From NCBI RefSeq assembly GCF_001592435.1, contig NZ_CP014750.1:434001-498000 (forward strand): a stretch of DNA of 64,000 bases, in the 5' to 3' direction. The notes below the pieces were generated by a model. That model was not told the DNA's origin, made no database searches, and worked only from the letters and a program-made list of their open reading frames with translations. This document shows, piece after piece, positions 1 to 64,000 of the stretch. The translations under genes and the position numbers were made by a program. Positions within the stretch are counted from its first letter, which is position 1. Each line of letters opens with the position of its first letter. Source of the stretch: Thermococcus peptonophilus. GTDB lineage: Archaea > Methanobacteriota_B > Thermococci > Thermococcales > Thermococcaceae.

Positions 1-655
1 CTCTAAGCACAACTGCCCTGTTGCCTGCTATCGTGTAGGGGAGCGGCTTCACAGGCCAGCGGGCGTTCCCGTCGGCTATTAGAACCCTCTCGTCAACGCC
101 GATTAGCTCAAGCCTCTCCAGGACGGGCGAATAGAAGAAGTGGACGTAGATGTAAACGCCAGGGATGAAGCGCTCGACCCGGTAAGGGTCATCAACTGTG
201 GAAAGCCTCTCCTCGAGCTCGCTGCCCCTGGCTATGAAGTGGCCGCTTCCTCCCCTCGGCCCCTCGATCCTGACGAAGTAGAGCTCATCCGGCTTAACGT
301 CCTCTGGCTCAACCACCCCAACCCTCGGAATTCCGGCCCTATCGAGGGCCCTATCCTGGAGCTCAAAGGTCGTCTCCCACTTGAGGAAGCGCCTGTTCCC
401 GAAGAACTTTGCTTTAGCGTTTTCTATCGCCTCAAGCCCGAGGTAGGCAACGAAGGAGCCGTGCGGAACAACTATGCCATCATCGCTGAGGATGGCGCTC
501 ATGTCATCAGTGACTAGGAGCTCATCAACGACCGGCAGTGAAGAGTAGAAGAGCCTTCTCTTAGGTGAGACGTAGAGCCTCGTCTTAAATCCTTCTTTCT
601 TCGCCCCCAGGAGTATCTGGAGCGAGGAGTGGGATGCTATCGTGGAGAGTATCAC
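1..655 (-). CDS. purP: FAICAR synthetase PurP (partial, C-terminus outside window)
   Basis: ATP-grasp enzyme that formylates AICAR with formate and ATP in archaeal purine synthesis. Reading leftwards from a GTG at 655, the product begins VILSTIASHSSLQILLGAKK, the conserved PurP N-terminus, and continues into RIEGPRGGSGHFIARGSE, a glycine-rich ATP-grasp segment. About 218 codons are present, and the usual length of roughly 330-340 means about a third is missing at the left edge. The start overlaps the purC stop as GTGA, so translation is probably coupled to purC and thiC. High confidence in identity. The start codon is inferred from the overlap. Confidence 0.9.
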   Translation of the reverse strand, partial: MILSTIASHSSLQILLGAKKEGFKTRLYVSPKRRLFYSSLPVVDELLVTDDMSAILSDDGIVVPHGSFVAYLGLEAIENAKAKFFGNRRFLKWETTFELQDRALDRAGIPRVGVVEPEDVKPDELYFVRIEGPRGGSGHFIARGSELEERLSTVDDPYRVERFIPGVYIYVHFFYSPVLERLELIGVDERVLIADGNARWPVKPLPYTIAGNRAVVLR

Positions 656-1311
656 ACTATCACCTCCCTCAGCTCCTCCTGGCTCAGGAGCTTCCCATTC
701 CTCATAATCCGCATCGTGTCGCCGCTCAGCTCGTCTATGATGATAAGCTCGCCGTTTCTCCGGCCGAACTCCAGCTTGAAATCAACGAGCTGAAGGCCCT
801 TCGAGGAGAAGAACTCCCTCAGAATCCCTGCCACTTTCAGGGTTTTCTCTTTCATCTCCTGGATTTCTTCCTCACTCGCTATCCCGAGCTTCACTATGGC
901 CTCTTCAGTTATCAGCGGGTCCTTCAGGGAGTCGTCTTTCAGGGTGAACTCCGCTATCCCGAGCGGCTTCAGCTCCTCCACCCAGCCGCGATAGCGCCTC
1001 AGGAAGCTCCCGTAGGCAAGCTCGCGGTAGATGACTTCAAGTGGTATCCTCTCCGCCTTCAGGAAGCGCGCCCTCCTCCCGTCAATCCGCTCGACGAAGT
1101 GCGTCCTTATCCCGTTCTTCTGAAGAAGGCGGAAGAAGAACTCGGTTTCATCGAGGACTGCGCTTCCCTTTCCTTCTCGCTCGCCTACTACCTCGTTGCC
1201 GCCGGTGTCCTCTTTCCCATCCTCACCAAGTATCGAATCCTTGAAGTAGAAGACGAGGTAAGGGCCGTCCTCGTACACATCCTTTGTCTTTCCGCGGTAG
1301 ATTAATCTCAC
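652..1311 (-). CDS. purC: SAICAR synthetase PurC
   Basis: Phosphoribosylaminoimidazole-succinocarboxamide synthase, which joins CAIR and aspartate with ATP in purine synthesis. The 219-residue protein has the family N-terminus RGKTKDVYEDG (nucleotide-binding region), the central IPLEVIYRELAYGSFLRRY segment and the C-terminal LVDFKLEFGR and IIIDELSGDTMRI blocks. Length is typical of the stand-alone enzyme. It sits between thiC and purP with 4-base overlaps at both ends (ATGA with thiC, GTGA with purP), so the three form one minus-strand transcription unit. Confidence 0.95.
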   Translation of the reverse strand: MRLIYRGKTKDVYEDGPYLVFYFKDSILGEDGKEDTGGNEVVGEREGKGSAVLDETEFFFRLLQKNGIRTHFVERIDGRRARFLKAERIPLEVIYRELAYGSFLRRYRGWVEELKPLGIAEFTLKDDSLKDPLITEEAIVKLGIASEEEIQEMKEKTLKVAGILREFFSSKGLQLVDFKLEFGRRNGELIIIDELSGDTMRIMRNGKLLSQEELREVIV

Positions 1312-2594
1312 TCCCTCTCACCCGCGAGCATGTCGTTGATGAGCTTTATGGCGCAGAGGTCGCCGCACATGGAGCATGCTTCAGTCTTCGTCGGTCTCTC
1401 CTTCCTTATCTCGATGAACCTCTCCTTATCCATTGAAAGCTCGTACTGCCTAGCCCAGTTCAGCTTCCCCCTCGCCAGTGCCATGAGGTAGTCCTTCTTA
1501 AAGTCGGCCTCGAAGCGGGTTAAGTTGACCGCGTGGGCCGCTATCTTTGCCGCTATAACACCCTCCCTCACGTGCTCCACATTTGGAAGACCGAGGTGCT
1601 CGGCGGGAGTCACGTAGCAGAGGAAGTCAGCTCCGTTGAGGGCAGCTATGGCACCTCCTATCGCGGCCGTTATGTGGTCGTAGCCCGGAAAGATGTCCGT
1701 AACTATCGGCCCGAGAACGTAGAAAGGCGCGTTGTCGGTGGCTACTTTGGCTAGCTTCACCTGGGCTGCTATTTGGTCTATGGGGATGTGGCCCGGCCCC
1801 TCGACCATGGTCTGGACTCCAGCCTCTCTAGCCCTCTTCACGAGCCTTCCGAGGGTATAAAGCTCAGCCATCTGGAGTTCGTCCCCGGCGTCAGGAAGGC
1901 CGCCGGGCCTAAGTCCGTCGCCGAGGCTCAGGACAACGTCGTACTCCCTGGCGAGCTCAAGAAGGTAGTCGTAGTCCTTATAGAATGGGTTCTCCTCTCC
2001 CCAGTGGAGTATCCAAGCTGCCAGAAACGTTCCGCCGCGCGAGACCATTCCGACGGCTCTCTTCGTTCTCTTCATCTTCTCGACGACTTCTTTTGTAACG
2101 CCTACGTGAATCGTGGTGTAGTCAACTCCGTCCCTGAAGTGCTTCTCAACGGCCCTCCACATGTCCTCCTCGGTCATCTCTATGATAGCCTTGCCCTTTG
2201 CCAGCATCTCTTCAGCGGCCTGGTATATGGGAACGGTACCAACGGGTACATCAACGGCGTGCATTATGGTCCTCCTTATCTCGTCGAGATTGCCGCCGGT
2301 TGAGAGATCCATTATCGTGTCGGCGCCATACTTTACGGCCACCTTCGCCTTCTCTATCTCTGCCTTGACATCTACGATGTCTCGCGAGGTGCCAATGTTC
2401 GCGTTCACCTTGACCCTGACGCCTTCACCTACAGCCACAGGCATAACCCAGTCGTGGCGGACGTTGCGGAAGATGACGGTATAGCCTTTGGCGACGTTCC
2501 TCCTCAGCTTTTCGGTGTCTATTCCTTCCCTTTCGGCGATAAACTTCATTTCCTCTGTTATGCTGCCCTTCCGGGCTTCCTCAAGCTGGGTCAT
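1308..2594 (-). CDS. thiC: Phosphomethylpyrimidine synthase ThiC
   Basis: Radical-SAM enzyme converting aminoimidazole ribotide (AIR) into HMP-P, the pyrimidine half of thiamine. The 428-residue product carries the C-terminal cluster motif CSMCGDLC (about residues 407-414), a CX2CX3C spacing seen in many archaeal members, plus conserved ADTIMDLSTGG and MVEGPGHIP blocks. The ATG at 2594 is preferred over an upstream GTG at 2603 because GGTGAT lies 4 bases before it and the GTG is part of that ribosome-binding site. It heads the thiC-purC-purP unit and diverges from thi4 across a palindrome-rich 95-base gap. Confidence 0.95.
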   Translation of the reverse strand: MTQLEEARKGSITEEMKFIAEREGIDTEKLRRNVAKGYTVIFRNVRHDWVMPVAVGEGVRVKVNANIGTSRDIVDVKAEIEKAKVAVKYGADTIMDLSTGGNLDEIRRTIMHAVDVPVGTVPIYQAAEEMLAKGKAIIEMTEEDMWRAVEKHFRDGVDYTTIHVGVTKEVVEKMKRTKRAVGMVSRGGTFLAAWILHWGEENPFYKDYDYLLELAREYDVVLSLGDGLRPGGLPDAGDELQMAELYTLGRLVKRAREAGVQTMVEGPGHIPIDQIAAQVKLAKVATDNAPFYVLGPIVTDIFPGYDHITAAIGGAIAALNGADFLCYVTPAEHLGLPNVEHVREGVIAAKIAAHAVNLTRFEADFKKDYLMALARGKLNWARQYELSMDKERFIEIRKERPTKTEACSMCGDLCAIKLINDMLAGERE

Positions 2595-2689
2595 GCCTAT
2601 CACCCGGTTTTTAAAACCTGTTTATAACAAAGTTTTTAAATTTCAAAACTAAGTTTTGAGCGCGGTTTAAAAGGTTTTAGGTGGTGGTC
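2595..2689. promoter_or_regulatory. Divergent thiC / thi4 promoter region with two perfect palindromes
   Basis: The gap is A/T-rich and contains two perfect inverted repeats: GGTTTT-t-AAAACC at 2606-2618 and CAAAACT-a-AGTTTTG at 2644-2658. TATA-like stretches (tttataac around 2621 and gtttaaaagg around 2665) lie beside them. Both divergent genes make thiamine precursors, so a shared operator is plausible. No TPP-riboswitch-like fold is visible. The operator function is inference. Confidence 0.55.
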
Positions 2690-3445
2690 ATGAGGGAGAT
2701 AGAGATAAGCAGGGCGATAGTTGAGGCATACTTCAACGACTTCCTCCAGAACCTCCAGCTTGACGTTGCCATAGTCGGGGCTGGCCCGTCAGGAATGGTG
2801 GCCGGATATTACCTCGCCAAGGGCGGCGCGAAAGTAGCCATCTTCGAGAAGAAGCTCTCCGTGGGAGGAGGAATCTGGGGCGGGGCGATGGGATTCAACC
2901 GTGTCGTCGTCCAGGAGAGCGCGAGGGAGGTTCTCGACGAGTTTGGCGTGGATTACAGGTCAGTTGGAAACGGCCTCTACGTTCTCGACTCGATAGAGCT
3001 CGCCTCGACGCTCGCCAGCAAGGCGGTGAAGATGGGGGTGAAGATATTCAACATGGTAGAGGTAGAAGACCTCGTGGTTAAGGACGGCAGGGTCTCGGGA
3101 CTGGTAATAAACTGGACCCCCGTTATGATGACGGGCCTTCACGTTGATCCGCTCACCGTTGAGGCGAAGTTCGTGATTGATTCAACCGGTCACGGAGCGC
3201 AGATCAGCCAGCACCTTCTCAAGCGCGGCCTGATAAAGGCCATACCAGGAGAGGGTCCGATGTGGGCCGAGAAGGGCGAGGAACTCACCGTTGAGCACAC
3301 AAAGGAGGTCTTCCCGGGGCTCTACGCAACGGGGATGGCGGCTAACGCCCTGGCCGGAGCTCCGAGGATGGGTCCGATATTCGGTGGCATGCTCCTGAGC
3401 GGGAGGAAAGCTGCCCTTGAAATCCTTCAGAAGCTCGAAAAGTGA
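2690..3445 (+). CDS. thi4: Thi4-type thiazole synthase (ribose-1,5-bisphosphate isomerase family, His variant)
   Basis: Makes the thiamine thiazole moiety from NAD-derived substrate. The 251-residue protein has a dinucleotide-binding motif GAGPSG near residue 31 and the downstream GGGIWGGAMGFN block typical of Thi4. Where yeast Thi4 has its sacrificial cysteine (C-M-D-P) this protein has LHVDP with His at about residue 151, the archaeal type known to use exogenous sulfide and iron rather than consuming itself. ATG 2690 follows GGTGGT. A GTG at 2681 lies within the leader. The thiDN start follows immediately, so the two form an operon. Confidence 0.92.
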   Translation: MREIEISRAIVEAYFNDFLQNLQLDVAIVGAGPSGMVAGYYLAKGGAKVAIFEKKLSVGGGIWGGAMGFNRVVVQESAREVLDEFGVDYRSVGNGLYVLDSIELASTLASKAVKMGVKIFNMVEVEDLVVKDGRVSGLVINWTPVMMTGLHVDPLTVEAKFVIDSTGHGAQISQHLLKRGLIKAIPGEGPMWAEKGEELTVEHTKEVFPGLYATGMAANALAGAPRMGPIFGGMLLSGRKAALEILQKLEK

Positions 3446-3450
3446 TGTCC

Positions 3451-4749
3451 ATGGCCGTGCTCATCATAGCTGGCCTCGACACTGGCGGCGGGGCAGGGCT
3501 GAAGGCTGACATCGAAACCGTCTCGGCCCTTGGCGAGCACCCGCTCCCGGTAGTTTCCGCGATAACCTATCAAAACCCGGACGAGGTTAGGGGGGTCTTT
3601 CCAGTACCACCAAATACTATCAGGGAACAGATAAGGGCCGTTAAGGGTGTCTTTGAAATTAGGGCTGTCAAAATAGGCCTTCTTCACGGCGGTGCAGTGA
3701 AGGTCATAGCCGAGGAGACGAAAGGGCTCATTAGAGTCCTCGATCCGGTCATAGCTTCCTCTTCAGGCTTTCGGTTTTTAAGCCCTGAAGATGTCGAGAT
3801 ACTGAAGAGAGAGCTCCTCCCAGGCTCGATAGTTACCCCGAACGTCCCTGAGGCAGAGGTTCTAACGGGCCTGAAAATAAACTCCATAGAGGACATAAAA
3901 AGGGTTGCACGAGTTCTAGTAGAGGAGCTGGGCGCAGAGGCTGCTATTGTCAAGGGTGGACACCTGAACTTCACCGACGTCCTCTACTGGAATGGGGAGG
4001 TCTTCAAGTTTTCAGGGGAGAGGGTTGAGGGCTTCACTCACGGGACGGGCTGCGTCTTCTCTTCGGCTCTGGCAGCTTTCATAGCCAAGGGCCTTGAGCT
4101 TCCGAAGGCCGTCGAGAGGGCAAAGCGCTTCGTCGAGGGGGCGATAAGGTTCTCAGGGGGAGAAGGAGAGGCCGTCAATCCTCTCTGGGAGCTTCAGAGA
4201 GATACTCAGAGGTGGATGGCCAAGGAAGATCTTGAAAAAGCAGTCGGTGAGCTTGTGAAACTCGGCGAACTCCTGAACCCGCACGTTGCTGAGGTAGGCA
4301 CCAACTTTGCCCTGGCAACTGACTTCGGCGAAGTCTTCGCAGTTAAGGGCCGCATTGTCCGCTACGGCAAAACGATAAAGCCAGTGGGGCCGGTTGAGCT
4401 CAACGCCAGCGATCACCTCAGGAGAGCTCTCCTGAAGATGAGGGAGTTCTACCCCGAGGTCAGAGCGGTTATCAACCTCCGCTATTCAGAGAAGCTCATC
4501 AAGAGGGCAGAAAAGCTTGGACTGAAGGTTTCCTTCTACGACCGCAGGGAAGAGCCGGAGGAAGTCAAGAGGGCCGAGAGGGGTACAATGGAGTGGGGCA
4601 TTGAGAGCGCCGTGAAAAGGCTTGGAGAGAAGCCCAACGTGATCTATCACCTCGGCGACTGGGGAAAGGAGCCGATGATACTCGTGTTTGGCAGGAATGC
4701 TGAAGAGATCGTCGAGAGAATAAGAAACCTTATTTTTGCCAGTCAGTAG
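3451..4749 (+). CDS. thiD: Bifunctional HMP/HMP-P kinase and thiamine-phosphate synthase (ThiD-ThiN)
   Basis: Residues 1 to about 255 are a ribokinase-fold ThiD, with GLDTGGGAGLKAD at the N-terminus and the anion-hole motif THGTGCVFSS near residue 200. Residues about 262-432 are a ThiN domain (GELLNPHVAEVGTNFALA), which acts as thiamine-phosphate synthase in archaea lacking ThiE. ATG 3451 is preferred because GTGAT lies 4 bases upstream. ATG 3445, overlapping the thi4 stop as TGATG, is the alternative. With thiC and thi4 it supplies both halves of thiamine and their coupling. Confidence 0.92.
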   Translation: MAVLIIAGLDTGGGAGLKADIETVSALGEHPLPVVSAITYQNPDEVRGVFPVPPNTIREQIRAVKGVFEIRAVKIGLLHGGAVKVIAEETKGLIRVLDPVIASSSGFRFLSPEDVEILKRELLPGSIVTPNVPEAEVLTGLKINSIEDIKRVARVLVEELGAEAAIVKGGHLNFTDVLYWNGEVFKFSGERVEGFTHGTGCVFSSALAAFIAKGLELPKAVERAKRFVEGAIRFSGGEGEAVNPLWELQRDTQRWMAKEDLEKAVGELVKLGELLNPHVAEVGTNFALATDFGEVFAVKGRIVRYGKTIKPVGPVELNASDHLRRALLKMREFYPEVRAVINLRYSEKLIKRAEKLGLKVSFYDRREEPEEVKRAERGTMEWGIESAVKRLGEKPNVIYHLGDWGKEPMILVFGRNAEEIVERIRNLIFASQ

Positions 4750-4768
4750 TTCTCGTCTTTTCATTTAT

Positions 4769-5521
4769 TCAAAACGGAAGACCGGGGATTGGGCCATAGA
4801 GAAGCCTCAAAAGCCCAACAAAGATTGGCTGGTGGATGAGGTACACCTTCAGGGTATGCCTGCCCATAAAGGTCAGGAAGTGAACCGCTGGACTTTGAGG
4901 AAGGGGAAGGTGTCGTTTTCTTGTCCCGTTTGGATAGAAAAAGCTCCCCCCAGCCATTCCAAGCAGGTAGACACCGAACCATGGGAATATAGGGAAGTAG
5001 TCAGGGGCAAAGTAATCCTTGGGCATAATGCCCAGGGGAAGGAGAAAAATGCCATCGTGGATGTTCCTTACGAGAAAATACCCAAGAAGGAAAAACAACG
5101 CCCAAATTATGTTTGTTATGCCGAACCTGTAAAACGGAATACCAAGAAGAGCCGCTGCACCGAGAAAGTGAAGAATCCCAAAGTGTATCGTCATTCTTTC
5201 GGGAAGGAAGGAAGTGATGAGAGTTATGATCATCCCGAGACCGAAGAGCTTGAGAAAGCGCCTGAAATACTTGGTGTAGGGGGAAGAGCTTCGCTTCAGG
5301 GCCCTTGAATAGCTCACCCAGAAGGAGAGACCTGAAGTAAAAACGAATATCGTTGCCGTGGCAATCGCAAAGAGAAGCCAGAACATCCGGTGTTCATTGT
5401 AACCCAGAAAAAGCTGTAGATCAGTCACAAAGTTCGAGACTATCATCATCGTTATGCCTACTCCTCTAAGCAGGTCTATCTCCCAGTAGCGTCCCCTTCC
5501 ATACACCTCAGCGCCCAGCAT
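4769..5521 (-). CDS. DUF1624 / HGSNAT-like multi-pass membrane protein
   Basis: 250 residues with about seven hydrophobic helices. The N-terminus RYWEIDLLRGVGITMMIVSN and the C-terminal FLTFMGRHTLKVYLIHQPIF are hallmarks of the heparan-alpha-glucosaminide N-acetyltransferase-like acyltransferase family (DUF1624), which transfers acyl groups across membranes. The substrate is unknown. It is shorter than the eukaryotic family members. It converges with thiDN with a 19-base gap and has no obvious partner genes. The ATG at 5521 is weakly supported, since there is no clear GGTGA upstream. Confidence 0.75.
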   Translation of the reverse strand: MLGAEVYGRGRYWEIDLLRGVGITMMIVSNFVTDLQLFLGYNEHRMFWLLFAIATATIFVFTSGLSFWVSYSRALKRSSSPYTKYFRRFLKLFGLGMIITLITSFLPERMTIHFGILHFLGAAALLGIPFYRFGITNIIWALFFLLGYFLVRNIHDGIFLLPLGIMPKDYFAPDYFPIFPWFGVYLLGMAGGSFFYPNGTRKRHLPLPQSPAVHFLTFMGRHTLKVYLIHQPIFVGLLRLLYGPIPGLPF

Positions 5522-5619
5522 TGGAGTTACTTTTGGAAGAAATGTTAATAGTGTTTTCGTTTGTCCTCTCTTGGAGCTAACGTTATAACATCTTTTCCCT
5601 ATTTTTACTGGTGGCTCTC

Positions 5620-7545
5620 ATGATAGTGCGAGGAAAGGTCACTGGAAACGAAATCCCGAGGTTCAAGCACCGCTGGTTCGGCGTTCTTGATGTTGATGCC
5701 GGAGAGAAGTACAGGCTCTATATGACTGGAAACGCAGCCCAGTGGTTTCTGACCGGTGACGAGGTTGAGATTGAAGTCCTCGGAAAGCCGAAGGAAAGAA
5801 ACGGCGTTAAGGTTCTTGACTTCGACGACTACCGTCTTTGGAAGTTCTACAACGGCGAGAAGATCCCGGTCTGGCCCCTCTGGGAGAAGGAGCTTGAAGC
5901 AAAGCGCTATTCTCCGCTGACGGGCGAGCTCCTCTATACCTACAAAATCCGGGCGAGAGAAGCTAAATACGAGTCCGACTTCGAGGCGATAGCCGAGCTC
6001 GAGCAGTACCACTACGCGAGCCAGAAGGAGAAGGTAGCGCTGTGGCGCTGTGAGAACGGCCACATCTTCGAGGCTAACACGAAGCAGGCCTGTCCCGTCT
6101 GTGGGAGCGAGGATGTCCACATACTCGAAATCAAGGGCTCAACTCCGGCCTCACGCTTCCTGATCCTCGAGCTCGTTGAGAGAGAGGAGTACGAGCCGAG
6201 GATTCTCAGCTACGTCCGCGTTGACCCGCCTATACCTCTAATGCACCGCAGACTGCCGAACGGAGAAATCGAGAAGAACATCCGCGAGAGGGTCTTCCCA
6301 GAGGACTGGTTCCACCCGGCATTCTGGCCGGAGAGGATAATGCGCGAGCTCTACGAGGAGCTGAAGAAGAAGTACAAGAAGAGGGTTGCCCGCTCGTACC
6401 TCTGGGAGGAGGCCAAGTGGAAGGCTCTGAAGGAGACGAACACCGCGGGGGCGAGGATAGCCAGGGTTGTAGTTCATCCCGACTACCGCTCCGACGGCCT
6501 CGGCCAGCTGAGCGTTAAGGCCGCGCTCGAGTGGATAGCCGAGCGCAGAATTCCGGAGATGAGGAAGAGGAAGCACATAGTCGAGACAATAGCCCAGATG
6601 GCCCGCTACAACCCGTTCTTCGAGAAGGTTGGCTTCAAGTTCCTCTGGGAGACTGCAAGCGGAAGACCCGTGCTCTTCTACCCGCTGACCGAGGAGGCGA
6701 GGGAGTACATAGAACGCTTCCTGAAGGAAGACCCGCACGCCCCAAAGGACGGAAGGCTCTGGCGTCCGAGCTACGGAAAGGTCGAGCCTCTGAGCGGGCC
6801 GATAGCCTTTAAAGACGTCAGCAAGGTCTTCGAGAGTGAGCTCGACGTGAAGGGTCTTCCAAAGGAGATAAGGGAGCTTTTGGAGGCGTTCGGCGTCAGG
6901 CACCGCGTCATCCAGAGGCCCGTCCTTCGGAACCTCAACTTCGAGATAAAACCCGGCGAGCTCATAGCGGTCGTGGGTGCGAGCGGAGCTGGAAAGACCA
7001 CCCTCCTGAGGCTAATTTTGGGGGCGGCCAACGGCTGGTGGGAGGAGCGCTTCAGGCCGACGACTGGAGAGATAGAAGTCCCCAAGAACGTTAAGGTCTC
7101 CGTTATGATACCCGGTGAGTTCGAGCCGAGCTTTGGGACTGAGAGCATACTTGAGCACGTTTACAGGAAGATAGGCGACCTTAACGCGGCAGTTGAAGTC
7201 CTTAACAGGGCTGGACTGAGCGACGCAGTCCTCTACAGGGCGAAGTACTCCGAACTGAGCACGGGGCAGAAGGAGAGGGCTAGAATAGCCTCGCTCCTCG
7301 CTGAGAAACCTAATCTACTCCTCATAGACGAGTTCGCGGCACACCTTGACACTCTAACGGCCATGAGGGTTACAAGGAAAGTTGCCGAGATAATCCGAGA
7401 GGCTGGAATAACCGCGCTCATAATCACCCACAGGCCGGAAGTCCTAAAGGCCCTTGATCCGGACAGGGTGCTCTTCGTCGGCTACGGAACCGCGAGGGTT
7501 CAGAGCGCGCAGAGCACGTCGAAGAAAGCCGAACCGAGCCAGTGA
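5620..7545 (+). CDS. ABC-type ATPase fused to zinc ribbon and GNAT acetyltransferase-like domain
   Basis: 641 residues with a rare architecture. An N-terminal region of about 140 residues is followed by a zinc ribbon (CENGH and CPVCG, about residues 143-165), a GNAT-like segment with VVVHPDYRSDGLG near residue 285, then an ABC ATPase with Walker A GASGAGKTT near 453, signature LSTGQKERA near 546 and Walker B LLLIDEF near 566. There are no membrane segments, so it is not a transporter by itself. It matches the archaeal family described as ABC-type ATPase fused to a predicted acetyltransferase (COG2401). ATG 5620 is chosen for the GGTGG 5 bases upstream. Its 3' end overlaps the convergent CPBP gene by 46 bases. 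Confidence 0.85.
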   Translation: MIVRGKVTGNEIPRFKHRWFGVLDVDAGEKYRLYMTGNAAQWFLTGDEVEIEVLGKPKERNGVKVLDFDDYRLWKFYNGEKIPVWPLWEKELEAKRYSPLTGELLYTYKIRAREAKYESDFEAIAELEQYHYASQKEKVALWRCENGHIFEANTKQACPVCGSEDVHILEIKGSTPASRFLILELVEREEYEPRILSYVRVDPPIPLMHRRLPNGEIEKNIRERVFPEDWFHPAFWPERIMRELYEELKKKYKKRVARSYLWEEAKWKALKETNTAGARIARVVVHPDYRSDGLGQLSVKAALEWIAERRIPEMRKRKHIVETIAQMARYNPFFEKVGFKFLWETASGRPVLFYPLTEEAREYIERFLKEDPHAPKDGRLWRPSYGKVEPLSGPIAFKDVSKVFESELDVKGLPKEIRELLEAFGVRHRVIQRPVLRNLNFEIKPGELIAVVGASGAGKTTLLRLILGAANGWWEERFRPTTGEIEVPKNVKVSVMIPGEFEPSFGTESILEHVYRKIGDLNAAVEVLNRAGLSDAVLYRAKYSELSTGQKERARIASLLAEKPNLLLIDEFAAHLDTLTAMRVTRKVAEIIREAGITALIITHRPEVLKALDPDRVLFVGYGTARVQSAQSTSKKAEPSQ

Positions 7546-8087
7546 AGGAGGAAGCTTGGGACGAAGCTTTCTCCTTTTAAGTCCATTTTTGCAAAAATAA
7601 TGCCCGCAACGAACGCATAAGGGACTTCTATCCTGGGCTTTCCGATGTGGACTATTGTGTAGGGGAGGTTCTGGAGGATTACGGCCAGCCACTCGTTCTT
7701 TTTTGCCAGAGGGAAAAGAAGAAAGCCTCGATAAAAAGCCTCGTGGGCCAGCATTGTAATCCCCATGGCAAGCTCGCCCAGAATGAAGTCAAAAACGCTT
7801 GAATACGGAAAAACCGGATAGTAAGACCTCATCTCGGGGATGCTTTTCCCGTAGATACTCAGTGGGACTGAAGCCAAAAAGAGAACGGCAAAGAGCTTTA
7901 TACCGACCTTGTTTGGTAGACTTATGCCGACTTCTCCCCACTGGAAGCCCATAAGTCTTGAGACTACCGCCGGAATTAGGAGGTAAAAGAGGCTGACTAT
8001 GGCAACGTGCTCCCAGAAAGAGGTATGAATAAGCCAGGGGACGAAGCTGAGGGGCAGTAAAAGTATGAAGAGCAAAACTTCCCTCAA
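7500..8087 (-). CDS. CPBP-family intramembrane protein (CAAX protease-like)
   Basis: 195 residues with roughly five or six membrane helices. The segment HEAFYRGFLLFPL near residue 115 corresponds to the family EExxxR motif, but the first Glu is His, giving HExxxR. NLPYTIVH and FLLHWLG supply the later histidines. The family includes membrane proteases and non-proteolytic members, and activity here is uncertain because of the altered motif. The start is TTG 8087, chosen because GGTGTGA lies just upstream. It follows the unknown gene at 8091-8993 by 3 bases in the same direction, so the two are probably cotranscribed. Confidence 0.72.
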   Translation of the reverse strand: MREVLLFILLLPLSFVPWLIHTSFWEHVAIVSLFYLLIPAVVSRLMGFQWGEVGISLPNKVGIKLFAVLFLASVPLSIYGKSIPEMRSYYPVFPYSSVFDFILGELAMGITMLAHEAFYRGFLLFPLAKKNEWLAVILQNLPYTIVHIGKPRIEVPYAFVAGIIFAKMDLKGESFVPSFLLHWLGSAFFDVLCAL

Positions 8088-8090
8088 GGC

Positions 8091-8993
8091 TCACACCATG
8101 AAGCTTATGTGCGCCGTTCTGACGTATCTTTCGACTTGGATACCCCGGTTTGTGAACGTTATCTCGATCTCCAGCGGCCTGTGGGGGTTTCCCCTTCTAA
8201 CCACCCTGATGCCAACGGAATCGCCTAGTCTGTCCTTGTTGAGCCTGTTCACATAGGAGTAGAGCAGTCTGAGGAAGTTGCGGTAGTCCTGCATCTCCTC
8301 GAAGAACTCCCTCTGCTCGGGGTTTAGGTTTGGATATAGGTATTTGTGGAAGAACCAGTCAAAAGTACTGTACGTGCTCGTTGCATACGTGAAGAGAACC
8401 TTGTAAAACTCGATGTTCTTGTTCCCAAAGGCCGAGTCCATGTACTCAACGGCCTTTCCGAGGTAGCTTGCCGCCTCGCTGAGCTTCATTCTGATGAGTC
8501 TAAGCTCAATGTCGTTGCCCCTCAGGGTTAGGAGGATGTATCTTCCGCCGCCGTAATCCAGATAAACGGAGTTGTAAAACAGAACGAGCTTTCTCGGTCT
8601 GACGCTCATATATTGGGCTATTCTCCTGAGGGCATCACCAATTCTGTTCAGGGTTCTCGGGTCGCCAATAAGTACGGCATCCACACCCAGAAGGCTTTCG
8701 TGGACGGCTATATCGTTGTCCAGCCAGAACTCCACCTCTCTTCTCCACCCTGGCATGTTGTAGCGGTTGAGGATCTTCAGCTCAAGCAGGGAAACCGGAA
8801 CTTCCTTGACTATCCGTCCAAAGCGCTTTTTGAACACGACAACGGGATGGTAGCCACTCGAAGGGTTTAAATACGAAACGGGAAGCTCCATTACCTGTCT
8901 GAGCGCGAGTATAGCGTCACGCATTTTCGGTATGTCGTCTTTCGTGAACCTTCCGCCAAGATCCTCAAGGAGAACTTCAAAGCGTGACTTCAT
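8091..8993 (-). CDS. Conserved hypothetical protein, 300 residues
   Basis: I do not recognise a family. The protein is soluble and of mixed charge, without signal peptide or membrane helix. Its most regular parts are an N-terminal helical segment, a central hydrophobic segment (RKLVLFYNSVYLDYGGGRYILL) and an aromatic-rich stretch around residues 200-235. ATG 8993 follows GGGGAGATGTC. The longer reading frame from 9008 lacks a ribosome-binding site. It lies 45 bases downstream of the FKBP gene, separated by an A/T-rich stretch that could hold a promoter, and just upstream of the CPBP gene. Confidence 0.75.
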   Translation of the reverse strand: MKSRFEVLLEDLGGRFTKDDIPKMRDAILALRQVMELPVSYLNPSSGYHPVVVFKKRFGRIVKEVPVSLLELKILNRYNMPGWRREVEFWLDNDIAVHESLLGVDAVLIGDPRTLNRIGDALRRIAQYMSVRPRKLVLFYNSVYLDYGGGRYILLTLRGNDIELRLIRMKLSEAASYLGKAVEYMDSAFGNKNIEFYKVLFTYATSTYSTFDWFFHKYLYPNLNPEQREFFEEMQDYRNFLRLLYSYVNRLNKDRLGDSVGIRVVRRGNPHRPLEIEITFTNRGIQVERYVRTAHISFMV

Positions 8994-9038
8994 GACATCT
9001 CCCCACAATATAATAAAAAGAACGGAAGGTTAAAAATC

Positions 9039-10091
9039 TCACTCGGAGTCCTCTGGGTTTTCAGCCTCGGCTTCGCTCTTCTCTTCGGCTGCCTTGGCCT
9101 TCTTCTTGGTTGTGCTCTTCTTCCTCGTGGTTCTCCTCGTCTTCCTGCCCTTGGTGCTCTTCTTGGGCTTTTCTTCCTCAACCTCTTCAGCCTTTTCTGA
9201 GGTCTCTTCGCTTTCCTCCTCCATTTCTTCCCCGGCCTCTTCAGTCTCTACGCTCTCCTCGGTCTTTTCCTCGGTGGCCTCTTCGGCGGCTTCCTGTTCG
9301 GGTGCCTCTTCTCTCTCTTCAGCAGCTTCGGTTGCCTCACCGGCTTCTCTCTCAGCAGCCTCGCCTTCCTCGGTCTCCGGTGGCTTGAGGAGCTCGTCAA
9401 CGCTAGGCCTGAACTTGACTTCCTCGTAACCAAGGAACTTGAGGTCGCCCTCGAGAAGGAGCTCGCCGAGAACGAGGGTGCCCTTGTCAACATCGTCCTT
9501 AACAGAGGTGAAGTCAACGACAACGTCCTTCTCGCCGACCTCTATGACGACCTTATTCGGATCAATCCTGGGCAGGCGAAGCTCGATGAGGGCCTTGACC
9601 TTCTCAATCGGGTCCTCAATCTTCTCGACGATCTCGACCTCGTAAACGAGGTGTTTGCCCGCGTAGGGATGGTTGAAGTCAACCCTGACGCGGCCACCAC
9701 TCACCGTCAGAACCCTGCCCCTGAGCTTCCTGCCGCCCTCGGTCTCTATCTCGACGGGCATTCCCGGGAAGGGTATGATGCCCTGCCTCCTGAACTGACC
9801 GAGGGTGAAGGTCTTGATGAGTTTGGGATCGCGCTTTCCGAAGCCCTTCTCGGGCGGAACCTCGATTTCATACTTCTTCCCGACCTCAAGGCCCTCAAGC
9901 TGCTCGTCAAGGCCCTGGATCACGTGACCAGCACCGACGGCTATTGGGACGGGCCCATAAACGCCGTTCTCCTTGTAGATTCCAGCTTCCTTTGCGATCT
10001 CCTCTTCGGTTGTATCAAATATTTCACCGGTCTCCTTTATCCTTCCGGTGTACTTGAGCCTGATAACGTCACCCTTCTGAACCTTGGTCAT
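9039..10091 (-). CDS. Long FKBP-type peptidyl-prolyl isomerase with acidic and lysine-rich tail
   Basis: Prolyl isomerase/chaperone of 350 residues. Residues 1 to about 155 are an archaeal FKBP domain with the insert-in-flap type (KGDVIRLKYTGRI, GAGHVIQGLDEQLEG, VDFNHPYAGKHLVYEVE). Residues 156 to about 240 match the C-terminal domain of long archaeal FKBPs. The last 110 residues are unusual: an acidic Glu/Ala/Thr run followed by a basic block (KKSTKGRKTRRTTRKKSTTK) and a short acidic end. ATG 10091 follows GGAGGTCACG. The 40-residue upstream extension of the longer frame is not protein-like. Divergent from cysS. Confidence 0.9.
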   Translation of the reverse strand: MTKVQKGDVIRLKYTGRIKETGEIFDTTEEEIAKEAGIYKENGVYGPVPIAVGAGHVIQGLDEQLEGLEVGKKYEIEVPPEKGFGKRDPKLIKTFTLGQFRRQGIIPFPGMPVEIETEGGRKLRGRVLTVSGGRVRVDFNHPYAGKHLVYEVEIVEKIEDPIEKVKALIELRLPRIDPNKVVIEVGEKDVVVDFTSVKDDVDKGTLVLGELLLEGDLKFLGYEEVKFRPSVDELLKPPETEEGEAAEREAGEATEAAEEREEAPEQEAAEEATEEKTEESVETEEAGEEMEEESEETSEKAEEVEEEKPKKSTKGRKTRRTTRKKSTTKKKAKAAEEKSEAEAENPEDSE

Positions 10092-10200
10092 TTTCGTGAC
10101 CTCCTCTCTTTTTCCAGACCCAGTTGGGTGGTCGGTTTTTAAGCTTTCCCGCAACGATAAGCTAATAAAAAGCCACTCCCAAAAGCGTCCGGTGGTGGGA
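10092..10200. promoter_or_regulatory. Divergent FKBP / cysS promoter region
   Basis: 109 bases between two divergent starts. A TATA-like box for cysS (agctaataaaaagcc, 10160-10174) lies about 30-40 bases before its start. On the other strand gcttaaaaaccg around 10134-10145 is a candidate FKBP TATA box. No further structure was recognised. Confidence 0.45.
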
Positions 10201-11631
10201 ATGGGGATCAAAATCTACAACACCCTGACGAGGCAGAAAGAGGAGTTCAAGCCTTTGAGAGACGGCGAGGTCAGGATGTACGTCTGCGGGCCAACCGTTT
10301 ACGATTACACCCACATCGGCCACGCGAGGACTTACATAGCCTTCGACGTGATAAGGCGCTACCTCGAGCACAAGGGCTACACGGTTCTGATGGTCATGAA
10401 CTTCACCGACATAGACGATAAGATCATCAAGCGCGCGAATGAGACCGGCGAAGACCCGAAGGAGCTGGCGGAGAAGTTTCTGAGGTACTTCCTCGAGGAT
10501 ATGAAGGCTTTGAAGGTCAAGCCTGCCGACATCTACCCGCGCGTCACCGAGCACATCCAGGACATCATAGACTTCATAAGGAAGCTCCAGGAGAAGGGCT
10601 ACGCCTATGAGGGAAGTGATGGAGTTTACTTTGAGGTCAAGAAGTTCAAGGACTACGGAAAGCTCAGCAAGATAAAGCTGGAAGACCTCGTTAAGGGCGC
10701 GCGCGTTGAGCCCGGCGAGGGCAAGAAGAACCCGGAGGACTTTGCCCTCTGGAAGAAGGCCAAACCAGGGGAGCCAAAGTGGGAGAGCCCCTGGGGCGAG
10801 GGAAGGCCCGGCTGGCACATAGAGTGCTCAACGATGAGCACGAAGTACCTCGGCGAGAGCTTCGACATCCACGGCGGAGGAAGCGACCTAATCTTCCCGC
10901 ACCACGAGAACGAGATAGCCCAGACGGAAGCGTGCACCGGCCACGAGTGGGTTCGCTACTGGATGCACACGGGCTTCCTGATGGTGAACGGCGAGAAGAT
11001 GAGCAAGAGCCTCGGCAACTTCGTGACGATCAGGGAAGCACTCCAGCGCTACGACCCGGAGGTAATAAGGCTTTTCGTCCTGCAGAGGCACTACCGCTCG
11101 CCGCTCGATTACACTGAGGAGGGCCTTGAGCATGCCAAGAACAACCTTGAGCGCCTGTATAACACGCTTGAGAACATCCGCGTGGCGATGGAGAGGGCGG
11201 AGATAGCTTTTAAGTGGGGGGAGGAAGAGTTCGAGGCCTACGAGGCCATAAAGAACGGCAGGAAGAAGTTCTACGATGCAATGGACGACGACTTCAACAC
11301 GGCTGAGGCCCTCAAAGCGGTCTTCGAGGTCAGCAACGCCGTCAACCGCTACCTCACCCAGGTCGAGAAACCAAAGGAGAGCATCCTTCGGAAGGCCTGG
11401 GAGTTCTTTAAGATGGTGAGCGAGGTCTTCGGAATCTTCGAGGACTACTTCAGGGAGCAGAAGGCTGGCGAAGAAGAAGCCCTGGTAAAGCTCCTCATCG
11501 AAGTCCGCGCCCAGCTCAGAAAGGAGAGGAAGTTCGATCTCGCCGATAAGATTAGGGACGAGTTGAGAAGCCTCGGAATCCAGCTTGAGGACACGCCGCA
11601 GGGGACTGTTTGGAAGAGAATTAAAGTTTAA
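10201..11631 (+). CDS. cysS: Cysteinyl-tRNA synthetase
   Basis: Class I synthetase of 476 residues that charges tRNA-Cys. Visible motifs are YVCGPTVYDYTHIGHAR (zinc cysteine plus the HIGH signature), the downstream zinc ligands in HIECSTM and PHHENE, and KMSKS near residue 269. The C-terminal helical anticodon-binding region is complete. ATG 10201 follows GGTGGTGGGA. The frame is open further upstream, but the extension is not conserved-looking. The CRISPR array begins only 25 bases after the stop. Confidence 0.97.
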   Translation: MGIKIYNTLTRQKEEFKPLRDGEVRMYVCGPTVYDYTHIGHARTYIAFDVIRRYLEHKGYTVLMVMNFTDIDDKIIKRANETGEDPKELAEKFLRYFLEDMKALKVKPADIYPRVTEHIQDIIDFIRKLQEKGYAYEGSDGVYFEVKKFKDYGKLSKIKLEDLVKGARVEPGEGKKNPEDFALWKKAKPGEPKWESPWGEGRPGWHIECSTMSTKYLGESFDIHGGGSDLIFPHHENEIAQTEACTGHEWVRYWMHTGFLMVNGEKMSKSLGNFVTIREALQRYDPEVIRLFVLQRHYRSPLDYTEEGLEHAKNNLERLYNTLENIRVAMERAEIAFKWGEEEFEAYEAIKNGRKKFYDAMDDDFNTAEALKAVFEVSNAVNRYLTQVEKPKESILRKAWEFFKMVSEVFGIFEDYFREQKAGEEEALVKLLIEVRAQLRKERKFDLADKIRDELRSLGIQLEDTPQGTVWKRIKV

Positions 11632-11656
11632 GGTCTCTTTTTCTCAACTTTCTGAA

Positions 11657-12033
11657 TTCATTTTGGGTTAGAGTCTTATTGCAACCAACGACCTCGCCAG
11701 GCGCGGGGCCGTCTTCCGCGACTTTCAATTCTCCTAGAGTCTTATTGCAACTTGAAAGGCAATTGGGCGGCTATGGTCTTCCTTTCAGGGTACCTCTTTC
11801 AATTCTCCTAGAGTCTTATTGCAACCTCTCCGCATGGTGGTGGGCGAGGCAGCATGAGAGGATTTCAATTCTCCTAGAGTCTTATTGCAACTTGGACACA
11901 AGCACGAACGCCACGACCTGCTACGTGAAATTTCAATTCTCCTAGAGTCTTATTGCAACATAAATACTGAAAACAGCATATAAGGGGCTGGAGGTTGGTA
12001 TTAATTTCAATTCTCCTAGAGTCTTATTGCAAC
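11657..12033 (-). CRISPR. CRISPR array, 6 repeats and 5 spacers, leader on the right
   Basis: Five identical 29-base repeats lie at 11723-11751, 11797-11825, 11863-11891, 11931-11959 and 12005-12033. On the plus strand each begins TTTCAATTCTCC and ends CTTATTGCAAC. A sixth, degenerate copy at 11657-11685 keeps only the last 17 bases. Spacers are 37, 45, 37, 39 and 45 bases long from left to right. Read on the minus strand the repeat begins GTTGCAATAAGAC and ends AATTGAAA, as in Thermococcales arrays, so the leader is at the right and the degenerate repeat marks the distal end. The array is very short. Confidence 0.97.
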
Positions 12034-12552
12034 AGGGCGGTTTTTTCCTTCTTTTGCCTTACAAACTACTAAGAACGCTCGAATCTTATAAGCTTTTCCG
12101 CAAAGGGTACTTTGAAAAGCCCTCAGGAGCCCCCAATTCAAGGATTGTGGGCGGATTTTTCAACCAGAACCGATTTCTCTCCCTTCCGCTTAGTGCATGA
12201 ACAACAATGTTCAGAAGACTTCCCGAGCATTTTTAAGGCATTAAAAAGAAATTGACCAGTTTTCAGGTAGTTTTTGCCAGAAATACCATGTCAGCATTAG
12301 GGGGAAGTACGAAAAAAGTCCTAAAATGCCCCCATTCAGAATTCCGGAAAATTTCGTTACAAGAATGGGAAAATACATAACCTTTTGTTTGACAATAACC
12401 AAACGTTATTAAAGACTTCAAAAGGCCCATTGACAGATATTTTCCAAGTTACGTGCGCGTCAAACCTAATTTAGATCAACAGAATGATTTAAGCGTGATA
12501 CAAGCCAAAAACTATAAAACAATGTGAAATACATTAACTAAAAGGTGGTAGT
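12034..12552 (-). promoter_or_regulatory. CRISPR leader region
   Basis: 519 bases without a coding gene between the leader-proximal repeat and the cas2 start. On the minus strand a TATA-like element (cttataag, around 12085-12092) sits about 50-60 bases before the first repeat and could drive the array transcript. The region is A/T-rich with several homopolymer runs (for example tttttt near 12043), as is usual for leaders. A second promoter for cas2 on the plus strand probably lies near 12510-12530. I see no other feature here. Confidence 0.65.
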
Positions 12553-13502
<950 letters not shown>

Positions 13503-13730
13503 CTATACCCCTCAGAGAGCGTTAATAATACAAAAGATACATTTTTGAACTTTATAAGTTTTTCTCTGGCATGGAGTAGGGAATGTTAGAGACATCGTGT
13601 TAAACATTGAGATGAGTTGGGGGCTAGTTCCTGCTTTAGAATGTGCAGATTTGCTATAGATGCGACATTATCAAAAGGTTATGGAGTGTGGAGAAGGGCA
13701 CAATTCTATGAAATTCGCAATAGGGGAGTA

Positions 13731-13749
13731 TAAAAAGGGCAAAAGCCCT
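13731..13749 (-). terminator. Hairpin terminator after acdB
   Basis: On the minus strand AGGGC-TTTT-GCCCT is followed by TTTTT. It starts at the acdB stop codon. Confidence 0.6.
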
Positions 13750-14447
13750 CAGAGAAGCATCCTCGCGTCGACTGCAACGGCAGAGTCCTCGTATGCGAAG
13801 ATCGGGTTGATGTCGAGCTCCCTTATCTCGGGAAGCTCGAGGGCGAGCTCGCCGACCTTGACGATGATGTCGGCCAGGGCTTCAATGTCAACCGGCTTCT
13901 CGCCACGCGCTCCGGCTAAGATCGGGTAGGCCTTGATCTCCTTTATCATCTCAAGTGCCTCTTCCTTGCTTATCGGGGCAACGCGGAAGGAAACGTCCTT
14001 GAGTATCTCGACGAAGATGCCACCGAGACCGAACATGATGGCCGGACCGAACTGCGGGTCGCGGATCATACCGACGATGACCTCCTTACCAAGCGGGAGC
14101 ATCTTGTAGATTATGACGCCCCAGAGGTCGGCGTCCGGCTTGTAGTTCTTCGCATTCTCCATAATGGTTCTGAAGGCCTGCCTTGCCTCTTCGTCGTTCT
14201 TGATGTTGACCTTGACACCGCCGGCGTCGCTCTTGTGGATGATCTGCGGAGAAACGATCTTCATAACGACCGGGTAGCCGATTTCGCGAGCGAACTGAAC
14301 GGCCTCCTCCTCGTTGGTGGCGACCTTGAAGTCCGGAACCGGGACACCGTAGAGCCTGAGAATCTCCTTAGCCTCCGGCTCGACGAGCGGCCTGTTTTCG
14401 GCCTTGGCCTTCTCAATTATCTCTCTTGCCTTTGCGATCCTGTCCAT
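13749..14447 (-). CDS. acdB: Acetyl-CoA synthetase (ADP-forming) beta subunit
   Basis: ATP-grasp subunit of the archaeal ADP-forming acyl-CoA synthetase, which makes ATP from acyl-CoA at the end of peptide and sugar fermentation. The 232-residue protein shows ATP-grasp signatures: YPVVMKIVSPQIIHKSDAGGV (with the conserved His used in phosphoryl transfer), MFGLGGIFVEI and the terminal LDINPIFAYE. Length equals the separate beta subunits of Pyrococcus and Thermococcus. The alpha subunit gene is not in this window. ATG 14447 has GGTGAT 4 bases upstream. A GTG-like codon at 14456 belongs to the ribosome-binding site. Confidence 0.95.
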   Translation of the reverse strand: MDRIAKAREIIEKAKAENRPLVEPEAKEILRLYGVPVPDFKVATNEEEAVQFAREIGYPVVMKIVSPQIIHKSDAGGVKVNIKNDEEARQAFRTIMENAKNYKPDADLWGVIIYKMLPLGKEVIVGMIRDPQFGPAIMFGLGGIFVEILKDVSFRVAPISKEEALEMIKEIKAYPILAGARGEKPVDIEALADIIVKVGELALELPEIRELDINPIFAYEDSAVAVDARMLL

Positions 14448-14545
14448 ACCAATCACCTCATCAGCTTGACATTCCTCAATCAGAGCCGACGGTTAAAAGG
14501 GTTTCCATTTGCAAACCTTTGCTCCAACCTCATTTGAACCAATGG

Positions 14546-14560
14546 CGGGGGTATAAATAG
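14546..14560 (+). promoter_or_regulatory. TATA box for DUF4139 gene
   Basis: gcgggggtataaatag is a strong archaeal box, with purine-rich bases immediately before a TATAAATA core, ending about 32 bases before the ATG at 14592. Confidence 0.7.
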
Positions 14561-14591
14561 TTTGAAAAAGAGTTCTATTGAGGTGAAAATT

Positions 14592-15887
14592 ATGGAGAAA
14601 AAGTGGGTTCTTGCCGCTGGCGCCGTCGTGATTCTTCTGCTGGCAGTCTTCTCGTTTCAGAATGAGCAGGCGGTTGACGGGGGAACGGCGGTTGTCCTTT
14701 ACAACTCCATGAGTATGGGGGTAGTTGAGAAAACGCTAACCCTTGAACTAAATGAGGGCATAAACAACGTTCCCCTAAAGAAGCTAGAGGGCCTCAACGT
14801 TGGAGAAGTTACTATCATGCCTCCCGAGGGGGTTGAAGTTCTCGGAATATTCAGCAGGGATACAACCGAAGATGCCTACAGCGCCAACGTTGGAAGGGAC
14901 GTTGAGGTAAAGCTGGACACCGGAGAAACAATCGAGGGGAAGTTCTATGGCCTCAAAGACGGAAAGCTGGTGGTTGAGGGTGAGGACTACTACCTGATCG
15001 ACCCGGCAAAGGTCGTTTACTTTAAGGCCTCAAGCCTTGACGAGTCGAGCGTTTATGCCACTCTTCGGGCAGAGGAAACGGGCGAGTACAACGTCACCTT
15101 AATCTACCGCGTCGAGGGAATGAACTGGAAGAGCAGATACAAGCTGTACATGGGAGAAACAGCGAAACTCCAGGGATACGTCGTCATAACCAACCCCACT
15201 GCTGTTGAGCTTGAAAGCGCGGACGTCCTTCTCGTTGCGGGCGATGTTCAGCTTTACTATGCCCTGCCAGGGACGAGGGAAGTTTACTCCCTTTCCGAAA
15301 AGGCCTCTCAAGTCACTGTCAGCGAACCGCAGAAGCTCGGAGCGTTCTACGTCTACACGCTTGGAACGGCCAACATAAACCCGTCGAGCACGATGGTCTA
15401 TCCCTACGTATCAATGGAAGTCCCGTTCCAGAGGGAGTACCTTTACGAGAGCTGGCCCACCGACGGAGAGAGTCCGGTTTACGAGTCGATCTCGTTCAAA
15501 ACAGATAAAGTTCTTCCGGCGGGCATCGTGGAAGTCTACCGCGAAAGCGAGGGAAGGGCCCTGCTGATTGGCGAGAGAAGCATAGAGCACACGCCGAAGG
15601 GTGACGTTGTGAGAATAAGCATCGGCAGAGACTACGACCTCAAGGGCAGAACAACCGTGCTGGACGTTCAGCGGAGCGACCACAGGACGTATTACAAGAT
15701 AAAGATAGAGATCGAGAACTTTGGGAACGAGACTAAAACAGTCATAATCAGGCACCACAAGACCGGGAAGCTCCTGAGTTCAAGCGTTGAACCCATTAAC
15801 GAGACCGCCAGCTACGTGGAGTTCAACCTCCTTCTGAACTCGGGAGAAAAGAAGGAAGTAGTCTTTGAGTACGAGGCAGAGTATTAG
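14592..15887 (+). CDS. Membrane-anchored DUF4139-type protein
   Basis: 431 residues with an N-terminal membrane anchor (about residues 6-22, VLAAGAVVILLLAVFSF) and a beta-rich extracytoplasmic body. The block LIYRVEGMNWKSRYKLYM and the C-terminal YYKIKIEIENFGNETKTVIIRH match the DUF4139 type of surface protein, whose function is unknown. ATG 14592 is preferred over a TTG at 14562 because GAGGTGA lies just upstream. Single-gene unit with its own TATA box. Its end overlaps the convergent small gene by 4 bases. Confidence 0.75.
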   Translation: MEKKWVLAAGAVVILLLAVFSFQNEQAVDGGTAVVLYNSMSMGVVEKTLTLELNEGINNVPLKKLEGLNVGEVTIMPPEGVEVLGIFSRDTTEDAYSANVGRDVEVKLDTGETIEGKFYGLKDGKLVVEGEDYYLIDPAKVVYFKASSLDESSVYATLRAEETGEYNVTLIYRVEGMNWKSRYKLYMGETAKLQGYVVITNPTAVELESADVLLVAGDVQLYYALPGTREVYSLSEKASQVTVSEPQKLGAFYVYTLGTANINPSSTMVYPYVSMEVPFQREYLYESWPTDGESPVYESISFKTDKVLPAGIVEVYRESEGRALLIGERSIEHTPKGDVVRISIGRDYDLKGRTTVLDVQRSDHRTYYKIKIEIENFGNETKTVIIRHHKTGKLLSSSVEPINETASYVEFNLLLNSGEKKEVVFEYEAEY

Positions 15888-16120
15888 CTCTTCCTCAGTA
15901 TTATCTCAAAGCTCCGGTCTCCTTTCGTTATTTCCATTACGAGGCTCTTGTCGTAGTCTATGAACTTGGTGCTCACCACGGAATAGCCATTCTGCTTGAG
16001 AAAGTCAGCCATCTGGAGTCCAAGGTCTTCGAACATCTCCGCCGCCATTGTGGCGAGACTCGGTTCTTTTACCCCAAGTTCGTCGTGATAGCGCCGGGCG
16101 AGCTCAAAAACGTCCACCAT
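15884..16120 (-). CDS. Small conserved hypothetical protein, 78 residues
   Basis: Unrecognised family. The product starts MVDVFELARRYHDELGVKEPS and is mostly helical in its first half, followed by a short beta-rich C-terminus (SLVMEITKGDRSFEIILRKS). No signal peptide, cysteines or membrane segment. ATG 16120 follows GGTGGTGAGC, an ideal site. The longer frame from 16192 runs through promoter-like sequence. It diverges from the SWIM protein gene. Confidence 0.65.
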   Translation of the reverse strand: MVDVFELARRYHDELGVKEPSLATMAAEMFEDLGLQMADFLKQNGYSVVSTKFIDYDKSLVMEITKGDRSFEIILRKS

Positions 16121-16213
16121 GCTCACCACCAGAGATAATAAGTCATCAGAGCCTATAAACCTTCTCTCCGAAACCATTTTAAACGGCTCCAATAACCAGC
16201 CACAGTGGTAAAG

Positions 16214-16714
16214 ATGGGGAGCGTCCTGTGGGTTTTAAAGAGCGGGGAAAAGCTCCACGGCAAGGTGCTGGGCCTGTACCCGTACTACGTTGAGATCGAC
16301 CTTTCCACCGGTGAAAGTCTCTGCACCTGTTCCAAGGGGGGCAACTGTGAACATGTCGATGCCGTGAGGAGAGCGTACGAAAACGGTGCATACTTTTTGG
16401 GGGACTCCAAACTGGCAGATATTAACCCTGAGACCGTTGTCTGGGACTTCCTGATTGAAGTACCAGCCCTCGCCGTCGAAGTCTCAGTGAAGGAGCTGAT
16501 ATCCGCCCTGAAGCGCGATGAGAGCGGGAGCGAAACGGCGAGGCTTTTCTTCAGGACTCTGAAACTCATCGAGCTTTCCGGGCGGGAAGAGTACCTGCAC
16601 GTTTTGGAGGAGGCATTTGAGGAGTTCGCCCGGGTGTTCCCAGATTATCCACTGACTGAAAGGGTTGGAGAAGAACTTGAGGCCCTCAAAGGCAGAACCA
16701 GAAAAGCCTTATAA
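16214..16714 (+). CDS. SWIM zinc-finger protein upstream of reverse gyrase
   Basis: 166 residues. The N-terminal half holds a SWIM-type zinc site, [11 protein letters not shown] (CxC then CxH, about residues 38-48), in the context of a short beta-rich domain ([20 protein letters not shown]). The C-terminal half is helical and acidic. SWIM domains bind DNA or proteins in recombination and chromatin factors. ATG 16214 follows gtggtaaag. The reverse gyrase start is 38 bases after the stop, so a short promoter or cotranscription are both possible. The role is unknown and inferred only from the finger and the neighbour. Confidence 0.75.
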
Positions 16715-16752
16715 ATTCTCCTTTTCCAGAGAAAGACTTAGAGGGTGGGGCC

Positions 16753-19700
16753 ATGAAAGCCATATACAGGGAGATGTGCCCGAACTGTTGGGGGAGAATA
16801 TCCGACGAACGGCTCCTAATGAGGAACCCGTGTGATGAATGCCTCGACGAACCCGTTCACGCTGACTCCTACTTCCAGCTCGTTTCTGCGGTGAGGAACG
16901 CGCTTAAGCTCAGAGGAACGCTAAAGGAATGGGAAAGAATATACCAGCTCGAGAACCAGACGAGGGAGATAGAGGAGTTCTTCAGGAAGGCGACTGGCTT
17001 TACGTTCTGGAGTGCCCAGAGGACGTGGGTAAAGAGGCTCCTCAAGGGGAGGAGCTTCTCCATCATAGCCCCGACTGGAATGGGTAAGAGTACCTTTGGA
17101 GCCTTCATGGCCGTCTGGCACGCTCTCAAGGACAAGAAGAGCTACATAGTCGTCCCGACGACTCCTCTCGTCATCCAGACGGTAAGGAAGATAGAGGCCA
17201 TAATGGAGAAGGCGAACGCCGACGTCAGGCTCGCCTACTACCACGGGAACCTCAGGAAGAAGGAAAAGGAGGAAATGCTTGAGAAGATCAAAAACGAGGA
17301 CTACGACATCCTCGTTACGAGCGCCCAGTGGCTGGCCAGAAACTATGAAGAGGTTCTGAAGGGCAGGCACTTCGACTTCATCTTCGTTGATGACGTTGAT
17401 GCCTTCCTGAAGGCGAGCAAGAACATAGACCGCTCGCTCTACCTCCTCGGCTTTACGGATGAGATAATCCAGAAGGCCTGGGAGATTATCAGGCTGAAGA
17501 AGCAGATGTCAAAGTACCTGAACGGGAACTCAGAGGACAGAAATGAGAAGCTGAACGGGCTTACCAGGGAGATAGAAAAGCTCCAGAGGGAGATAGAAAA
17601 GTTCAAGCGGAAGAACAAGATTGGAATAATGATAATCGCATCTGCCACGGGTTCTGCGAGGGGCGACAGGATAAAGCTCTACCGCGAGCTTCTGGGCTTT
17701 GAAGTCGGAAGCGGAAGGAGCGCCCTCAGGAACGTCGTTGACAGCTACCTCAAGCCAACTAAAGACATCAAGGAGCACGTTGAGGAGCTCCTCTCAAGGC
17801 TCGGAAAGGGCGGCCTGATATTCGTCCCAGTTGACCAGGGCCTTGGCTACGCTGAAGAGCTTGCCAACTACCTCCGCGAGAGGGGCTTTAGGATAGAGCT
17901 CGTCTCATCAAAGAACAAGAAGGCCCTTGAGAAGTTCGAGAACGGCGAGGCGGACTACCTCATAGGCTCGGCCACCTACTACGGCTCCCTCGTTAGGGGC
18001 ATTGATCTACCTCACCTCATACGCTACGCCGTCTTCACGGGTGTTCCGAAATTCCGCTTTAGTATAGACCTCGAGAGGCCCACCATCTACCGCGCCCTAG
18101 GCCTGCTCAGCGAGATAATGGACTTCCTCAGCGACAAGGACAGAAGGACAGCCGAAAAGCTCCACGCCCGCCTGAGGAGGCTCATACGGAACATCCCGCA
18201 GTTCGAGCTCCTGAAGATAGAGGAGGCCCTTGCAGAAGGCCTTCCGATAGAGAACGAGTTCCACAACCACGTCCTCGGCGTCTTCCGCGAGCTTGTCGAG
18301 TTCCTCAGGAGGGTTCTCAGAGATGAGGAAGTCCTCAGAAAGCTTGCCGAGGATCCGTTCATAAGCCTGACCAAAGAGGAAGAGAAGTGGTATATCGAGA
18401 TACCCGACGTTAGAACCTACATCCAGGCAACGGGAAGGACCAGCAGGCTCTTCGCGGGCGGAATCACGAAGGGTCTGAGCGTCCTCATAGTGGACAACGA
18501 GAAGGTCTTCAACGGCCTCGTAAGGCAGATGCGCTGGCGCTTCCAGGAGTTCAAGATGGTTCCCTTCGAGGAGCTTGATCTCGATGAAATCCTCAGACAG
18601 ATAGACGAGGACAGGGAGAAGGTCAGGCTCGTTATGGAGGGCAAGATAAGCGCCAAGGTAAAGGATCTCGTCAGGTCCGCCCTCATGATAGTGGAGAGCC
18701 CGAACAAGGCTCGGACAATAGCCAACTTCTTCGGTCAGCCGAGCAAGACGAGGATAGGCGACCTAATTGCCTACGAGATAAGCGTTGGGGACAGAATGCT
18801 GACGATTCTGGCGAGCGGCGGGCATATGTTCGACCTCGTCACGAACGAGGGCTATCATGGCGTCTTCATCCAGAACGAGGGGGACATGCTTAAGTTCATC
18901 CCCGTCTATGATACACTGAAGAGATGCCGCGACTGCGGCCACCAGTTCGTGGACTGGGAGAAGAAGGGAGTGTGCCCGCGCTGTGGATCGACCAACGTTA
19001 GGGACGCCCTTGAGAACGTCGTTGCCATGCGCGAGATAGCCCAGGAAGTTGATGAAATCCTCATAGCGACCGACCCCGATACGGAGGGTGAAAAAATAGC
19101 CTGGGACATCCGGAACGTTCTCGCTCCGTACACGCCCAACATAAAGCGCATAGAGTTCCACGAGGTAACGAGGCCGGCCATAATGAAGGCCATCCAGGAG
19201 GCGAGAGATGTCAACGAGAACCGCGTCAACGCGCAGATCGTTAGGAGAATCGAGGACAGATGGATAGGCTTCGAGCTGAGCCAGGAGCTCCAGAGGGTCT
19301 TTGAGAGCTACAACCTCTCCGCAGGAAGGGTTCAGACACCTGTTCTCGGCTGGATCATCGAGCGCTATAAGGAGTTCACGGAGAGTGAAGTTTACTTCCT
19401 CGGCCTGACCCTTGAGAACGGCTTACAGGTAACTATTGAGCTCGGAAAAGACGGCAAAGACGTGGAGCCGCCTGAATACGTTATCGTCGAGGAAGTCCAG
19501 CTGGAGGAGAGGGAGCTCAACCCAGCTCCACCTTACACCACCGATGCAATGCTGAAGGACGCCTCGACCTTCCTGAAGCTTTCAGCTCCAGAAACGATGA
19601 GGCTCGCACAGGATCTCTTTGAGCTGGGTCTAATCACCTACCACAGAACTGACAGTACACACGTCAGCAACACCGGAATAGAGGTTGCGAAGGAATACAT

Positions 19701-20421
19701 AACCCAGGAGCTCGGTGAGAACTACTTCAAACCCAGGCCGTGGGGAGAGGAGGGAGCGCACGAGGCCATAAGACCCACTAGGCCGATAGACACCGGCAGG
19801 TTGATGCAGCTCATCCGCGATGGCATAATCCAGCTCTCGAGGAACCTCACGAGAAACCACTACAGGCTCTACGACATGATATTCAGGAGGTTTATGACGA
19901 GTCAGATGACCCCAGCGAAGATACTCTACGAGAAGGCCGTAATCAACGCCGGCGTCGGAAAGGCCGAGCTTGAAGGCTACGTTGAGATAATCGAGGACGG
20001 CTGGACAAGACTGCGCTCGCCGCCGCTCAGGGAGCTTCCAAAACTTGAGAAGGGGACAAAACTCAAAGTGGTTGAGGCAAAGAAGTGGAAGGCCCCGAAG
20101 GTTTCACTATACACGCAGGGAGACGTAATAGCCCTGATGAAGGAGAGGAAGATAGGGAGGCCTTCAACATACGCCAAGATCGTTGAAACGCTTATGCGCA
20201 GGGGTTACGTTGTGGAAACAAGGGGCAGAAAGAAGCTTCTTCCAACGGAAAAAGGCATCAAAGTCTACCACTACCTCGTCAGCAAGTACAGAGACCTTGT
20301 GAGCGAGGAAAGAACGAGAGAACTGGAGGAAATAATGGACCGCATAGAGGAGGGGGTTGAGGACTACCTAGAGGTTCTTCATGAGCTCTATCTGGAGATC
20401 CAAAGGTACGTTGCAGGTTGA
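16753..20421 (+). CDS. rgy: Reverse gyrase
   Basis: ATP-dependent positive supercoiling enzyme, the hallmark of hyperthermophiles. 1222 residues. An N-terminal zinc finger (CPNCWG, then CDECLD, residues 9-33) precedes an SF2 helicase-like module with Walker [10 protein letters not shown] near residue 106 and DDVD near 213, and ATGRTSR near 559. The topoisomerase IA module begins [14 protein letters not shown] near residue 645, has a second zinc finger CRDCGH and CPRCGS near 725-745, and the catalytic tyrosine Tyr963 in [11 protein letters not shown]. No intein is present. ATG 16753 follows GAGGGTGGGGCC. TrmBL2 lies downstream after a 315-base gap. Confidence 0.98.
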
Positions 20422-20736
20422 TTATGCTTTTATATTGTTTTTATATTCTTTCCATGCTATCACATGTGTGTTCTTTTGGAGTGCCGAAGTCCCTCAAACA
20501 ATCCAACTAAGATGTCCCATTCTGTTACTTTACCCCTGCCTTGAAGTCGGGATTTCCAAAAACTTTAAAACCTGAGCTGTGGTAACTAAGTTGTATACTC
20601 ATACAACCATAGTATAATCCTAGCAAGTTATCCAATACAACTACGCCCAACACATGTCACGAACTCTCCCAAAGAGGAAAAGATTTATATTGGTTGGGTC
20701 GCAAATTAGAAATTAGAAAATTAGGTGGTGGTAAAG
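20422..20736 (+). promoter_or_regulatory. Intergenic region and TrmBL2 promoter with inverted repeat
   Basis: 315 bases without a gene. T-rich runs (cttttatattgtttttatattc) just after the reverse gyrase stop are likely termination signals. A perfect inverted repeat GTTGTAT-actc-ATACAAC lies at 20590-20607. A strong TATA box (atttatatt, 20683-20691) is about 46-54 bases before the TrmBL2 ATG, leaving a short leader. The inverted repeat lies about 80-90 bases upstream of the TATA box and could be an operator. Confidence 0.5.
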
Positions 20737-21531
20737 ATGGTTAAGGACCGGATGGTGGAGCTCCTTCAGGAGCACTTTGAGTTGAACCTCTACGAGGCGA
20801 GGGCGTATGTGGCCCTGGTCGGTTTTGGTGTTCTTACACCGGCCGAGCTGGCAAGTGTCTCAGAAGTCCCGGCTCCGAGAACCTACGACGTTCTCAGGAG
20901 CTTGGAGAAGAAGGGATTCGCCATAAGCCAGCCGGGCAAGGTCAACAAGTACAGGCCAGTCCATCCCGAGAACATCCTCGAGAAGTTCATAGAGGAGTGG
21001 CAAGAGCGCGTTAAGGAGGAGCTTGAGGCCAAGAAGAAGGCCAAGGAGGAGCTCATTGAGCTCATGAAGCCGCTCATTGAGACAGAGATTCCGAAGTACG
21101 GCGTCGAGAGGGTCTGGGTCGTCCGCGGAATAAGGAACGCGACCCTCAAGACCAAGGAGATGTTCGAAGAAGTCAAGGAGAAGATACTCCTCGCTGACGA
21201 CGGTTACATTGCCATAAACCTCGAGAACGACCTCATTAAGGCCATCGACAACGGCGCTAAGGCCAAGATTATCGTGAGCAAGTCCCTCCTCAAGAGGCTT
21301 GAGGGCTCAAAGATCATGGAGTACGCCAAGAAGGGCAAGCTCGAGCTCAGGACCCTCGACAAGTTCGAGCTCCCGATGCTCATCTGCGACGACGAGGTCT
21401 TCTTCGCCCTTGAGGACATGGCGGCAAGGTACTTCAACTACGAGACCCAGGTCTGGATCAAGGACTTCAGGGTCAGGGATCTCTTCGAGGCCAAGTTCAA
21501 CGAGTACTGGGAGAAGGCCGAGAAGGTCTGA
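20737..21531 (+). CDS. trmBL2: TrmBL2-type TrmB family chromatin regulator
   Basis: 264 residues, the length of the characterised Thermococcus kodakarensis TrmBL2 (TK0471), an abundant DNA-coating protein that forms filaments and represses many genes. Residues 1 to about 75 are a TrmB winged helix (LNLYEARAYVALVGFGVLTPAELAS, VPAPRTYDVLRSLEKKG). A charged helical linker follows (about 85-120), then the C-terminal domain without an obvious sugar-binding site. ATG 20737 follows GGTGGTAAAG. A GTG at 20725 is in the ribosome-binding site. The adjacency to reverse gyrase matches T. kodakarensis TK0470-TK0471. Confidence 0.93.
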   Translation: MVKDRMVELLQEHFELNLYEARAYVALVGFGVLTPAELASVSEVPAPRTYDVLRSLEKKGFAISQPGKVNKYRPVHPENILEKFIEEWQERVKEELEAKKKAKEELIELMKPLIETEIPKYGVERVWVVRGIRNATLKTKEMFEEVKEKILLADDGYIAINLENDLIKAIDNGAKAKIIVSKSLLKRLEGSKIMEYAKKGKLELRTLDKFELPMLICDDEVFFALEDMAARYFNYETQVWIKDFRVRDLFEAKFNEYWEKAEKV

Positions 21532-21659
21532 TCCCTTCTCTCTGTTCTTGCTTTTACTGTTCTTCTCGCCGGCTGTTCAGAAAAACATTGTGCTACCTAC
21601 CTAGGCATTCAACCCCATACTGGTCCAAGAAGTCAAAGTAGGAGAAAAATAGCGGCAGA

Positions 21660-21872
21660 TCAAACGTACTTGAACTCCTCTTCCTCCTCTCTCTTTTCTC
21701 GGATTTTCCAGAAGATTTTTCCTTCTTTCTGAAAGCTCTCCACCTTGCCCTGCTCGGCGAACCTTAAGAGGTAGCGCCTTACCTCCATCGGACTGATTCC
21801 AGTCTCCTTGGCTATCTCGTCAACGGTCTTTGGGCCGCTTTCAATGGCCTTCAACACCCTCTGGTTCTTCAT
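21660..21872 (-). CDS. Small winged-helix DNA-binding protein, 70 residues
   Basis: Compact helix-turn-helix: KTVDEIAKETGISPMEVRRYLLRFAEQGKVESFQ, a winged-helix layout with turn and recognition helix at residues 15-45, ending in a highly charged tail (REKREEEEEF). Probably a transcription regulator; its target is unknown. The ATG overlaps the upstream UPF0148 stop (ATGA at 21869-21872), so the genes from 22935 leftwards form an operon. Confidence 0.75.
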   Translation of the reverse strand: MKNQRVLKAIESGPKTVDEIAKETGISPMEVRRYLLRFAEQGKVESFQKEGKIFWKIREKREEEEEFKYV

Positions 21873-22204
21873 TCGGATCCCTCCAGTCGCTTATACCTCT
21901 CCAACAGGTCGATTATTTTCTCCATTACCCTTAAATGTTTCTCAAGCTCATCAATGTCCTCAGGAAGGGAGTTCGCAAGCTGGGCCAGCTTCTCCCTTAG
22001 CCTCTCCTCAACGCCTTTAACCTCGCCTTTCATCTCCGCCTTTCTCTTCTTCTCCCGGTACTCGCATACTGGACAGAAAACCCTACCGTCCTTCTCAAAG
22101 AGGGGCGAACCGCACCTCGGACAGTGTCTATCAAGCATCTTAGCGCCGGAAAGCATCAGAGGCATTATCACGTTCCTGATTTCTTCTTCAGTTGGCCCCT
22201 TCAC
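21869..22204 (-). CDS. UPF0148-type zinc-ribbon protein (Sjogren/scleroderma autoantigen 1 family)
   Basis: 111 residues. The N-terminal half begins EEIRNVIMPLMLSGAKMLDRHCPRCG and has a four-cysteine ribbon, CPRCG and CPVCE (about residues 28-47), the signature of the archaeal UPF0148 family. The C-terminal half is a charged helix or coiled coil. Function unknown. Overlaps the arginase-fold gene upstream and the winged-helix gene downstream by 4 bases each. Confidence 0.82.
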   Translation of the reverse strand: MKGPTEEEIRNVIMPLMLSGAKMLDRHCPRCGSPLFEKDGRVFCPVCEYREKKRKAEMKGEVKGVEERLREKLAQLANSLPEDIDELEKHLRVMEKIIDLLERYKRLEGSE

Positions 22205-22935
22205 TCCAATCCCTCCGTCAGGAGCTGGAAAACCTCAAAGAGTGCCCGCTTTCCAAGACGGGAGTGCCTTATTCTGTCCGAGATTTCAGCTATGTCAAAC
22301 GCCACAACATCAAATTCCCTCTTTATCGCATCGAGTATCTCAAGCAGCTCATCAAGGGTAAGCTCGCCGTGCTGGAATCGAGCTATTTTGTACTCCGGCC
22401 TGAGAACGTCCATATCGACCGTGAGGTATATTTCATCGCCGAGGTACTTCTTTGCATCAGCTATTATTTCATCGAGGGAGTTCGTCTGGAAGTTCTTATA
22501 TGCCCTCCACTTTCCACCCCGTTTTCTGCTTCTCAACAGAGCTGGATATATTTTGACCCGCCTCGTCCAGAGCTGGGTTCTGTCGGTTGTCGGTATCATC
22601 AAGACCGGAGCCATTACGGCGGCCCTCTCAACGAGCCTGTTCTCAAGTGCATAGGCCAGCCACGAGCCGTGATCGAGGTAGTCGTGCATCAGATCGGTGT
22701 GGGCATCAACGCTGATCAGGGATTTCGGCCTCAGCCTGTCGAGTATGCCGTAGGTCGCAAGGTGTTCCCCAATCACATAAGCCCGGTCCTGAGGAATTCG
22801 CTCTGATAGAAGGTCAATCCTGCTGGCTTCAACGATGACGTAGTCGTCAATGAGCTTGTTCCTTTTTAGGAGCTGGAGGGCGTAGAGAACTCCATCGCGG
22901 TTGGGTTTCTCTCCAAAGGGTATGAAAGTTACCAT
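22201..22935 (-). CDS. Arginase/ureohydrolase-fold protein
   Basis: 244 residues. Metal-site motifs of the arginase superfamily are visible though modified: SVDAHTDLMHD near residue 75 (DAHxD), YLTVDMDVLRPEY near residue 168 (DxD) and VVAFDIAEISD near 212. The usual N-terminal GGxHS motif is not obvious, so agmatinase activity should not be assumed. ATG 22935 follows GGTGAGAAGA. An upstream extension from 23007 is A/T-rich non-coding. It leads the three-gene unit with UPF0148 and the winged helix, and diverges from hps-phi. Confidence 0.72.
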   Translation of the reverse strand: MVTFIPFGEKPNRDGVLYALQLLKRNKLIDDYVIVEASRIDLLSERIPQDRAYVIGEHLATYGILDRLRPKSLISVDAHTDLMHDYLDHGSWLAYALENRLVERAAVMAPVLMIPTTDRTQLWTRRVKIYPALLRSRKRGGKWRAYKNFQTNSLDEIIADAKKYLGDEIYLTVDMDVLRPEYKIARFQHGELTLDELLEILDAIKREFDVVAFDIAEISDRIRHSRLGKRALFEVFQLLTEGLE

Positions 22936-23075
22936 TCTTCTCACCGGCACAACATTGGGAACTTTTTTTAAAAGCGTTGGGAAAAATGATAAACATTTTT
23001 GTGTCAATATCCCCGGCTAAACCTTTAAAAACTCGACCCAAAACTTTCAACTGAAAAATCTCCGGAGGTCGAGTC
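22936..23075. promoter_or_regulatory. Divergent promoter region, arginase-fold gene / hps-phi
   Basis: 140 bases. acctttaaaaactcg (23021-23035) is a likely TATA box for hps-phi about 40 bases before its ATG. On the opposite strand the ttttttt/aaaag stretch near 22963-22974 may serve the arginase-fold gene. Confidence 0.5.
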
Positions 23076-24296
23076 ATGATACTCCAGGTCGCTCTTGACC
23101 TTACCGATATTGAGCAGGCCATTTCTATAGCGGAGAAAGCCGCCCGCGGCGGGGCACACTGGCTTGAGGTCGGCACTCCCCTCATCAAGAAGGAGGGTAT
23201 GAGAGCAGTAGAGCTCATGAAGAGGCGCTTCCCCGACAGGAAGATAGTTGCAGACCTCAAGACCATGGACACAGGTGCCCTTGAGGTCGAGATGGCCGCG
23301 AGGCACGGTGCAGACGTCGTTTCTATCCTGGGCGTTGCCGACGACAAGACCATCAAGGATGCAGTTGAGGTCGCGAGGAGATATGGAATCAGGGTCATGG
23401 TTGACCTGATCGGCGTCAAGGACAAGGTGAAAAGGGCCAAAGAGCTTGAGAAGATGGGCGTCCACTACATCCTCGTCCACACTGGAATTGACGAGCAGGC
23501 CCAGGGCAAGAACCCGCTCGAAGACCTTGAGAAGGTAGTAAAGGCCGTCAAGGTTCCGGTTGCGGTCGCTGGAGGCCTGAACCTTGAGACGATCCCAAAA
23601 GTCATAGAGCTCGGCGCCACGATAATCATTGTTGGAAGCGCCATAACCAAGGCCAAAGACCCTGAAGAAGTCACCAGGAGAATAATAGACCTCTTCTGGG
23701 GCGAGTATATGATGACGATAAGGAAGGCGATGACAGACATAACCGACCACATAAGGAGCGTCGCCGAGAACCTCAAGCTCGAACAGGTCAGGGGACTGGT
23801 AGATGCCATGATAGGAGCCAACAAGATATTCATCTACGGCGCCGGAAGGAGCGGACTCGTTGGAAAGGCCTTTGCGATGAGGCTCATGCACCTCGACTTC
23901 AACGTCTACGTCGTCGGAGAGACAATCACACCAGCATTCGAGCCGGGCGACCTCCTCATAGCCATCAGCGGTTCGGGTGAGACAAAGACCATCGTTGATG
24001 CCGCCCAGATAGCGAAGGAGCAGGGCGGAAAGGTCGTCGGCATAACTTCCTACGCGGACTCAACACTCGGAAAGCTCGCCGATGTTGTCGTCGAGATTCC
24101 GGGAAGGACGAAGGCCGATGTCCCCACTGACTACATAGCCAGGCAGATGCTCACCCAGTACAAGTGGATAGCCCCGATGGGAACTCTCTTCGAGGACTCC
24201 ACTATGGTCTTCCTTGACGGCATTATAGCACTCCTCATGGCCACGTTCCAGAAGACCGAAAAGGATATGAAGAGGAAGCACGCGACCCTTGAGTGA
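23076..24296 (+). CDS. hps-phi: Fused 3-hexulose-6-phosphate synthase / 6-phospho-3-hexuloisomerase
   Basis: Bifunctional ribulose-monophosphate pathway enzyme, 406 residues. Residues 1-210 are HPS, an orotidine-decarboxylase-fold domain (MILQVALDLTDIEQAISIAE, KIVADLKTMDTG, VPVAVAGGLN). Residues about 215-406 are PHI, a SIS domain (FIYGAGRSGLVGKAFAMRL, LLIAISGSGETK). In Thermococcales this fused enzyme runs in reverse to make ribulose 5-phosphate from fructose 6-phosphate, replacing the oxidative pentose-phosphate pathway. T. kodakarensis TK0475 is the characterised counterpart. ATG 23076 follows CCGGAGGTCGAGTC. Confidence 0.96.
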   Translation: MILQVALDLTDIEQAISIAEKAARGGAHWLEVGTPLIKKEGMRAVELMKRRFPDRKIVADLKTMDTGALEVEMAARHGADVVSILGVADDKTIKDAVEVARRYGIRVMVDLIGVKDKVKRAKELEKMGVHYILVHTGIDEQAQGKNPLEDLEKVVKAVKVPVAVAGGLNLETIPKVIELGATIIIVGSAITKAKDPEEVTRRIIDLFWGEYMMTIRKAMTDITDHIRSVAENLKLEQVRGLVDAMIGANKIFIYGAGRSGLVGKAFAMRLMHLDFNVYVVGETITPAFEPGDLLIAISGSGETKTIVDAAQIAKEQGGKVVGITSYADSTLGKLADVVVEIPGRTKADVPTDYIARQMLTQYKWIAPMGTLFEDSTMVFLDGIIALLMATFQKTEKDMKRKHATLE

Positions 24297-24304
24297 GGGT
24301 CGCG

Positions 24305-25048
24305 ATGTTTTCATTTACCCATATTTTTGCTGGAATTGGCAGCAATGGCTCAAGGATAGTCAATGGAATCGAAACGGACTCCGTGGTAAAGGTATCTTTG
24401 AATCCAGCCAGGTACATCCTGCGGCCTAAGGAATATCGGGAAAGGATTGTGAACTTCTTCTCTAACGTTCCCGAAAACAGCTTTGTGTGGCTCGTCTTTG
24501 ATGACACAAAGATAAATAGAGAAATTATGGAGATAATCCTTGAAGCACTCCCCCCGGATTCTATAAGGCTCGCTTATGTCCTTACGCCTAAAGTGGAGCT
24601 GATCAACCGGAAACCCGAATGGGCGGATAAGTTCGAGACGGTGTTCTACGACTCCCTCTGGGACTTCTTAAAAGAAGACGTGCCGCTCGGAAGGGCCTTT
24701 GAGGAAGCTTCAAAGAACATTTCGGAGATGTTCTCAAAGCTCTATCACTACCTTGAAAGCGAGATGCTCGTGAACATAGACTATGCAGACTTATTCAGCA
24801 TGATACGGGGAGGAAACGTTGGTATAATGCGCCTTCTCCGCGAGGTTGACTTCAGCTGGCACTGGGGCATCTGGGAGCGCGGGCTTGTTGGAATACTTGT
24901 CGGTGAAGACTTCCCGCTGAGCGGTGCTCACAGAATACTCTCCAAGTTCCAGGAGATACTCTCTGAGAAGGACATAATCTGGGGCGTGATCACCGACAAA
25001 AACGTTAAAGGTTCCGAAGTCCTCGCCCTCCTTGTGAAGAGGTGGTGA
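24305..25048 (+). CDS. Divergent FtsZ/tubulin-like protein lacking the GTP-binding signature
   Basis: 247 residues with the layout of FtsZ but a lost nucleotide site. The N-terminus FAGIGSNGSRIVNGI resembles the FtsZ GxGGxGxN loop. SEMLVNIDYADLFSMIRGGNVGIM matches the FtsZ segment after helix 7 (LINLDFADV, then a glycine). DIIWGVITDKNVKGSEVLALLVK matches the C-terminal strand region (NIIWGAIVDP). The tubulin signature GGGTGTG is absent: the equivalent region reads FVWLVFDDTKINREIM. The call rests on pattern similarity only. ATG 24305 is preferred over GTG 24293 (which overlaps the hps-phi stop) because GTGAGGG sits upstream. First gene of a tight five-gene operon. Confidence 0.6.
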   Translation: MFSFTHIFAGIGSNGSRIVNGIETDSVVKVSLNPARYILRPKEYRERIVNFFSNVPENSFVWLVFDDTKINREIMEIILEALPPDSIRLAYVLTPKVELINRKPEWADKFETVFYDSLWDFLKEDVPLGRAFEEASKNISEMFSKLYHYLESEMLVNIDYADLFSMIRGGNVGIMRLLREVDFSWHWGIWERGLVGILVGEDFPLSGAHRILSKFQEILSEKDIIWGVITDKNVKGSEVLALLVKRW

Positions 25049-25049
25049 T

Positions 25050-25703
25050 ATGGGCAGGATAAAGGCCGTTCTCTTTGACATCGATGGCACACTGCTAACT
25101 GAAATGCCCCTTATTCAGCTCTTTCTCCCGCAGGTGTACGAAAAGCTGGCAAAAAAGCTGGAAACTACCAAGGAAGAGGCCAGGAACGTGTTTCTGTCCG
25201 AGATATTCTCAAGGCGAGACACCTACGACTGGCACGACTGGAACTTTTTCTTTGAGCTTTTTGGCCTCAATATGCAGTATGAAGACCTTCTGAAGAGGTA
25301 CCCACACAAGCTCCACGTTTATCCGGACACCATTCCGACTCTTGAGTGGCTTAAAGAGTCCGGGTACCGTCTGGGAGTTGTCACGAGCGGGCCCGAATAC
25401 CAGCGCCTTAAGCTCAAGCTGACGGGGCTCGAAGGGTACTTCGATGTCATCGTGACCAGAGAGGACGTTAAGGCGATAAAACCCGAACCAAAGATATTCC
25501 TCTACGCCCTTGAAAAACTCGGAGTTGAACCAAAAGAGGCCGCTTTCGTTGGGGATTCTCTGAGCCAGGACGTTTATGGGGCGAAGCACGTTGGCATGCT
25601 CTCAATATGGATAAACCGTGAGGGCGAACCCGGGCATCACTTAGCGGACTATGAAATCAGGACGCTCCACGAGCTTAGAAAAATACTGGGGGTGGTAGAA
25701 TGA
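25050..25703 (+). CDS. HAD-superfamily hydrolase
   Basis: 217-residue phosphatase-like protein. Motif I is VLFDIDGTLL at residues 7-16, motif II GVVTSG near 110, the conserved Lys in AIKPEPKIF near 147 and motif IV AFVGDSLSQDVYGAK near 170. A helical cap lies between residues 20 and 85, as in phosphoglycolate phosphatase-like or pyrophosphatase-like members. The substrate cannot be read from sequence. ATG 25050 follows GGTGGTGAT, 1 base after the preceding stop. Confidence 0.85.
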   Translation: MGRIKAVLFDIDGTLLTEMPLIQLFLPQVYEKLAKKLETTKEEARNVFLSEIFSRRDTYDWHDWNFFFELFGLNMQYEDLLKRYPHKLHVYPDTIPTLEWLKESGYRLGVVTSGPEYQRLKLKLTGLEGYFDVIVTREDVKAIKPEPKIFLYALEKLGVEPKEAAFVGDSLSQDVYGAKHVGMLSIWINREGEPGHHLADYEIRTLHELRKILGVVE

Positions 25704-25888
25704 AGAAGGTGTTCGAAGGGAAAGGAACGTTTGTTGAATACGAAGAGGAGAAGGTAAAGCTTGAGAACGGCCACGAGCTGACTCACAGGCGCGAAAACCC
25801 GATGGAGCTCTGGTGGAAGTTAAAGGAAGCCATCAAAGGCAAGAAAGTTAAGATCGTGGCCTATGAGCTGGAGGAGAGCGAAGACTGA
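25700..25888 (+). CDS. Small conserved hypothetical protein, 62 residues
   Basis: A highly charged mini-protein beginning MKKVFEGKGTFVEYEEEKVKLE. Alternating charged and hydrophobic residues suggest a small beta barrel followed by a helix (MELWWKLKEAIKGKKVKIV). Unrecognised. It overlaps the HAD gene by 4 bases (ATGA) and the next gene by 1 base (TGATG), so it is embedded in the operon and very likely translated. Confidence 0.7.
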   Translation: MKKVFEGKGTFVEYEEEKVKLENGHELTHRRENPMELWWKLKEAIKGKKVKIVAYELEESED

Positions 25889-26700
25889 TGATTGCCCACC
25901 TTGTAAACACCGACGTTGGAAGCAGGGGAATAGGAAGGCTGTATCTTGACTACCGCATCAGAAACTTCCATTTTTTAGAGGACGCCGCTGAGACGTTCCT
26001 CAACAGCCTTGAGAGAACTCTTATATTAACTGGCTTCCCGATTCCGCCTTCTATGACTCCCGAAACTGACGGCCCACCTGGGGCCTTGGCAGTCGCAAAA
26101 GCCGTAGAAAAGCTCGGAGGAAGGGTAGAAGTCCTCAGCTATCCGGAGGTAATGGGAGCATTGGGGTCGTTTGGCGTCACTTTTGCAGGGTACGTTGATA
26201 TCTCATCCTACTCGCTGGTCGTCGCCATTGAGACTCCCGGAAGGGCAGTTGACGGCAGGTACTACTCCATGAGTGGCATGGAAATAACAAGAGAGGCCTT
26301 TGACAGGCTGGTAATTGAGGCGAGAGAATACGGAATCCCAACAATAGCGGTTGGTGACGGTGGAAACGAAGCTGGAATGGGCAACGTCAGGGATCTAATT
26401 GAGCTGTACATTCCACTTGGAGAAAAGATAGCCAGTGTAGTTGAGGTTGATCACCTTATAACGGCTGGAGTGTCGAACTGGGGTGCCTACGGGCTGGTGG
26501 CGCAGGCTTCAATCTTAGCCGGCACAAATCTCCTTGCAGACTGGGACGAAGAGAAGGTAGTAAAAGCCCTAACAAGCGCCGGGTTGATAGATGGAGTTAG
26601 AAAGAAACCCAGTGAGAGCGTGGACGGGATCGGCCTTGAAGTCCATAAGGAAGTCGTTGAGCTTTTAAAGGTGCTCGTTAATGATGCCCTAGGTGGTTGA
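25888..26700 (+). CDS. DUF4392 / D-glutamate cyclase-like protein
   Basis: 270 residues. The segment LTGFPIPPSMTPETDGPPGALAVAKAVEKLGG is characteristic of the DUF4392 domain found at the C-terminus of mitochondrial D-glutamate cyclase (which converts D-glutamate to 5-oxo-D-proline). Later blocks include AIETPGRAVDGRYYSMSG and IAVGDGGNEAGMGNVRDL. Cytoplasmic, no membrane segments. The archaeal substrate is unproven. Translationally coupled (TGATG) to the 62-residue gene upstream and abutting the HD gene downstream. Confidence 0.75.
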   Translation: MIAHLVNTDVGSRGIGRLYLDYRIRNFHFLEDAAETFLNSLERTLILTGFPIPPSMTPETDGPPGALAVAKAVEKLGGRVEVLSYPEVMGALGSFGVTFAGYVDISSYSLVVAIETPGRAVDGRYYSMSGMEITREAFDRLVIEAREYGIPTIAVGDGGNEAGMGNVRDLIELYIPLGEKIASVVEVDHLITAGVSNWGAYGLVAQASILAGTNLLADWDEEKVVKALTSAGLIDGVRKKPSESVDGIGLEVHKEVVELLKVLVNDALGG

Positions 26701-27321
26701 ATGAAGCTTGAGGAGTTCATATCTGACCCGAAGTCAAGGGAGCTGATAGAGATTGTCAGGGAGTTCGCCAAAAGCTTCTTCGACAGGGAGGGCACGCATG
26801 GGTTCAGCCACGTTGAGAGGGTCTTCAACCTCTGCATACATATCGGGAAAGAAGAGGGGGCTGATTTAGAAGTCCTCGCCCTGGCGGCGCTTCTCCACGA
26901 CATTGCCCGCCCGCTGGAGGATTCAGGGAAAGTCGAGGACCACGCCCTTGAGGGGGCAAGGATAGCGAGGAGGTACCTGAGAAGCCTCGGTTATCCCGAA
27001 GACAAGGTGGAAGCAGTTGCCCACGCGATAGAGGCCCACCGCTTTTCACGTGGACCTAAACCGGCCACACTTGAGGCAAAGATCCTGAGCGATGCCGATA
27101 AGCTCGACGCAATAGGGGCCGTGGGGATAGCGAGGGTCTTTATGTACTCAGGGGAGCATGGAAGGGACATAGACGCCTCAATAAAGCACTTTGAGGAGAA
27201 GATACTGAAGCTGAAAGACTTGATGTACACAGAAACCGCGAGAAAGATGGCCGAAGGGAGACACCGCTTTACCGAGGAGTTTATTGAGCGACTTAGGCGT
27301 GAGATAGAGGGTGAAATCTGA
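26701..27321 (+). CDS. HD-domain phosphohydrolase
   Basis: 206 residues. Metal-binding HD pattern is complete: HGFSHVERVFNLCIHI near residue 27 (first His), AALLHDIARP near 62 (HD), HAIEAHRF near 106 and ILSDADKLDAIGAVG near 125 (final Asp). Members act on nucleotides or other phosphomonoesters and phosphodiesters, and specificity cannot be told. Last gene of the operon from 24305. A hairpin and T-run follow the stop. Confidence 0.85.
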   Translation: MKLEEFISDPKSRELIEIVREFAKSFFDREGTHGFSHVERVFNLCIHIGKEEGADLEVLALAALLHDIARPLEDSGKVEDHALEGARIARRYLRSLGYPEDKVEAVAHAIEAHRFSRGPKPATLEAKILSDADKLDAIGAVGIARVFMYSGEHGRDIDASIKHFEEKILKLKDLMYTETARKMAEGRHRFTEEFIERLRREIEGEI

Positions 27322-27327
27322 CCTTTT

Positions 27328-27345
27328 GGAGAAGAGCTTTTCTCC
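27328..27345 (+). terminator. Hairpin after HD gene
   Basis: GGAGAA-6-TTCTCC followed by an A/T-rich tract (taataacctttttaaatg). Termination is plausible, and the tract also contains the next gene's TATA-like box. Confidence 0.45.
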
Positions 27346-27415
27346 ATAATAACCTTTTTAAATGCCTTCCTGAATTATGGGGTAGTCTGCTCAGGGTCAT
27401 TCTGGGGGTGAGAAC

Positions 27416-27928
27416 GTGAAGGCGCCGATCTGTGAGGTGTGCTTGAAGACGGATGGTATTCTCTGCCCCGCCGATGAGAAAAAACTCCAGGAGGGTATAA
27501 TCTCCGAGCTTGATGTTAAGGTCGCGAGGCTTCTCTACAAGCTTCTCGGTGACGCTGATATTGAGTTCAAGAAGGCCGTCGAAGCTGGAGACCTCGTTGT
27601 TATCGTCGTTGGAGAAGGAGACGTGCCCGTAGTCATCGGCAAGGGTGGAAAGAACATCAAAGCCCTGATAAGAGAGCTTGGAAAGCGCGTTAGGGTTATC
27701 GAGGGCATGAAAGCGGAAAACCCGAACGAGCTGAAGAAGCTGGCCTCTGACCTGTTCTATCCTGCGGGAGTCTTTGGCGTTAACGTGGTCTATAAGGCCG
27801 GAGGAGAGAGGGACTACAAGATCCTCGTCTTTGGAAGGGATAGGAAAAAGCTCCCTGAGAAGCCAGAAGTTCTTGAGAGCATTCTCAGCCAGATAACCGG
27901 CAAAGACGTTAAGATATCTTTTGTCTGA
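27416..27928 (+). CDS. KH-domain RNA-binding protein (NusA-like)
   Basis: 170 residues. A cysteine cluster at the N-terminus (CEVC, then CPAD) is followed by one KH domain with VVIGKGGKNIKALIRELGKRVRVIE near residue 77, and a C-terminal region that may form a second degenerate KH fold. The archaeal family is often annotated as transcription elongation factor NusA-like, and direct evidence for that role is lacking. GTG 27416 follows GGGGGTGAGAAC. Located 60 bases upstream of aspS with a TATA-like box between them (tttaaaagg), so probably separate transcription. Confidence 0.8.
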   Translation: MKAPICEVCLKTDGILCPADEKKLQEGIISELDVKVARLLYKLLGDADIEFKKAVEAGDLVVIVVGEGDVPVVIGKGGKNIKALIRELGKRVRVIEGMKAENPNELKKLASDLFYPAGVFGVNVVYKAGGERDYKILVFGRDRKKLPEKPEVLESILSQITGKDVKISFV

Positions 27929-27988
27929 TTCTTACATCTTTTACAAATACCTTTAAAAGGTGCCCACGACTCTTTCTGGGGGGTTGCC

Positions 27989-29305
27989 ATGTACAGGACG
28001 CACTACTCAAGCGAAATTACGGAGGAGTTAAACGGCCAGAAGGTTAAAGTCGCTGGCTGGGTCTGGGAAGTCAAAGACCTCGGCGGCATAAAGTTTCTCT
28101 GGATACGGGACAGGGATGGAATCGTCCAGATAACCGCGCCCAAAAAGAAGGTTGATCCGGAGCTCTTCAAGCTCATTCCAAAGCTCAGGAGCGAGGATGT
28201 GGTTGCAGTTGAGGGAGTTGTTAACTTCACTCCAAAGGCCAAGCTGGGTTTCGAGATTCTGCCCGAGAAGATCGTTGTGCTGAACAGGGCCGAAACGCCT
28301 CTTCCGCTCGACCCGACAGGAAAGGTCAAGGCCGAGCTCGACACCAGGCTTGACAACCGCTTCATGGATCTGAGAAGGCCTGAGGTCATGGCCATATTCA
28401 AGATACGCTCAAGCGTCTTCAAAGCGGTGAGGGACTTCTTCCACGAGAACGGTTTCATTGAGATTCACACTCCAAAGATAATCGCTACCGCCACAGAGGG
28501 TGGGACGGAGCTCTTTCCGATGAAGTACTTCGAGGAGGATGCCTTCCTCGCTCAGAGTCCCCAGCTCTACAAGCAGATTATGATGGCGAGCGGTCTCGAC
28601 AGGGTCTACGAGATAGCACCAATATTCAGGGCCGAGGAGCACAACACCACGCGCCACTTGAACGAGGCATGGAGCATTGACAGCGAGATGGCCTTTATAG
28701 AGAACGAAGAAGAAGTTATGGAGCTCCTCGAGAGGCTTGTTGCCCACGCGATCAACTACGTCCGCGAGCACAACGCGAAGGAGCTTGAGATACTCAACTT
28801 TGAACTTGAGGAACCCAAACTTCCGTTCCCGCGCGTGAGCTACGATAAGGCCCTCGAAATCCTCGCAGACCTTGGAAAGGAGATCCCATGGGGAGAGGAC
28901 ATAGACACAGAGGGGGAGAGGCTTCTCGGAAAGTACATGATGGAGAACGAGAACGCTCCACTCTACTTCCTCTACCAGTACCCAAGCGAAGCAAAGCCAT
29001 TCTATATAACGAAGTATGATAATAAGCCTGAGATATGCAGGGCCTTCGACCTTGAGTACAGAGGAGTTGAGATAAGCTCTGGCGGCCAGAGGGAGCACAG
29101 GCATGACATCCTTGTTGAGCAGATCAAGGAGAAGGGCCTCAACCCAGAAAGCTTTGAATTCTACCTTAAGGCCTTCCGCTACGGCATGCCACCCCACGGT
29201 GGCTTTGGACTCGGCGCTGAGAGGCTGATAAAACAGATGCTCGACCTCCCGAACATCAGGGAAGTCATCCTGTTCCCAAGGGACAGAAGGAGACTGACAC
29301 CGTAA
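27989..29305 (+). CDS. aspS: Aspartyl-tRNA synthetase, discriminating type
   Basis: Class IIb synthetase, 438 residues. Residues 1-105 are the OB-fold anticodon-binding domain, and the catalytic domain includes FIEIHTPKIIATATEGG, the motif 2 region FRAEEHNTTRHL and motif 3 GFGLGAERL near residue 410. Trp26 and Lys85 are present. In T. kodakarensis AspRS these two residues restrict charging to tRNA-Asp, so this enzyme is predicted not to mischarge tRNA-Asn. ATG 27989 follows GGGGGGTTGCC. A TATA-like box lies at 27948-27960. Confidence 0.96.
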   Translation: MYRTHYSSEITEELNGQKVKVAGWVWEVKDLGGIKFLWIRDRDGIVQITAPKKKVDPELFKLIPKLRSEDVVAVEGVVNFTPKAKLGFEILPEKIVVLNRAETPLPLDPTGKVKAELDTRLDNRFMDLRRPEVMAIFKIRSSVFKAVRDFFHENGFIEIHTPKIIATATEGGTELFPMKYFEEDAFLAQSPQLYKQIMMASGLDRVYEIAPIFRAEEHNTTRHLNEAWSIDSEMAFIENEEEVMELLERLVAHAINYVREHNAKELEILNFELEEPKLPFPRVSYDKALEILADLGKEIPWGEDIDTEGERLLGKYMMENENAPLYFLYQYPSEAKPFYITKYDNKPEICRAFDLEYRGVEISSGGQREHRHDILVEQIKEKGLNPESFEFYLKAFRYGMPPHGGFGLGAERLIKQMLDLPNIREVILFPRDRRRLTP

Positions 29306-29369
29306 GGTCTTTATACTTTCTTCATATTTAATTTGATAGCCAACGACACAAACTGGCGGAGGTTGGAAA

Positions 29370-31445
29370 ATGAGGAAACTCCTGGCTTTAATTTTGGGGA
29401 TTGTTTTAATGGTTTCAAGTGGAGTTATATCTAATAAGGGTCTTGTCCGCGCTGAGGGAACTAATTATGCAACCATTGGACCGTCCATTCAGCTTTCCCT
29501 TGGAGATTCCGTGGTTCTTGGGGATTACACTATCAAGTTTTCGGACATAAGCATTGATTACAGTCAGGTTTCTCTGACTGTTCAGGGGCCAACTGGGGCA
29601 CCCTCAACTATAATCGTCCCCGAAGGCTCAAACGGCTACTACCCGGACAGCAAGAACCCCAAGTTAGTGTTTGGAGCGGCAGTGTGGAGCAAGGACAAAA
29701 AACCTCTCCTGTACCTTGATATAAAGTCCCCCCTCAAAAAGGTGAACAGCGATCCGCTAATACTCTCATCGGGCAGGAGTTATACCCTCCCAGTGGGCAC
29801 TATAAAAGTCTACAAGGTAACGTCCACGGAAGTAACCTTTATAGTGTACCTTCCAGACAACCCCTCAAAGAGCATCACCCTCAAAAAGGGTGAAAGCGGA
29901 GGAGTTGCCTACTCATTCCCAAATACTGATCTCAAGTACTACGACTTCGTTTATGTGAATCTCCTCGACATTACCGGAAGCTCGGCAAAATTCGACGTAT
30001 ACATGCCCGAAGTCACGGCCACGAAGATCTCCGTGAACCGCGCAGAAGGATCAAGCTCAGGTTCCGAAACATCATCCACAACAACGCTCATATCCCTGTA
30101 CGATGGCCTTCTCTACACGAACGAAAAGCTGACTATCATCCAGAACAAGACCAAGTACGAGCTCCAGCTCGTTTCGGCCGTTTCAACAAAAGCCAGCATC
30201 AAAGTCTACAAAGACGGCAAAGTGCTGGACACCTATATAATTGGTATAGGTGCCATTAAAGACATTCCTGGAACTCCCCTAAAAGTTCTGATATCAAAAT
30301 CCGAACCGCAGTACGGAAGGGTGTCTCTAACAGTTTACGGCCCGGAGGACGCAAAGGCGACGCCGATTCTCAGGCCAGCGAACATAGCGGCCTCTATAGA
30401 CACAGTCCCAAAGAGGGTCATGGTTGGACAGGACATGGTCATAATAGTGACTGTAGAAAACAAAGGCAAAGGCGACGCCTACGATGTTAACGTTGCAGCT
30501 CCTGTTCCGAACGGCTTCAAACTCGTCAGCTCCGTCAAGAGCTGGACGTTTAAGAGCTTCCCGGCTTTCACAAAGATGCCCGCGCTGATATATGTCCTCC
30601 AGCCCACTAAGGTCGGGAAGTTCGATATTGGAAGGGTCATGGTGACCTATTACGACGATCAGAGCCTCGAAACTGGTAAGCAGAAGGTCATTTACTCCCA
30701 GCCGCTCAGCGGCATCATCGTGTACGGACTGCCCGAGATAGAGGTCTCCGCGGTTGCGTCAAACGGTACTCACGAGGGCAACTACGTGCACACAGAGGCA
30801 GGTAAACAGGTTCTTCTTAGGTTCAACGTGAGCGCCTCTGAGGGAGACCCCAACTATGAGTTCATAAAGAACGCGACACTACAGTTGATATTCCCCGAGG
30901 GCATCAGCGGGGAGGCAGTTATTCCAATCGGCGACCTGAAGGCGGGTTCATCAAGGGTCATTCAAACTTCAGTTAATGTGGCCGACGAAGGAACCTTCCC
31001 CATTGGGGCAGAACTCGTCTATCAGGATCCCGTTGGCAATGTTCACAGCCTTCCGCTTGGAAACCTCGTCACAATAAACAGCGTACCCCCAGTCGTTATA
31101 ACGAAGGAGGTCAAGGTCTGGCCCGAGCCAGATGAGCTACCAGAGTATATAAACAAGACACTCGCCAGTATGGACAATGCGACTCCCCTCGCAGAGAGGC
31201 TCTTTGAAATCTCCAAGTTCTACCTGCCGCCAGAAAATAAGAGCAACCCCTGGAAACCCGCGGCAGTGATATTCCTGCTCGTTGCGCTCGTGGCAGGCGC
31301 TCTCGCATTCAACTACTGGAACGAGGTCAACAGGCTCAGGGAGAAGCTAATGAGAAAGAAGCAGAGACGCCCAGGGGGACTTCCAAAGAAAGAGGAGGAG
31401 ACCGAGGAGATCACTCCAAAATTGGAGGAGATCAAAAAGCTCTGA
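29370..31445 (+). CDS. Large surface protein with signal peptide and C-terminal membrane anchor
   Basis: 691 residues. A signal peptide (MRKLLALILGIVLMVSSG, cleavage near residue 25-29) is followed by three related beta-rich units of about 90-100 residues (SLGDSVVLGDYTIKF, SSGRSYTLPVGTIKV, KLTIIQNKTKYELQL). A Ser/Thr-rich linker follows near residue 230, then DUF11/NEW3-like domains from about 340 (VGQDMVIIVTVENKGKGDAYDV). Residues about 628-648 form a membrane helix, with a basic KKQRR cytoplasmic tail. Similar to COG1361-type archaeal S-layer-associated proteins. Monocistronic. Confidence 0.8.
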   Translation: MRKLLALILGIVLMVSSGVISNKGLVRAEGTNYATIGPSIQLSLGDSVVLGDYTIKFSDISIDYSQVSLTVQGPTGAPSTIIVPEGSNGYYPDSKNPKLVFGAAVWSKDKKPLLYLDIKSPLKKVNSDPLILSSGRSYTLPVGTIKVYKVTSTEVTFIVYLPDNPSKSITLKKGESGGVAYSFPNTDLKYYDFVYVNLLDITGSSAKFDVYMPEVTATKISVNRAEGSSSGSETSSTTTLISLYDGLLYTNEKLTIIQNKTKYELQLVSAVSTKASIKVYKDGKVLDTYIIGIGAIKDIPGTPLKVLISKSEPQYGRVSLTVYGPEDAKATPILRPANIAASIDTVPKRVMVGQDMVIIVTVENKGKGDAYDVNVAAPVPNGFKLVSSVKSWTFKSFPAFTKMPALIYVLQPTKVGKFDIGRVMVTYYDDQSLETGKQKVIYSQPLSGIIVYGLPEIEVSAVASNGTHEGNYVHTEAGKQVLLRFNVSASEGDPNYEFIKNATLQLIFPEGISGEAVIPIGDLKAGSSRVIQTSVNVADEGTFPIGAELVYQDPVGNVHSLPLGNLVTINSVPPVVITKEVKVWPEPDELPEYINKTLASMDNATPLAERLFEISKFYLPPENKSNPWKPAAVIFLLVALVAGALAFNYWNEVNRLREKLMRKKQRRPGGLPKKEEETEEITPKLEEIKKL

Positions 31446-31561
31446 GCTCTCCCATTGTTTTCTTTTCTTAATAATCTTGGGGTTTATTCTTCTGTTAGGC
31501 CTTTAGCTCCCCATATAGAAGCCCTAAAATTAAAGGCCAAAAACAAAAAGAAGCTGAAAGG

Positions 31562-32716
31562 TCACTCGCTTAAAAACTCAAAGGCTAGGACAACTTCCAT
31601 CGCTGTTCCAATGTAGAGGACGTCCTCATCAACATCGAACTTTGGATGGTGGTGGGGATATATTATTCCCTTCTCTTCGTTCCGGATTCCGAGAGCAAGG
31701 AACGCCCCAGGAACCTTCTGTAGATAGAATGCAAAGTCCTCCGCACCCATTGTGGGTTTAACTTCTCCATACTTCAGGCCATACTTCTCGGCGACTTTTC
31801 TAGCGAAATCCGTCATTTCTTTGGCGTTTATGGTTGGTGGCGTCAGTTCCTCTATGCTGAGCTCATACTTTGCCCTGTGAGCTCTGGTTATGCCTTCAAG
31901 GATTTCTTTCATTCTTAGCTGGATTAGTTCACCAACTTCGGGCCTGAAAAAGCGGAAGGTTCCCTTAAACTCGACTTCCTCGGGAATGACGTTAAAGGCC
32001 GTCCCGCCGTGGATTGAGGTAACGCTGACAACACCGGTCTCAATAGGTTCTATATTCCTGCTGACTATCGTCTGAAGGGCAAGGACAGTCTCCGCAGCAA
32101 TTGGGATTGGGTCGACCGTCTCGTGTGGAGAAGCTCCGTGACCTCCCTTACCAATAATCTTTCCGTTGAATATGCCAGCTCCCGCAAGGAAAGGCCCGTC
32201 CCTGATGCCAATAATACCGCTGGGGAGATCCATCCAGACATGGAAGCCGAAGATGGCATTCACTCCCTCTAAGGCGCCGCCTTCAATCATTTTGACCGCG
32301 CCGTTTCCACCTTCCTCCGCCGGTTGGAAGATTAGTCTGACCCTTCCATTCAGCTCATCTCTGTGTTCAGCTATTATCTTCGCTGCCCCGAGTAACATAG
32401 CGGTGTGGGCGTCGTGGCCGCAGGCGTGCATCTTGCCGGGAACTCTTGACTTGTAAGGAACGTCGTTCTCCTCCTGAATGGGCAGGGCGTCCATATCTGC
32501 CCTGAGGGCTATTGTCTTTTCGCCCTCGCCAATGTCCGCGATTATTCCGGTTCCAACATGCTTTATTGAGTATCCCCACTCACGCAGGTGCTCCTCTACT
32601 ATCTTGGATGTCCTTTCTTCCTCATAGCCCAGCTCTGGGTGCATGTGGAAGTCCCTGCGCCAGGATATTATCAGGTCTCCAATCTTCTTGGCCTCAGAAA
32701 TGGGATCGAAGTTCAT
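31562..32716 (-). CDS. M20-family amidohydrolase / carboxypeptidase
   Basis: 384 residues, the metal-dependent aminoacylase/carboxypeptidase type (hippurate hydrolase-like). HACGHDAHTAMLLG near residue 97 gives the metal ligands and EEGGNGAVKMIEGG near 133 gives the catalytic glutamates. GKGGHGASPHETVDPI lies in the dimerisation domain and TMGAEDFAFYLQKVPG near 325 is the family C-terminal block. Probably removes amino acids from acylated or peptide substrates used as fermentation feedstock. ATG 32716 follows GGTGAGACC. Confidence 0.92.
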   Translation of the reverse strand: MNFDPISEAKKIGDLIISWRRDFHMHPELGYEEERTSKIVEEHLREWGYSIKHVGTGIIADIGEGEKTIALRADMDALPIQEENDVPYKSRVPGKMHACGHDAHTAMLLGAAKIIAEHRDELNGRVRLIFQPAEEGGNGAVKMIEGGALEGVNAIFGFHVWMDLPSGIIGIRDGPFLAGAGIFNGKIIGKGGHGASPHETVDPIPIAAETVLALQTIVSRNIEPIETGVVSVTSIHGGTAFNVIPEEVEFKGTFRFFRPEVGELIQLRMKEILEGITRAHRAKYELSIEELTPPTINAKEMTDFARKVAEKYGLKYGEVKPTMGAEDFAFYLQKVPGAFLALGIRNEEKGIIYPHHHPKFDVDEDVLYIGTAMEVVLAFEFLSE

Positions 32717-32786
32717 GGTCTCACCGGATGATGTTGGGATGAGAAAAATATTAGCTTTTCGATTTGCATCTTAAGGAAACCGCAAA

Positions 32787-32796
32787 ATTTATAAAC
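32787..32796 (+). promoter_or_regulatory. TATA box for the tRNA-Ala/tRNA-Val pair
   Basis: atttataaac, about 35-45 bases before the first base of tRNA-Ala and within an A-rich stretch. Confidence 0.65.
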
Positions 32797-32830
32797 CCAC
32801 CCAGATAGGTGATTACGGCGTCGTTGGAGT

Positions 32831-32908
<78 letters not shown>

Positions 32909-32918
32909 TCCTTGGGTT

Positions 32919-32996
32919 GGGCCCGTGGTCTAGACTGGTTATGACGCCACCCTGACAAGGTGGAGGTCCGGGGTTCGAATCCCCGCGGGCCCACCA
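32919..32996 (+). tRNA. tRNA-Val (GAC)
   Basis: 78 bases with encoded CCA, 10 bases after tRNA-Ala and probably on the same transcript. The acceptor stem GGGCCCG pairs with CGGGCCC, the anticodon loop CTGACAA gives GAC at 32954-32956, and the T arm GGGGTTCGAATCCCC is standard. A strong hairpin starts 2 bases after the CCA end. Confidence 0.96.
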
Positions 32997-32998
32997 CA

Positions 32999-33590
32999 GA
33001 AACTTTTCTGGCGAAAAGTTTCATCAAAGATGGAATGTCTTTTTTTGAACTGTCAACTTTTCAGTGATTCTCTCATCCCAATTAGCAGTTTTCGATGGGT
33101 TTGCTCACAATATAACGCTCTTCGAGCGTTAAAAAGAAGAAAACCCGCATTTATCCGCCCATCTCTTAAGAGAATCAAACCGAATCAAGCCAATTCTCAA
33201 AGACATTCAATCTTTTGGTGAAGCTTTTGGAAAAAGCTTCAGCGCTGGCGGAAGAAAAGTATGCGTTTTTAATGAGCTGACTTTCAAGCGGGTTTGCCTG
33301 CCAGACAGCCAAATCTTATGGGATTTCTCCATAGTATAGCGCTCAAAGAGCGCTAAAAAGAAAGTTGAAATCAAAAACAGCACGGGGATTTTTGAAGTTA
33401 AATCCGGGTGAGCTTGCTTCATAGGGAAACATACACTCTCCTACAAGCAAGTTCAAAAAGAAAGGCGTGCTTTTGGTCAAAGATTTTTTTCAAAGCTTGC
33501 TGGAAAAATTTGATCGAAGATTGTAGCTCCTATCAAAAGCCAGCGTCAAAGGAAAGAAAACCACTTCTCAAGAATCTTCTTAGCAGGCTC
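32999..33590. repeat. Degenerate tandem hairpin repeat region downstream of tRNA-Val
   Basis: About 600 bases without a convincing gene. Two parallel units about 220 bases apart are visible. Each has an A/T-rich hairpin (GAAACTTTTC-4-GAAAAGTTTC at 32999-33022; GAAGCTTTT-3-AAAAGCTTC at 33220-33240) followed about 110 bases later by a 47-base block with a GC hairpin (AACGCTC-ttc-GAGCGTT at 33114-33130; AGCGCTC-aaa-GAGCGCT at 33338-33354). The blocks at 33095-33141 and 33318-33364 align at roughly 70 percent and share TATA before and TAAAAAGAA after the hairpin. A weaker third unit may start near 33480. Origin unknown. Confidence 0.6.
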
Positions 33591-33638
33591 TCACTCAAAA
33601 ATAAGCCCTTGTAACGTGAAAAATCCCGAACAACTTCC

Positions 33639-34664
33639 TTACCCAACAATAGCGTTCCTCAGTTCAAACTCCTCAACCAGCTCAAAGGCTCGCCTTTTCT
33701 CTTCTCTATTCAGCCTCCGGTTTATCTTGGGATACTCCTTAGCTTTATACTCCGGTCTGTACTGGAACATCACTTTACTCTCGTGTCTTTCCCGATGTTC
33801 CCGCCTATCCACTCCAGAACGGCTCGGTGCAACATTCGAGATGACCCGGCATCACGAGGTGGCGTATAAGGAAGTCAGCGCGGTAGTGGCCCTTTGCCAG
33901 CAGGAAGTTTCGCGTAACAACCTCCCGGTGGCAGAGAACTTTCGAGTACTTCAGGGCGCACTCGTCACTACCCCACCTGAAGCCCCCGAGATAAATGCCA
34001 ACAACGCCATCGAGGAGCTCCATCGAGAGCTCGCTCATGTATATGTTGGAGTTCTACACGATTGGGATTGGGACTTCAACGTACTTCAAACTCTGACGGA
34101 TGAAGGGCAGGTTTGGGGTCGGCTCACCACCAACAAAATTCACGTTCTTAGCGCCGTGAGGGCACACCAAGCTTATCCCCGCGGCCATTTCCTTCGGGCT
34201 GAGCCGAACTCCAACCCGGAACTGGCTTATGTCCCAGTTCTGGCAGAAGACGCACCTGAAGTTGCAGCCGGAAAAAAGTGGTATAAGAGAGTACAAGCTC
34301 CGGTTCCTCCCCCAAGTGCAGGAAGTTGCTCGTCACGAGGCTCTCTCTAACCCTGCAGTAGCCGGGGCTCTCAAAGCGGTTCACCCTGCACTTAAACTCG
34401 CACAGCTCACACGCCTCAAGCGTCCTCTTGGCTATCTCTGCCTTCAGGCCGAGGGGGTTCTTTTCAGGTTTCTCCGTGAAGTCGTTCTCCCTAAGCCTAT
34501 CCAGTCCTTCATTATGGAGTTCCAACAGTTCTTCGAGAGTTTCCCTCCCACTGAACTCCACCTCAACACGCTTTGCGTGAAAGAAGTTTGGCTCCTCCCT
34601 TCCTTCAAGAACCGAGAAGTAGTAGGTGCATTGCCCTCTTCGCTTTTTCAAACTCCTCCCTCAT
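33639..34664 (-). pseudogene. Radical-SAM (PflX/PflA-like) protein, multiply frameshifted
   Basis: Reading leftwards from ATG 34664, about 341 codons of a PflX-type radical-SAM protein can be reassembled from fragments: MREEFEKAKRAMH, then YYFSVLEGREEPNFFHAKR, then the cluster site FSGCNFRCVFCQNWDIS (CX3CX2C) and GGEPTPNLPF, then MELLDGVV and HLVMPGHLECC, ending FELRNAIVG with TAA at 33639-33641. Lesions: a 1-base shift near 34630, a shift in a T6 run near 34274, TAG in place of an expected Trp codon near 34055, a missing base near 33817 and another near 33775. The gene is clearly dead. Confidence 0.88.
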
Positions 34665-34752
34665 CACTCGGATGTTTGCGTTAGTCCTTAAAAACCTGGC
34701 CGACCCGAAATCCCTTTAATTGCCCGTTTCACAGAGGTGCTTGGTGGTAAAT

Positions 34753-35601
34753 ATGAAAATTCACTACGAGTGCTTTGCCTGCGCCGCCAACCAGTGTCAG
34801 AGGATAGTCGAGATGGGAACCGGTGACCTAGAACTGAGGAAGAAAGGCGTCATCGAGGCAGCCAAGCTGATGGCGAACATCAGTGGAGACTCCGTTCCGG
34901 CAATCTTCGGGAGTGAGGTCTTCCTCGGGGTTTACATGGTTATAGGTAACGATGATCCCTTCAGGGAGTACAAGGAGCTCTCCAACAGGCTCGCGGAGAG
35001 GGTCGTGAGCGATCTCGAAAAGGAGAAAATAGACCTCAAAACGGCCCTAAAGCTCGCCATCATAGGAAACATGATAGACTTTGCCGTCGGCTACTCCCCT
35101 GAGAGGATTGGAGAAGACGTTAGAGCGATGCTCAATGAAAAGCTTTACATTGACCAATCGGAGGAGCTTTTTGAAGCCCTCAGGAACGCAAAGAGCCTCC
35201 TCTACCTCACTGACAACTGCGGTGAGATTTACTTCGACAGGCTGTTCCTGAAAAAGCTTAAAGAAGCCTTTCCGCACCTTGAAGTCTACATAGCTGGCAA
35301 GGAGGAGCCGATAATAAACGACGCAACAGTTGGAGACCTGAAGAAGGCTGGCTTTAAGGAACTTGGGAATGTCATTTCAACGGGCACGAGAATCGTTGGA
35401 GTTCCGCTCGATAGAGTTTCAGAAGAGTTCAGGGCCATCTTCGAAAGTGCTGACGTAATAATAGCGAAGGGCCAGGGCAACTTTGAAACCCTGAGCGAGA
35501 TAAAGGACGAGAGGGTCTTCTATCTCCTTAAGGCAAAGTGCAGGCCAATAGCGAGGGAGCTGGGTGTGGCACAGGGGAGTTTGGTGTGTATACAGGGTTG
35601 A
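34753..35601 (+). CDS. DUF89 (ARMT1-like) damage-control phosphatase
   Basis: 282 residues. Begins MKIHYECFACAANQCQRIVEM with the paired cysteines of archaeal DUF89 proteins. Conserved metal-site blocks are LLYLTDNCGEIYFDRLFLK near residue 150, KEEPIINDATVGDLKKAG near 185 and ADVIIAKGQGNFETLSE near 238. The family dephosphorylates side-product sugar phosphates and related metabolites with a divalent metal. The substrate here is unknown. ATG 34753 follows GGTGGTAAAT. An upstream in-frame extension from 34720 lacks a site. Confidence 0.88.
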   Translation: MKIHYECFACAANQCQRIVEMGTGDLELRKKGVIEAAKLMANISGDSVPAIFGSEVFLGVYMVIGNDDPFREYKELSNRLAERVVSDLEKEKIDLKTALKLAIIGNMIDFAVGYSPERIGEDVRAMLNEKLYIDQSEELFEALRNAKSLLYLTDNCGEIYFDRLFLKKLKEAFPHLEVYIAGKEEPIINDATVGDLKKAGFKELGNVISTGTRIVGVPLDRVSEEFRAIFESADVIIAKGQGNFETLSEIKDERVFYLLKAKCRPIARELGVAQGSLVCIQG

Positions 35602-35940
35602 TAAGCTAAACAAACTTTCAAGGGCGGAGGAGCTTTTTTCTTCCTGCCTCACCTTTTCCATTATTGACTCCCATATTTCACTTCGGGATACTTAATGTCT
35701 GGGAAGTACCTGGAACATGAAATTACTCGATGGTTTCAGCGTTGGCCATGAGCGTGCTCTACTTCGTCCATGGTCTCGCCGTGGACTGGCGAGGTTGACC
35801 GGAGTGGAGGCTCATCCTCTCTGTAATCCTCCGCCCTGGAATCCTCCAAGGTATCTATCAAAAATCTTAAATCTTTAAATCCGTGAAAAAAAGGAAAAAG
35901 AGGCTTAACGATACAAAGACACCAAAACAAGGGGGGAATC
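35602..35940. other. 339-base gap with GC-rich hairpin segment, no confident gene
   Basis: Both ends are A/T-rich. In the middle (about 35740-35860) lies a GC-rich island containing a perfect hairpin CTCGCC-7-GGCGAG, within a longer GGT/ACC-flanked stem, and the repeat GGAGG/CCTCC. A 53-codon frame from ATG 35717 crosses it without a ribosome-binding site or recognisable product. A small RNA or decayed gene are both possible. TATA-like ctttaaatcc near 35873 probably serves the MFS gene. Confidence 0.4.
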
Positions 35941-37077
35941 ATGGACTACATTAAACGCTTTTACATCTCAGGGTTCCTCCGTATAGCCTTTTATTTAGGT
36001 TTCTTTCTGGTTTACCTCCAGGATATGGGTCTCTCAAAGGCCCAGATAGGCTTCCTGATGGGCCTGTCCTTAATTTTGGTTGCTCTTCTTGAGGTGCCAA
36101 CGGGCGTGGTTGCCGACGAGGTCTCAAAGAAACTAAGCGTTCTGCTCTCCGAGGCTCTATCCCTTCTCTACTCGCTGGTTCTGTACTTAGCAAGCTCTTT
36201 CCAGGTAGTTCTCATTTCTATGATAATCGCCGCGCTAGCCACGACCCTCAGAACCGGTGCAGAAACGGCCTGGATTTATGAATTACTCAGCAGGGACGAC
36301 AGGGCTGAGGAATACCCGAAGGTATACGGAAGACTCAGGGCTTTTGAGATGGCAGGTGGTTTTATCGGGATGATTGCAGGAGGCATACTCGCGGACGCCT
36401 TTGGCATGAGGTTTGCCGTACTGATGAGCGCGCCGTTCTTTCTAATATCCCTTATAATTACAGCCACGATTCCAGCGGACACTGTGAAAAGCGAGGCTCC
36501 CTACACCCTTCACCTTTCCGAGAGCATAAGGTTCATACGGGATTCTCCCGCGGTCGCTTGGCTTATTGCATATGCAAACCTCATCGGGCTCTCGTTTGCT
36601 GCGTTTACGTCTTTCATGCAACTTTACTTCTACGGTTTTCTACCCTCCATTATGGGGGTTTCAATGATTATGGCCCTCCAAACTATCCTCAACAGCGCTT
36701 CGTGGTACATAGATGCCGGAAAATACAGGAAAGTGATCTACAATAAAGCCGTCGCTGTGTTAACATTCCTCCTATTTCTCGCCGGCTTAAGTGCGTGGTT
36801 TGGCTTTCTCACGATGATCCTTGGCACGTTCGTTTTTACTCAGAGCTTCAAGGAGTGGCAGGCCCGGTTCCACACGGCCATCCCACACGAGAAGAGGGCG
36901 ACTCTTGGATCCTTGTACTCTCTAACGGCGGCAATAACCAGTGGAGTCTTGAACGTCTTCGTTGGATTCCTATTCGACCGCATTGGAATAATGCATGGGC
37001 TTATTATCATATCAGTCTTCGTGGGGGCGTTGTACGGTGTTTTTCAGTTGACCTTTGAAAGGGAATTGTCCAACTGA
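35941..37077 (+). CDS. Major facilitator superfamily transporter
   Basis: 378 residues with about 12 hydrophobic helices, slightly short for the family. The segment VPTGVVADEVSKKLSV between helices 2 and 3 corresponds to the MFS motif A position. FEMAGGFIGMIAGGILADAFGMRF is the helix 4-5 region and FVGFLFDRIG the C-terminal-half equivalent. The substrate is unknown; sequence style resembles drug/solute exporters. ATG 35941 follows AAGGGGGGAATC. Followed by a CTCCCCC/GGGGGAG hairpin. Confidence 0.88.
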   Translation: MDYIKRFYISGFLRIAFYLGFFLVYLQDMGLSKAQIGFLMGLSLILVALLEVPTGVVADEVSKKLSVLLSEALSLLYSLVLYLASSFQVVLISMIIAALATTLRTGAETAWIYELLSRDDRAEEYPKVYGRLRAFEMAGGFIGMIAGGILADAFGMRFAVLMSAPFFLISLIITATIPADTVKSEAPYTLHLSESIRFIRDSPAVAWLIAYANLIGLSFAAFTSFMQLYFYGFLPSIMGVSMIMALQTILNSASWYIDAGKYRKVIYNKAVAVLTFLLFLAGLSAWFGFLTMILGTFVFTQSFKEWQARFHTAIPHEKRATLGSLYSLTAAITSGVLNVFVGFLFDRIGIMHGLIIISVFVGALYGVFQLTFERELSN

Positions 37078-37092
37078 CCAGAACCTCTTACA

Positions 37093-37112
37093 CTCCCCCA
37101 GAGGAGGGGGAG
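37093..37112 (+). terminator. Strong GC hairpin after MFS gene
   Basis: CTCCCCC-6-GGGGGAG, 16 bases after the stop codon. There is no long T run, so it may stabilise the transcript end rather than terminate. Confidence 0.4.
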
Positions 37113-37284
37113 CCAGCCAAAACATGATTCTAAACTTTTCCACCGTTGAAAGCACTATTAAAGAACAGGAGTCTTCTCTACGACCCGCAAGGGTATGAGC
37201 GCATATAACAAGATCAATCCAAGCGAACAAAAGGTAAAGACTTAAAGACGTCCCTTTATCATCATTATGGCTACCTAGAAGTCC

Positions 37285-38430
37285 TCACGTGGCCCTCTTC
37301 TCCCATTCAGGGAACTTCCAGTTCTTCGTTATTTTTGTTACGTTCCTCACGAGGGCCTTTTCTTGGGGATGCTTTGACACGAGCTCCTCAAGGAAGGAAA
37401 TAAGCTCGTCGTAGGCAGGTTTGTCTATCGGGAAGGGCACCCTGTCCTTCCCTCCCACTGCATAGGTGAACTTGAACGGGTCGGGAGGGTGAGTCACCGG
37501 GTCCTTCCAGCTCGGGTGCACATCGTAGACCAGCTCAAGAACAAGGGAGAGAGCCCTGAGCGTGCTCGGCCCGAGGCCCTTCAAAAGCAGGAACTCTTCG
37601 TAGTTGTTAACGCTCATCTCTTTGGCGAATTCCAGTGCCTTCTTGTTGAGCTCAAGCCTTCCAAGGCTTTCATAGCGCTTTATCACGTCCCTCTCCCACG
37701 GTTCTCTCGGCTTGTAATAAACGAGTGAACGGTAGCCCCTCGCTATCGCTTTTAGACTTTCGAGCTCCCACTCTATCTTCTCTGGCCTCTCTTGGACAAC
37801 GTCGAGGAGCGTCTTCTGATACTCTTTCGCCTCCTTTGTGACCGTGTTGAGTGCGAACTCCCTCTGCAGACCGGCGATTGCCTTATGTGGATCGAGGATG
37901 AAAGTCTCAGCATCGAACCAGTGAAAGCGCCTCGCCATTCTCTCCCTCTCGTTCATACCCTGCTGGATGACCGCCCAGTTTCCCTCCTCGTCCAGGAAGA
38001 AGACGTGGTGGTAAAGCTGGTAGCCCGTCTGAAGCGCCACCGTATCAACCTTCGCAACGAGCCTTGAAGTTCTTATGTAGGGTTCGGGGTCGAGGTCGTA
38101 GAGTTTGGAGATAGCCTTTAGCTCCTCCGGCGTTGCCCTACTCCTCTTTCCCTTCCCGCCGGCCGCTTTCACGCCAAGCTCCTCCCTCCAGAGGGCGTCC
38201 TTTATCATACCGGCGGTTACGGTCGTGGAGCCAGAAGAGTCCCAGTCCATGCCTATGACGTTGTTGAAGGCCTGGAACCACACCGGGTCGGAGAGCCTCT
38301 CAAGGAGCCCCCTTGTGCCGTACTCTTCAACGGCGAGCCTGAGAACTAACTGGGTGAGCTTCCTCATTCTCTGTGCAAGCCATTGTGGAACATGTCCGCC
38401 GTGAAGGGGCAAATCCGCGACGTTCCTCAT
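37285..38430 (-). CDS. DUF763 family protein
   Basis: 381 residues. The N-terminus MRNVADLPLHGGHVPQWLAQRM and the blocks NVIGMDWDSSGSTTVTAG and YQLYHHVFFLDEEGNWAVIQQGMN are those of the DUF763 family, widespread in archaea and thermophilic bacteria and of unknown biochemical function. The C-terminal part has a helix-hairpin-helix-like segment (LLLKGLGPSTLRALSLVLELVY near residue 280), suggesting nucleic-acid contact. ATG 38430 is taken; GTG 38433 directly before it is the alternative. Confidence 0.88.
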   Translation of the reverse strand: MRNVADLPLHGGHVPQWLAQRMRKLTQLVLRLAVEEYGTRGLLERLSDPVWFQAFNNVIGMDWDSSGSTTVTAGMIKDALWREELGVKAAGGKGKRSRATPEELKAISKLYDLDPEPYIRTSRLVAKVDTVALQTGYQLYHHVFFLDEEGNWAVIQQGMNERERMARRFHWFDAETFILDPHKAIAGLQREFALNTVTKEAKEYQKTLLDVVQERPEKIEWELESLKAIARGYRSLVYYKPREPWERDVIKRYESLGRLELNKKALEFAKEMSVNNYEEFLLLKGLGPSTLRALSLVLELVYDVHPSWKDPVTHPPDPFKFTYAVGGKDRVPFPIDKPAYDELISFLEELVSKHPQEKALVRNVTKITKNWKFPEWEKRAT

Positions 38431-38585
38431 CACATCTGCTTTTGCGTGTCCAGTGTTTTAACCTTTGCTAAGACGGACGAAAATGTTCTTCAATGGCATT
38501 TAATTTCACCATGTCCTTGATGGAAAGCCTTTTATCCCTTCGTTTCGATTCCCGTCTGCAGGTTTAAGGTTACGGAGGGTCAGGA

Positions 38586-39314
38586 ATGGGAGTTGAGAAA
38601 GTCCCGAAATACGACATACCCACGAAGAAGGTTGACTACGTTTTTATCGAACTCGACAAGATGAAGCCTCACGAGCAGCTCGTACAGAAGGAGCTTGAAG
38701 CGTTTATCGAGAGCGTAACCGGCTCCGGAATATTCTGGAAGCCGATGCTCCTCGCCAAGGTTCCTGGCGAGGATATGTACCTCATCGTCGATGGTCACCA
38801 CCGCTGGGCCGGCCTCCAGAAGCTCGGCGCCAAAAAGGCCCCGTCTGTTATTCTCGACTACTTCAGCGACGACGTGAAGGTCTACACCTGGTATCCGGCA
38901 TTCAAGGGCGACCTCAACGAGGTGATTGAGAGGCTCAAGGAGGAAGGCCTTGAGGTCATCGAGGATCCGGAGGCTGAGGAGAAGGCCGAGAGGGGAGAGA
39001 TAGCCTTCGCCCTCGTCGGCGAGAAGAGCTTCGCCATCCCCGGAGGTCTCAACGAGCAGAAGAAGGTCAGCAAGGTTCTCGACGAGATGAGCGTCGAGGG
39101 CAGGATAGAGCTCATCTACTACGGCCTCAAGGAGGATGCGAGAGAGGACATGGCCAAGGGTGAGATAGACTACGTCTTCATCAGGAAGGCTCCGAGCAAG
39201 GAGGAAGTCATGGAGCTCGTCAAGCGCGGCGAGGTCTACTCCCCAAAGACCACGAGACACGTGCTACCGTTCAACCCAGACAAGATCGACGTGAAGCTCG
39301 AAGAGCTGTTCTGA
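38586..39314 (+). CDS. serK: ADP-dependent L-serine kinase SerK
   Basis: ParB/sulfiredoxin-fold kinase that phosphorylates free L-serine with ADP to give O-phosphoserine for cysteine synthesis. The 242-residue product matches T. kodakarensis SerK (TK0378) in its layout. Glu30, reported as catalytic, is present (KPHE30), and the ParB-like nucleotide motif VDGHHRWAGL lies near residue 62. ATG 38586 follows GGAGGGTCAGG. Standing alone between DUF763 and a guide RNA gene. Confidence 0.95.
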   Translation: MGVEKVPKYDIPTKKVDYVFIELDKMKPHEQLVQKELEAFIESVTGSGIFWKPMLLAKVPGEDMYLIVDGHHRWAGLQKLGAKKAPSVILDYFSDDVKVYTWYPAFKGDLNEVIERLKEEGLEVIEDPEAEEKAERGEIAFALVGEKSFAIPGGLNEQKKVSKVLDEMSVEGRIELIYYGLKEDAREDMAKGEIDYVFIRKAPSKEEVMELVKRGEVYSPKTTRHVLPFNPDKIDVKLEELF

Positions 39315-39343
39315 TGTCTCTTTCTTCCACTTATTAACAGAAA

Positions 39344-39353
39344 GTATATAAAC
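39344..39353 (+). promoter_or_regulatory. TATA box for C/D box sRNA
   Basis: gtatataaac, about 25-30 bases before the 5' edge of the guide RNA, the normal archaeal TATA-to-start spacing. Confidence 0.7.
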
Positions 39354-39376
39354 CTACACCCCTTAGGTATATGCCA

Positions 39377-39432
39377 CCCGATGATGACGGATCAACCGGC
39401 CGAACGGTGACGACATCGGTCTTGTCTGAGGG
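39377..39432 (+). ncRNA. C/D box 2'-O-methylation guide sRNA
   Basis: 56 bases with the full archaeal double-guide architecture: C box ATGATGA (39381-39387), a 12-base guide (39388-39399), D' box CCGA (39400-39403, one change from CTGA), a 4-base spacer, C' box TGACGA (39408-39413, one change), a second 12-base guide (39414-39425) and D box CTGA (39426-39429). CCC and GGG flank it as a short terminal stem. Eleven bases of the first guide are complementary to CCGGTTGATCC, the conserved 5' end of archaeal 16S rRNA. By the fifth-base rule the methylated base is the first U of that block. The second guide's target was not identified. Confidence 0.85.
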
Positions 39433-39501
39433 ACACCTACACAGGTACTTACAAAAAAGGGATTTAAAGCCTCGCCGCAAACACTACGATAGGGGATGGG
39501 T

Positions 39502-39942
39502 ATGTTAAATGTGTTTAAGCCGAGGGCAGGGCCCTCAAACGATAGCACGCCTTCCTCTAAAGAAAAGCACCATTTTAAGATAGTCCAATTAATCAGGGAT
39601 ATCCCCGAAAAGAGGGCCGTGGTAATAGGCAGGGCCGGCACAGAAGTTCCAGGAAGATGGAGACTAATACCCGTCAGCTCGGTTAAAGGCTATTTTGGAC
39701 CAAGGGAACTGCACAGAATCCTTGAGGGAATAGTTGAGCACCTGAAAGCCAACCCCAACGTGCCCATTGTCATAGCATGTCCAGAATACCTTGCAATCTA
39801 CAACGGTTTTGAGAGCTTTATAAAGTTTCTACACATCGTTAGGGACTACGCGATACTAACCGGCGGCAGGGTTTATCTAGTAACGGATCCAATGGCATGG
39901 GATCTCAAGCAAATGTCCCTTCTCCGTAGGCTGGAAACTTAA
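39502..39942 (+). CDS. DUF835 domain protein
   Basis: 146 residues. The C-terminal two thirds match DUF835 (PIVIACPEYLAIYNGFESFIKFLHIVRDYAI, GGRVYLVTDPMAWD near residue 123), a small alpha/beta domain common in Thermococcales, often in signalling-like or KaiC-associated contexts, of unknown function. The first 25 residues are Pro/Ser/Lys-rich and probably flexible. ATG 39502 has GGGGAT 4 bases upstream. ATG 39496 is the alternative. A TATA-like gatttaaagc lies near 39463. Confidence 0.78.
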   Translation: MLNVFKPRAGPSNDSTPSSKEKHHFKIVQLIRDIPEKRAVVIGRAGTEVPGRWRLIPVSSVKGYFGPRELHRILEGIVEHLKANPNVPIVIACPEYLAIYNGFESFIKFLHIVRDYAILTGGRVYLVTDPMAWDLKQMSLLRRLET

Positions 39943-40041
39943 AAAGATATCGTGAATTTTGTATTCCCGGTGTTCCCCGTAATCTAATTCTCCATTTCCA
40001 TAGTTGGGAGGGCAAAACAAATAACTATGAACAAGGGAAAA

Positions 40042-41427
40042 TCAAAGCTCCCCGTTATCCTTCAGCATCGCCAGGTAGCTCGTGAACGCTCCCGTTGATA
40101 TCGTGTCTCCGAGGCCGACGGTTGAGACGGGGTTCTGGACGAGCCTCGTCGGAATGATGACGAGCTTGTACTCCTTTGTCCTCAGCCTCCTTTTTGCCTC
40201 CTCAAAGCGGAGCTTTACGTATTCACCGCGCTCGTTGTACGGAACGTTCATTCCAACGCTTATCTGATCTGGGGACGTTATGTCCCCAAGGGAAGCCCTC
40301 GAAGCAGCAAGAGTTGTTGCCAGTTCGAGGCTCTGCCTGAGCTCCGCCTCGCTCAGCGGGTTGTCGGCGTGGGCGATGTACATGATGTAGTATATCGTGT
40401 GTATCTGGAGGAGCTCTAGGTTCATCTCATCGATGAGTATCTTTCCTCCGAGGACCGTGTCCTCAATGCGGTTGTAGGTAAATATCCTCTCCGCGAGCTT
40501 GTCGTAGCCCAAAGCGCTGAGAACGTATGCTATCTCCGCCTCGTCCATTCCAACGCTGTCCACGAGTGGGAAAAGGTTGTATATCACCTTCTTTCTCAGC
40601 TCGCGGTTTTGAATTGAGGCGAACTCAAGGTGAACCTTGACGTCCTTCTCGCGCTTGAGCAGGAGTATGTCCTTTTTAGCCTCCCTGAGGTAGTAGTTGG
40701 CGTCCTTCCCCTCCGAATAGCGGAGCTTTATGCCCTGATACCCCGACAGGATCGCGCCGTCAACGCGCTGGCCGATCTCGGGGAGGAAGGACTTCAGCTC
40801 GGGCTCGGTGTATATCCTTATGCTCTCGAAGCGGGCCGAAACGATGAACCTACCCGAGAAGGGAACTGTTATCGTCTCGTTCCCGAGCCTGAAAGTCGTC
40901 CCTGCCCTGAACTCAAAAATCCTGTTTACCTTAACCGGGTCGTTCTCGCGGTAGGCCTCCCAGGGGTGCTTGAGAACCAGCTTCCCGTTCTCGACAACAG
41001 GGTAGAAGAGGTTCGGCTTCTTAACGAACATCTCAGCTTGCCTCTTGGCCAGGTGGGGAGTGTATACGAGAACCTCCCTGAAGTCGAGGTTTGCAAGGAG
41101 GTTGGCTATTATTCCTGCCTGACCGCCCATCCTCTCAACGTCGTACTTGAAGTGAGAATCAAACCATGCCTGGAGCTCCTCGTTTACAAGGGGCACTGCC
41201 ATTGGTTTCCCCGTCTTAAGGGCGTGGACGAGCCTCGCAACGAAGTCCAGGGGTTCGTTTATCTCCCTCGGATACTCCTCCATCCTTCTCTTCACGGCCT
41301 CGGCGCCGAACTCGTCTATCAGCCTCTGAACGGTCTTGCCGTTAAGGTAGACTATCGCGTCAACGTTCGTGTTGTATGCTGTGAACATCGAAAGTTCCCT
41401 TGCCTTATCAAGGAGCTCCCTGACCAT
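40042..41427 (-). CDS. pfkC: ADP-dependent phosphofructokinase
   Basis: Ribokinase-fold sugar kinase of the modified Embden-Meyerhof pathway, phosphorylating fructose 6-phosphate with ADP. 461 residues, the family length. FTAYNTNVDAIVYLNG at the N-terminus matches Thermococcales ADP-PFK rather than ADP-glucokinase. MGGQAGIIANLLA near residue 102 binds sugar, and STVGLGDTISTGAF near 438 holds the catalytic Asp and anion hole. ATG 41427 has GGTGAT 4 bases upstream. The start region overlaps a glycolytic-motif-like element. Confidence 0.95.
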   Translation of the reverse strand: MVRELLDKARELSMFTAYNTNVDAIVYLNGKTVQRLIDEFGAEAVKRRMEEYPREINEPLDFVARLVHALKTGKPMAVPLVNEELQAWFDSHFKYDVERMGGQAGIIANLLANLDFREVLVYTPHLAKRQAEMFVKKPNLFYPVVENGKLVLKHPWEAYRENDPVKVNRIFEFRAGTTFRLGNETITVPFSGRFIVSARFESIRIYTEPELKSFLPEIGQRVDGAILSGYQGIKLRYSEGKDANYYLREAKKDILLLKREKDVKVHLEFASIQNRELRKKVIYNLFPLVDSVGMDEAEIAYVLSALGYDKLAERIFTYNRIEDTVLGGKILIDEMNLELLQIHTIYYIMYIAHADNPLSEAELRQSLELATTLAASRASLGDITSPDQISVGMNVPYNERGEYVKLRFEEAKRRLRTKEYKLVIIPTRLVQNPVSTVGLGDTISTGAFTSYLAMLKDNGEL

Positions 41428-41430
41428 GTG

Positions 41431-41480
41431 TATCACCCTCAGTGACTAACGATGTTGAAATGGTGACCTGTCTTAAAAGG
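41431..41480 (-). promoter_or_regulatory. ADP-PFK promoter with Thermococcales glycolytic motif-like element
   Basis: TATCAC-CCTCA-GTGACT at 41431-41447 (plus-strand reading) matches 10 of 12 specified positions of TATCAC-N5-GTGATA, the motif bound by Tgr/TrmBL1. A TATA-like ccttttaaga lies at 41480-41471 on the minus strand, so the motif is downstream of TATA, the arrangement associated with repression by Tgr when sugar is scarce. It also overlaps the ribosome-binding site. Confidence 0.55.
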
Positions 41481-41513
41481 ATTTCGGAAGAGGTTGCAGG
41501 AGAAGAGGAAAGC

Positions 41514-42227
41514 TCAGTACTCTGTAAAAAGCCTTCCAAGCTCCGGAATCTTCTCCATGATGTCCATCTCTCTCAGAGCGAGCCATAGGGATGCCTGGTT
41601 GCTCGTAACGACCGGGACACCGAGGTCTTCCTCAAGGGCCTCAATTATTTCGAAGGTTCTCCAGTTGGTGCAGCTGATGAAGATTGCATCAGCTTCGTCT
41701 ATGAAGCTCGCTTTAGCCAGGAGGTAGGCCTCGTAGGGCTCGAGCCTGCCGATTTTTAGGTTGTCCCCTATGCCGAGGCCCCTGATGTCCAGAACCTCGA
41801 ACTCGTTGGCCTCAAGGAACTCCTTTTCTCGCTGATTTATCTCGTCGGTGTAGGGAGTTATGACGAGTATTGACTGAGCATCGAGGATTTTGAGGGCCTC
41901 AATAACGGCGGTGCTCGTGCTTATGACCGGGACTTTAACCTCGTCCTCTATCTTCGCCTCGAGCTCCTTCTCGTAGTCCTTTCCGCCAATGAAGGAGCCG
42001 CTCGTGCACCCGTATAAGATGAGTTCAACGTCGGCATCCCTCAACAGCTTCGCACTCTCCACGGCGAGGGAGCTCATCTTGACGAGCTCCTCTTCCGTAA
42101 CGTTCCTCAGGGGCATCCTCGATGTGTGAAGTGAAACGCCCTCGGGCAGGTAATTGTGAAGCTCCATCTCCATCGTCGTGTTTGAAGATGGAACTATAAG
42201 GCCGAGCCTTCCGCGCCATCCGTACAT
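41514..42227 (-). CDS. Asp/Glu racemase superfamily protein (maleate isomerase/arylmalonate decarboxylase type)
   Basis: 237 residues. GRLGLIVPSSNTTMEMEL at the N-terminus, ILYGCTSGSFIGG near residue 75 (first catalytic Cys position) and ADAIFISCTNWRTFEIIE near 185 (second Cys) define the maleate cis-trans isomerase/arylmalonate decarboxylase branch of the Asp/Glu racemase fold. Both cysteines are present, favouring an isomerase or racemase. The substrate is unknown. ATG 42227 is preceded by GGTGAAAGAC. Confidence 0.82.
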   Translation of the reverse strand: MYGWRGRLGLIVPSSNTTMEMELHNYLPEGVSLHTSRMPLRNVTEEELVKMSSLAVESAKLLRDADVELILYGCTSGSFIGGKDYEKELEAKIEDEVKVPVISTSTAVIEALKILDAQSILVITPYTDEINQREKEFLEANEFEVLDIRGLGIGDNLKIGRLEPYEAYLLAKASFIDEADAIFISCTNWRTFEIIEALEEDLGVPVVTSNQASLWLALREMDIMEKIPELGRLFTEY

Positions 42228-42325
42228 GTCTTTCACCTTAAAGGAGTTTGAAAAGGGGCTATTAAACCTTTGGTTCTAAAAATTTTGATAAGCCCCTCAC
42301 CCATCTCTCCTTGGGGGGGACGACA

Positions 42326-42934
42326 ATGGAGCTTGACGAAGCTATTATGAAACGCGCGTCCGTGAGGTATTTCTCGGAGGAACCCGTCAGCGACGATGAG
42401 ATAAGGGCGCTCATAGAGGCCGCTATAAGGGCACCCACAGCCAGCGGGCTTGAGAACTGGCTCTTCGCCGTATTCAAGAGTGAGAAAGCGCGGAAGAAAA
42501 TCTACGACCTAATCGGGGAGGGCATGGTAGAGTACTATCGTGCCGTGAACCTGCCGGAGGAGAAAATTGAGAAGCTCAGGAAGAGAATCTATGAAGAGGG
42601 AATGTACCGGGCACCAGTCTACATCGCCGTCTTTATCGATAGGGGGATTCGCTTCCTTAAGGGGCGGGAGTTTGACGAGGTCGAGTTCATCTGGAGCGTG
42701 GAGAGCGCGGCGATGGCCATCCAAAACCTTATGCTTAAGGCGGTGGAGCTCGGCCTCGGGACGGTGTACATCGGCGTGACAAACTTCAGGGAGATTGAGG
42801 AGAAAGTCAGAGAGCTTGCCGGTCTGGATGAGAACTACTACCTTGTGGGAGTCATCCCCGTTGGAAGGCCGAGGGATGATGTGAAACCCCGGAAGAGGAA
42901 GAAGAACTTGGATGAGGTTATGAGAGTGTTATGA
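42326..42934 (+). CDS. Nitroreductase-family flavoprotein
   Basis: 202 residues. FMN-binding pattern of the family: KRASVRYFSEEPVSDDEIRALIEAAIRAPTASGLENW at residues 9-45 and SAAMAIQNLMLKAVELGLGTVYIG near 135, ending with GVIPVGRPRDD. Probably NAD(P)H-dependent. The electron acceptor is unknown. ATG 42326 follows a run of seven G and ACGACA. The longer frame from 42311 starts inside that G-run. The small membrane-protein gene starts 54 bases later. Confidence 0.88.
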   Translation: MELDEAIMKRASVRYFSEEPVSDDEIRALIEAAIRAPTASGLENWLFAVFKSEKARKKIYDLIGEGMVEYYRAVNLPEEKIEKLRKRIYEEGMYRAPVYIAVFIDRGIRFLKGREFDEVEFIWSVESAAMAIQNLMLKAVELGLGTVYIGVTNFREIEEKVRELAGLDENYYLVGVIPVGRPRDDVKPRKRKKNLDEVMRVL

Positions 42935-42988
42935 AAGAGCTCCACAAACTTTTTTATTCCCTTTTCCTCTATGTGTTCAGGTGAAAGG

Positions 42989-43309
42989 ATGATAGAGTTC
43001 GTCATAGCCCTTGGCCTCGTGGGCGGCTGGCTAACAATGACGTCGACACTCTTCCTGATGCTCGGTTTTGGGAGGATGTGGGGGTTAGCCGGCGTGCTGA
43101 TTCTCGTGGGCTTTATCCTGATCAATCAAAAAATGAAGAGAAAATACATGCAGATGATCGTGAACGCCACTCCCAAGGCAAGGGAACTTGCCCGGCATAT
43201 ATTCGAGATGAACGAGCTGATACTGCTCTCATCTTACATACTCGGCCTGGTCCTCTACGAGGTCATCCAGAAGTACGTTGAGATAGTGATAAAGGCTCCA
43301 GTGGGGTGA
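42989..43309 (+). CDS. Small membrane protein, 106 residues
   Basis: Two closely spaced N-terminal hydrophobic helices (IEFVIALGLVGGWLTMTSTLFLMLG and WGLAGVLILVGFILI), a basic amphipathic loop (NQKMKRKYMQM) and a third hydrophobic stretch near the C-terminus. Unrecognised family. ATG 42989 follows AGGTGAAAGG. It ends 4 bases before thiI and is probably cotranscribed with it. Confidence 0.68.
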   Translation: MIEFVIALGLVGGWLTMTSTLFLMLGFGRMWGLAGVLILVGFILINQKMKRKYMQMIVNATPKARELARHIFEMNELILLSSYILGLVLYEVIQKYVEIVIKAPVG

Positions 43310-43313
43310 GGTC

Positions 43314-44459
43314 ATGTTCAACGTGGTAATCGTGAGGTACGGCGAGATTGGGACGAAGTCAAGGCAGACCAGAAGGTGGTTTGAGAACATACTCATGAAC
43401 AACATCAGGGAGGCTCTCGTGAGCGAGGAGGTCGACTTCAAGAAAGTGGAGGCAAAGCACGGCAGAGTCCTCGTAAGAACCAACAGGGCCAAAGAAGCTG
43501 TCGAAGTCCTCACTAGGGTCTTTGGAATAGTGTCGCTTTCACCTGCAATGGAAGTCGATGCTGAGCTTGAGAAGATCAACAAGACCTCCCTCAAGCTCTT
43601 CAGGAAGAAAAAGAGGGAGCTCAACCTTGAAAAACCGAAGTTTAGGGTCACCGCGAGGAGGATAACTAAAGAGTTCCCGCTGAAGAGTCCCGAAATCCAG
43701 GCCAAGGTAGGGGAGTACATCCTCGAAAACGAGGAGAGTGAAGTCAATCTGCACGAATACGACATCGAGGTCGGCGTTGAGCTGATGGAGAGGAAGGCCT
43801 ACATCTTCGTTGACAAAATCAGGGCCTGGGGAGGACTCCCGATAGGGACGCAGGGCAGGGTCGTTGCACTGCTCAGCGGCGGCATAGACTCGCCAGTTGC
43901 AGCGTTCCTGATGATGAAGCGTGGCGTTGAGGTCATCCCGGTTCACATATACATGGGCGAGAAGACCCTTGAAAAGGTGCGCAAAATATGGAACCAGCTC
44001 AAGAAGTACCACTACGGCGGAAAGGCCGAGCTCATCGTCGTAAAGCCGCAGAACAGAGAGGAGATGCTGAAGAAAATCAAGGAGCTCGGAAAGGAGAAGT
44101 ACACCTGCGTCCTGTGCAAGTTCATGATGGTTAAGCACGCGGACAGGATAGCGAAGGAGTTTGGTGCGAAGGGAATAGTCATGGGCGACTCGCTCGGGCA
44201 GGTGGCAAGCCAGACACTTGAGAATATGTACATCGTCAGCCAGGCGAGCGACCTGCCGATCTACCGTCCGCTCATAGGCCTCGACAAGGAGGAGATAGTC
44301 AACATAGCGAAGAAGATAGGCACGTTCGAGCTTTCGACCCTCCCTGAGGACGAGATACCGTTCATCCCCAAGCACCCTGTGATAAGAGGCTCGTGGGAGG
44401 AGTTCAGAAAGATTTACAGGGCGATATTCGGAGAAGACCCGGAGAAGAGGGAGTGCTGA
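43314..44459 (+). CDS. thiI: ThiI-type tRNA 4-thiouridine synthetase
   Basis: 381 residues. The N-terminus (RYGEIGTKSRQTRRWFENIL) and THUMP domain (residues about 60-165) precede a PP-loop ATPase domain with LLSGGIDSPVAAFL near residue 183 and a CVLC pair near 265-268. There is no C-terminal rhodanese domain, as is usual in archaea, so sulfur probably comes from a cluster or another donor via the cysteines. Adenylates U8 of tRNA. ATG 43314 follows GGGGTGAGGTC. Confidence 0.93.
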   Translation: MFNVVIVRYGEIGTKSRQTRRWFENILMNNIREALVSEEVDFKKVEAKHGRVLVRTNRAKEAVEVLTRVFGIVSLSPAMEVDAELEKINKTSLKLFRKKKRELNLEKPKFRVTARRITKEFPLKSPEIQAKVGEYILENEESEVNLHEYDIEVGVELMERKAYIFVDKIRAWGGLPIGTQGRVVALLSGGIDSPVAAFLMMKRGVEVIPVHIYMGEKTLEKVRKIWNQLKKYHYGGKAELIVVKPQNREEMLKKIKELGKEKYTCVLCKFMMVKHADRIAKEFGAKGIVMGDSLGQVASQTLENMYIVSQASDLPIYRPLIGLDKEEIVNIAKKIGTFELSTLPEDEIPFIPKHPVIRGSWEEFRKIYRAIFGEDPEKREC

Positions 44460-44468
44460 GGTGATAGT

Positions 44469-45017
44469 ATGAACATGACAAGGCTCGGCGGCTACATCGC
44501 GCTAGCCCTTCCCTTCATTTTCACCGTTGGGCTTTCAATAGTGATCCACCACAACCCCTGGTTCTCCTTCACTGACAACGCCCTCAGCGACATGGGTTCC
44601 CTTAAAAATCCCGCTCGCTGGTGGTTCAACGGCTTCCTGATGGTTTATGCGCTGATAACACTGATTCCAGCAATAGCGGCATTCAGAAACGGGCTCAGCT
44701 ACCTAATGCCAGCGGCGGCGGTTTTTCTGTTCCTTGTTGGAGTCTTTCCCGAAGAAAAGGCCCTCCACGCACCATCGGCGGTTCTCTTCTACATCCTGGC
44801 GCTGACCGATATAGCGATAATCGGCATCAAACTAGGGCGCTCCGGAGTGAAGTTCGGCTACCTGTGGAGCATCCTGGCAGTTGCAACTTTCTTTGCGATG
44901 CTCTATCTAACGCGGGTTTTCAAGGGACTTGCAATCCCTGAACTTGTTGGTGCCACCACTATAATGGCATGGTTCGTTTACATCGGCCTCTTACTTCTCA
45001 AAGGTTTCAAACTTTAG
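44469..45017 (+). CDS. DUF998 membrane protein
   Basis: 182 residues, about six membrane helices. The segment NPWFSFTDNALSDMGSLKNPARWWFNGFLMVY is the DUF998 signature, a family of unknown function found in archaea and bacteria. ATG 44469 follows AGGTGATAGT, with a second ATG two codons later. It follows thiI by 9 bases and is probably in the same operon, separating the two ThiI-like genes. Confidence 0.82.
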   Translation: MNMTRLGGYIALALPFIFTVGLSIVIHHNPWFSFTDNALSDMGSLKNPARWWFNGFLMVYALITLIPAIAAFRNGLSYLMPAAAVFLFLVGVFPEEKALHAPSAVLFYILALTDIAIIGIKLGRSGVKFGYLWSILAVATFFAMLYLTRVFKGLAIPELVGATTIMAWFVYIGLLLLKGFKL

Positions 45018-45060
45018 GTTCTGGAAAGAGCCTTAAATGGGTCTCCAAAGAGGATAGACT

Positions 45061-45648
45061 ATGAGGGCCGTTGCCCTGCTCAGTTCGGGCATTGATTCAC
45101 CTGTGGCCATTTACCTGATGCTGAAAAAGGGAGTGGAGATGACTCCCATTCACTTCAGACAGGACTCCATCAAGGAGGAAAAGGTCTCAGAGATAGTCGA
45201 GGTTCTCAAGCGCTACGGGAAGCTTAACGACCCAATCATCGTGAACTTCTCGGAAGAGCACGTTCCAGCCTTTGAAAAGCTGGAAGAACTCGGAAAAATC
45301 CGATACACCTGCGTTCTGTGCAAGTGGCTGATGCTGAGGAAAGCCTGCAGGATCGGCCATGAAATCGGAGCGAACGCAATAATAACGGGCGATTCCCTCG
45401 GACAGGTCGCTTCCCAGACCCTCGACAACCTGATGGTTGTGAGCACTGCCAGCGACATACCAATCCTAAGGCCGCTCATAGGGTTTGATAAGGAGGATAT
45501 CGTTAGAATAGCAAAGGAAATAGGAACGTTTGATATCAGCTCAAGGGAAGAACCCCCATGCCCATTTACTCCCAGGTATCCAGTTATAAGAGCATCTCCC
45601 TCGGAGTTTTCGAAAATCTTGAAAGAGATTGACATGCTTTCTATTTAG
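45061..45648 (+). CDS. THUMP-less ThiI-like PP-loop protein
   Basis: 195 residues corresponding to only the PP-loop domain of ThiI: LLSSGIDSPVAIYLMLKKGVE near residue 6 (the second G of SGG is Ser), YTCVLCKWLMLRKA near 82 with both cysteines, and GDSLGQVASQTLDNL near 106. It is clearly related to the full ThiI 1.6 kb upstream but lacks the tRNA-binding THUMP part. Either it works on another substrate or borrows an RNA-binding partner. The ribosome-binding site (agaggatag) is weak. Confidence 0.82.
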   Translation: MRAVALLSSGIDSPVAIYLMLKKGVEMTPIHFRQDSIKEEKVSEIVEVLKRYGKLNDPIIVNFSEEHVPAFEKLEELGKIRYTCVLCKWLMLRKACRIGHEIGANAIITGDSLGQVASQTLDNLMVVSTASDIPILRPLIGFDKEDIVRIAKEIGTFDISSREEPPCPFTPRYPVIRASPSEFSKILKEIDMLSI

Positions 45649-45763
45649 GTTGCCCCCACCTGTTAATGGCCGAGTACCGGCAGAATAAATTTTATAAGTT
45701 CGCCTCGAAGAGCCAGATGAAGGTACCAACAGAAATTAAATCATTAACTCTTGGTGATGAGAA

Positions 45764-46588
45764 GTGAGAGAACAACTATACGAGGGCGTCAAGTCGAGAG
45801 TCACCAAAGACATTCTCGTGCGTCTAAATGCATTTCTTCTGAGTTACTTTGGATGGATGTTTTTCAGTATCCTATATATATACATCGGACGGTGGAGTAT
45901 TGACGTAACAGAGCAATTTCTAAAGCTCCCTTTCACCTCCCGTGATTTCGTTCTGGCTGTATTAAACACAACGAAAAGCATTCCACCCGTGTATCATCTC
46001 CTAAACGCAGTTTACTACCTTGGATTCGCTGGGTCTATAGCGTTTATGGTTCTCTATGTCCTTATCTACCTCAAAGATTTCCAAACATCAGATGAACTGC
46101 TCGCTAGATACTTCATTGCCTACGCCGTGGCAGGAGCAATCTATTTGATGTTCCATATTTACGCCCCACACTACGTTTACAACATTCCGGGATATGACAC
46201 CGACAGCCTCTTTACACGACAGGAGTTTGTACTGCCCTCGCTTCACAACACATTCGCGGCTATTCACATAATCACCATATGGAAATACCGGAAAAGGCTT
46301 GGAGGGAAGGCACTTTTAGCCATCAACACACTAATTCCCTTTGCAACAGTGTTCTTAATTCACCACTGGATATACGATGTCTTGACAGGGTTTCTCCTTG
46401 CGTGGGCGATTTCATCGCTGACCAATGGATGGATCGCAAAAATACCAGAAACCCTATACCAGCTGGAGATTAAATCCTTGAGCGCCGTTACCATACTGAA
46501 TTTTTTGCTGGCTGCCTTTTTGCTGTTGTTTGCCCTAGATCCTCAGAAGTGGATACTACTGCTCAGGGCGCTACTGAGCCAGCCGTGA
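45764..46588 (+). CDS. PAP2-superfamily membrane phosphatase/transferase
   Basis: 274 residues, about six membrane helices. The phosphatase motifs are LPSLHNTFAAIHI near residue 160 (PSxH) and IHHWIYDVLTGFLLAW near 205 (HxxxD). The N-terminal motif KxxxxxxRP is not evident, as in the inositol-phosphorylceramide-synthase-like branch. Probably acts on polyprenyl or lipid phosphates. The start is GTG 45764 after GGTGATGAGAA. TATA-like attttataag lies near 45689. tRNA-Thr follows 41 bases downstream. Confidence 0.82.
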   Translation: MREQLYEGVKSRVTKDILVRLNAFLLSYFGWMFFSILYIYIGRWSIDVTEQFLKLPFTSRDFVLAVLNTTKSIPPVYHLLNAVYYLGFAGSIAFMVLYVLIYLKDFQTSDELLARYFIAYAVAGAIYLMFHIYAPHYVYNIPGYDTDSLFTRQEFVLPSLHNTFAAIHIITIWKYRKRLGGKALLAINTLIPFATVFLIHHWIYDVLTGFLLAWAISSLTNGWIAKIPETLYQLEIKSLSAVTILNFLLAAFLLLFALDPQKWILLLRALLSQP

Positions 46589-46597
46589 GGAAAAAAC

Positions 46598-46605
46598 TTA
46601 TAAAT
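46598..46605 (+). promoter_or_regulatory. TATA box for tRNA-Thr
   Basis: ttataaat preceded by an A-run, 25-32 bases before the tRNA. Confidence 0.65.
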
Positions 46606-46629
46606 CGCTCTTCCCCCATTTTTAAACGT

Positions 46630-46706
46630 GCCGGGGTAGCCTAGCTCGGCAGGGCGGCGGACTCGTAATCCGCAGGTCCCGGGTTCAAATCCCGGTCCCG
46701 GCTCCA
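46630..46706 (+). tRNA. tRNA-Thr (CGT)
   Basis: 77 bases with encoded CCA. The acceptor stem GCCGGGG pairs with TCCCGGC (one G-U), the discriminator base is T as expected for archaeal threonine tRNAs, the anticodon loop CTCGTAA gives CGT at 46664-46666, and the T arm GGGTTCAAATCCC is standard. No intron. Confidence 0.96.
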
Positions 46707-47272
46707 TTATATTGCCAGAAGGCAACCCTTTTATTCCCTTCTGCCCTCTATCGCCACCAAGTAGTGTTAGATAAAACTCTCCTTTACTGGGCTATTGCCA
46801 GACTATTTTCCCGTCCGTTACTCCTTCAGGATAATAGTATCAAAGTGATTCCCTGCCAGTATCTAAGAAGGGGTAGCCCCAACGTCAGTTATGCAGACAC
46901 TCACTGGAGCATCGGCATGAATTTCAGCAACAGTTGTTTCAGACCCAGAAAGTTGTATGTTCCACCCTCTTCAAGAACAGCAGATTCGCTGATTGAATTA
47001 AAAGTTAGTTGGGAAAGCCACTGCAAACACCCAGACAAGCACTGCTCCTGAGAGCACCACTGCAACAAGCCGCTTGTACCCTCTTGCACCTATTGACATG
47101 TTGAGCATTATGCAACCCTTATTGTAGATATAACAAAAACCCTTTATAAACCTTGGAGTTTAATTAATTTAAAACCTTACAGAATTTTTAAAAGGTTAAA
47201 GGAATCTGATAAGCCTGTAGCTGACAATAAAATGTGTAATAAGCCCAATTTGAAAAGTTTCAAAAAGTACCA
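46707..47272. other. 566-base stretch without an intact gene
   Basis: Apart from the decayed secreted-protein gene (46863-47099) and its TATA box, the stretch is A/T-rich. A short hairpin just after tRNA-Thr (gccagaaggc-type, 46716-46740) with a T-run may terminate the tRNA. Runs of tttaattaatttaaaa near 47159-47174 look intergenic. No other coding signal was seen. Confidence 0.5.
46863..47099 (-). pseudogene. Decayed small secreted-protein gene
   Basis: From ATG 47099 the frame reads MSIGARGYKRLVAVVLSG and on to FAVAFPTNF, a signal peptide, then stops at 46998. Removing one T in a T4 run lets it continue as NSISESAVLEEGGTYNF in the next frame, and adding one base returns it to the first frame as SGSETTVAEIHADAPVSV, ending in TAG at 46863. 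A good TATA box (tttataaagg, 47150-47141) precedes it. The 237-base span equals 79 codons, so the two single-base changes compensate. Family unknown. Confidence 0.6.
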
Positions 47273-47938
47273 TCACCAGCTAAAGAGGACTTTCAAAAAC
47301 CGGAATACATCTTCCATTTTAAAATGTCCAGTCTGTACTCCGTATACCATACTGACAGGAACCTCTGCTATTTTCGCCCCCATTTTTGCAGCTTTTATCA
47401 ACATCTCGGTTTCTACCTCGTAGCGGTCGCTCTCTATCTCGGGAAGGAACTCCCGCCTATACGCTCTAAAGCCGCTCTGGGTGTCGTAGACGTAAGTTCC
47501 AATCTTCAGCCTGATGAGCCTTGTCGTTATTATGTTACTCAGTCTCCTGTGGAGCGGCCTCCTTCCCTGCACTTCGACCTTCCTTGCACCGATTACGAGG
47601 TCTGCCCTGCCCTCAACTACATGCTTCACAAGCTTTTCAATCTCCTCCGGAAGATGCTGGCCGTCGGCGTCCATGAAGACCACGATGTCTCCGGCGACGT
47701 GCTTTATTCCTTCCCTCATAGCACAGCCCTTACCGCAGTTCTGCTCAAGCCTGAAGACCTTAACCCTTGGATCTTTTTCAGAAAAGGAAATAGCAGAAGG
47801 ATAAGTGCCGTCAGACGAGCCGTCATCAACGACAATAATCTCGTCAACGAACTCAGGAACCCTCTCAAGGACTTTCGGGAGCCGCCTCTCCTCATTATAT
47901 GCTGGGATTACCACGCTTATTCTCATGCCACCGAGCAT
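47273..47938 (-). CDS. Family 2 glycosyltransferase (dolichol-phosphate sugar synthase-like)
   Basis: 221 residues. ISVVIPAYNEERRLPKVLE at the N-terminus, IIVVDDGSSDGT near residue 34 and VFMDADGQHLPEEI near 87 (DxD) are GT2 signatures. TQSGFRAYRREFLPEI near 155 is typical of dolichyl-phosphate glucose/mannose synthases. No C-terminal membrane helices are seen, so it is a soluble or peripheral enzyme. The start at 47938 overlaps the panB stop (TAATG) and follows GGAGGACGAG. ATG 47926 is an alternative. Cotranscribed with panB. Confidence 0.88.
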   Translation of the reverse strand: MLGGMRISVVIPAYNEERRLPKVLERVPEFVDEIIVVDDGSSDGTYPSAISFSEKDPRVKVFRLEQNCGKGCAMREGIKHVAGDIVVFMDADGQHLPEEIEKLVKHVVEGRADLVIGARKVEVQGRRPLHRRLSNIITTRLIRLKIGTYVYDTQSGFRAYRREFLPEIESDRYEVETEMLIKAAKMGAKIAEVPVSMVYGVQTGHFKMEDVFRFLKVLFSW

Positions 47939-48792
47939 TACTCGTCCTCCAGGCGTTCAAGGGCCTTCCTCTTCTTCCTCTCGAAGTCGTCCTTGTCGAG
48001 GAACTCCCAGTAGTGCTCCCTGGCCGGGAACTTTCCCTCCTTAACCTCCTCGCGGTAGTTTTCGAGGGCGAGCTGGATTATACTTGCCAAATCCGCGTAC
48101 TTCTTGACGAAGGGTGGGACATTCTCGTAGATGCCCAGGAGGTCGTGCCAGACGAGAACCTGGCCGTCGACCCACGGGCCAGAGCCTATGCCGATGGTTG
48201 GGATAGAAACCTCCTCCGTGACGAGCTTTGCAACATCCGCCAGCGTGAACTCAAGGACAACGGCAAAAGCGCCTGCCTTTTCAAGGGCCTTGGCATCTCG
48301 CAGGATTTCCTCGATTTCTTCCTCGGTCTCGCCCATCAGCCTGTAGCCGCCGAGGCGGAGGTAGCGCTGAGGGGTAAGCCCTGTGTGGCCCATGACGGGA
48401 ATTCCTATACGGACGAGCTTTTTGACAAGCTTTTTGTGGTCGTAGCCGCCCTCTATCTTTACAGCATCAGCACCCGCCTGAATGAGCCTAACAGCGTTTT
48501 TGACACCCTCCTCGACGCTGGCCTCATAGCTCCCAAAGGGCATGTCCGCTAAAACGAGTGCCCTCTTAACGGCCCTCGCAACTGCCCGCGTGTGGAAAAC
48601 CATCTGCTCCATGCTGACGTTGAGAGTGTTTGGTTCACCGTAGATGACCATCCCGACCGAGTCTCCGACGAAGACTATATCCATTCCCGCCTTGTCGGCG
48701 AGAAGAGCGGAGGGATAATCGTAAGCCGTCACCATCGCAATCTTTTCCTTCCCCTTCATCTCGATTATCTTCTTCGGCGTTATCTCCCTCAT
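47938..48792 (-). CDS. panB: Ketopantoate hydroxymethyltransferase
   Basis: First committed enzyme of pantothenate/coenzyme A synthesis, transferring a hydroxymethyl group to 2-ketoisovalerate. 284 residues with [29 protein letters not shown] (metal Asp), [13 protein letters not shown] near residue 82, AVKIEGGYD near 113, [13 protein letters not shown] near 130 and the catalytic Glu region [13 protein letters not shown] near 180. The last 20 residues are an acidic-basic helix. ATG 48792 follows GGGTGGTGAC. Confidence 0.96.
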
Positions 48793-48881
48793 GTCACCAC
48801 CCCTACCCTTTCGACGGCGGCCTAATTAACGGTTTCGATGGGTTTATATACCGACGTAGGTAAATACTGACAGGTGGGACT

Positions 48882-49142
48882 ATGGGTAAAGTCAAAACGA
48901 GCGTGTACATAGATGAGGAGCTGTGGAGGGAGTTTAAGGAGCTCGCCCAGAGGGAGAACAGCGAGGTGAGCAAGCTCCTTGAGGAGGCCCTCATGAACTA
49001 CCTCATAAACGAGGTGCTCAAGGATATCGATGATTCAAAAATCCCCCTGTGGTTCGAACCTCTAGACGTTCCAAAAGAGGACAGCGGAAAGCTCGTGAGG
49101 GAGATGCGGGATGAGAGGGAGAAAAGTCTACTTGGACAGTAG
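48882..49142 (+). CDS. vapB: VapB-type antitoxin (ribbon-helix-helix)
   Basis: 86 residues. KVKTSVYIDEELWREFKELAQRENSEVSKLLEEALMNYL at residues 3-41 is a ribbon-helix-helix DNA-binding fold. The acidic and proline-containing C-terminus is the usual toxin-neutralising part. It overlaps the toxin gene by 32 bases. A TATA box (tttatata, 48842-48849) stands about 33 bases upstream, and the leader around 48850-48875 is the probable autoregulatory site. ATG 48882 follows AGGTGGGACT. Confidence 0.85.
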   Translation: MGKVKTSVYIDEELWREFKELAQRENSEVSKLLEEALMNYLINEVLKDIDDSKIPLWFEPLDVPKEDSGKLVREMRDEREKSLLGQ

Positions 49143-49572
49143 CGCCATCCTGAAGAGGTACCTAAACGAGGAGTACAGCGAGATTGTGGTGGATATATTC
49201 AAATCAGCTTACAGGGGGGAAGTGAAACTCACCTTCAGCTTCTGGAACATTGGTGAGGTTCTCGGCATCTTTGACAAAAGGCTCAGACGCAGCACTCTTG
49301 ATCCCGAGGAATACCAGTTCCTCAAGACTGCTTTCCTGGCAGAAGTGAAGCGCTTTACCCGGCTGGGAGTCCTTGAGATAGTGCCCGTTCACTCCCTCCT
49401 TTTGGCTGATGCATGGAAGCTAGTCGAGAAGTACCACATCTACCAGGCAGACGCCCTCCAGATAGTCTCTGCAAAGCGCGTTAATGCTTCAGAATTTTAT
49501 ACCGCAGACAAGAGGCTCCACAGTGCAGCCCTAAACGAGGGTCTGAACTCAAAACTCCTTGGGGGTGAATAA
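49111..49572 (+). CDS. vapC: VapC-type PIN-domain toxin
   Basis: 153-residue PIN ribonuclease. The four acidic metal ligands are in place: Asp9 ([12 protein letters not shown]), Glu49 ([11 protein letters not shown]), Asp114 ([11 protein letters not shown]) and Asp133 (FYTADKRL). The start lies inside vapB, so translation is coupled. RNA target unknown. The archease gene begins 2 bases after its stop, so a toxin-antitoxin pair is directly wired to an RNA-processing cluster. Confidence 0.88.
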
Positions 49573-49573
49573 A

Positions 49574-50002
49574 GTGCGGGAGTGGGAGCACTACGAGCAC
49601 ACTGCCGATATAGGCGTTCGCGGTTACGGCTCAACACTGGAGGAGGCATTCGAGGCCGTTGCACTCGGTCTCTTCGACGTTATGGTGGACGTCAGGGAAG
49701 TTGAGCCGAGAGAGTGTAGGGAAGTTGAAGTTGAAGAGGAAGATCTAGAGGCACTCCTCTACAGCTTCCTCGAGGAGCTTTTGGTTCTCCACGACATGGA
49801 GGGTCTGGTTTTCGGGGACGTTAAGGTTGGGATAGAGAAGACTGAGAACGGCTACAAACTCAAGGCCAAGGCCTGCGGTGAGCCGCTCGATCCGGAGAAG
49901 CACGGGCCGAAAGAGGAAGTCAAGGCAATAACTTACCATGACATGAAGATTGAGAGGCTCCCGGACGGAAGATGGATGGCTCAGTTCGTTCCGGACCTGT
50001 GA
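49574..50002 (+). CDS. Archease
   Basis: 142-residue protein cofactor. [31 protein letters not shown] at the N-terminus and [13 protein letters not shown] near residue 118 are the archease signatures, including the metal-site Asp and His. Archease promotes multiple turnover by the RNA ligase RtcB and, in Pyrococcus abyssi, improves specificity of the neighbouring tRNA m5C methyltransferase. Both partners follow here. The start is GTG 49574 after GGGGGTGAATAAA. TTG 49559 is a poorer choice. Confidence 0.95.
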
Positions 50003-50011
50003 GGTGTTGAG

Positions 50012-50950
50012 ATGAGCGCGAGGGACGTTGTTAAGGAGGCGAATCCAGCCTTTTATAAGAGGTACTCCAGGCTAGAGGACAGCGACGAGTTCTGGGAGTT
50101 CCTGATAAGGCCGCTCAGGCAGAGCATCCGGGTGAACACTCTAAAGGCACCACTCGAAGTTATTGTTGAGAGGCTTAGGGAGGAGTTTGAGCTTGAGCCG
50201 ATTCCGTGGGTTCGCGAGGGCTTCTTCATAAACGTGGACAACCTTGCGAAGGTTCCAGAGCACGGCCTCGGCCTCATCTTCGGCCAGGAGGCCAGTTCAA
50301 TGATACCACCGGTTGTTCTCGACCCAAAGCCGGGAGAGCTTGTCCTGGACATGGCGGCGGCGCCGGGGTCAAAAACCGGGCAGATTGCCCAGTACATGCA
50401 GAACGAGGGGTGCATAATAGCAAACGACCCAAACAGGGACAGAGCAAACATCCTGATGGCGAACCTCAACAGGATGGGCGTCTTAATAGCCAGGGTGACG
50501 ACGAGAGACGGAGGGAGCTTTGCCCGCTTTGAGAATACCTTCGACAAGGTTCTCCTCGATGCACCCTGCTCATCAGTTGGGATGATAAGGAAGAGCTGGC
50601 GCTTCCTTAGGGAGTGGCGTGAAAAAGCCGTGGTCAAGTACATGAACATCCAGAAGAGGCTCATTCTGGCAGGTTATAGGGCCTTAAAGCCCGGCGGAGT
50701 TATGGTGTACTCAACCTGCACGATAGACCCACTCGAAAACGAGGAGGTCGTGGATTATCTCCTCAGGAAGACGGACGCGAGGCTTGAGAGGATAGACCTT
50801 CCAGTCAAGACCAGCGAGCCGGTACTCGAATGGGAGGGAAAGGAGTACTCGGAGGAGCTGAAAAAGGCCCTCAGAATCCACCCTAACGACAACGACACCG
50901 AGGCGTTCTTCATAGCAAAGATAGTCAAGCCGGGTGATGGCGGTGAGTGA
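50012..50950 (+). CDS. tRNA (cytosine-5) methyltransferase, NOL1/NOP2/Sun family
   Basis: 312 residues. SAM-binding LVLDMAAAPGSKTGQIAQ near residue 110, motif IV LLDAPCSSVGMIRK near 186 with the product-release Cys, and motif VI VMVYSTCTIDPLENEEV near 232 with the catalytic Cys. The N-terminal part (RQSIRVNTLK) is the RNA-binding extension. The characterised P. abyssi homologue (PAB1947) methylates several tRNA cytosines and depends on archease for specificity. ATG 50012 follows GAGGTGTTGAG. Confidence 0.93.
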   Translation: MSARDVVKEANPAFYKRYSRLEDSDEFWEFLIRPLRQSIRVNTLKAPLEVIVERLREEFELEPIPWVREGFFINVDNLAKVPEHGLGLIFGQEASSMIPPVVLDPKPGELVLDMAAAPGSKTGQIAQYMQNEGCIIANDPNRDRANILMANLNRMGVLIARVTTRDGGSFARFENTFDKVLLDAPCSSVGMIRKSWRFLREWREKAVVKYMNIQKRLILAGYRALKPGGVMVYSTCTIDPLENEEVVDYLLRKTDARLERIDLPVKTSEPVLEWEGKEYSEELKKALRIHPNDNDTEAFFIAKIVKPGDGGE

Positions 50951-51395
50951 GGGAAGGGTGAACCCAAGGAATAATATAGGAAAGACAAGCGACGCGGAGC
51001 TCGTCAAGAGGCTCCTCATTGAAAACTACGGCTACGCTCCAGAGCTGATATACATAATCAGGGGCAACCACCAGAAGGTCTACGCGAGAAAGCCTTGTCC
51101 GCTCGACGTCGGAAGGAACGACGGCTGGCTCTACTTCGGGAGGATAGAGAGCGACGGGATAAGGCTGACCATCGAAGGGAGCTTTCTTGTCGGGCCAAAG
51201 GCAACGAAGAACGTCATAGAACTGGACGACGAACGGGCGAGAAGGTATTTGGCCGGCGAGAGTATCGAGGTCAATAAAAACCTCTACGGCTGGTTCATCC
51301 TGAAGTGGCGTTCCTACTACCTCGGTTCAGCGAAGGCTAAAGACGGAAGGCTCCTAAACTACGTTCCGAAGGAGAGGAGGCTGAGAATGGAGTAA
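50943..51395 (+). CDS. PUA-like RNA-binding protein of the Fmu-associated family
   Basis: 150 residues. YIIRGNHQKVYARKPCPLD and LYFGRIESDGIRLTIEGSFLVGPKATKNVIELDD resemble the PUA-like domain found at the C-terminus of RsmF/Fmu methyltransferases. Here it is a separate gene that overlaps the methyltransferase stop, so it may supply RNA binding in trans. GTG 50943 has GGTGAT 4 bases upstream. An ATG at 50937 lies inside that site. Confidence 0.75.
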   Translation: MSEGRVNPRNNIGKTSDAELVKRLLIENYGYAPELIYIIRGNHQKVYARKPCPLDVGRNDGWLYFGRIESDGIRLTIEGSFLVGPKATKNVIELDDERARRYLAGESIEVNKNLYGWFILKWRSYYLGSAKAKDGRLLNYVPKERRLRME

Positions 51396-51457
51396 CGGTT
51401 TTGTTCCTCGAAACCTTAAAATAACTTTAGGGAGACCTAAGGGGTGGGGTGAGAGAA

Positions 51458-54340
51458 ATGGTGCCGCTGAAGAGGATAGACAAGATCCGCTGGGAGATAC
51501 CAAAGTTCGACAAGAGAATGAGAGTACCGGGAAGGGTCTACGCTGATGACCAGCTCATCGAAAAGATGAGGCAGGACAGGACGCTTGAGCAGGCAGCGAA
51601 CGTCGCCATGCTCCCGGGCATCTACAAGTACTCCATCGTAATGCCGGACGGACACCAGGGCTACGGCTTCCCAATTGGTGGAGTGGCCGCCTTTGACGCA
51701 AAGGAGGGCGTAATAAGCCCCGGAGGTGTGGGATACGACATTAACTGCCTTGCTCCTGGCACCAAAGTCCTCACGGAGCACGGATACTGGCTGAACGTTG
51801 AGGAGATGCCCCAGAAGTTCAAGCTCCAGGGACTCAGAGTATACAATACTGAGGAAGGGCACAACGACTTCTCAAGGGTCGCCTTCGTGGCCGAGAGGGA
51901 AGTTGAAGAGGGCGAGAAGGCCGTCAGGATAGTTACCGAGGGCGGAACAGTTGTGGAGGGAAGTGAGGATCACCCAGTTCTAACCCCAGAAGGCTACATA
52001 TACCTTAAGAACGTCCAAGAGGGAGATTATGTTCTGGTATACCCCTTCGATGGCGTCCCCTACGAGGAGAGGAGGGGTATTCTGCTCGATGAAAGCGCCT
52101 TCGAAGACGAAGACCCGCAGGTAATAAAGTTCCTCCGCGAGAAGAACCTCATTCCTCTCCGCTGGGACGACCCGAAGATTGGAACCATTGCGAGGATACT
52201 TGGCTTTGCCCTGGGAGACGGACACCTCGGCGAGATGAGCGGAAGGCTTACCCTCAGCTTCTATGGAAAGGAGGAAACGCTGAGGGAACTCAAGAAAGAC
52301 CTTGAAGGGCTCGGCATCAGCGCCACCCTCTACGTCCGCGAGAGGGACTATGAGATAGAGACCGTGAGCGGACGCTACAGTGGCAAGAGCCTCTCGGCAG
52401 AACTAAGGGTGGCATCCAGAAGCTTTGCCCTCCTGCTTGAGAAGCTCGGAATGCCGCGTGGAGACAAGACGAATAAGAGCTACCGCGTCCCTGAGTGGAT
52501 AATGGAAGCCCCGCTCTGGGTGAAGAGGAACTTCCTGGCTGGGCTATTCGCCGCTGACGGGAGCATTGTGGAGTTCAAAGGAGTGACACCACTCCCGATA
52601 AACCTGACACAGTCCAGAGAGGAAGAGTTCGAAAAGAGCCTGCTGGAGTTCATGAACGACGTGGCCAGGCTCCTCGAAGAGTTTGGAATCAAGAGCACCG
52701 TTTACAAGGTAAAGTCGAAGAAGGGCGTTACCTACCGCCTGGCCCTCGTCGGGGAAGAAAGCATCAGGAACTTCCTGGGCAAGATCAACTACGAGTACGA
52801 CCTCGAGAAGAAGGAGAAAGGTCTGATAGCTTACGCCTACCTCAAGTTCAAGGAGCGCGTGAAAGAAGAGAGAAAGCGAGCGATGGACACCATCAAGCGG
52901 GTCTATGCGGAGACGGGAAGCGTGGAGCTTGCATATCTCAAGGTTAAGGATACCGTGAACAGGCGCTTCGTTGAGAGGACGATATACGAAGGAGATAGAG
53001 AGCCGAGGGTTCCAAAGGACTTTCCAACCTTCGAGGAGTTCGCCAGGGAGAAAGGCTACGAAGGGGGTTTCGTCGCTGAAAAGGTCGTTAGAGTTGAGCG
53101 CGTTACACCTGAATACGACAGGTTCTATGACATCGGCGTCTACCACGAGGCCCACAACTTCATAGCAAACGGCGTCGTTGTCCACAACTGCGGCGTCAGG
53201 CTCATCAGAACCAACCTTACCAAAGACGATGTAAGACCGAAGATCAAAGAGCTCGTTGACACCCTCTTCAAGAACGTTCCGAGCGGACTTGGAAGCAAGG
53301 GCCGTGTGAGGCTCCACTGGACCCAGCTCGACGATGTCCTCGCCGACGGCGCCAAGTGGGCGGTTGAGAACGGCTACGGCTGGGAGAGAGATTTAGAGCA
53401 CCTCGAAGAGGGTGGAAGGATGGATGGGGCAGATCCCGATGCCGTCAGCCAGAAGGCGAAGCAGAGGGGTGCACCACAGCTCGGTTCCCTTGGCTCTGGA
53501 AACCACTTCCTCGAGGTTCAGTACGTTGACAAGGTGTACGATGAGAGGATAGCAAAGGCATACGGCCTCTTCGAGGGGCAGGTCGTCGTGATGGTGCACA
53601 CGGGAAGCAGGGGACTTGGCCACCAGGTTGCGAGCGACTACCTGAGAGTCATGGAGAGGGCTAACAGGAAGTATGGAATCCCGTGGCCGGACAGGGAGCT
53701 GGTGAGCGTTCCCTTCCAGAGCGAAGAGGGGCAGAGGTATTTCAGCGCGATGAAGGCCGCCGCCAACTTCGCCTGGGCAAACAGGCAGATGATAACCCAC
53801 TGGGTCAGGGAGAGCTTTGAGGAAGTCTTCAAGAGGAAAGCGGAAGACATGGAGATGGAGATCGTCTATGATGTCGCCCACAACATAGCAAAGCTTGAGG
53901 AGCATGAAGTTGACGGGAGAAAAGTAAAGGTCGTCGTTCACAGGAAGGGCGCAACGAGAGCATTCCCATCTGGCCACCCGGACGTTCCTAAAGCCTACCG
54001 CGCCGTCGGTCAGCCTGTCCTAATCCCAGGCTCAATGGGTACCGCAAGCTACGTCCTCGCTGGAGCGGAAGGTTCAATGAAGGAGACCTTTGGAAGTACA
54101 TGCCACGGAGCAGGAAGGCTGTTAAGCAGGAAGGCCGCAACCAGGCAGTACCGCGGCGACAGGCTCAGGAACGAGCTCCTCCAGAAGGGTATCTACGTGA
54201 GAGCCGCCTCCCTCCGCGTCGTTGCAGAGGAAGCTCCTGGTGCCTACAAGAGCGTGGACAACGTTGTCCAGGTCGTCCACGAGGCAGGAATAGCAAACCT
54301 CGTGGCGAGAATGAGGCCGATGGGAGTGGCCAAGGGATGA
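51458..54340 (+). CDS. rtcB: RNA ligase RtcB containing an intein
   Basis: RtcB joins 2',3'-cyclic phosphate and 5'-OH ends of tRNA exons. 960 residues precursor. Residues 1-96 and the part after the intein form the ligase: [67 protein letters not shown] near the guanylylated His site. The mature enzyme is about 479-480 residues, as in Pyrococcus horikoshii PH1602. ATG 51458 follows GGTGAGAGAA. GTG 51449 is in the ribosome-binding site. Last gene of the archease cluster. Confidence 0.96.
51746..53188 (+). mobile_element. RtcB intein with LAGLIDADG homing endonuclease
   Basis: 481-residue intein inserted directly before the metal-binding cysteine of RtcB (GYDIN / CGVRL). It starts [15 protein letters not shown] (Cys1), has block [11 protein letters not shown] near residue 70, two LAGLIDADG-type motifs ([11 protein letters not shown] near 152; [11 protein letters not shown] near 265), block [22 protein letters not shown], and ends His-Asn before Cys. 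All splice residues and both endonuclease aspartates are present, so splicing and perhaps homing are likely active. Confidence 0.95.
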
Positions 54341-54397
54341 TTTCACTTTTCTACTCTTCTGCTCTTTCACATCTCTCTCCATCAAAACAAGAAAAAA

Positions 54398-55324
54398 TCA
54401 GTTCAGATCGCTTGTAAGGAATCTGGCATAGGCTAGGGCAAAGGGTAGGAGAAGCATTACAAGCAGAGCGGCAAGGTTGTTGAAGCCGTATGTGAAGGAG
54501 TCACTCAGTGGGATGTAATAGTTAAAGAACCTGTCGCCGGCAAAGATATAGCTGACGAGCTGTACGTAGTGGTGAGCGGGGTTTATGGAGTGAAGCCTGT
54601 TCATCCAGACGCGGAGGTCATCGGCCCATATTTGATAGGCACTTGTGCCTATTGGCGGCTCAGGGCCAACGAGCTTTGGAGCGACTATGCCGACCACTAT
54701 GCCGTAGAACACCGTCAGAAATATCGCAAGCCCAACTCCGGCGAGCATTGAGGTCTCCGGCTTCTTCGAGAGCGTTGAGAGGAGGATTCCAAAGGATAAG
54801 AAGACCAGTGTGTAGAGCATTGTCACCAGAATCGCCAAGAAGCCCCTAAAAAGTGATTCACCGTCAAGAGGGATTCCGAGGAGGAGCATTGCAGCCACCA
54901 TGATGAGGTAGGAGACTAAGTACGTCACGGCTATCAGCAAACCCATGCCGAGGAACTTGCCGTTTATGATCTCATCGCGGTAAACTGGGTGTCCGAGCAG
55001 TACCCTCACTGTACCACTTTCCACTTCCCTGTTTATCGCGTCCGCTCCGAGTGCTGCACCTAGAACAGCCCCAAGAACTGTTATTATCATCATGTTGACC
55101 GTGAAAAGTATTGCGAGGGGTGTGGTATAGATTTCAGCACTGACCCCCCAGAGGCTAAGCTCATTGGATTCAACGCTTGGAACACCCATCTGCACGAGGT
55201 AGTCCTTGATGGCATAGACTGCCAGTCCGAAAATAATGAAGTAAAGACCAAAGATAACCACAAACCTCTTGCTCTTCACCGAGACGTAGAGTTCCTTAAG
55301 CGCCAGATTCCATACAGGGTTCAT
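54398..55324 (-). CDS. ABC-2 type transporter permease
   Basis: 308 residues with about six membrane helices. The first helix follows LALKELYVSVKSKRFVVIF, and GADAINREVESGTVRVLLGHPVYRDEIINGKFLG is the cytoplasmic loop typical of ABC-2 permeases of the NosY/YhaP kind. ATG 55324 overlaps the preceding stop (ATGA) and follows GGCAGGAG. Third gene of an ATPase-secreted protein-permease operon. The substrate is unknown. Confidence 0.88.
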   Translation of the reverse strand: MNPVWNLALKELYVSVKSKRFVVIFGLYFIIFGLAVYAIKDYLVQMGVPSVESNELSLWGVSAEIYTTPLAILFTVNMMIITVLGAVLGAALGADAINREVESGTVRVLLGHPVYRDEIINGKFLGMGLLIAVTYLVSYLIMVAAMLLLGIPLDGESLFRGFLAILVTMLYTLVFLSFGILLSTLSKKPETSMLAGVGLAIFLTVFYGIVVGIVAPKLVGPEPPIGTSAYQIWADDLRVWMNRLHSINPAHHYVQLVSYIFAGDRFFNYYIPLSDSFTYGFNNLAALLVMLLLPFALAYARFLTSDLN

Positions 55325-57447
55325 CTCCTGCCTACCCTCCTCATAAGCCATATTACCACGCCGAACGCCGCCATCAGGAGGAGGACGCCGAGCCAGGTGC
55401 TGCCTGCACCTTGAGTAACTCTGACAGTCACCACGGTCTCTGCCTTTGCCTGATCACCCGCGGCCGTTACGGTTATGGTGTACGTCCCGGCGGGAGCTGA
55501 TTTTGGAACGCGGATTCTGAGTTCAGCCTGGGCTGGCCCTGTGGACCAGTAAACACCGTCTTTGTCTTCCATCCCAACGCGGGGAATCGTCGAGGGGACA
55601 ACTTCAACGTCCCAGCCGCTCGGAGCCTGTACAGTGAACTTAACGTTGGTAACTGTTCCCATCGCATCCAGCCAGAGTGTAGTGGCGGTGCTTCCACCCG
55701 CCCTAACCGTTAGGGTTGGGTTGTCTACGTTTACTCGGAGGGATGCAGGATTCTCAATATGGATTTTAAGGGGGAGTTCCACCTTGGACTTCGAGCCTGA
55801 AACGACCACCGTGGCGTTGAAGTCTCCCGACTCCGCGTTGAATGGCGGAATGATAACCAGATAGGCGCTTCCGCTTTCTCCGCTCGGGACTTTAATGCTC
55901 GCTATCGGAACGGCACCCTTAGAATCCTGGCTGAGGATGTAGCTCCAGCCCTCTGGAAGCCCTTCAACTGCGACCCTGTAATCGTCGTCCCTGGAGCCAA
56001 GATTCTCAACTGTTATTGCAACGCTCTCTCCGCTTCCGGATGTTATGGTCAGGGCATCCCTCTCCAGGGACACCCTAAAATAGTACTCCGCGCGCCTGAG
56101 CTTTATTGTCAGGGTCCTCTCTTCCCCATCGGAGAGCCTAACGTCCTCCTTGACTTGGGAACAGCCCTCAGCACCGGCCAGCACGGTGTATTCCCCGGGC
56201 TTAAGCTCGAAGGTTGCGGACCCTGCAGGGGAGACTGTAACGTTCTCACCGCCGACCGAAACCCAGCCTTGAATTGGGTTTCCGCTCTCATCAGTGAGGA
56301 TTACAGTGAGCTTCGCAGGCTCTCCGAGGTACGTCTTGTACACGTAAACGTTCAGAGCATAGCTCTGCCCGTTAACCTCGAACTCTATCCTGTGGTCTCC
56401 AAGGGTCGCGTTTCTCGGTATCTCCACCACAAGCTCCGCGGTGAAGCTCCCATCAATCTCGAAGCTCCTCAGCCTGTACTTACCGTCAGTTAGATACACA
56501 CTCCATCCCTGCGGAATGCTTTCAGGTGTGAACTCAACCCTTCCCGCCCCTTTGAATGCGACAGGCACGCTCAGGCTGGTTCCCGCTTCCGCCTCCAAGC
56601 TTAGGTAGGGAATTGAAACTTCGATTCCAGCACTCTCAACTTCCAGGCTACCTGTGAAGTCCCCGACGGCGAACTTCACCACGCCGCTTCCAGTCGGCTC
56701 AATGTGAAGGGTCAAGCTGACCGTTCCCTTCGGTGGAACCGATATTTCACCTACTTCAATGCCCCCGTAGATGAAGCTCGCCTTCCAGCCAGAGGGCAGG
56801 GAGAGGATTCCGAGCTTCAGGTTCAGCTCAACGTCGCTGGAGCTTGTAATTGTGATCGGCAAGTCGACAGGTCCAGAGGCTCTGACCTCGCGATATGGAT
56901 AGAAGACCGCGTAGTCCGGGTTCACGATCTCCGAGGCAGGCTCAGCAACGTAAACCCTGATCGCCTTTCTATCGTATTCGAGTGCCACTAGATCAACCAC
57001 GGCGCTTCTGTTGACTTCAAGCGTTTTGACAACTCCGTTTACTGAAACATCAACGGTTTCAGCGCCAACTGTGGTAACTTCGACCGTTGTGCCGTTGAAC
57101 GAGACTCTCTCCCCCACCTTCGGTTTAAGGGAAGCGACTAACTTTGGCTTAACGGAGACCACCACAAAACCTCCCTGTGGGGTGTAGCTTCCCATAACCA
57201 CTCGGATGCCATCGCGCTCTATTTCGTGACCGAAGTCAAAGGGCACGAGTTCAAGAATTTCAGTTCCTTTCTTCAGCATGAGATACGGGGTCCCCACCGC
57301 TGATTTAAGCACCGTGACAGTGTAGTCGCCCACGGCTATCCCGTGTTCTGGGGTAATGCGCCCTTCAAAGACGGTCACATATGGCTGGGCACTGGCCAGG
57401 GGCAAAAGGAGGAGCACGGACAGCAAAAGGAGAAAGGCTTTCCTCAC
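55321..57447 (-). CDS. Secreted NEW3-type multidomain protein with C-terminal anchor
   Basis: 708 residues. Signal peptide [20 protein letters not shown] with cleavage before QPYVTV, then repeated beta-sandwich domains: NEW3/CARDB-like units with LPSGWKASF, IPQGWSVYL, LPEGWSYIL and APSGWDVEV at their ends (about residues 220, 330, 500 and 635), and a carboxypeptidase-like regulatory (PEGA-like) unit near 385-450. A membrane helix (WLGVLLLMAAFGVVIWLM) and a basic RRVGRR tail close it. It lies between the ATPase and permease genes with 4-base overlaps on both sides, so it is probably an obligate partner of the exporter. Confidence 0.85.
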   Translation of the reverse strand: MRKAFLLLLSVLLLLPLASAQPYVTVFEGRITPEHGIAVGDYTVTVLKSAVGTPYLMLKKGTEILELVPFDFGHEIERDGIRVVMGSYTPQGGFVVVSVKPKLVASLKPKVGERVSFNGTTVEVTTVGAETVDVSVNGVVKTLEVNRSAVVDLVALEYDRKAIRVYVAEPASEIVNPDYAVFYPYREVRASGPVDLPITITSSSDVELNLKLGILSLPSGWKASFIYGGIEVGEISVPPKGTVSLTLHIEPTGSGVVKFAVGDFTGSLEVESAGIEVSIPYLSLEAEAGTSLSVPVAFKGAGRVEFTPESIPQGWSVYLTDGKYRLRSFEIDGSFTAELVVEIPRNATLGDHRIEFEVNGQSYALNVYVYKTYLGEPAKLTVILTDESGNPIQGWVSVGGENVTVSPAGSATFELKPGEYTVLAGAEGCSQVKEDVRLSDGEERTLTIKLRRAEYYFRVSLERDALTITSGSGESVAITVENLGSRDDDYRVAVEGLPEGWSYILSQDSKGAVPIASIKVPSGESGSAYLVIIPPFNAESGDFNATVVVSGSKSKVELPLKIHIENPASLRVNVDNPTLTVRAGGSTATTLWLDAMGTVTNVKFTVQAPSGWDVEVVPSTIPRVGMEDKDGVYWSTGPAQAELRIRVPKSAPAGTYTITVTAAGDQAKAETVVTVRVTQGAGSTWLGVLLLMAAFGVVIWLMRRVGRR

Positions 57448-58373
57448 TCTTCATCCCTCCCGTAGATCGTTTTCATGAAAACGTCCTCAAGGCTGGGCTC
57501 CTCAACTTCAAGGCTTAGGATGGTGACTCCCCTCGAGGTGAGGTACTGGGAGAGCCACTCCCTTATGTCCGAGCGGGCGAAAATGATGAGTCTGTTTGGG
57601 GCAAGACGCTCAACCCTGGTGATTGCCTCATGCCGAACATCTGGTATCGGCTCCTTAGTTTCCACCTTTATCTCGTAGCCCTCGAGCTCCATGAACTGGC
57701 GCTTTATTTCTCCTATCGGGCCAACTGCTTTGAGTCTTCCGCGAACGATTATGCCGACGCGGTCGCTCAGCTCCTCGACCTCGCTGAGAATGTGACTTGA
57801 GAAGAAGACAGTCTTTCCATCAGCTCTTGCTTCCCTGATTATTTCCTTAACCAAATGTGCCCCCTCTGGGTCGAGTCCGCTCGTCGGCTCGTCGAGTATC
57901 AACAGCTCCGGATCGTTGATGAGAGCCTGGGCCAGGAGGAGGCGCTGCTTCATGCCCTTTGAGAATGTCTTGGCCTTCCGGTAGCGGACATCCCAGAGGC
58001 CAACCCGTTTGAGGAGCTCTGTTATTCGCTTTTCCTTCTCAGAGCTTCCCAGTCTGTAGAAGTTGGCGAAGAACTCCAGGTTCTTCCACGCGGTAAGTTC
58101 ACCGTAGATCGTTGCGTTTTCAGGGAGGTAACCAATGCGCTCCTTGATTTTTATGGGCGCTCTCGACATGTCCATTCCGAGTATCTCTATCCTTCCACCG
58201 TCAGGGATGATGATTCCGAGCATGCTGAGTATTGTAGTAGTTTTTCCAGCCCCGTTTGGCCCCAGAAATCCAAAAATTTCGCCCTCTTTAACTTCGAATG
58301 TGAGTCCGTCCACAGCCTTGAACCTGCCATATGATTTTGTGAGGTTCTCAACCAATATGGCCTGCGAGGACAT
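57444..58373 (-). CDS. ABC transporter ATP-binding protein
   Basis: 309 residues. Walker [13 protein letters not shown] near residue 37, Q-loop [13 protein letters not shown] near 85, signature [15 protein letters not shown] near 137, Walker [16 protein letters not shown] near 157 and H-loop [13 protein letters not shown] near 190. A C-terminal regulatory extension of about 90 residues follows, as in CcmA/NatA-type exporters. ATG 58373 follows GGTGTTGGC. First gene of the operon with the secreted protein and permease. Confidence 0.93.
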
Positions 58374-58470
58374 GCCAACACCCCAATTGATAGTAAAAAT
58401 TTTGCCGCTCCCAAGTGTAGCTAAGGGTCAGGGTTTTAAACTTTGCTCCCCAACTCGTAGGGGGATTGGG

Positions 58471-58944
58471 ATGAAGGGGTTAACCCACGTTGATGAAAAG
58501 GGTGTTAAGATGGTGGAAGTCGGGCACAAGGACGTTGTTTTCAGAAAGGCCGTCGCCAAAGGCAGGATAAAGCTGAAGCCCGAGACGATAGAGCTGATAA
58601 AAGCCGGAAAGACCAAGAAGGGCAACGTTATAGCAACTGCCCAGATAGCGGGCATCCTTGCCGTGAAAAAGACCCCCGAGCTGATCCCGCTCTGCCACCC
58701 GATACCGCTCACCGGTGTTGACATAACCTTTGAGTTTGGAGAGGACTACATCGAGGCCACCTGCGAGGTCAGGGCATACTACAAGACAGGAGTCGAGATG
58801 GAGGCCCTCACGGGCGTCAGCGTCGCCCTCCTGACGATATGGGACATGGTAAAGGCTGTCGAAAAAGATGAGCACGGACAGTATCCCTTCACAAGGATAG
58901 AGGGTATCCACGTAGTGGAGAAGGTAAAGGAAACGACTGGGTAA
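58471..58944 (+). CDS. moaC: Cyclic pyranopterin monophosphate synthase MoaC
   Basis: Second enzyme of molybdopterin/tungstopterin cofactor synthesis, needed for the tungsten enzymes of Thermococcales. 157 residues: [33 protein letters not shown] near residue 50, [13 protein letters not shown] near 73, [35 protein letters not shown] near 103-137. ATG 58471 has GGGGAT 4 bases upstream. The frame is open for another 336 bases upstream, but that part is antisense to the ATPase gene. Confidence 0.95.
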
Positions 58945-59005
58945 TAGCCGTATCTGCTTAGAAAGGACTATAAGTGATCCCACAAAGATCTTCAAGGTGA
59001 GGCGA

Positions 59006-59518
59006 ATGTACCAGGTTAAAAAGAGCCGTGCAGGCTACATCTTCGATAAGCCGAGAGAAAGAATCGCCTTCATGTTCCTGACAGATGGAACATACTTCAT
59101 GTACCACGATGAGAAAGTTCTCTGCTATTCAACGAAGCCAGTTGAAGTATCGAGAGAAGAGCTTGAGGAGTTCGAAAAGAGTGGAGAACCGCCAGAGCTC
59201 ATCAAGAGGGTGAAGGCCGGGAAATATCCTGAAAACTGCGTCGTCAAAGAACTGCCTCCCATCGATGATGACCTCGCCCCACTGGACCCAAACAGGAAGT
59301 GCGTGATACTCTTTACAGGATTCCAGGATACAGTAATAGACTACGTGGAATGCAACGGTGAAACTTTAGCGGTTGCGAGGCTAATAGGCGAACCCGAGAA
59401 GATCTGCCGCTTCGCAGGAAAGAGCAACTACAAGGTGGCTGCGGTCAAGCTGAAAAGAAACGAGCCGTGCCTCACCAGGGAGGAATTCCTGAAAAAGGTA
59501 GAAGAATGCAGAAAGTGA
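59006..59518 (+). CDS. Conserved hypothetical protein, 170 residues
   Basis: Unrecognised family. Begins MYQVKKSRAGYIFDKPRERIAFMFLTD and has five cysteines spread through the sequence (near residues 43, 78, 100, 117 and 135) plus one at the extreme C-terminus, but no obvious metal motif. Soluble, with alternating strands and helices. ATG 59006 follows GGTGAGGCGA. Its stop abuts the AMP phosphorylase stop tail to tail with no gap. Confidence 0.68.
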   Translation: MYQVKKSRAGYIFDKPRERIAFMFLTDGTYFMYHDEKVLCYSTKPVEVSREELEEFEKSGEPPELIKRVKAGKYPENCVVKELPPIDDDLAPLDPNRKCVILFTGFQDTVIDYVECNGETLAVARLIGEPEKICRFAGKSNYKVAAVKLKRNEPCLTREEFLKKVEECRK

Positions 59519-61030
59519 TCAGATGTTGCCGATTCGCTGGAGAACCATCCCCTCTATTCTTATCGGTTCGGTCCTTCTGGCGAGGACTATCGCCTGGTCA
59601 AGCCTCGCCTCGTGCTCGGCGTGTATCGTGAAGAGCGGGTCGCCCTCTTTGACCTTCTCCCCGACCTTGACGTAGAGCTCGATTCCAGCTCCCTTGTCCT
59701 CCGGCGCTCCAGCGGCCCTAGCTATGGCAGTTATCGCCCTGTTGTCTATGGCGGTGACGTAACCGCTCGTGGCGGCGGTGAAGGTATATGTCTTGTCGCC
59801 GATGGGTATCTCCTCGGGCTTGATGTTCGAGTCTCCACCCTGAGCCTCGATGATCTCCTTCATCTTTTCCCAGGCCTTGCCGCTCTCAAGGATTTCTTTG
59901 GCCATCTTCTTGCCGGTTCCGGCCGGTGCAACGCCGCCCATCTCAAGGAGTATTCCAGCCAACCCGGTGGCCTTTTCTATGAGGCTTCCAGGCCCTCTGC
60001 CCGTCATGAGAGCTGAAAGGGCTTCCCTGGCTTCGAGTGCCGGGCCAACGGTGTGGCCTATCGGCTGACCGCCGTAGGTTATTGCAACCTCGACGTACTG
60101 ACCGAGCCTCTTTCCAAGCTCTATGAAGTCTCTGGCAAGACTCCTTGCCTCCTCAACAGTCTCCACTTTGACACCCTTTCCAGTTGGGATGTCGATGAGA
60201 ACGTACTGGCTACCCATAGCGTACTTCTTTGACATTATGCTAGCCAGCATCAGCCCGGTTGGGTCGATGCTCAGTGCACGCTCGGCCTTGATCGTTATAT
60301 CGTCAGCGGGAGCAAGGTTGAGCGCACCGCCCCAAACCAGACATGCCCCCACCTTCTCGACGATGCGTTTTATTTCGTCGAGGGAGAAGCTGACGTTTGC
60401 GAAGACCTCAACCACGTCTGCCGTTCCGGCGGCGCTGGTGATAGCTCTTGAGCTGGTCTTGGGTATCGTAAGACCGGCCGCGGCCACTATTGGAACAACG
60501 AGAATGTTGGTCTTGTTTCCTGGAACGCCGCCGATGCTGTGGACGTCCATTATCGGCTTCCTGTCAATGTCGAGCATGTCTCCTGTCTCTGCCATCGCTA
60601 TGGTTAGGGCCGCTATCTCGTCCATGTCAAGGCCATTTATCTCAAGGGCCGTCACGAAGGAGCTTATCTCGATGTCCCTGAGCTTTCTGTCAACGATATC
60701 TCTAACAATGGACTCAATCTCGACCTTTCTCAGCTTCTCGCCGCGCATCTTCTTCTTGATGTAGCGGACGCTCTCGGGGGTTCCGGCTGGAATGACGCTA
60801 ACGGTTTCGCCCTCCGAGAAGTTGTGGAGATCGAGGATGTCCCTGCTTATGCCGACCTCACCTTTCTCGACAAGGTTGCTGAGGGCAACACTGCCGTAGA
60901 CTGCTTTTTTGCCTGCCTCTATCTTAACGAGGTCATCCGGATGGAGCTTAGCCTCTTTGGCATCTTCCTCATTTATTAGAACCGTGTACCTCCCGCTGAA
61001 CATATCGAGTATGCGGATCTTAGCTTTCAC
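59519..61030 (-). CDS. deoA: AMP phosphorylase
   Basis: 503 residues, thymidine-phosphorylase-like fold with the 84-residue archaeal N-terminal domain ([24 protein letters not shown]). Catalytic-domain blocks are [14 protein letters not shown] near residue 170, [18 protein letters not shown] near 193 and [15 protein letters not shown]. kodakarensis TK0352 is the characterised homologue. It phosphorolyses AMP to adenine and ribose-1,5-bisphosphate, feeding ribose-1,5-bisphosphate isomerase and type III RuBisCO. A Thi4-related enzyme in this window should not be confused with that isomerase. Confidence 0.95.
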
Positions 61031-61142
61031 TCTACCACCTCCTGGGATTGATATGTTAAAGAAAAACAGTTCTTAAGATTTTTGAATATTCTCATGAAAA
61101 AATTCAATCAAAAAACGCGAAGGTGGGGCTTGTTTCTGTATA

Positions 61143-61394
61143 TCAGCTGATCGTCGTCTCGCCGTACCGCCCACCTGAATTGGCAGGCAGTTCCTTAATG
61201 AGGTTTTCTCCAAGAAGAACGCGATAGAGGTCGCTGGCAATTTCTCGGATAGGTTCTGGGACAACTCCCTGACCCTGCAAGTAATACTCAACAACCCTCT
61301 CGAGTGGGGCGCTCCAGAGCTTTCCGTCGAACAGATATACCATTCCATTTTTGACCTCAACAAGCTTGTTTTTGTATCCCAACTTGGCCGCCAT
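61143..61394 (-). CDS. Small conserved hypothetical protein, 83 residues
   Basis: Begins MAAKLGYKNKLVEVKNGMVYLFDGKLWSAP. The first half looks like a small beta-rich fold, followed by a helical segment (LERVVEYYLQGQGVVPEPIREIASDLYRVLLG). Unrecognised. ATG 61394 follows GGGTGGGGCGCC. Own promoter likely in the A/T-rich stretch 61410-61480. Confidence 0.6.
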   Translation of the reverse strand: MAAKLGYKNKLVEVKNGMVYLFDGKLWSAPLERVVEYYLQGQGVVPEPIREIASDLYRVLLGENLIKELPANSGGRYGETTIS

Positions 61395-61480
61395 GGCGCC
61401 CCACCCAATCAAGATATCCAGAAGAGGATTTTAAAGTTTAACGCCACAGAAATGTTTAATAACATGAGGGGAAGAAAAGT

Positions 61481-61729
61481 TCAAAGGTTCCTGACTTCCT
61501 CGTCTATCGATTCTTCAAGGGCCTTCTCCCAGTCGTCGACGTCGAACTGCTCAAGCTCGCCCTCCAGCTCCTCCTTAAGGTTGAGGACACGACGTTTGAG
61601 TGCGGTTTTTGTCTCCTCGTCGTAGACGACGTAGTATGGGTTGTTCTTAGCGGATAGGTAGAGCATTGTAAGGACTATCACTAGGATGAGCAGGATGACC
61701 AGTAGTGCGTACAGTACTACTCCTGCCAT
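61481..61729 (-). CDS. Small single-pass membrane protein coupled to MinD
   Basis: 82 residues: a single N-terminal membrane helix (VVLYALLVILLILVIVLTMLYL) and an acidic cytoplasmic tail with helical character (LNLKEELEGELEQFDVDDWEKALEES). The ATG overlaps the minD stop (TGATG), so translation is coupled to the ATPase. No family recognised. The layout suggests a membrane anchor or adaptor for the MinD-like protein, which is inference. Confidence 0.7.
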   Translation of the reverse strand: MAGVVLYALLVILLILVIVLTMLYLSAKNNPYYVVYDEETKTALKRRVLNLKEELEGELEQFDVDDWEKALEESIDEEVRNL

Positions 61730-62508
61730 CACCTCTTCCCCCCGAATATTGCCTTGAAGACTCTCTTTATCGGGCTCTCCGGCTCGGGTGGCTGCCACTT
61801 GATTCCGGCAAGCTTCGCGGCCAGCTGCTTGATTGCTATTGCTGCGGGACTGGTGGGGTTCTTGATGACAAGCGGGACACCGTAAGCGCTTGCACGCTTG
61901 ACCTCAGGGTCCTCGGGGATCATGGCCAGGACGGGAACCTCAAGAATGGCCTCAATCTCATCCCTGGTCAGCTCGGTCTTTTCGTTGGTGACCCTGTTGA
62001 GAATGACACCGAGCGGGAGCGTTCCGAGCTTCTCCGCTATGAGCTTTGTTTTCAGGGAGTCAGTGATAGCTGAAATCTCCGGATTTGTAACAACTATAAG
62101 CTCCTTTCCAATGAGGAGCGCTGTAACGGATGTCATTTCAAGACCCGCTGGAGCGTCAATGAGAATGAAGTCCGCGAGCTGGCTTATCTCCCTCATAAGC
62201 TCCCTAAGCCTCTCGGGCTTGGCCTTCTTGACCTTCTCCAGGCTGAGTCCACCGGGAATAACCTTAACTCCTGCCGGTCCTTCATATATCGCATCTTTGA
62301 GATCAGCTTCCCTGGCAAGAACGTCGTGCAGTGTTACGGGTATGTCCTCCATTCCGAGGACGAGGCTCAGGTTTGCCATAGTCAGGTCAGCGTCCAGCAG
62401 AATCACTTCCTTGCCGAACTGTGCCAGAGCCACACCAAGGTTGGCGACAGTCGTGGTTTTACCCGTTCCACCCTTTCCAGAGGCAAAAACTATTGATCTG
62501 CCTTCCAA
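61729..62508 (-). CDS. minD: MinD/ParA-family ATPase
   Basis: 259 residues. Deviant Walker A GKGGTGKTT near residue 11, switch I LLDADLTMANLSL near 36 and Walker B FILIDAPAGLEM near 115. The C-terminus IKRVFKAIFGGKR is a short amphipathic basic helix of the membrane-targeting kind. MinC/MinE partners are unknown in archaea. MinD-like proteins there affect pole organisation and motility or cell shape. TTG 62508 after GGGGGTG with 6 bases spacing is preferred, and GTG 62517 inside that site is the alternative. Confidence 0.88.
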   Translation of the reverse strand: MEGRSIVFASGKGGTGKTTTVANLGVALAQFGKEVILLDADLTMANLSLVLGMEDIPVTLHDVLAREADLKDAIYEGPAGVKVIPGGLSLEKVKKAKPERLRELMREISQLADFILIDAPAGLEMTSVTALLIGKELIVVTNPEISAITDSLKTKLIAEKLGTLPLGVILNRVTNEKTELTRDEIEAILEVPVLAMIPEDPEVKRASAYGVPLVIKNPTSPAAIAIKQLAAKLAGIKWQPPEPESPIKRVFKAIFGGKR

Positions 62509-62635
62509 ACTCAGCACCCCCGATCAAAACTATGGCATCTGAATTTGAGTATGCCTAACGCCACCTACATAAAAAGTCCTTTTAGCCTTTGTGGTGATAT
62601 CCAAAAAAATAAAATGTGTCCAAGGACACATTTAA

Positions 62636-63442
62636 TCACTCTGCAGATTTCTCGGCTTCAAGTTTCTTCTTTACTGCTCCACCCGCTTCAGCGAAGCTCT
62701 TGAAGAGCTTGAGCATCTCCATCGGGAGCGGAAGGACGATGACGTTGCTCTTGTCGCTGGCGACATCGCTGATGGTCTGAAGGGTTCTGAGCTGGAGGGC
62801 CATCGGGTGCTCGCTTATTATCTCGGCGGCCTCCCTCAGCTTCTCAGCGGCCTGCCTCTCTGCCTCTGCTAGGGTAATCCTCGCCCTCCTCTCACGCTCG
62901 GCCTCCGCCTGCTTGGCCATCGCCCTCTGCATACCAGCCGGGAGTTCGACGTCCTTTATCTCCACGGTGGTTACTTTTATTCCCCATGGGTCTGTGGCTT
63001 CGTCGATTATCTTCTGGAGCTCCCTGTTGAGCTTTTCTCTCTCGCTGAGGAGCTCGTCGAGGTGGGCCTGGCCGATAACGCTCCTCAGCGTGGTCTGGGC
63101 TATCTGGCTTGTAGCCACTATGTAGTTAGCGACCTGAGTAACCGCCTTGACCGGATCAACGACACGGAAGTAAACCACGGCGTTGACCTTAACTGGAACG
63201 TTGTCCTTCGTTATGGTTTCCTGAACTGGGACGTCAAGAACCCTCGTACGAAGGTCAACGATAACGGCCTTTTCGAATATCGGGATTATGAAGAACAGTC
63301 CTGGTCCCCTTGCTCCAACGACCCTACCAAGCCTGAAGATCACTGCTCTCTCGTACTCCTTCACTATCTTTATGGCACTTGCCAAGACCATCAAAACAAA
63401 AAGCAAAACTACGGCCAAAACTAAGGTGCTAACACCAACCAT
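62636..63442 (-). CDS. Stomatin/slipin (SPFH domain) protein
   Basis: 268 residues. An N-terminal membrane helix ([18 protein letters not shown]) is followed by the SPFH domain ([43 protein letters not shown]), the helical [20 protein letters not shown] coiled coil near residue 180 and a hydrophobic C-terminus. In Pyrococcus horikoshii the homologue PH1511 is cleaved near its C-terminus by the NfeD protease PH1510. The same gene pair is present here, 6 bases apart. Forms membrane microdomain scaffolds. Confidence 0.94.
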
Positions 63443-63448
63443 CGGATA

Positions 63449-64000
63449 TCAAACCTCCTTCCTATCGGCTCTTTCAACTATGAGCGTCAACCCATCCATT
63501 CTAACGACCCTCACTTTCTCTCCGACCTTTATTGTGCTACCATCGGCAGATACGGCCTTCCACAGCTCACCGCGAACCTTAACGAGGCCTTCGGGGTCAA
63601 GATCCTCAACTACCTTGCCGACGGCACCGATCATCTCTTCCTGGCCAGTTTCTGGCTTTCTGCGGTGCGCCCTTATCACCGCGGCCATTCCGAAGAGGAA
63701 GAACAGTGCCAGCAAGACTCCTGTTACTATTATGATGATCCTTAAGCTGGAGAAAGTTTCGCTGTTAATGAGGTATATTCCCCCGCCCTTTCCAAACATT
63801 ATCAGACCTCCCAGTATGAAGCTGACCAGCCCAGCTATAGTGAAGAGGCCAAACGTCGGGGTCAGAGCCTCCGCTATGAAGAATATCACGCCGAGTATCA
63901 TGAGCACAAGTCCAGCAGCGTCGTAGCCGAAGTAGCCCATACCTATAACTCCAAGGACGAGCAGTATAGCCCCAAAAGTCTCTGGAACGTGCCAGCCGGG
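63449..64000 (-). CDS. nfeD: NfeD-family membrane protease (C-terminal part only)
   Basis: Partial gene running off the right edge. The visible 183 codons include membrane helices (GLVLMILGVIFFIAEALTPTFGLFTIAGLVSFILGG and IIIIVTGVLLALFFLFGM) and the C-terminal OB-fold NfeD domain (GAVGKVVEDLDPEGLVKVRGELWKAVSADG). The frame stays open upstream of 63940 (PETFGAILLVLGVIG), so the ATG there is internal and the serine-protease domain should lie beyond the window. Paired with the stomatin gene. Confidence 0.9.
   Translation of the reverse strand, partial: PGWHVPETFGAILLVLGVIGMGYFGYDAAGLVLMILGVIFFIAEALTPTFGLFTIAGLVSFILGGLIMFGKGGGIYLINSETFSSLRIIIIVTGVLLALFFLFGMAAVIRAHRRKPETGQEEMIGAVGKVVEDLDPEGLVKVRGELWKAVSADGSTIKVGEKVRVVRMDGLTLIVERADRKEV

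Follow-up and report, generated by a model that had tools for sequence, protein, structure and literature searches.

The open reading frame at positions 24305–25048 of the window, by which we mean the whole 64,000-nt stretch of Thermococcus peptonophilus DNA analyzed here, encodes a distant, shortened FtsZ, a reduced paralog of the FtsZ2 type in which, judged by sequence, the nucleotide half-site of the GTPase has been lost and the catalytic half-site kept. It is a fourth protein with a tubulin fold in nearly every Thermococcales genome, one that goes uncounted by the PF00091 (Tubulin) model.

Gene and operon

The gene lies on the forward strand, begins with an ATG at 24305 and, with the stop codon included in the interval given above, specifies 247 amino acids; an alternative in-frame start, a GTG at 24293, would yield a protein of 251. 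The host genome measures 1.90 Mb in two contigs, and relatives of the locus come from assemblies of Thermococcus and other Thermococci. The initial annotation had placed the gene at the head of an uncharacterized operon, and neither part of that description holds. The same-strand run of genes opens upstream, with a fusion of 3-hexulose-6-phosphate synthase and 6-phospho-3-hexuloisomerase (Hps-Phi; 23076–24296, forward strand; NF041755, 555.5 bits against a cutoff of 500) that ends 8 nt before the FtsZ-like gene, and two of the neighbors have relatives with solved structures, namely a HAD-family hydrolase (25050–25703, forward strand; TIGR02253, 180.9 bits against a cutoff of 169.75; PDB 4ygq, E 1.3e-110) and a TON_0340-like probable Mn-dependent phosphatase (25888–26700, forward strand; PF14336, E 3.5e-69, labeled by Pfam as D-glutamate cyclase-like C-terminal; PDB 4dwz, which is TON_0340, E 7.5e-106). 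Between these two lies a conserved 62-aa protein (25700–25888, forward strand) with no Pfam match above the cutoff, an LWW...KG motif and a structural model of two strands and one helix (pTM 0.57); the run continues with an HD-domain phosphohydrolase (26701–27321, forward strand; PF01966, E 3.6e-20). The description of four tightly coupled genes behind the FtsZ-like gene was accurate: the 8-nt gap after Hps-Phi is followed along the run by a 1-nt gap, overlaps of 4 and 1 nt, and a spacing of 0 nt.

No division gene was found in the operon using the list of open reading frames, Pfam and NCBIfam, and the operon neighbors are metabolic enzymes. As described in PMC12628685, Hps-Phi in these archaea converts fructose-6-phosphate into ribulose-5-phosphate and formaldehyde and supplies ribose-5-phosphate for nucleotides; PMC5132392 reports that TON_0340 is probably an Mn-dependent phosphatase, the substrate of which is unknown.

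Gene order was compared across 52 loci, three of which were fetched twice, leaving 49 distinct ones. The place of the FtsZ-like gene between hps-phi and the HAD gene is fixed: hps-phi immediately precedes the gene on the same strand in 51 of the 52 loci, the single exception beginning at a contig end, and the HAD gene follows downstream in 52/52. The gene for the 62-aa protein is present in 51 loci, the remaining one being truncated by a contig end; for the TON_0340-like gene the count is 45/52. The spacing from hps-phi to the FtsZ-like gene is 5–53 nt in 46 of the 51 loci, with wider gaps of 187 nt in two copies of one locus and of 830–861 nt in three loci. By eye, a phosphoglycerate-mutase-like gene occupies positions 4914–5645 of locus L086, between hps-phi and the FtsZ-like gene, and a similar extra gap after hps-phi is seen in loci L088 and L090.

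Relationship to FtsZ in sequence and fold

A family alignment of 69 unique proteins was compared with FtsZ and CetZ sets built by BLAST (9 FtsZ2, 32 FtsZ1 and 24 CetZ sequences). By hhalign, the family matched FtsZ2 with an E-value of 2.1e-13 (score 97) and FtsZ1 with an E-value of 6.9e-9 (score 66), whereas the comparison with CetZ was non-significant (E 0.05, score 21); the closest resemblance is thus to FtsZ2, and the profile comparison gives no support for membership in CetZ. Searched alone, the window protein has nothing in Pfam at E ≤ 1, and its match to TIGR00065 (NCBIfam ftsZ) extends over residues 113–171 at E 1.6e-4, with a score of 21.1 bits that misses the equivalog threshold of 295.2. 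Nevertheless, every one of 13 family members is matched by TIGR00065 at E ≤ 0.1, the best at 1.6e-5; at the same threshold, PF12327 (FtsZ C-terminal domain) matches seven of the 13 (best 6.2e-4), the window protein not being among them, PF00091 matches none of the 13, and PF13809 (Tubulin_2) is absent among their matches. A profile of the 13 members searched against the PDB recovered the FtsZ of M. jannaschii at E 5.7e-6, with the H7-T7 and S8-S9 stretches both in register.

An AlphaFold2 model built from the 13 sequences has a pTM of 0.77 and a mean pLDDT of 71, which is about 90 over residues 1–90 and below 50 over residues 155–158 (in T7), 181–192 and 221–247 (the C-terminal 27 residues). 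The fold of the model is that of FtsZ/tubulin. In the fold comparison, which had been set beforehand as the refuting test, the 50 best PDB chains in Foldseek were all FtsZ (best E 1.2e-5; TM 0.43–0.60 by query length), and VIA-align over residues 1–247 gave Z 15.3 to CetZ 3zid (rmsd 4.6, 235 residues aligned) and Z 13–14 to many FtsZ structures (rmsd about 4.3), the best FtsZ row, at 14.4, being in effect a tie with the 15.3 of CetZ. The explanation that the resemblance to FtsZ is fortuitous and reflects no relationship has in its favor the failure of the window protein alone to match any Pfam model; set against an hhalign E-value of 2e-13, FtsZ and CetZ at the head of the structure lists, and TIGR00065 matches in every one of the 13 members, its probability is negligible, and we reject it.

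With FtsZ2, and with FtsZ generally, the protein shares the order S1-T1, S4, S5, S6, H7, T7, H8, S7, S8, H10, S9, S10, as well as the T7 motif N-x-D-x-x-D and the IxWG strand, all within 247 aa against ~400–430 aa for the FtsZ2/FtsZ open frames. Other divergent FtsZ families, FtsZl1 and FtsZl2, are described in PMC2875224 (Makarova and Koonin 2010) and resemble the present family in being divergent prokaryotic members of the FtsZ superfamily that exist beside canonical FtsZ. According to that source, FtsZl2 keeps T1, T4, T6, T7 and H7, and FtsZl1 is alignable up to H5 but not over T6-H7 and the C-terminal domain; the FtsZ-like protein is the reverse of FtsZl1, being devoid of T4 and possessing H7-T7 and the C-terminal domain. 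Membership in FtsZl1/FtsZl2 (Tubulin_2) is rejected, given the lack of a PF13809 match and the loss of T4.

Elements lost and kept

The reference for this comparison comprised 41 FtsZ1 and FtsZ2 sequences, among which 104 alignment columns are at least 95% identical; 13 of these 104 columns are kept, that is, conserved in at least 90% of the family: G10, G12 and G15 in T1, T112 and V113 in S6, A131 in H7, N157, D159 and D162 in T7, and L178, L205, W226 and G227. By sequence and model, the canonical GTP pocket is lost. At the position of the T4 signature (GMGNGTGTG in FtsZ), the window protein reads DDTKIN (residues 66–71; 24500–24517, forward strand); the T4 glycine columns of FtsZ are not glycine in the family, where GGGTGTG is replaced by a DD-TKIN-like sequence with an asparagine, N71, identical in 69/69 proteins. 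Around T3, ~27 alignment columns are deleted, and the T5 region and the Asp/Gln of T2 are likewise gone. The protein also lacks the H2-S3-H3 stretch, helix H9 and the C-terminal tail, and its last residue is an invariant Trp.

What is retained of T1 is a glycine loop, G-I-G-x-x-G (residues 10–15; 24332–24349, forward strand), that aligns with the FtsZ element, with G10 and G12 found in all 69 proteins and G15 in 68. The central helix H7 (residues 128–152; 24686–24760, forward strand), helical in the model and aligned with FtsZ H7, is followed by the T7 synergy loop (residues 153–162; 24761–24790, forward strand), in which the N-x-D-x-A-D motif (LVNIDYADLF in the window protein) has N157, D159, A161 and D162 in 69/69, the first, second and fourth of these being FtsZ-invariant columns as well. 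The remainder of the C-terminal domain (S8, H10, S9 with IIWG, and S10; residues 193–247; 24881–25045, forward strand) is delineated by the FtsZ alignment and the PDB profile match; IIWGV aligns with strand S9, and I225, W226 and G227 are present in 69 of 69 proteins. The landmarks listed in the initial annotation, namely an FtsZ-like N-terminal glycine loop, a core block resembling the FtsZ LINLDFADV region, an FtsZ-like C-terminal IIWG block and the missing GGGTGTG, are all borne out by these alignments. Its suggestion that the protein is inactive fits the loss of the nucleotide half-site and does not fit the catalytic (T7) half-site, which the whole family keeps.

In S. aureus FtsZ, two conserved aspartates are catalytic and N208 contacts the Mg and K sites, as described in PMC8936486; by our own reading of the NLDFAD motif, N157, D159 and D162 correspond to N208, D210 and D213 of that protein. 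The FtsZ-invariant columns are kept at 8/37 in the H7-T7-C-terminal half and at 5/67 in the GTP half, a non-significant difference (Fisher p 0.06), so we claim selective retention for the T7 triad and not for the whole half.

Conservation within the family is not confined to T7. The lowest mean entropy among 19 regions, 0.15 bit compared with 1.24 bit over the whole protein, belongs to the family-specific, nearly invariant S6-T6 block TVFYDSLW (residues 112–119; 24638–24661, forward strand), and the longer S5-T6 stretch to which it belongs, LAYVLTPxxEL...KPxWA..FETVFYDSLW (residues 89–119), is among the most conserved parts of the protein, along with the T1 glycines and N71. Because these parts are so highly conserved, the top face is better described as remodeled than as decayed, and may have a ligand or partner of its own. 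A further stretch, WHWGxWxRG (residues 185–193), follows the place of the missing H9 and has W185, W187, G188, W190 and G193 in 69/69 proteins.

Distribution of the family

A full-length copy (E below 1e-100) was identified in 88 of the 94 Thermococcales genomes. Among the others, the copy of G064 is truncated by a contig end, and no copy was found in five (G035, G049, G056, G061 and G063); because hps-phi is itself absent from three of these five and cut at a contig end in the other two, the locus is probably unassembled in these genomes and not lost. One genome, G069, carries an intact copy plus a second, partial operon in which the FtsZ-like gene is broken over two frames (2777–3232 of locus L065 and the neighboring frame, minus strand) and is adjoined by open frames of the HAD, phosphatase and HD-like kinds.

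Elsewhere in the phylum, the remaining 21 genomes yielded no full-length family match, only canonical FtsZ and the F3 group discussed below, and a single scan for close relatives beyond the phylum returned 12 loci, all of Thermococci. Proteins matching PF00091 were found in 115/115 genomes of the phylum, so that canonical FtsZ GTPases are present in every one; the usual count per Thermococcales genome is three, which, following PMC9856176 as far as its available text goes and our BLAST grouping, we take to be FtsZ1, FtsZ2 and CetZ.

A second FtsZ group without the GTP signature

An FtsZ-like protein of ~309 aa (F3) occurs in nine of the ten genomes of a sister family (f3) of the same class and is absent from the tenth, G100. 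The five sequences used for comparison are encoded at 3532–4458 of locus L047, 3969–4895 of L048 and 3505–4431 of L051 on the minus strand, and at 1021–1947 of L049 and 3911–4837 of L050 on the plus strand. All five lack GGGTGTG, have an intact T7 (LVNIDFADF) and IIWGV, and match the Pfam FtsZ_C model (best E 8e-20). In F3, 21 of the 37 FtsZ-invariant columns are kept in the H7-T7-C-terminal half against 7 of 67 in the GTP half (p 1e-6).

Like the Thermococcales protein, F3 has a T4 shortened by one residue and containing an invariant Asn; it differs in retaining the H2-H3 stretch and H9, in its FtsZ_C match (E 1.6e-19) and in its gene neighborhood. An S15-like gene was noted by eye near the F3 gene in L047, L048 and L050, and an XTP/dITP-pyrophosphatase-like gene in two of these three loci. 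The best tree of a joint-origin analysis (43 rows, including 12 of the 69 family proteins) joins F3 with the Thermococcales family at support 68/22, with long branches meeting, so that a common origin of the two is neither shown nor rejected. By their motifs, FtsZ proteins that seem dead toward GTP and keep T7 exist in two lineages of the class.

Proposed mechanism and alternatives

As described in PMC8936486, two adjacent FtsZ subunits form the active site jointly, the first contributing the nucleotide and the second the T7 aspartates, and monomers are believed to join through their GTP-bound top surface. We tentatively favor, with somewhat less than even confidence, a mechanism in which the FtsZ-like protein, expressed together with genes of pentose supply, regulates FtsZ by sequestration or capping: placed with its T7 face against GTP-loaded FtsZ, it would contribute the catalytic aspartates in trans and prevent the addition of further subunits. 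Specifically, its T7 face would dock on the GTP-loaded top face of FtsZ, most likely FtsZ2, mimicking the next subunit, and the two T7 aspartates supplied in trans would bring about hydrolysis of the GTP of the bound FtsZ. The top face of the FtsZ-like protein itself has no canonical means of carrying GTP, and for this reason no further subunit would be accepted there. GTP-FtsZ monomers would then be sequestered, or the GTP-exposed (shrinking) filament end would be capped and its turnover sped up, so that the protein would be both a regulator of FtsZ assembly and a trans-acting GTPase activator. Since incoming monomers are thought to add by the top surface, a protein possessing only T7 would compete for that surface; the contrast drawn in PMC8936486 between toxic bottom-interface FtsZ mutants and top-interface mutants suggests, however, that the effect on FtsZ may be modulatory and not blocking. 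Co-expression with Hps-Phi, which furnishes these archaea with pentose phosphates, would tie division to the supply of nucleotide precursors, a connection read solely from operon position.

The predicted fold, the FtsZ2 ancestry, the T7 residues in 69/69 proteins, the loss of T3-T4, the F3 group and the operon linkage speak for this mechanism; against it stand the half-versus-half p of 0.06, the conserved top face, the low pLDDT at T7 and the C-terminus, and the metabolic neighbors. The regulator of FtsZ polymers suggested by the initial annotation is compatible with the invariant T7 loop, and its other suggestion, a membrane-remodeling protein, found no particular support. We further regard as doubtful, though worth stating, the broader proposition that nature has produced a “half-site” FtsZ, which would serve as activator in trans and as cap by donating nothing but its T7 aspartates to GTP-bound FtsZ, which is fixed order-wide within the operon for pentose supply, and which in the sister family either arose anew or was likewise retained.

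The conserved top face and the metabolic neighbors could instead indicate a sensor or scaffold whose top face binds a sugar phosphate, a nucleotide or an operon enzyme (Hps-Phi, the HAD hydrolase or the 62-aa protein) and whose main job lies in the metabolism of pentoses or phosphate, and for which FtsZ contacts would be incidental, if they occur at all. The neighbors Hps-Phi and HAD, fixed in 51/52 and 52/52 loci, in an operon devoid of division genes, and the T1 glycines and the S5-T6 block (YVLTPxxEL, KPxWA, FETVFYDSLW), which rank among the most conserved parts, are in line with such a role, but it leaves unexplained the invariant T7 residues, kept again in F3, and we consider it unlikely while granting it real weight. 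If conservation of the longitudinal T7/H8 face is emphasized instead, together with the presence of canonical FtsZ GTPases in 115/115 genomes, the protein might enter FtsZ2 filaments independently of GTP, either as a structural co-polymer subunit or as an adaptor that anchors the filament end, linking the filaments to something else and not activating hydrolysis. Without a nucleotide pocket, however, the protein is unlikely to make a second longitudinal contact, and docking alone would not require invariant catalytic aspartates, so that we assign this explanation a low probability. Lower still is the probability that T7 and IIWG are a relic, kept just to hold the fold, and that the protein acts via another family-specific surface such as WHWGxWxRG; the strict conservation of that stretch beside the place of the missing H9 agrees with this, but N157 and D159 match residues that, in the account of PMC8936486, belong to the active site of FtsZ and not to its core.

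Comparison with known systems and significance

The mechanism favored here, with the T7 face docked on GTP-loaded FtsZ, has partial parallels among known regulators. The bacterial FtsZ-binding inhibitors MciZ and SulA are likewise small and occupy one longitudinal face of FtsZ; they are not FtsZ homologs. MciZ binds the bottom (T7) face of FtsZ (PMC8936486), whereas we propose that the FtsZ-like protein binds on the opposite side, at the face bearing GTP. In chloroplasts, ARC3 is, similarly, an FtsZ-derived regulator that restrains Z-ring assembly: it is treated as a negative regulator in PMC5877594 and as an FtsZ chimera in the title of a reference cited there; it differs in being a eukaryotic chimera with other domains. 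OpgH and UgtP, as far as they are described in the text available, link carbon metabolism to FtsZ as enzymes that restrain division according to nutrients, but are glucosyltransferases and not FtsZ relatives.

To our knowledge, the regulation of FtsZ assembly in archaea is largely open. Should the protein indeed donate its T7 aspartates, it would regulate division in an archaeon that is amenable to genetics and might connect division, at the molecular level, with the supply of pentoses and nucleotides; should the half-site proposition be true, FtsZ would be controlled via a degenerated FtsZ that acts on the GTP-bearing face. Even without such donation, the family is a clear instance of a cytoskeletal GTPase turned pseudo-GTPase, in which strict selection maintains one catalytic half-site.

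No description of the FtsZ-like family was found in the open-access literature, with subscription journals mostly outside this search. Queries with T. onnurineus locus tags returned papers on TON_0340 and one with TON_0336, and none on the FtsZ-like gene, whose counterpart in that species we presume from gene order to be TON_0337; candidate tags for T. kodakarensis, P. furiosus and P. horikoshii led to nothing relevant, and PF0219, considered as the P. furiosus tag for the gene, turned out to be a QueD. One survey (PMC9871819) is described as having gathered sequences with PF00091 as the query model, and surveys based on this model cannot see the FtsZ-like protein because it has no PF00091 match. 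The additional divergent proteins mentioned in the available text of PMC9856176 are confined to two Thermococcus strains, whereas the FtsZ-like family is order-wide.

Elsewhere in the window, inspection by eye pointed to a thymidine/AMP-phosphorylase-like frame at 59519–61030, possibly a pentose-metabolism gene, ~33 kb from the operon, and to a MinD-like ATPase frame at 61729–62517 on the minus strand, a candidate division or positioning gene. The frame at 51449–54340, also judged by eye from its translation, encodes an RtcB-like protein of 963 aa with an apparent intein.

Follow-up and report, generated by a model that had tools for sequence, protein, structure and literature searches.

A box C/D guide RNA gene of Thermococcus peptonophilus with a conserved guide complementary to the 5′ end of 16S rRNA

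The sRNA gene and its surroundings

The window (the whole 64-kb stretch of T. peptonophilus DNA analysed here) contains at 39381–39429, on the plus strand, a genuine archaeal box C/D guide RNA gene, a known kind of RNA with a measured ortholog. Its features and neighbours are listed in Table 1. A prior reading of the sequence only had claimed such a gene, with C, D′, C′ and D boxes, 12-base guides on both sides and a 4-base D′–C′ spacer, and every one of these elements was recovered, the gene itself being borne out by its Rfam match (sR14, 51 bits), its unique layout and the conservation of its boxes. The pattern RTGATGA-N12-CYGA-N4-TGAYGA-N12-CTGA had a single match when both strands of the window were scanned, and the full layout was absent from dinucleotide shuffles of the window (0/100). 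With three mismatches allowed there was still only one site, and a relaxed scan of the 64 kb found no second C/D candidate. The arrangement is that of an archaeal box C/D sRNA: outer C/D and inner C′/D′ motifs, 12-base guides that abut their boxes, and a short spacer (ACGG, the last G of which doubles as the R of C′, such that the spacer can be counted as 3–4 bases). Folding of the 62-nt RNA gave an uninformative secondary structure (z 0.23), as expected of a k-turn RNA.

Table 1. Positions in the window of the sRNA gene, its parts and its neighbours
Feature	Position	Strand	Basis or remark
SerK-type L-serine kinase gene with ParB_N domain, upstream	38586–39314	+	Pfam SerK_C 6.7e-50, ParB_N 8e-7
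TATA-like TTATTAA	39331–39337	+	fits published start site of T. kodakarensis ortholog (equivalent to window 39363)
TATA-like TATATAAA	39345–39352	+	29 bases upstream of the 5′ end predicted for the RNA from T. kodakarensis
C/D box sRNA	39374–39435	+	predicted extent, from the 62-nt circular T. kodakarensis ortholog
Core, C box to D box	39381–39429	+	C-12-D′-4-C′-12-D layout
C box ATGATGA	39381–39387	+	sequence, layout scan
D′ guide CGGATCAACCGG, 12 bases	39388–39399	+	bases 2–12 pair with 16S 4–14
D′ box CCGA	39400–39403	+	one base off consensus
C′ box GTGACGA	39407–39413	+	RTGACGA; one base off consensus
D guide CATCGGTCTTGT, 12 bases	39414–39425	+	best target 16S 451–462
D box CTGA	39426–39429	+	sequence, layout scan
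DUF835 protein gene, downstream	39496–39942	+	not part of the sRNA

The Rfam family sR14 (RF01145) matched 39377–39431 with 51 bits, above its gathering threshold of 38, and scored 38.3 bits in the whole-genome search. The match spans the whole model and exceeds the curated cut-off, and boxes, spacer and D′ half are nearly alike; the second guide of the model, however, differs from that of the window, and in most Thermococcus relatives the match is confined to model positions 2–37 or scores below the cut-off.

The orthologous locus in T. kodakarensis (G011), found at 316,134–316,188 by the sR14 search, lies inside sR15, also named Tko-sR16 (316,130–316,191), which has been recovered as a 62-nt RNA in linear and circular form, with 1,629,229 small-RNA reads (PMC9014305). 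Circular-junction reads numbered 698, against only 8 in an RNA-ligase knockout (PMC9014305). From C box to D box the two species are identical and the flanks are similar, with two bases differing in the 5′ terminal stem. Because the coordinates of the ortholog are known and the core is identical, the window RNA should occupy about 39374–39435. A transcript of about 56 bases had been expected; the RNA does exist in T. kodakarensis, although its size there is 62 nt (PMC9014305), and the main text of that paper gives no target for Tko-sR16. The 16S gene of the same genome, at 2,022,864–2,024,352, agrees with the KOD1 16S circle at 2,022,801–2,024,382 (PMC9014305). A fibrillarin gene is present in the T. 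peptonophilus genome.

The TATA box originally assigned to the gene, TATATAAA, suits the RNA 5′ end, but the T. kodakarensis start at 316202 (PMC9014305) maps through the ortholog to window 39363 and is better fitted by the more distal TTATTAA. A/T content reaches 86–97% at −32 to −29 from the C box in 63 related loci, and a promoter of its own thus seems to be a general feature of these genes.

The serK gene is the neighbour of the sRNA in most of the Thermococcus loci examined, and in many relatives the window-type sRNA directly precedes a HAD hydrolase gene. A circular RNA beside such a gene in T. kodakarensis KOD1 (Tko-sR01, next to TK0058; locus L190, 51411–51477) was considered as a second copy and rejected, its guides being unrelated. 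The block ACCTACACAGGTACTTACAAAAAAGGGATTTAAA that follows the window sRNA (39430–39467) recurs before the DUF835 gene in many Thermococcus loci (e.g. L009, L013 and L025); it holds an inverted repeat, ACCT-acac-AGGT, and may be the operator and promoter of the DUF835 gene. Elsewhere in the window, a short CRISPR array of the Rfam CRISPR-DR6 type lies on the minus strand at 11657–12036, with five good repeats and one degenerate end repeat spaced at 66–74 bases.

A constant guide to the start of 16S rRNA

The D′ guide pairs without mismatch (11/11) with nucleotides 4–14 of the organism's own 16S rRNA (CCGGTTGATCC), so that the eleven-base complementarity to the 16S start proposed earlier is exact. 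By the +5 rule, the guide selects U8, which lies opposite its fifth base upstream of the D′ box; U8 is equivalent to E. coli U13 and is the first U of the block, the very base for which methylation had been predicted, and the register is fixed. The duplex provides 11 consecutive Watson-Crick pairs covering the +5 base, where at least nine are required. The E. coli number was assigned by hand, with the common TTGATC (E. coli position 13) as the anchor, since automatic alignment, which gave 29 for U8, fails at the extreme 5′ end of 16S.

Composition-preserving shuffles scored as well as the D′ guide somewhere in 16S and 23S in 14/2000 cases, and conservation is far stronger evidence for the 16S target than these statistics. 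A strict pattern (GATCAACCGG with 0–6 bases before it and 0–4 after it, then the box) found the guide in 56/115 genomes of the phylum to which the window belongs and in 31/398 Thermoproteota genomes; although 0–4 bases were permitted, the guide abutted the box without a gap in every match listed by the strict searches. A reversed-pattern control gave no match. When G-U variants were allowed, the guide was found in 74/94 Thermococcaceae genomes (64/74 of those of good completeness), in a listing that includes a few extra matches that are clearly due to chance. Some of these 94 Thermococcaceae had no pattern match, and neither did about nine-tenths of the sampled Thermoproteota. A wide-gap pattern scan of genome contigs returned mostly bacterial chance matches, and the archaeal matches alone were used. 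Among the outcomes that would have spoken against the gene, the sequence-only reading had named boxes that are not conserved in close relatives while the flanking genes are; boxes, guide and register are in fact all kept across the Thermococcaceae.

Constancy extends to individual bases. Guide base 2, the partner of 16S C14, was unconstrained by the search pattern and yet was G in 88/88 parsed sRNAs, as was guide base 3, whereas base 1 was random; because base 2 is invariant and base 1 is not, the conserved duplex comprises 16S 4–14. Structural constraints on how long a duplex a C/D particle can accommodate could equally account for the free first base. The guide occupied the D′ slot in 63/63 parsed Thermococcales and the D slot in 23/25 parsed Thermoproteota, a change between phyla that points to convergence or to an exchange of modules; C/D sRNAs have been described as undergoing both (PMC4644070). 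The table of the same paper lists no sRNA that pairs with the 16S 5′ end. Novel in this analysis are the wide distribution and the constancy of this guide across most Thermococcaceae and into the Thermoproteota, along with a likely target of the D guide; earlier literature may already mention a Pyrococcus guide directed at U8.

On the strength of complementarity and register, the sRNA very probably directs a 2′-O-methyl group onto U8, the eighth base of 16S. The literature searched yielded no methylation data on U8 or on G455. In the table of non-acetyl modifications accompanying a P. abyssi 30S cryo-EM structure, the quoted rows name Am373 and Cm1376 and no U8; most 2′-O-methyls would be hard to see at 3.2 Å.

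A variable second guide

No target had previously been recognised for the D guide, but a search of 16S, 23S and tRNAs yielded a plausible one. The best site is 16S 451–462 (GCAAGGCCGGTG), with 12 continuous pairs made up of nine Watson-Crick and three G-U pairs, which places the +5 base at G455 (E. coli 510 by alignment with L312) in helix 18. Shuffled guides matched this score in 95/2000 cases in 16S and 23S, and in about 1% in 16S only. In the window guide taken alone, the nine Watson-Crick pairs are broken by G-U pairs and fall short of a strict rule of nine consecutive pairs; the guides of relatives reach ten Watson-Crick pairs with one or two G-U pairs, and relatives carrying ATCGGCCTTG turn the G-U pair with 16S 456 into G-C (U-G to C-G). 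A second site at 16S 848–859 (E. coli 902, helix 27) is weaker and fits less well here. Two further candidates were rejected: 23S G473, which scored 9.5 against 10.5 for the 16S site and would be disrupted by the T-to-C changes seen in relatives, and the tRNAs, where the best run among 26 was nine with four G-U pairs. As judged from pairing, the D guide probably directs methylation of 16S G455.

The first guide is constant among relatives and its partner is variable. In Thermococcus the partner is either of the window type or CCAGTCCAGG (type B), the latter being the commonest in the genus, strongly conserved and usually followed by a CCGA D box (e.g. L019, L021, L024 and L028–L032); no target for it was found in 16S, 23S or the scanned tRNAs. 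The genus that includes G106 and G117, presumably Pyrococcus (P. abyssi and P. horikoshii), has the sRNA gene elsewhere, with a partner guide directed at E. coli 820 or, in one species, 902. Thermoproteota partner guides match E. coli 902, 820 or 570 in 16S, but several cases have poor partner boxes or no partner target, and not all need therefore be double guides. Six Thermococcus loci (L274, L277 and L319–L322) have a D′–C′ spacer of about 20 bases in place of the usual 4, with the potential to fold into a small GC hairpin.

Methylation, pairing and the central pseudoknot

We regard it as highly likely that the locus encodes an independently transcribed box C/D sRNA that guides methylation of U8, and probably of G455, and acts before the central pseudoknot forms. 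L7Ae, Nop5 and fibrillarin would bind the C/D and C′/D′ motifs; the D′ guide would pair with 16S 4–14, allowing fibrillarin to methylate the ribose of U8 (E. coli U13), while the D guide would pair with helix 18, with methylation of G455 (E. coli 510) a probable outcome. We place 16S 4–14 (E. coli 9–19) in helices 1 and 2, the helices that form the central pseudoknot, as their 5′ strands. As a duplex with these strands excludes the pseudoknot, the sRNA would have to act early and then be released.

Two other accounts of the locus or of its target fare poorly. The D′ guide has a nine-base perfect match in 23S near 2950 (CCGGTTGAT), with the +5 base at U2950, but that this, rather than 16S, should be its main target is very improbable, since guide bases 2 and 3, invariant Gs that pair with CC in 16S, face GG in 23S and cannot pair there. 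Even harder to credit is the idea of a chance C/D-like sequence or of a leader element of the downstream gene, for which the position about 60 bases upstream of the start of the same-strand DUF835 gene might speak: the layout does not occur in shuffles, the sRNA is conserved where the downstream gene differs, and the ortholog is a discrete and abundant RNA (PMC9014305).

A more substantial question is whether pairing, and not methylation, is the main function, in which case the sRNA would be a U3-like chaperone, keeping hold of the 5′ pseudoknot strands and, through its second guide, of another core strand until 16S folds. The conserved duplex coincides with the equivalent of E. coli 9–19, where the 5′ strands of both helices lie, and in eukaryotes (yeast) the U3 box A′/A pairs with 18S 6–22 and excludes the pseudoknot (PMC4340053). 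The partner-guide matches that convince also fall on other strands of the core (E. coli 510, 570, 820 and 902), of which 902 just precedes the 3′ strand of the pseudoknot (916–918). Loss of the ligase that circularises sRNAs gave extra 16S 5′-end fragments (PMC9014305), a result that is suggestive and not specific, as the knockout hits all C/D sRNAs, and 23S too. On the other hand, the fixed register and guide spacing suit plain methylation guiding equally well, the commonest Thermococcus partner guide has no match in 16S, and the lack of a match in most sampled Thermoproteota means that such a role is not universal. We think a chaperone function of this kind unlikely to be the principal one, and prefer methylation guiding.

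The likeness to U3 is that of a box C/D RNA covering the same 5′ strand of the small-subunit rRNA, here through a perfect duplex with 16S 4–14, and excluding the central pseudoknot. U3, in contrast, is much larger and is no methylation guide; it also base-pairs with the 5′ external spacer and depends on Dhr1 to be released. At about 62 nt and with the standard two guides, the window sRNA was not assigned to U3, and a similar mode of action alone was considered. U3-like RNAs are described in reviews as absent or unknown in archaea (PMC3608112, PMC8339473). Nanoarchaeum equitans sR15 and sR17, which have been proposed as rRNA chaperones, likewise carry two 16S guides with sites that are distant in the sequence and near one another in the folded core, although they target helices 28 and 30, unlike the window sRNA (Dennis et al. 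2015, PMC4644070).

It is a tentative thought, with the balance against it, that two archaeal phyla carry a functional counterpart of U3, a compact C/D sRNA which orders pseudoknot formation by sequestering the 5′ strands with its conserved guide and another core strand with its second guide, the U8 methyl group being the mark of that step. The sRNA predicts one specific methylated base, U8, and as a fixed-register guide against the strand that U3 holds, it is a deletable candidate with which to ask whether an archaeal sRNA times the formation of the central pseudoknot.
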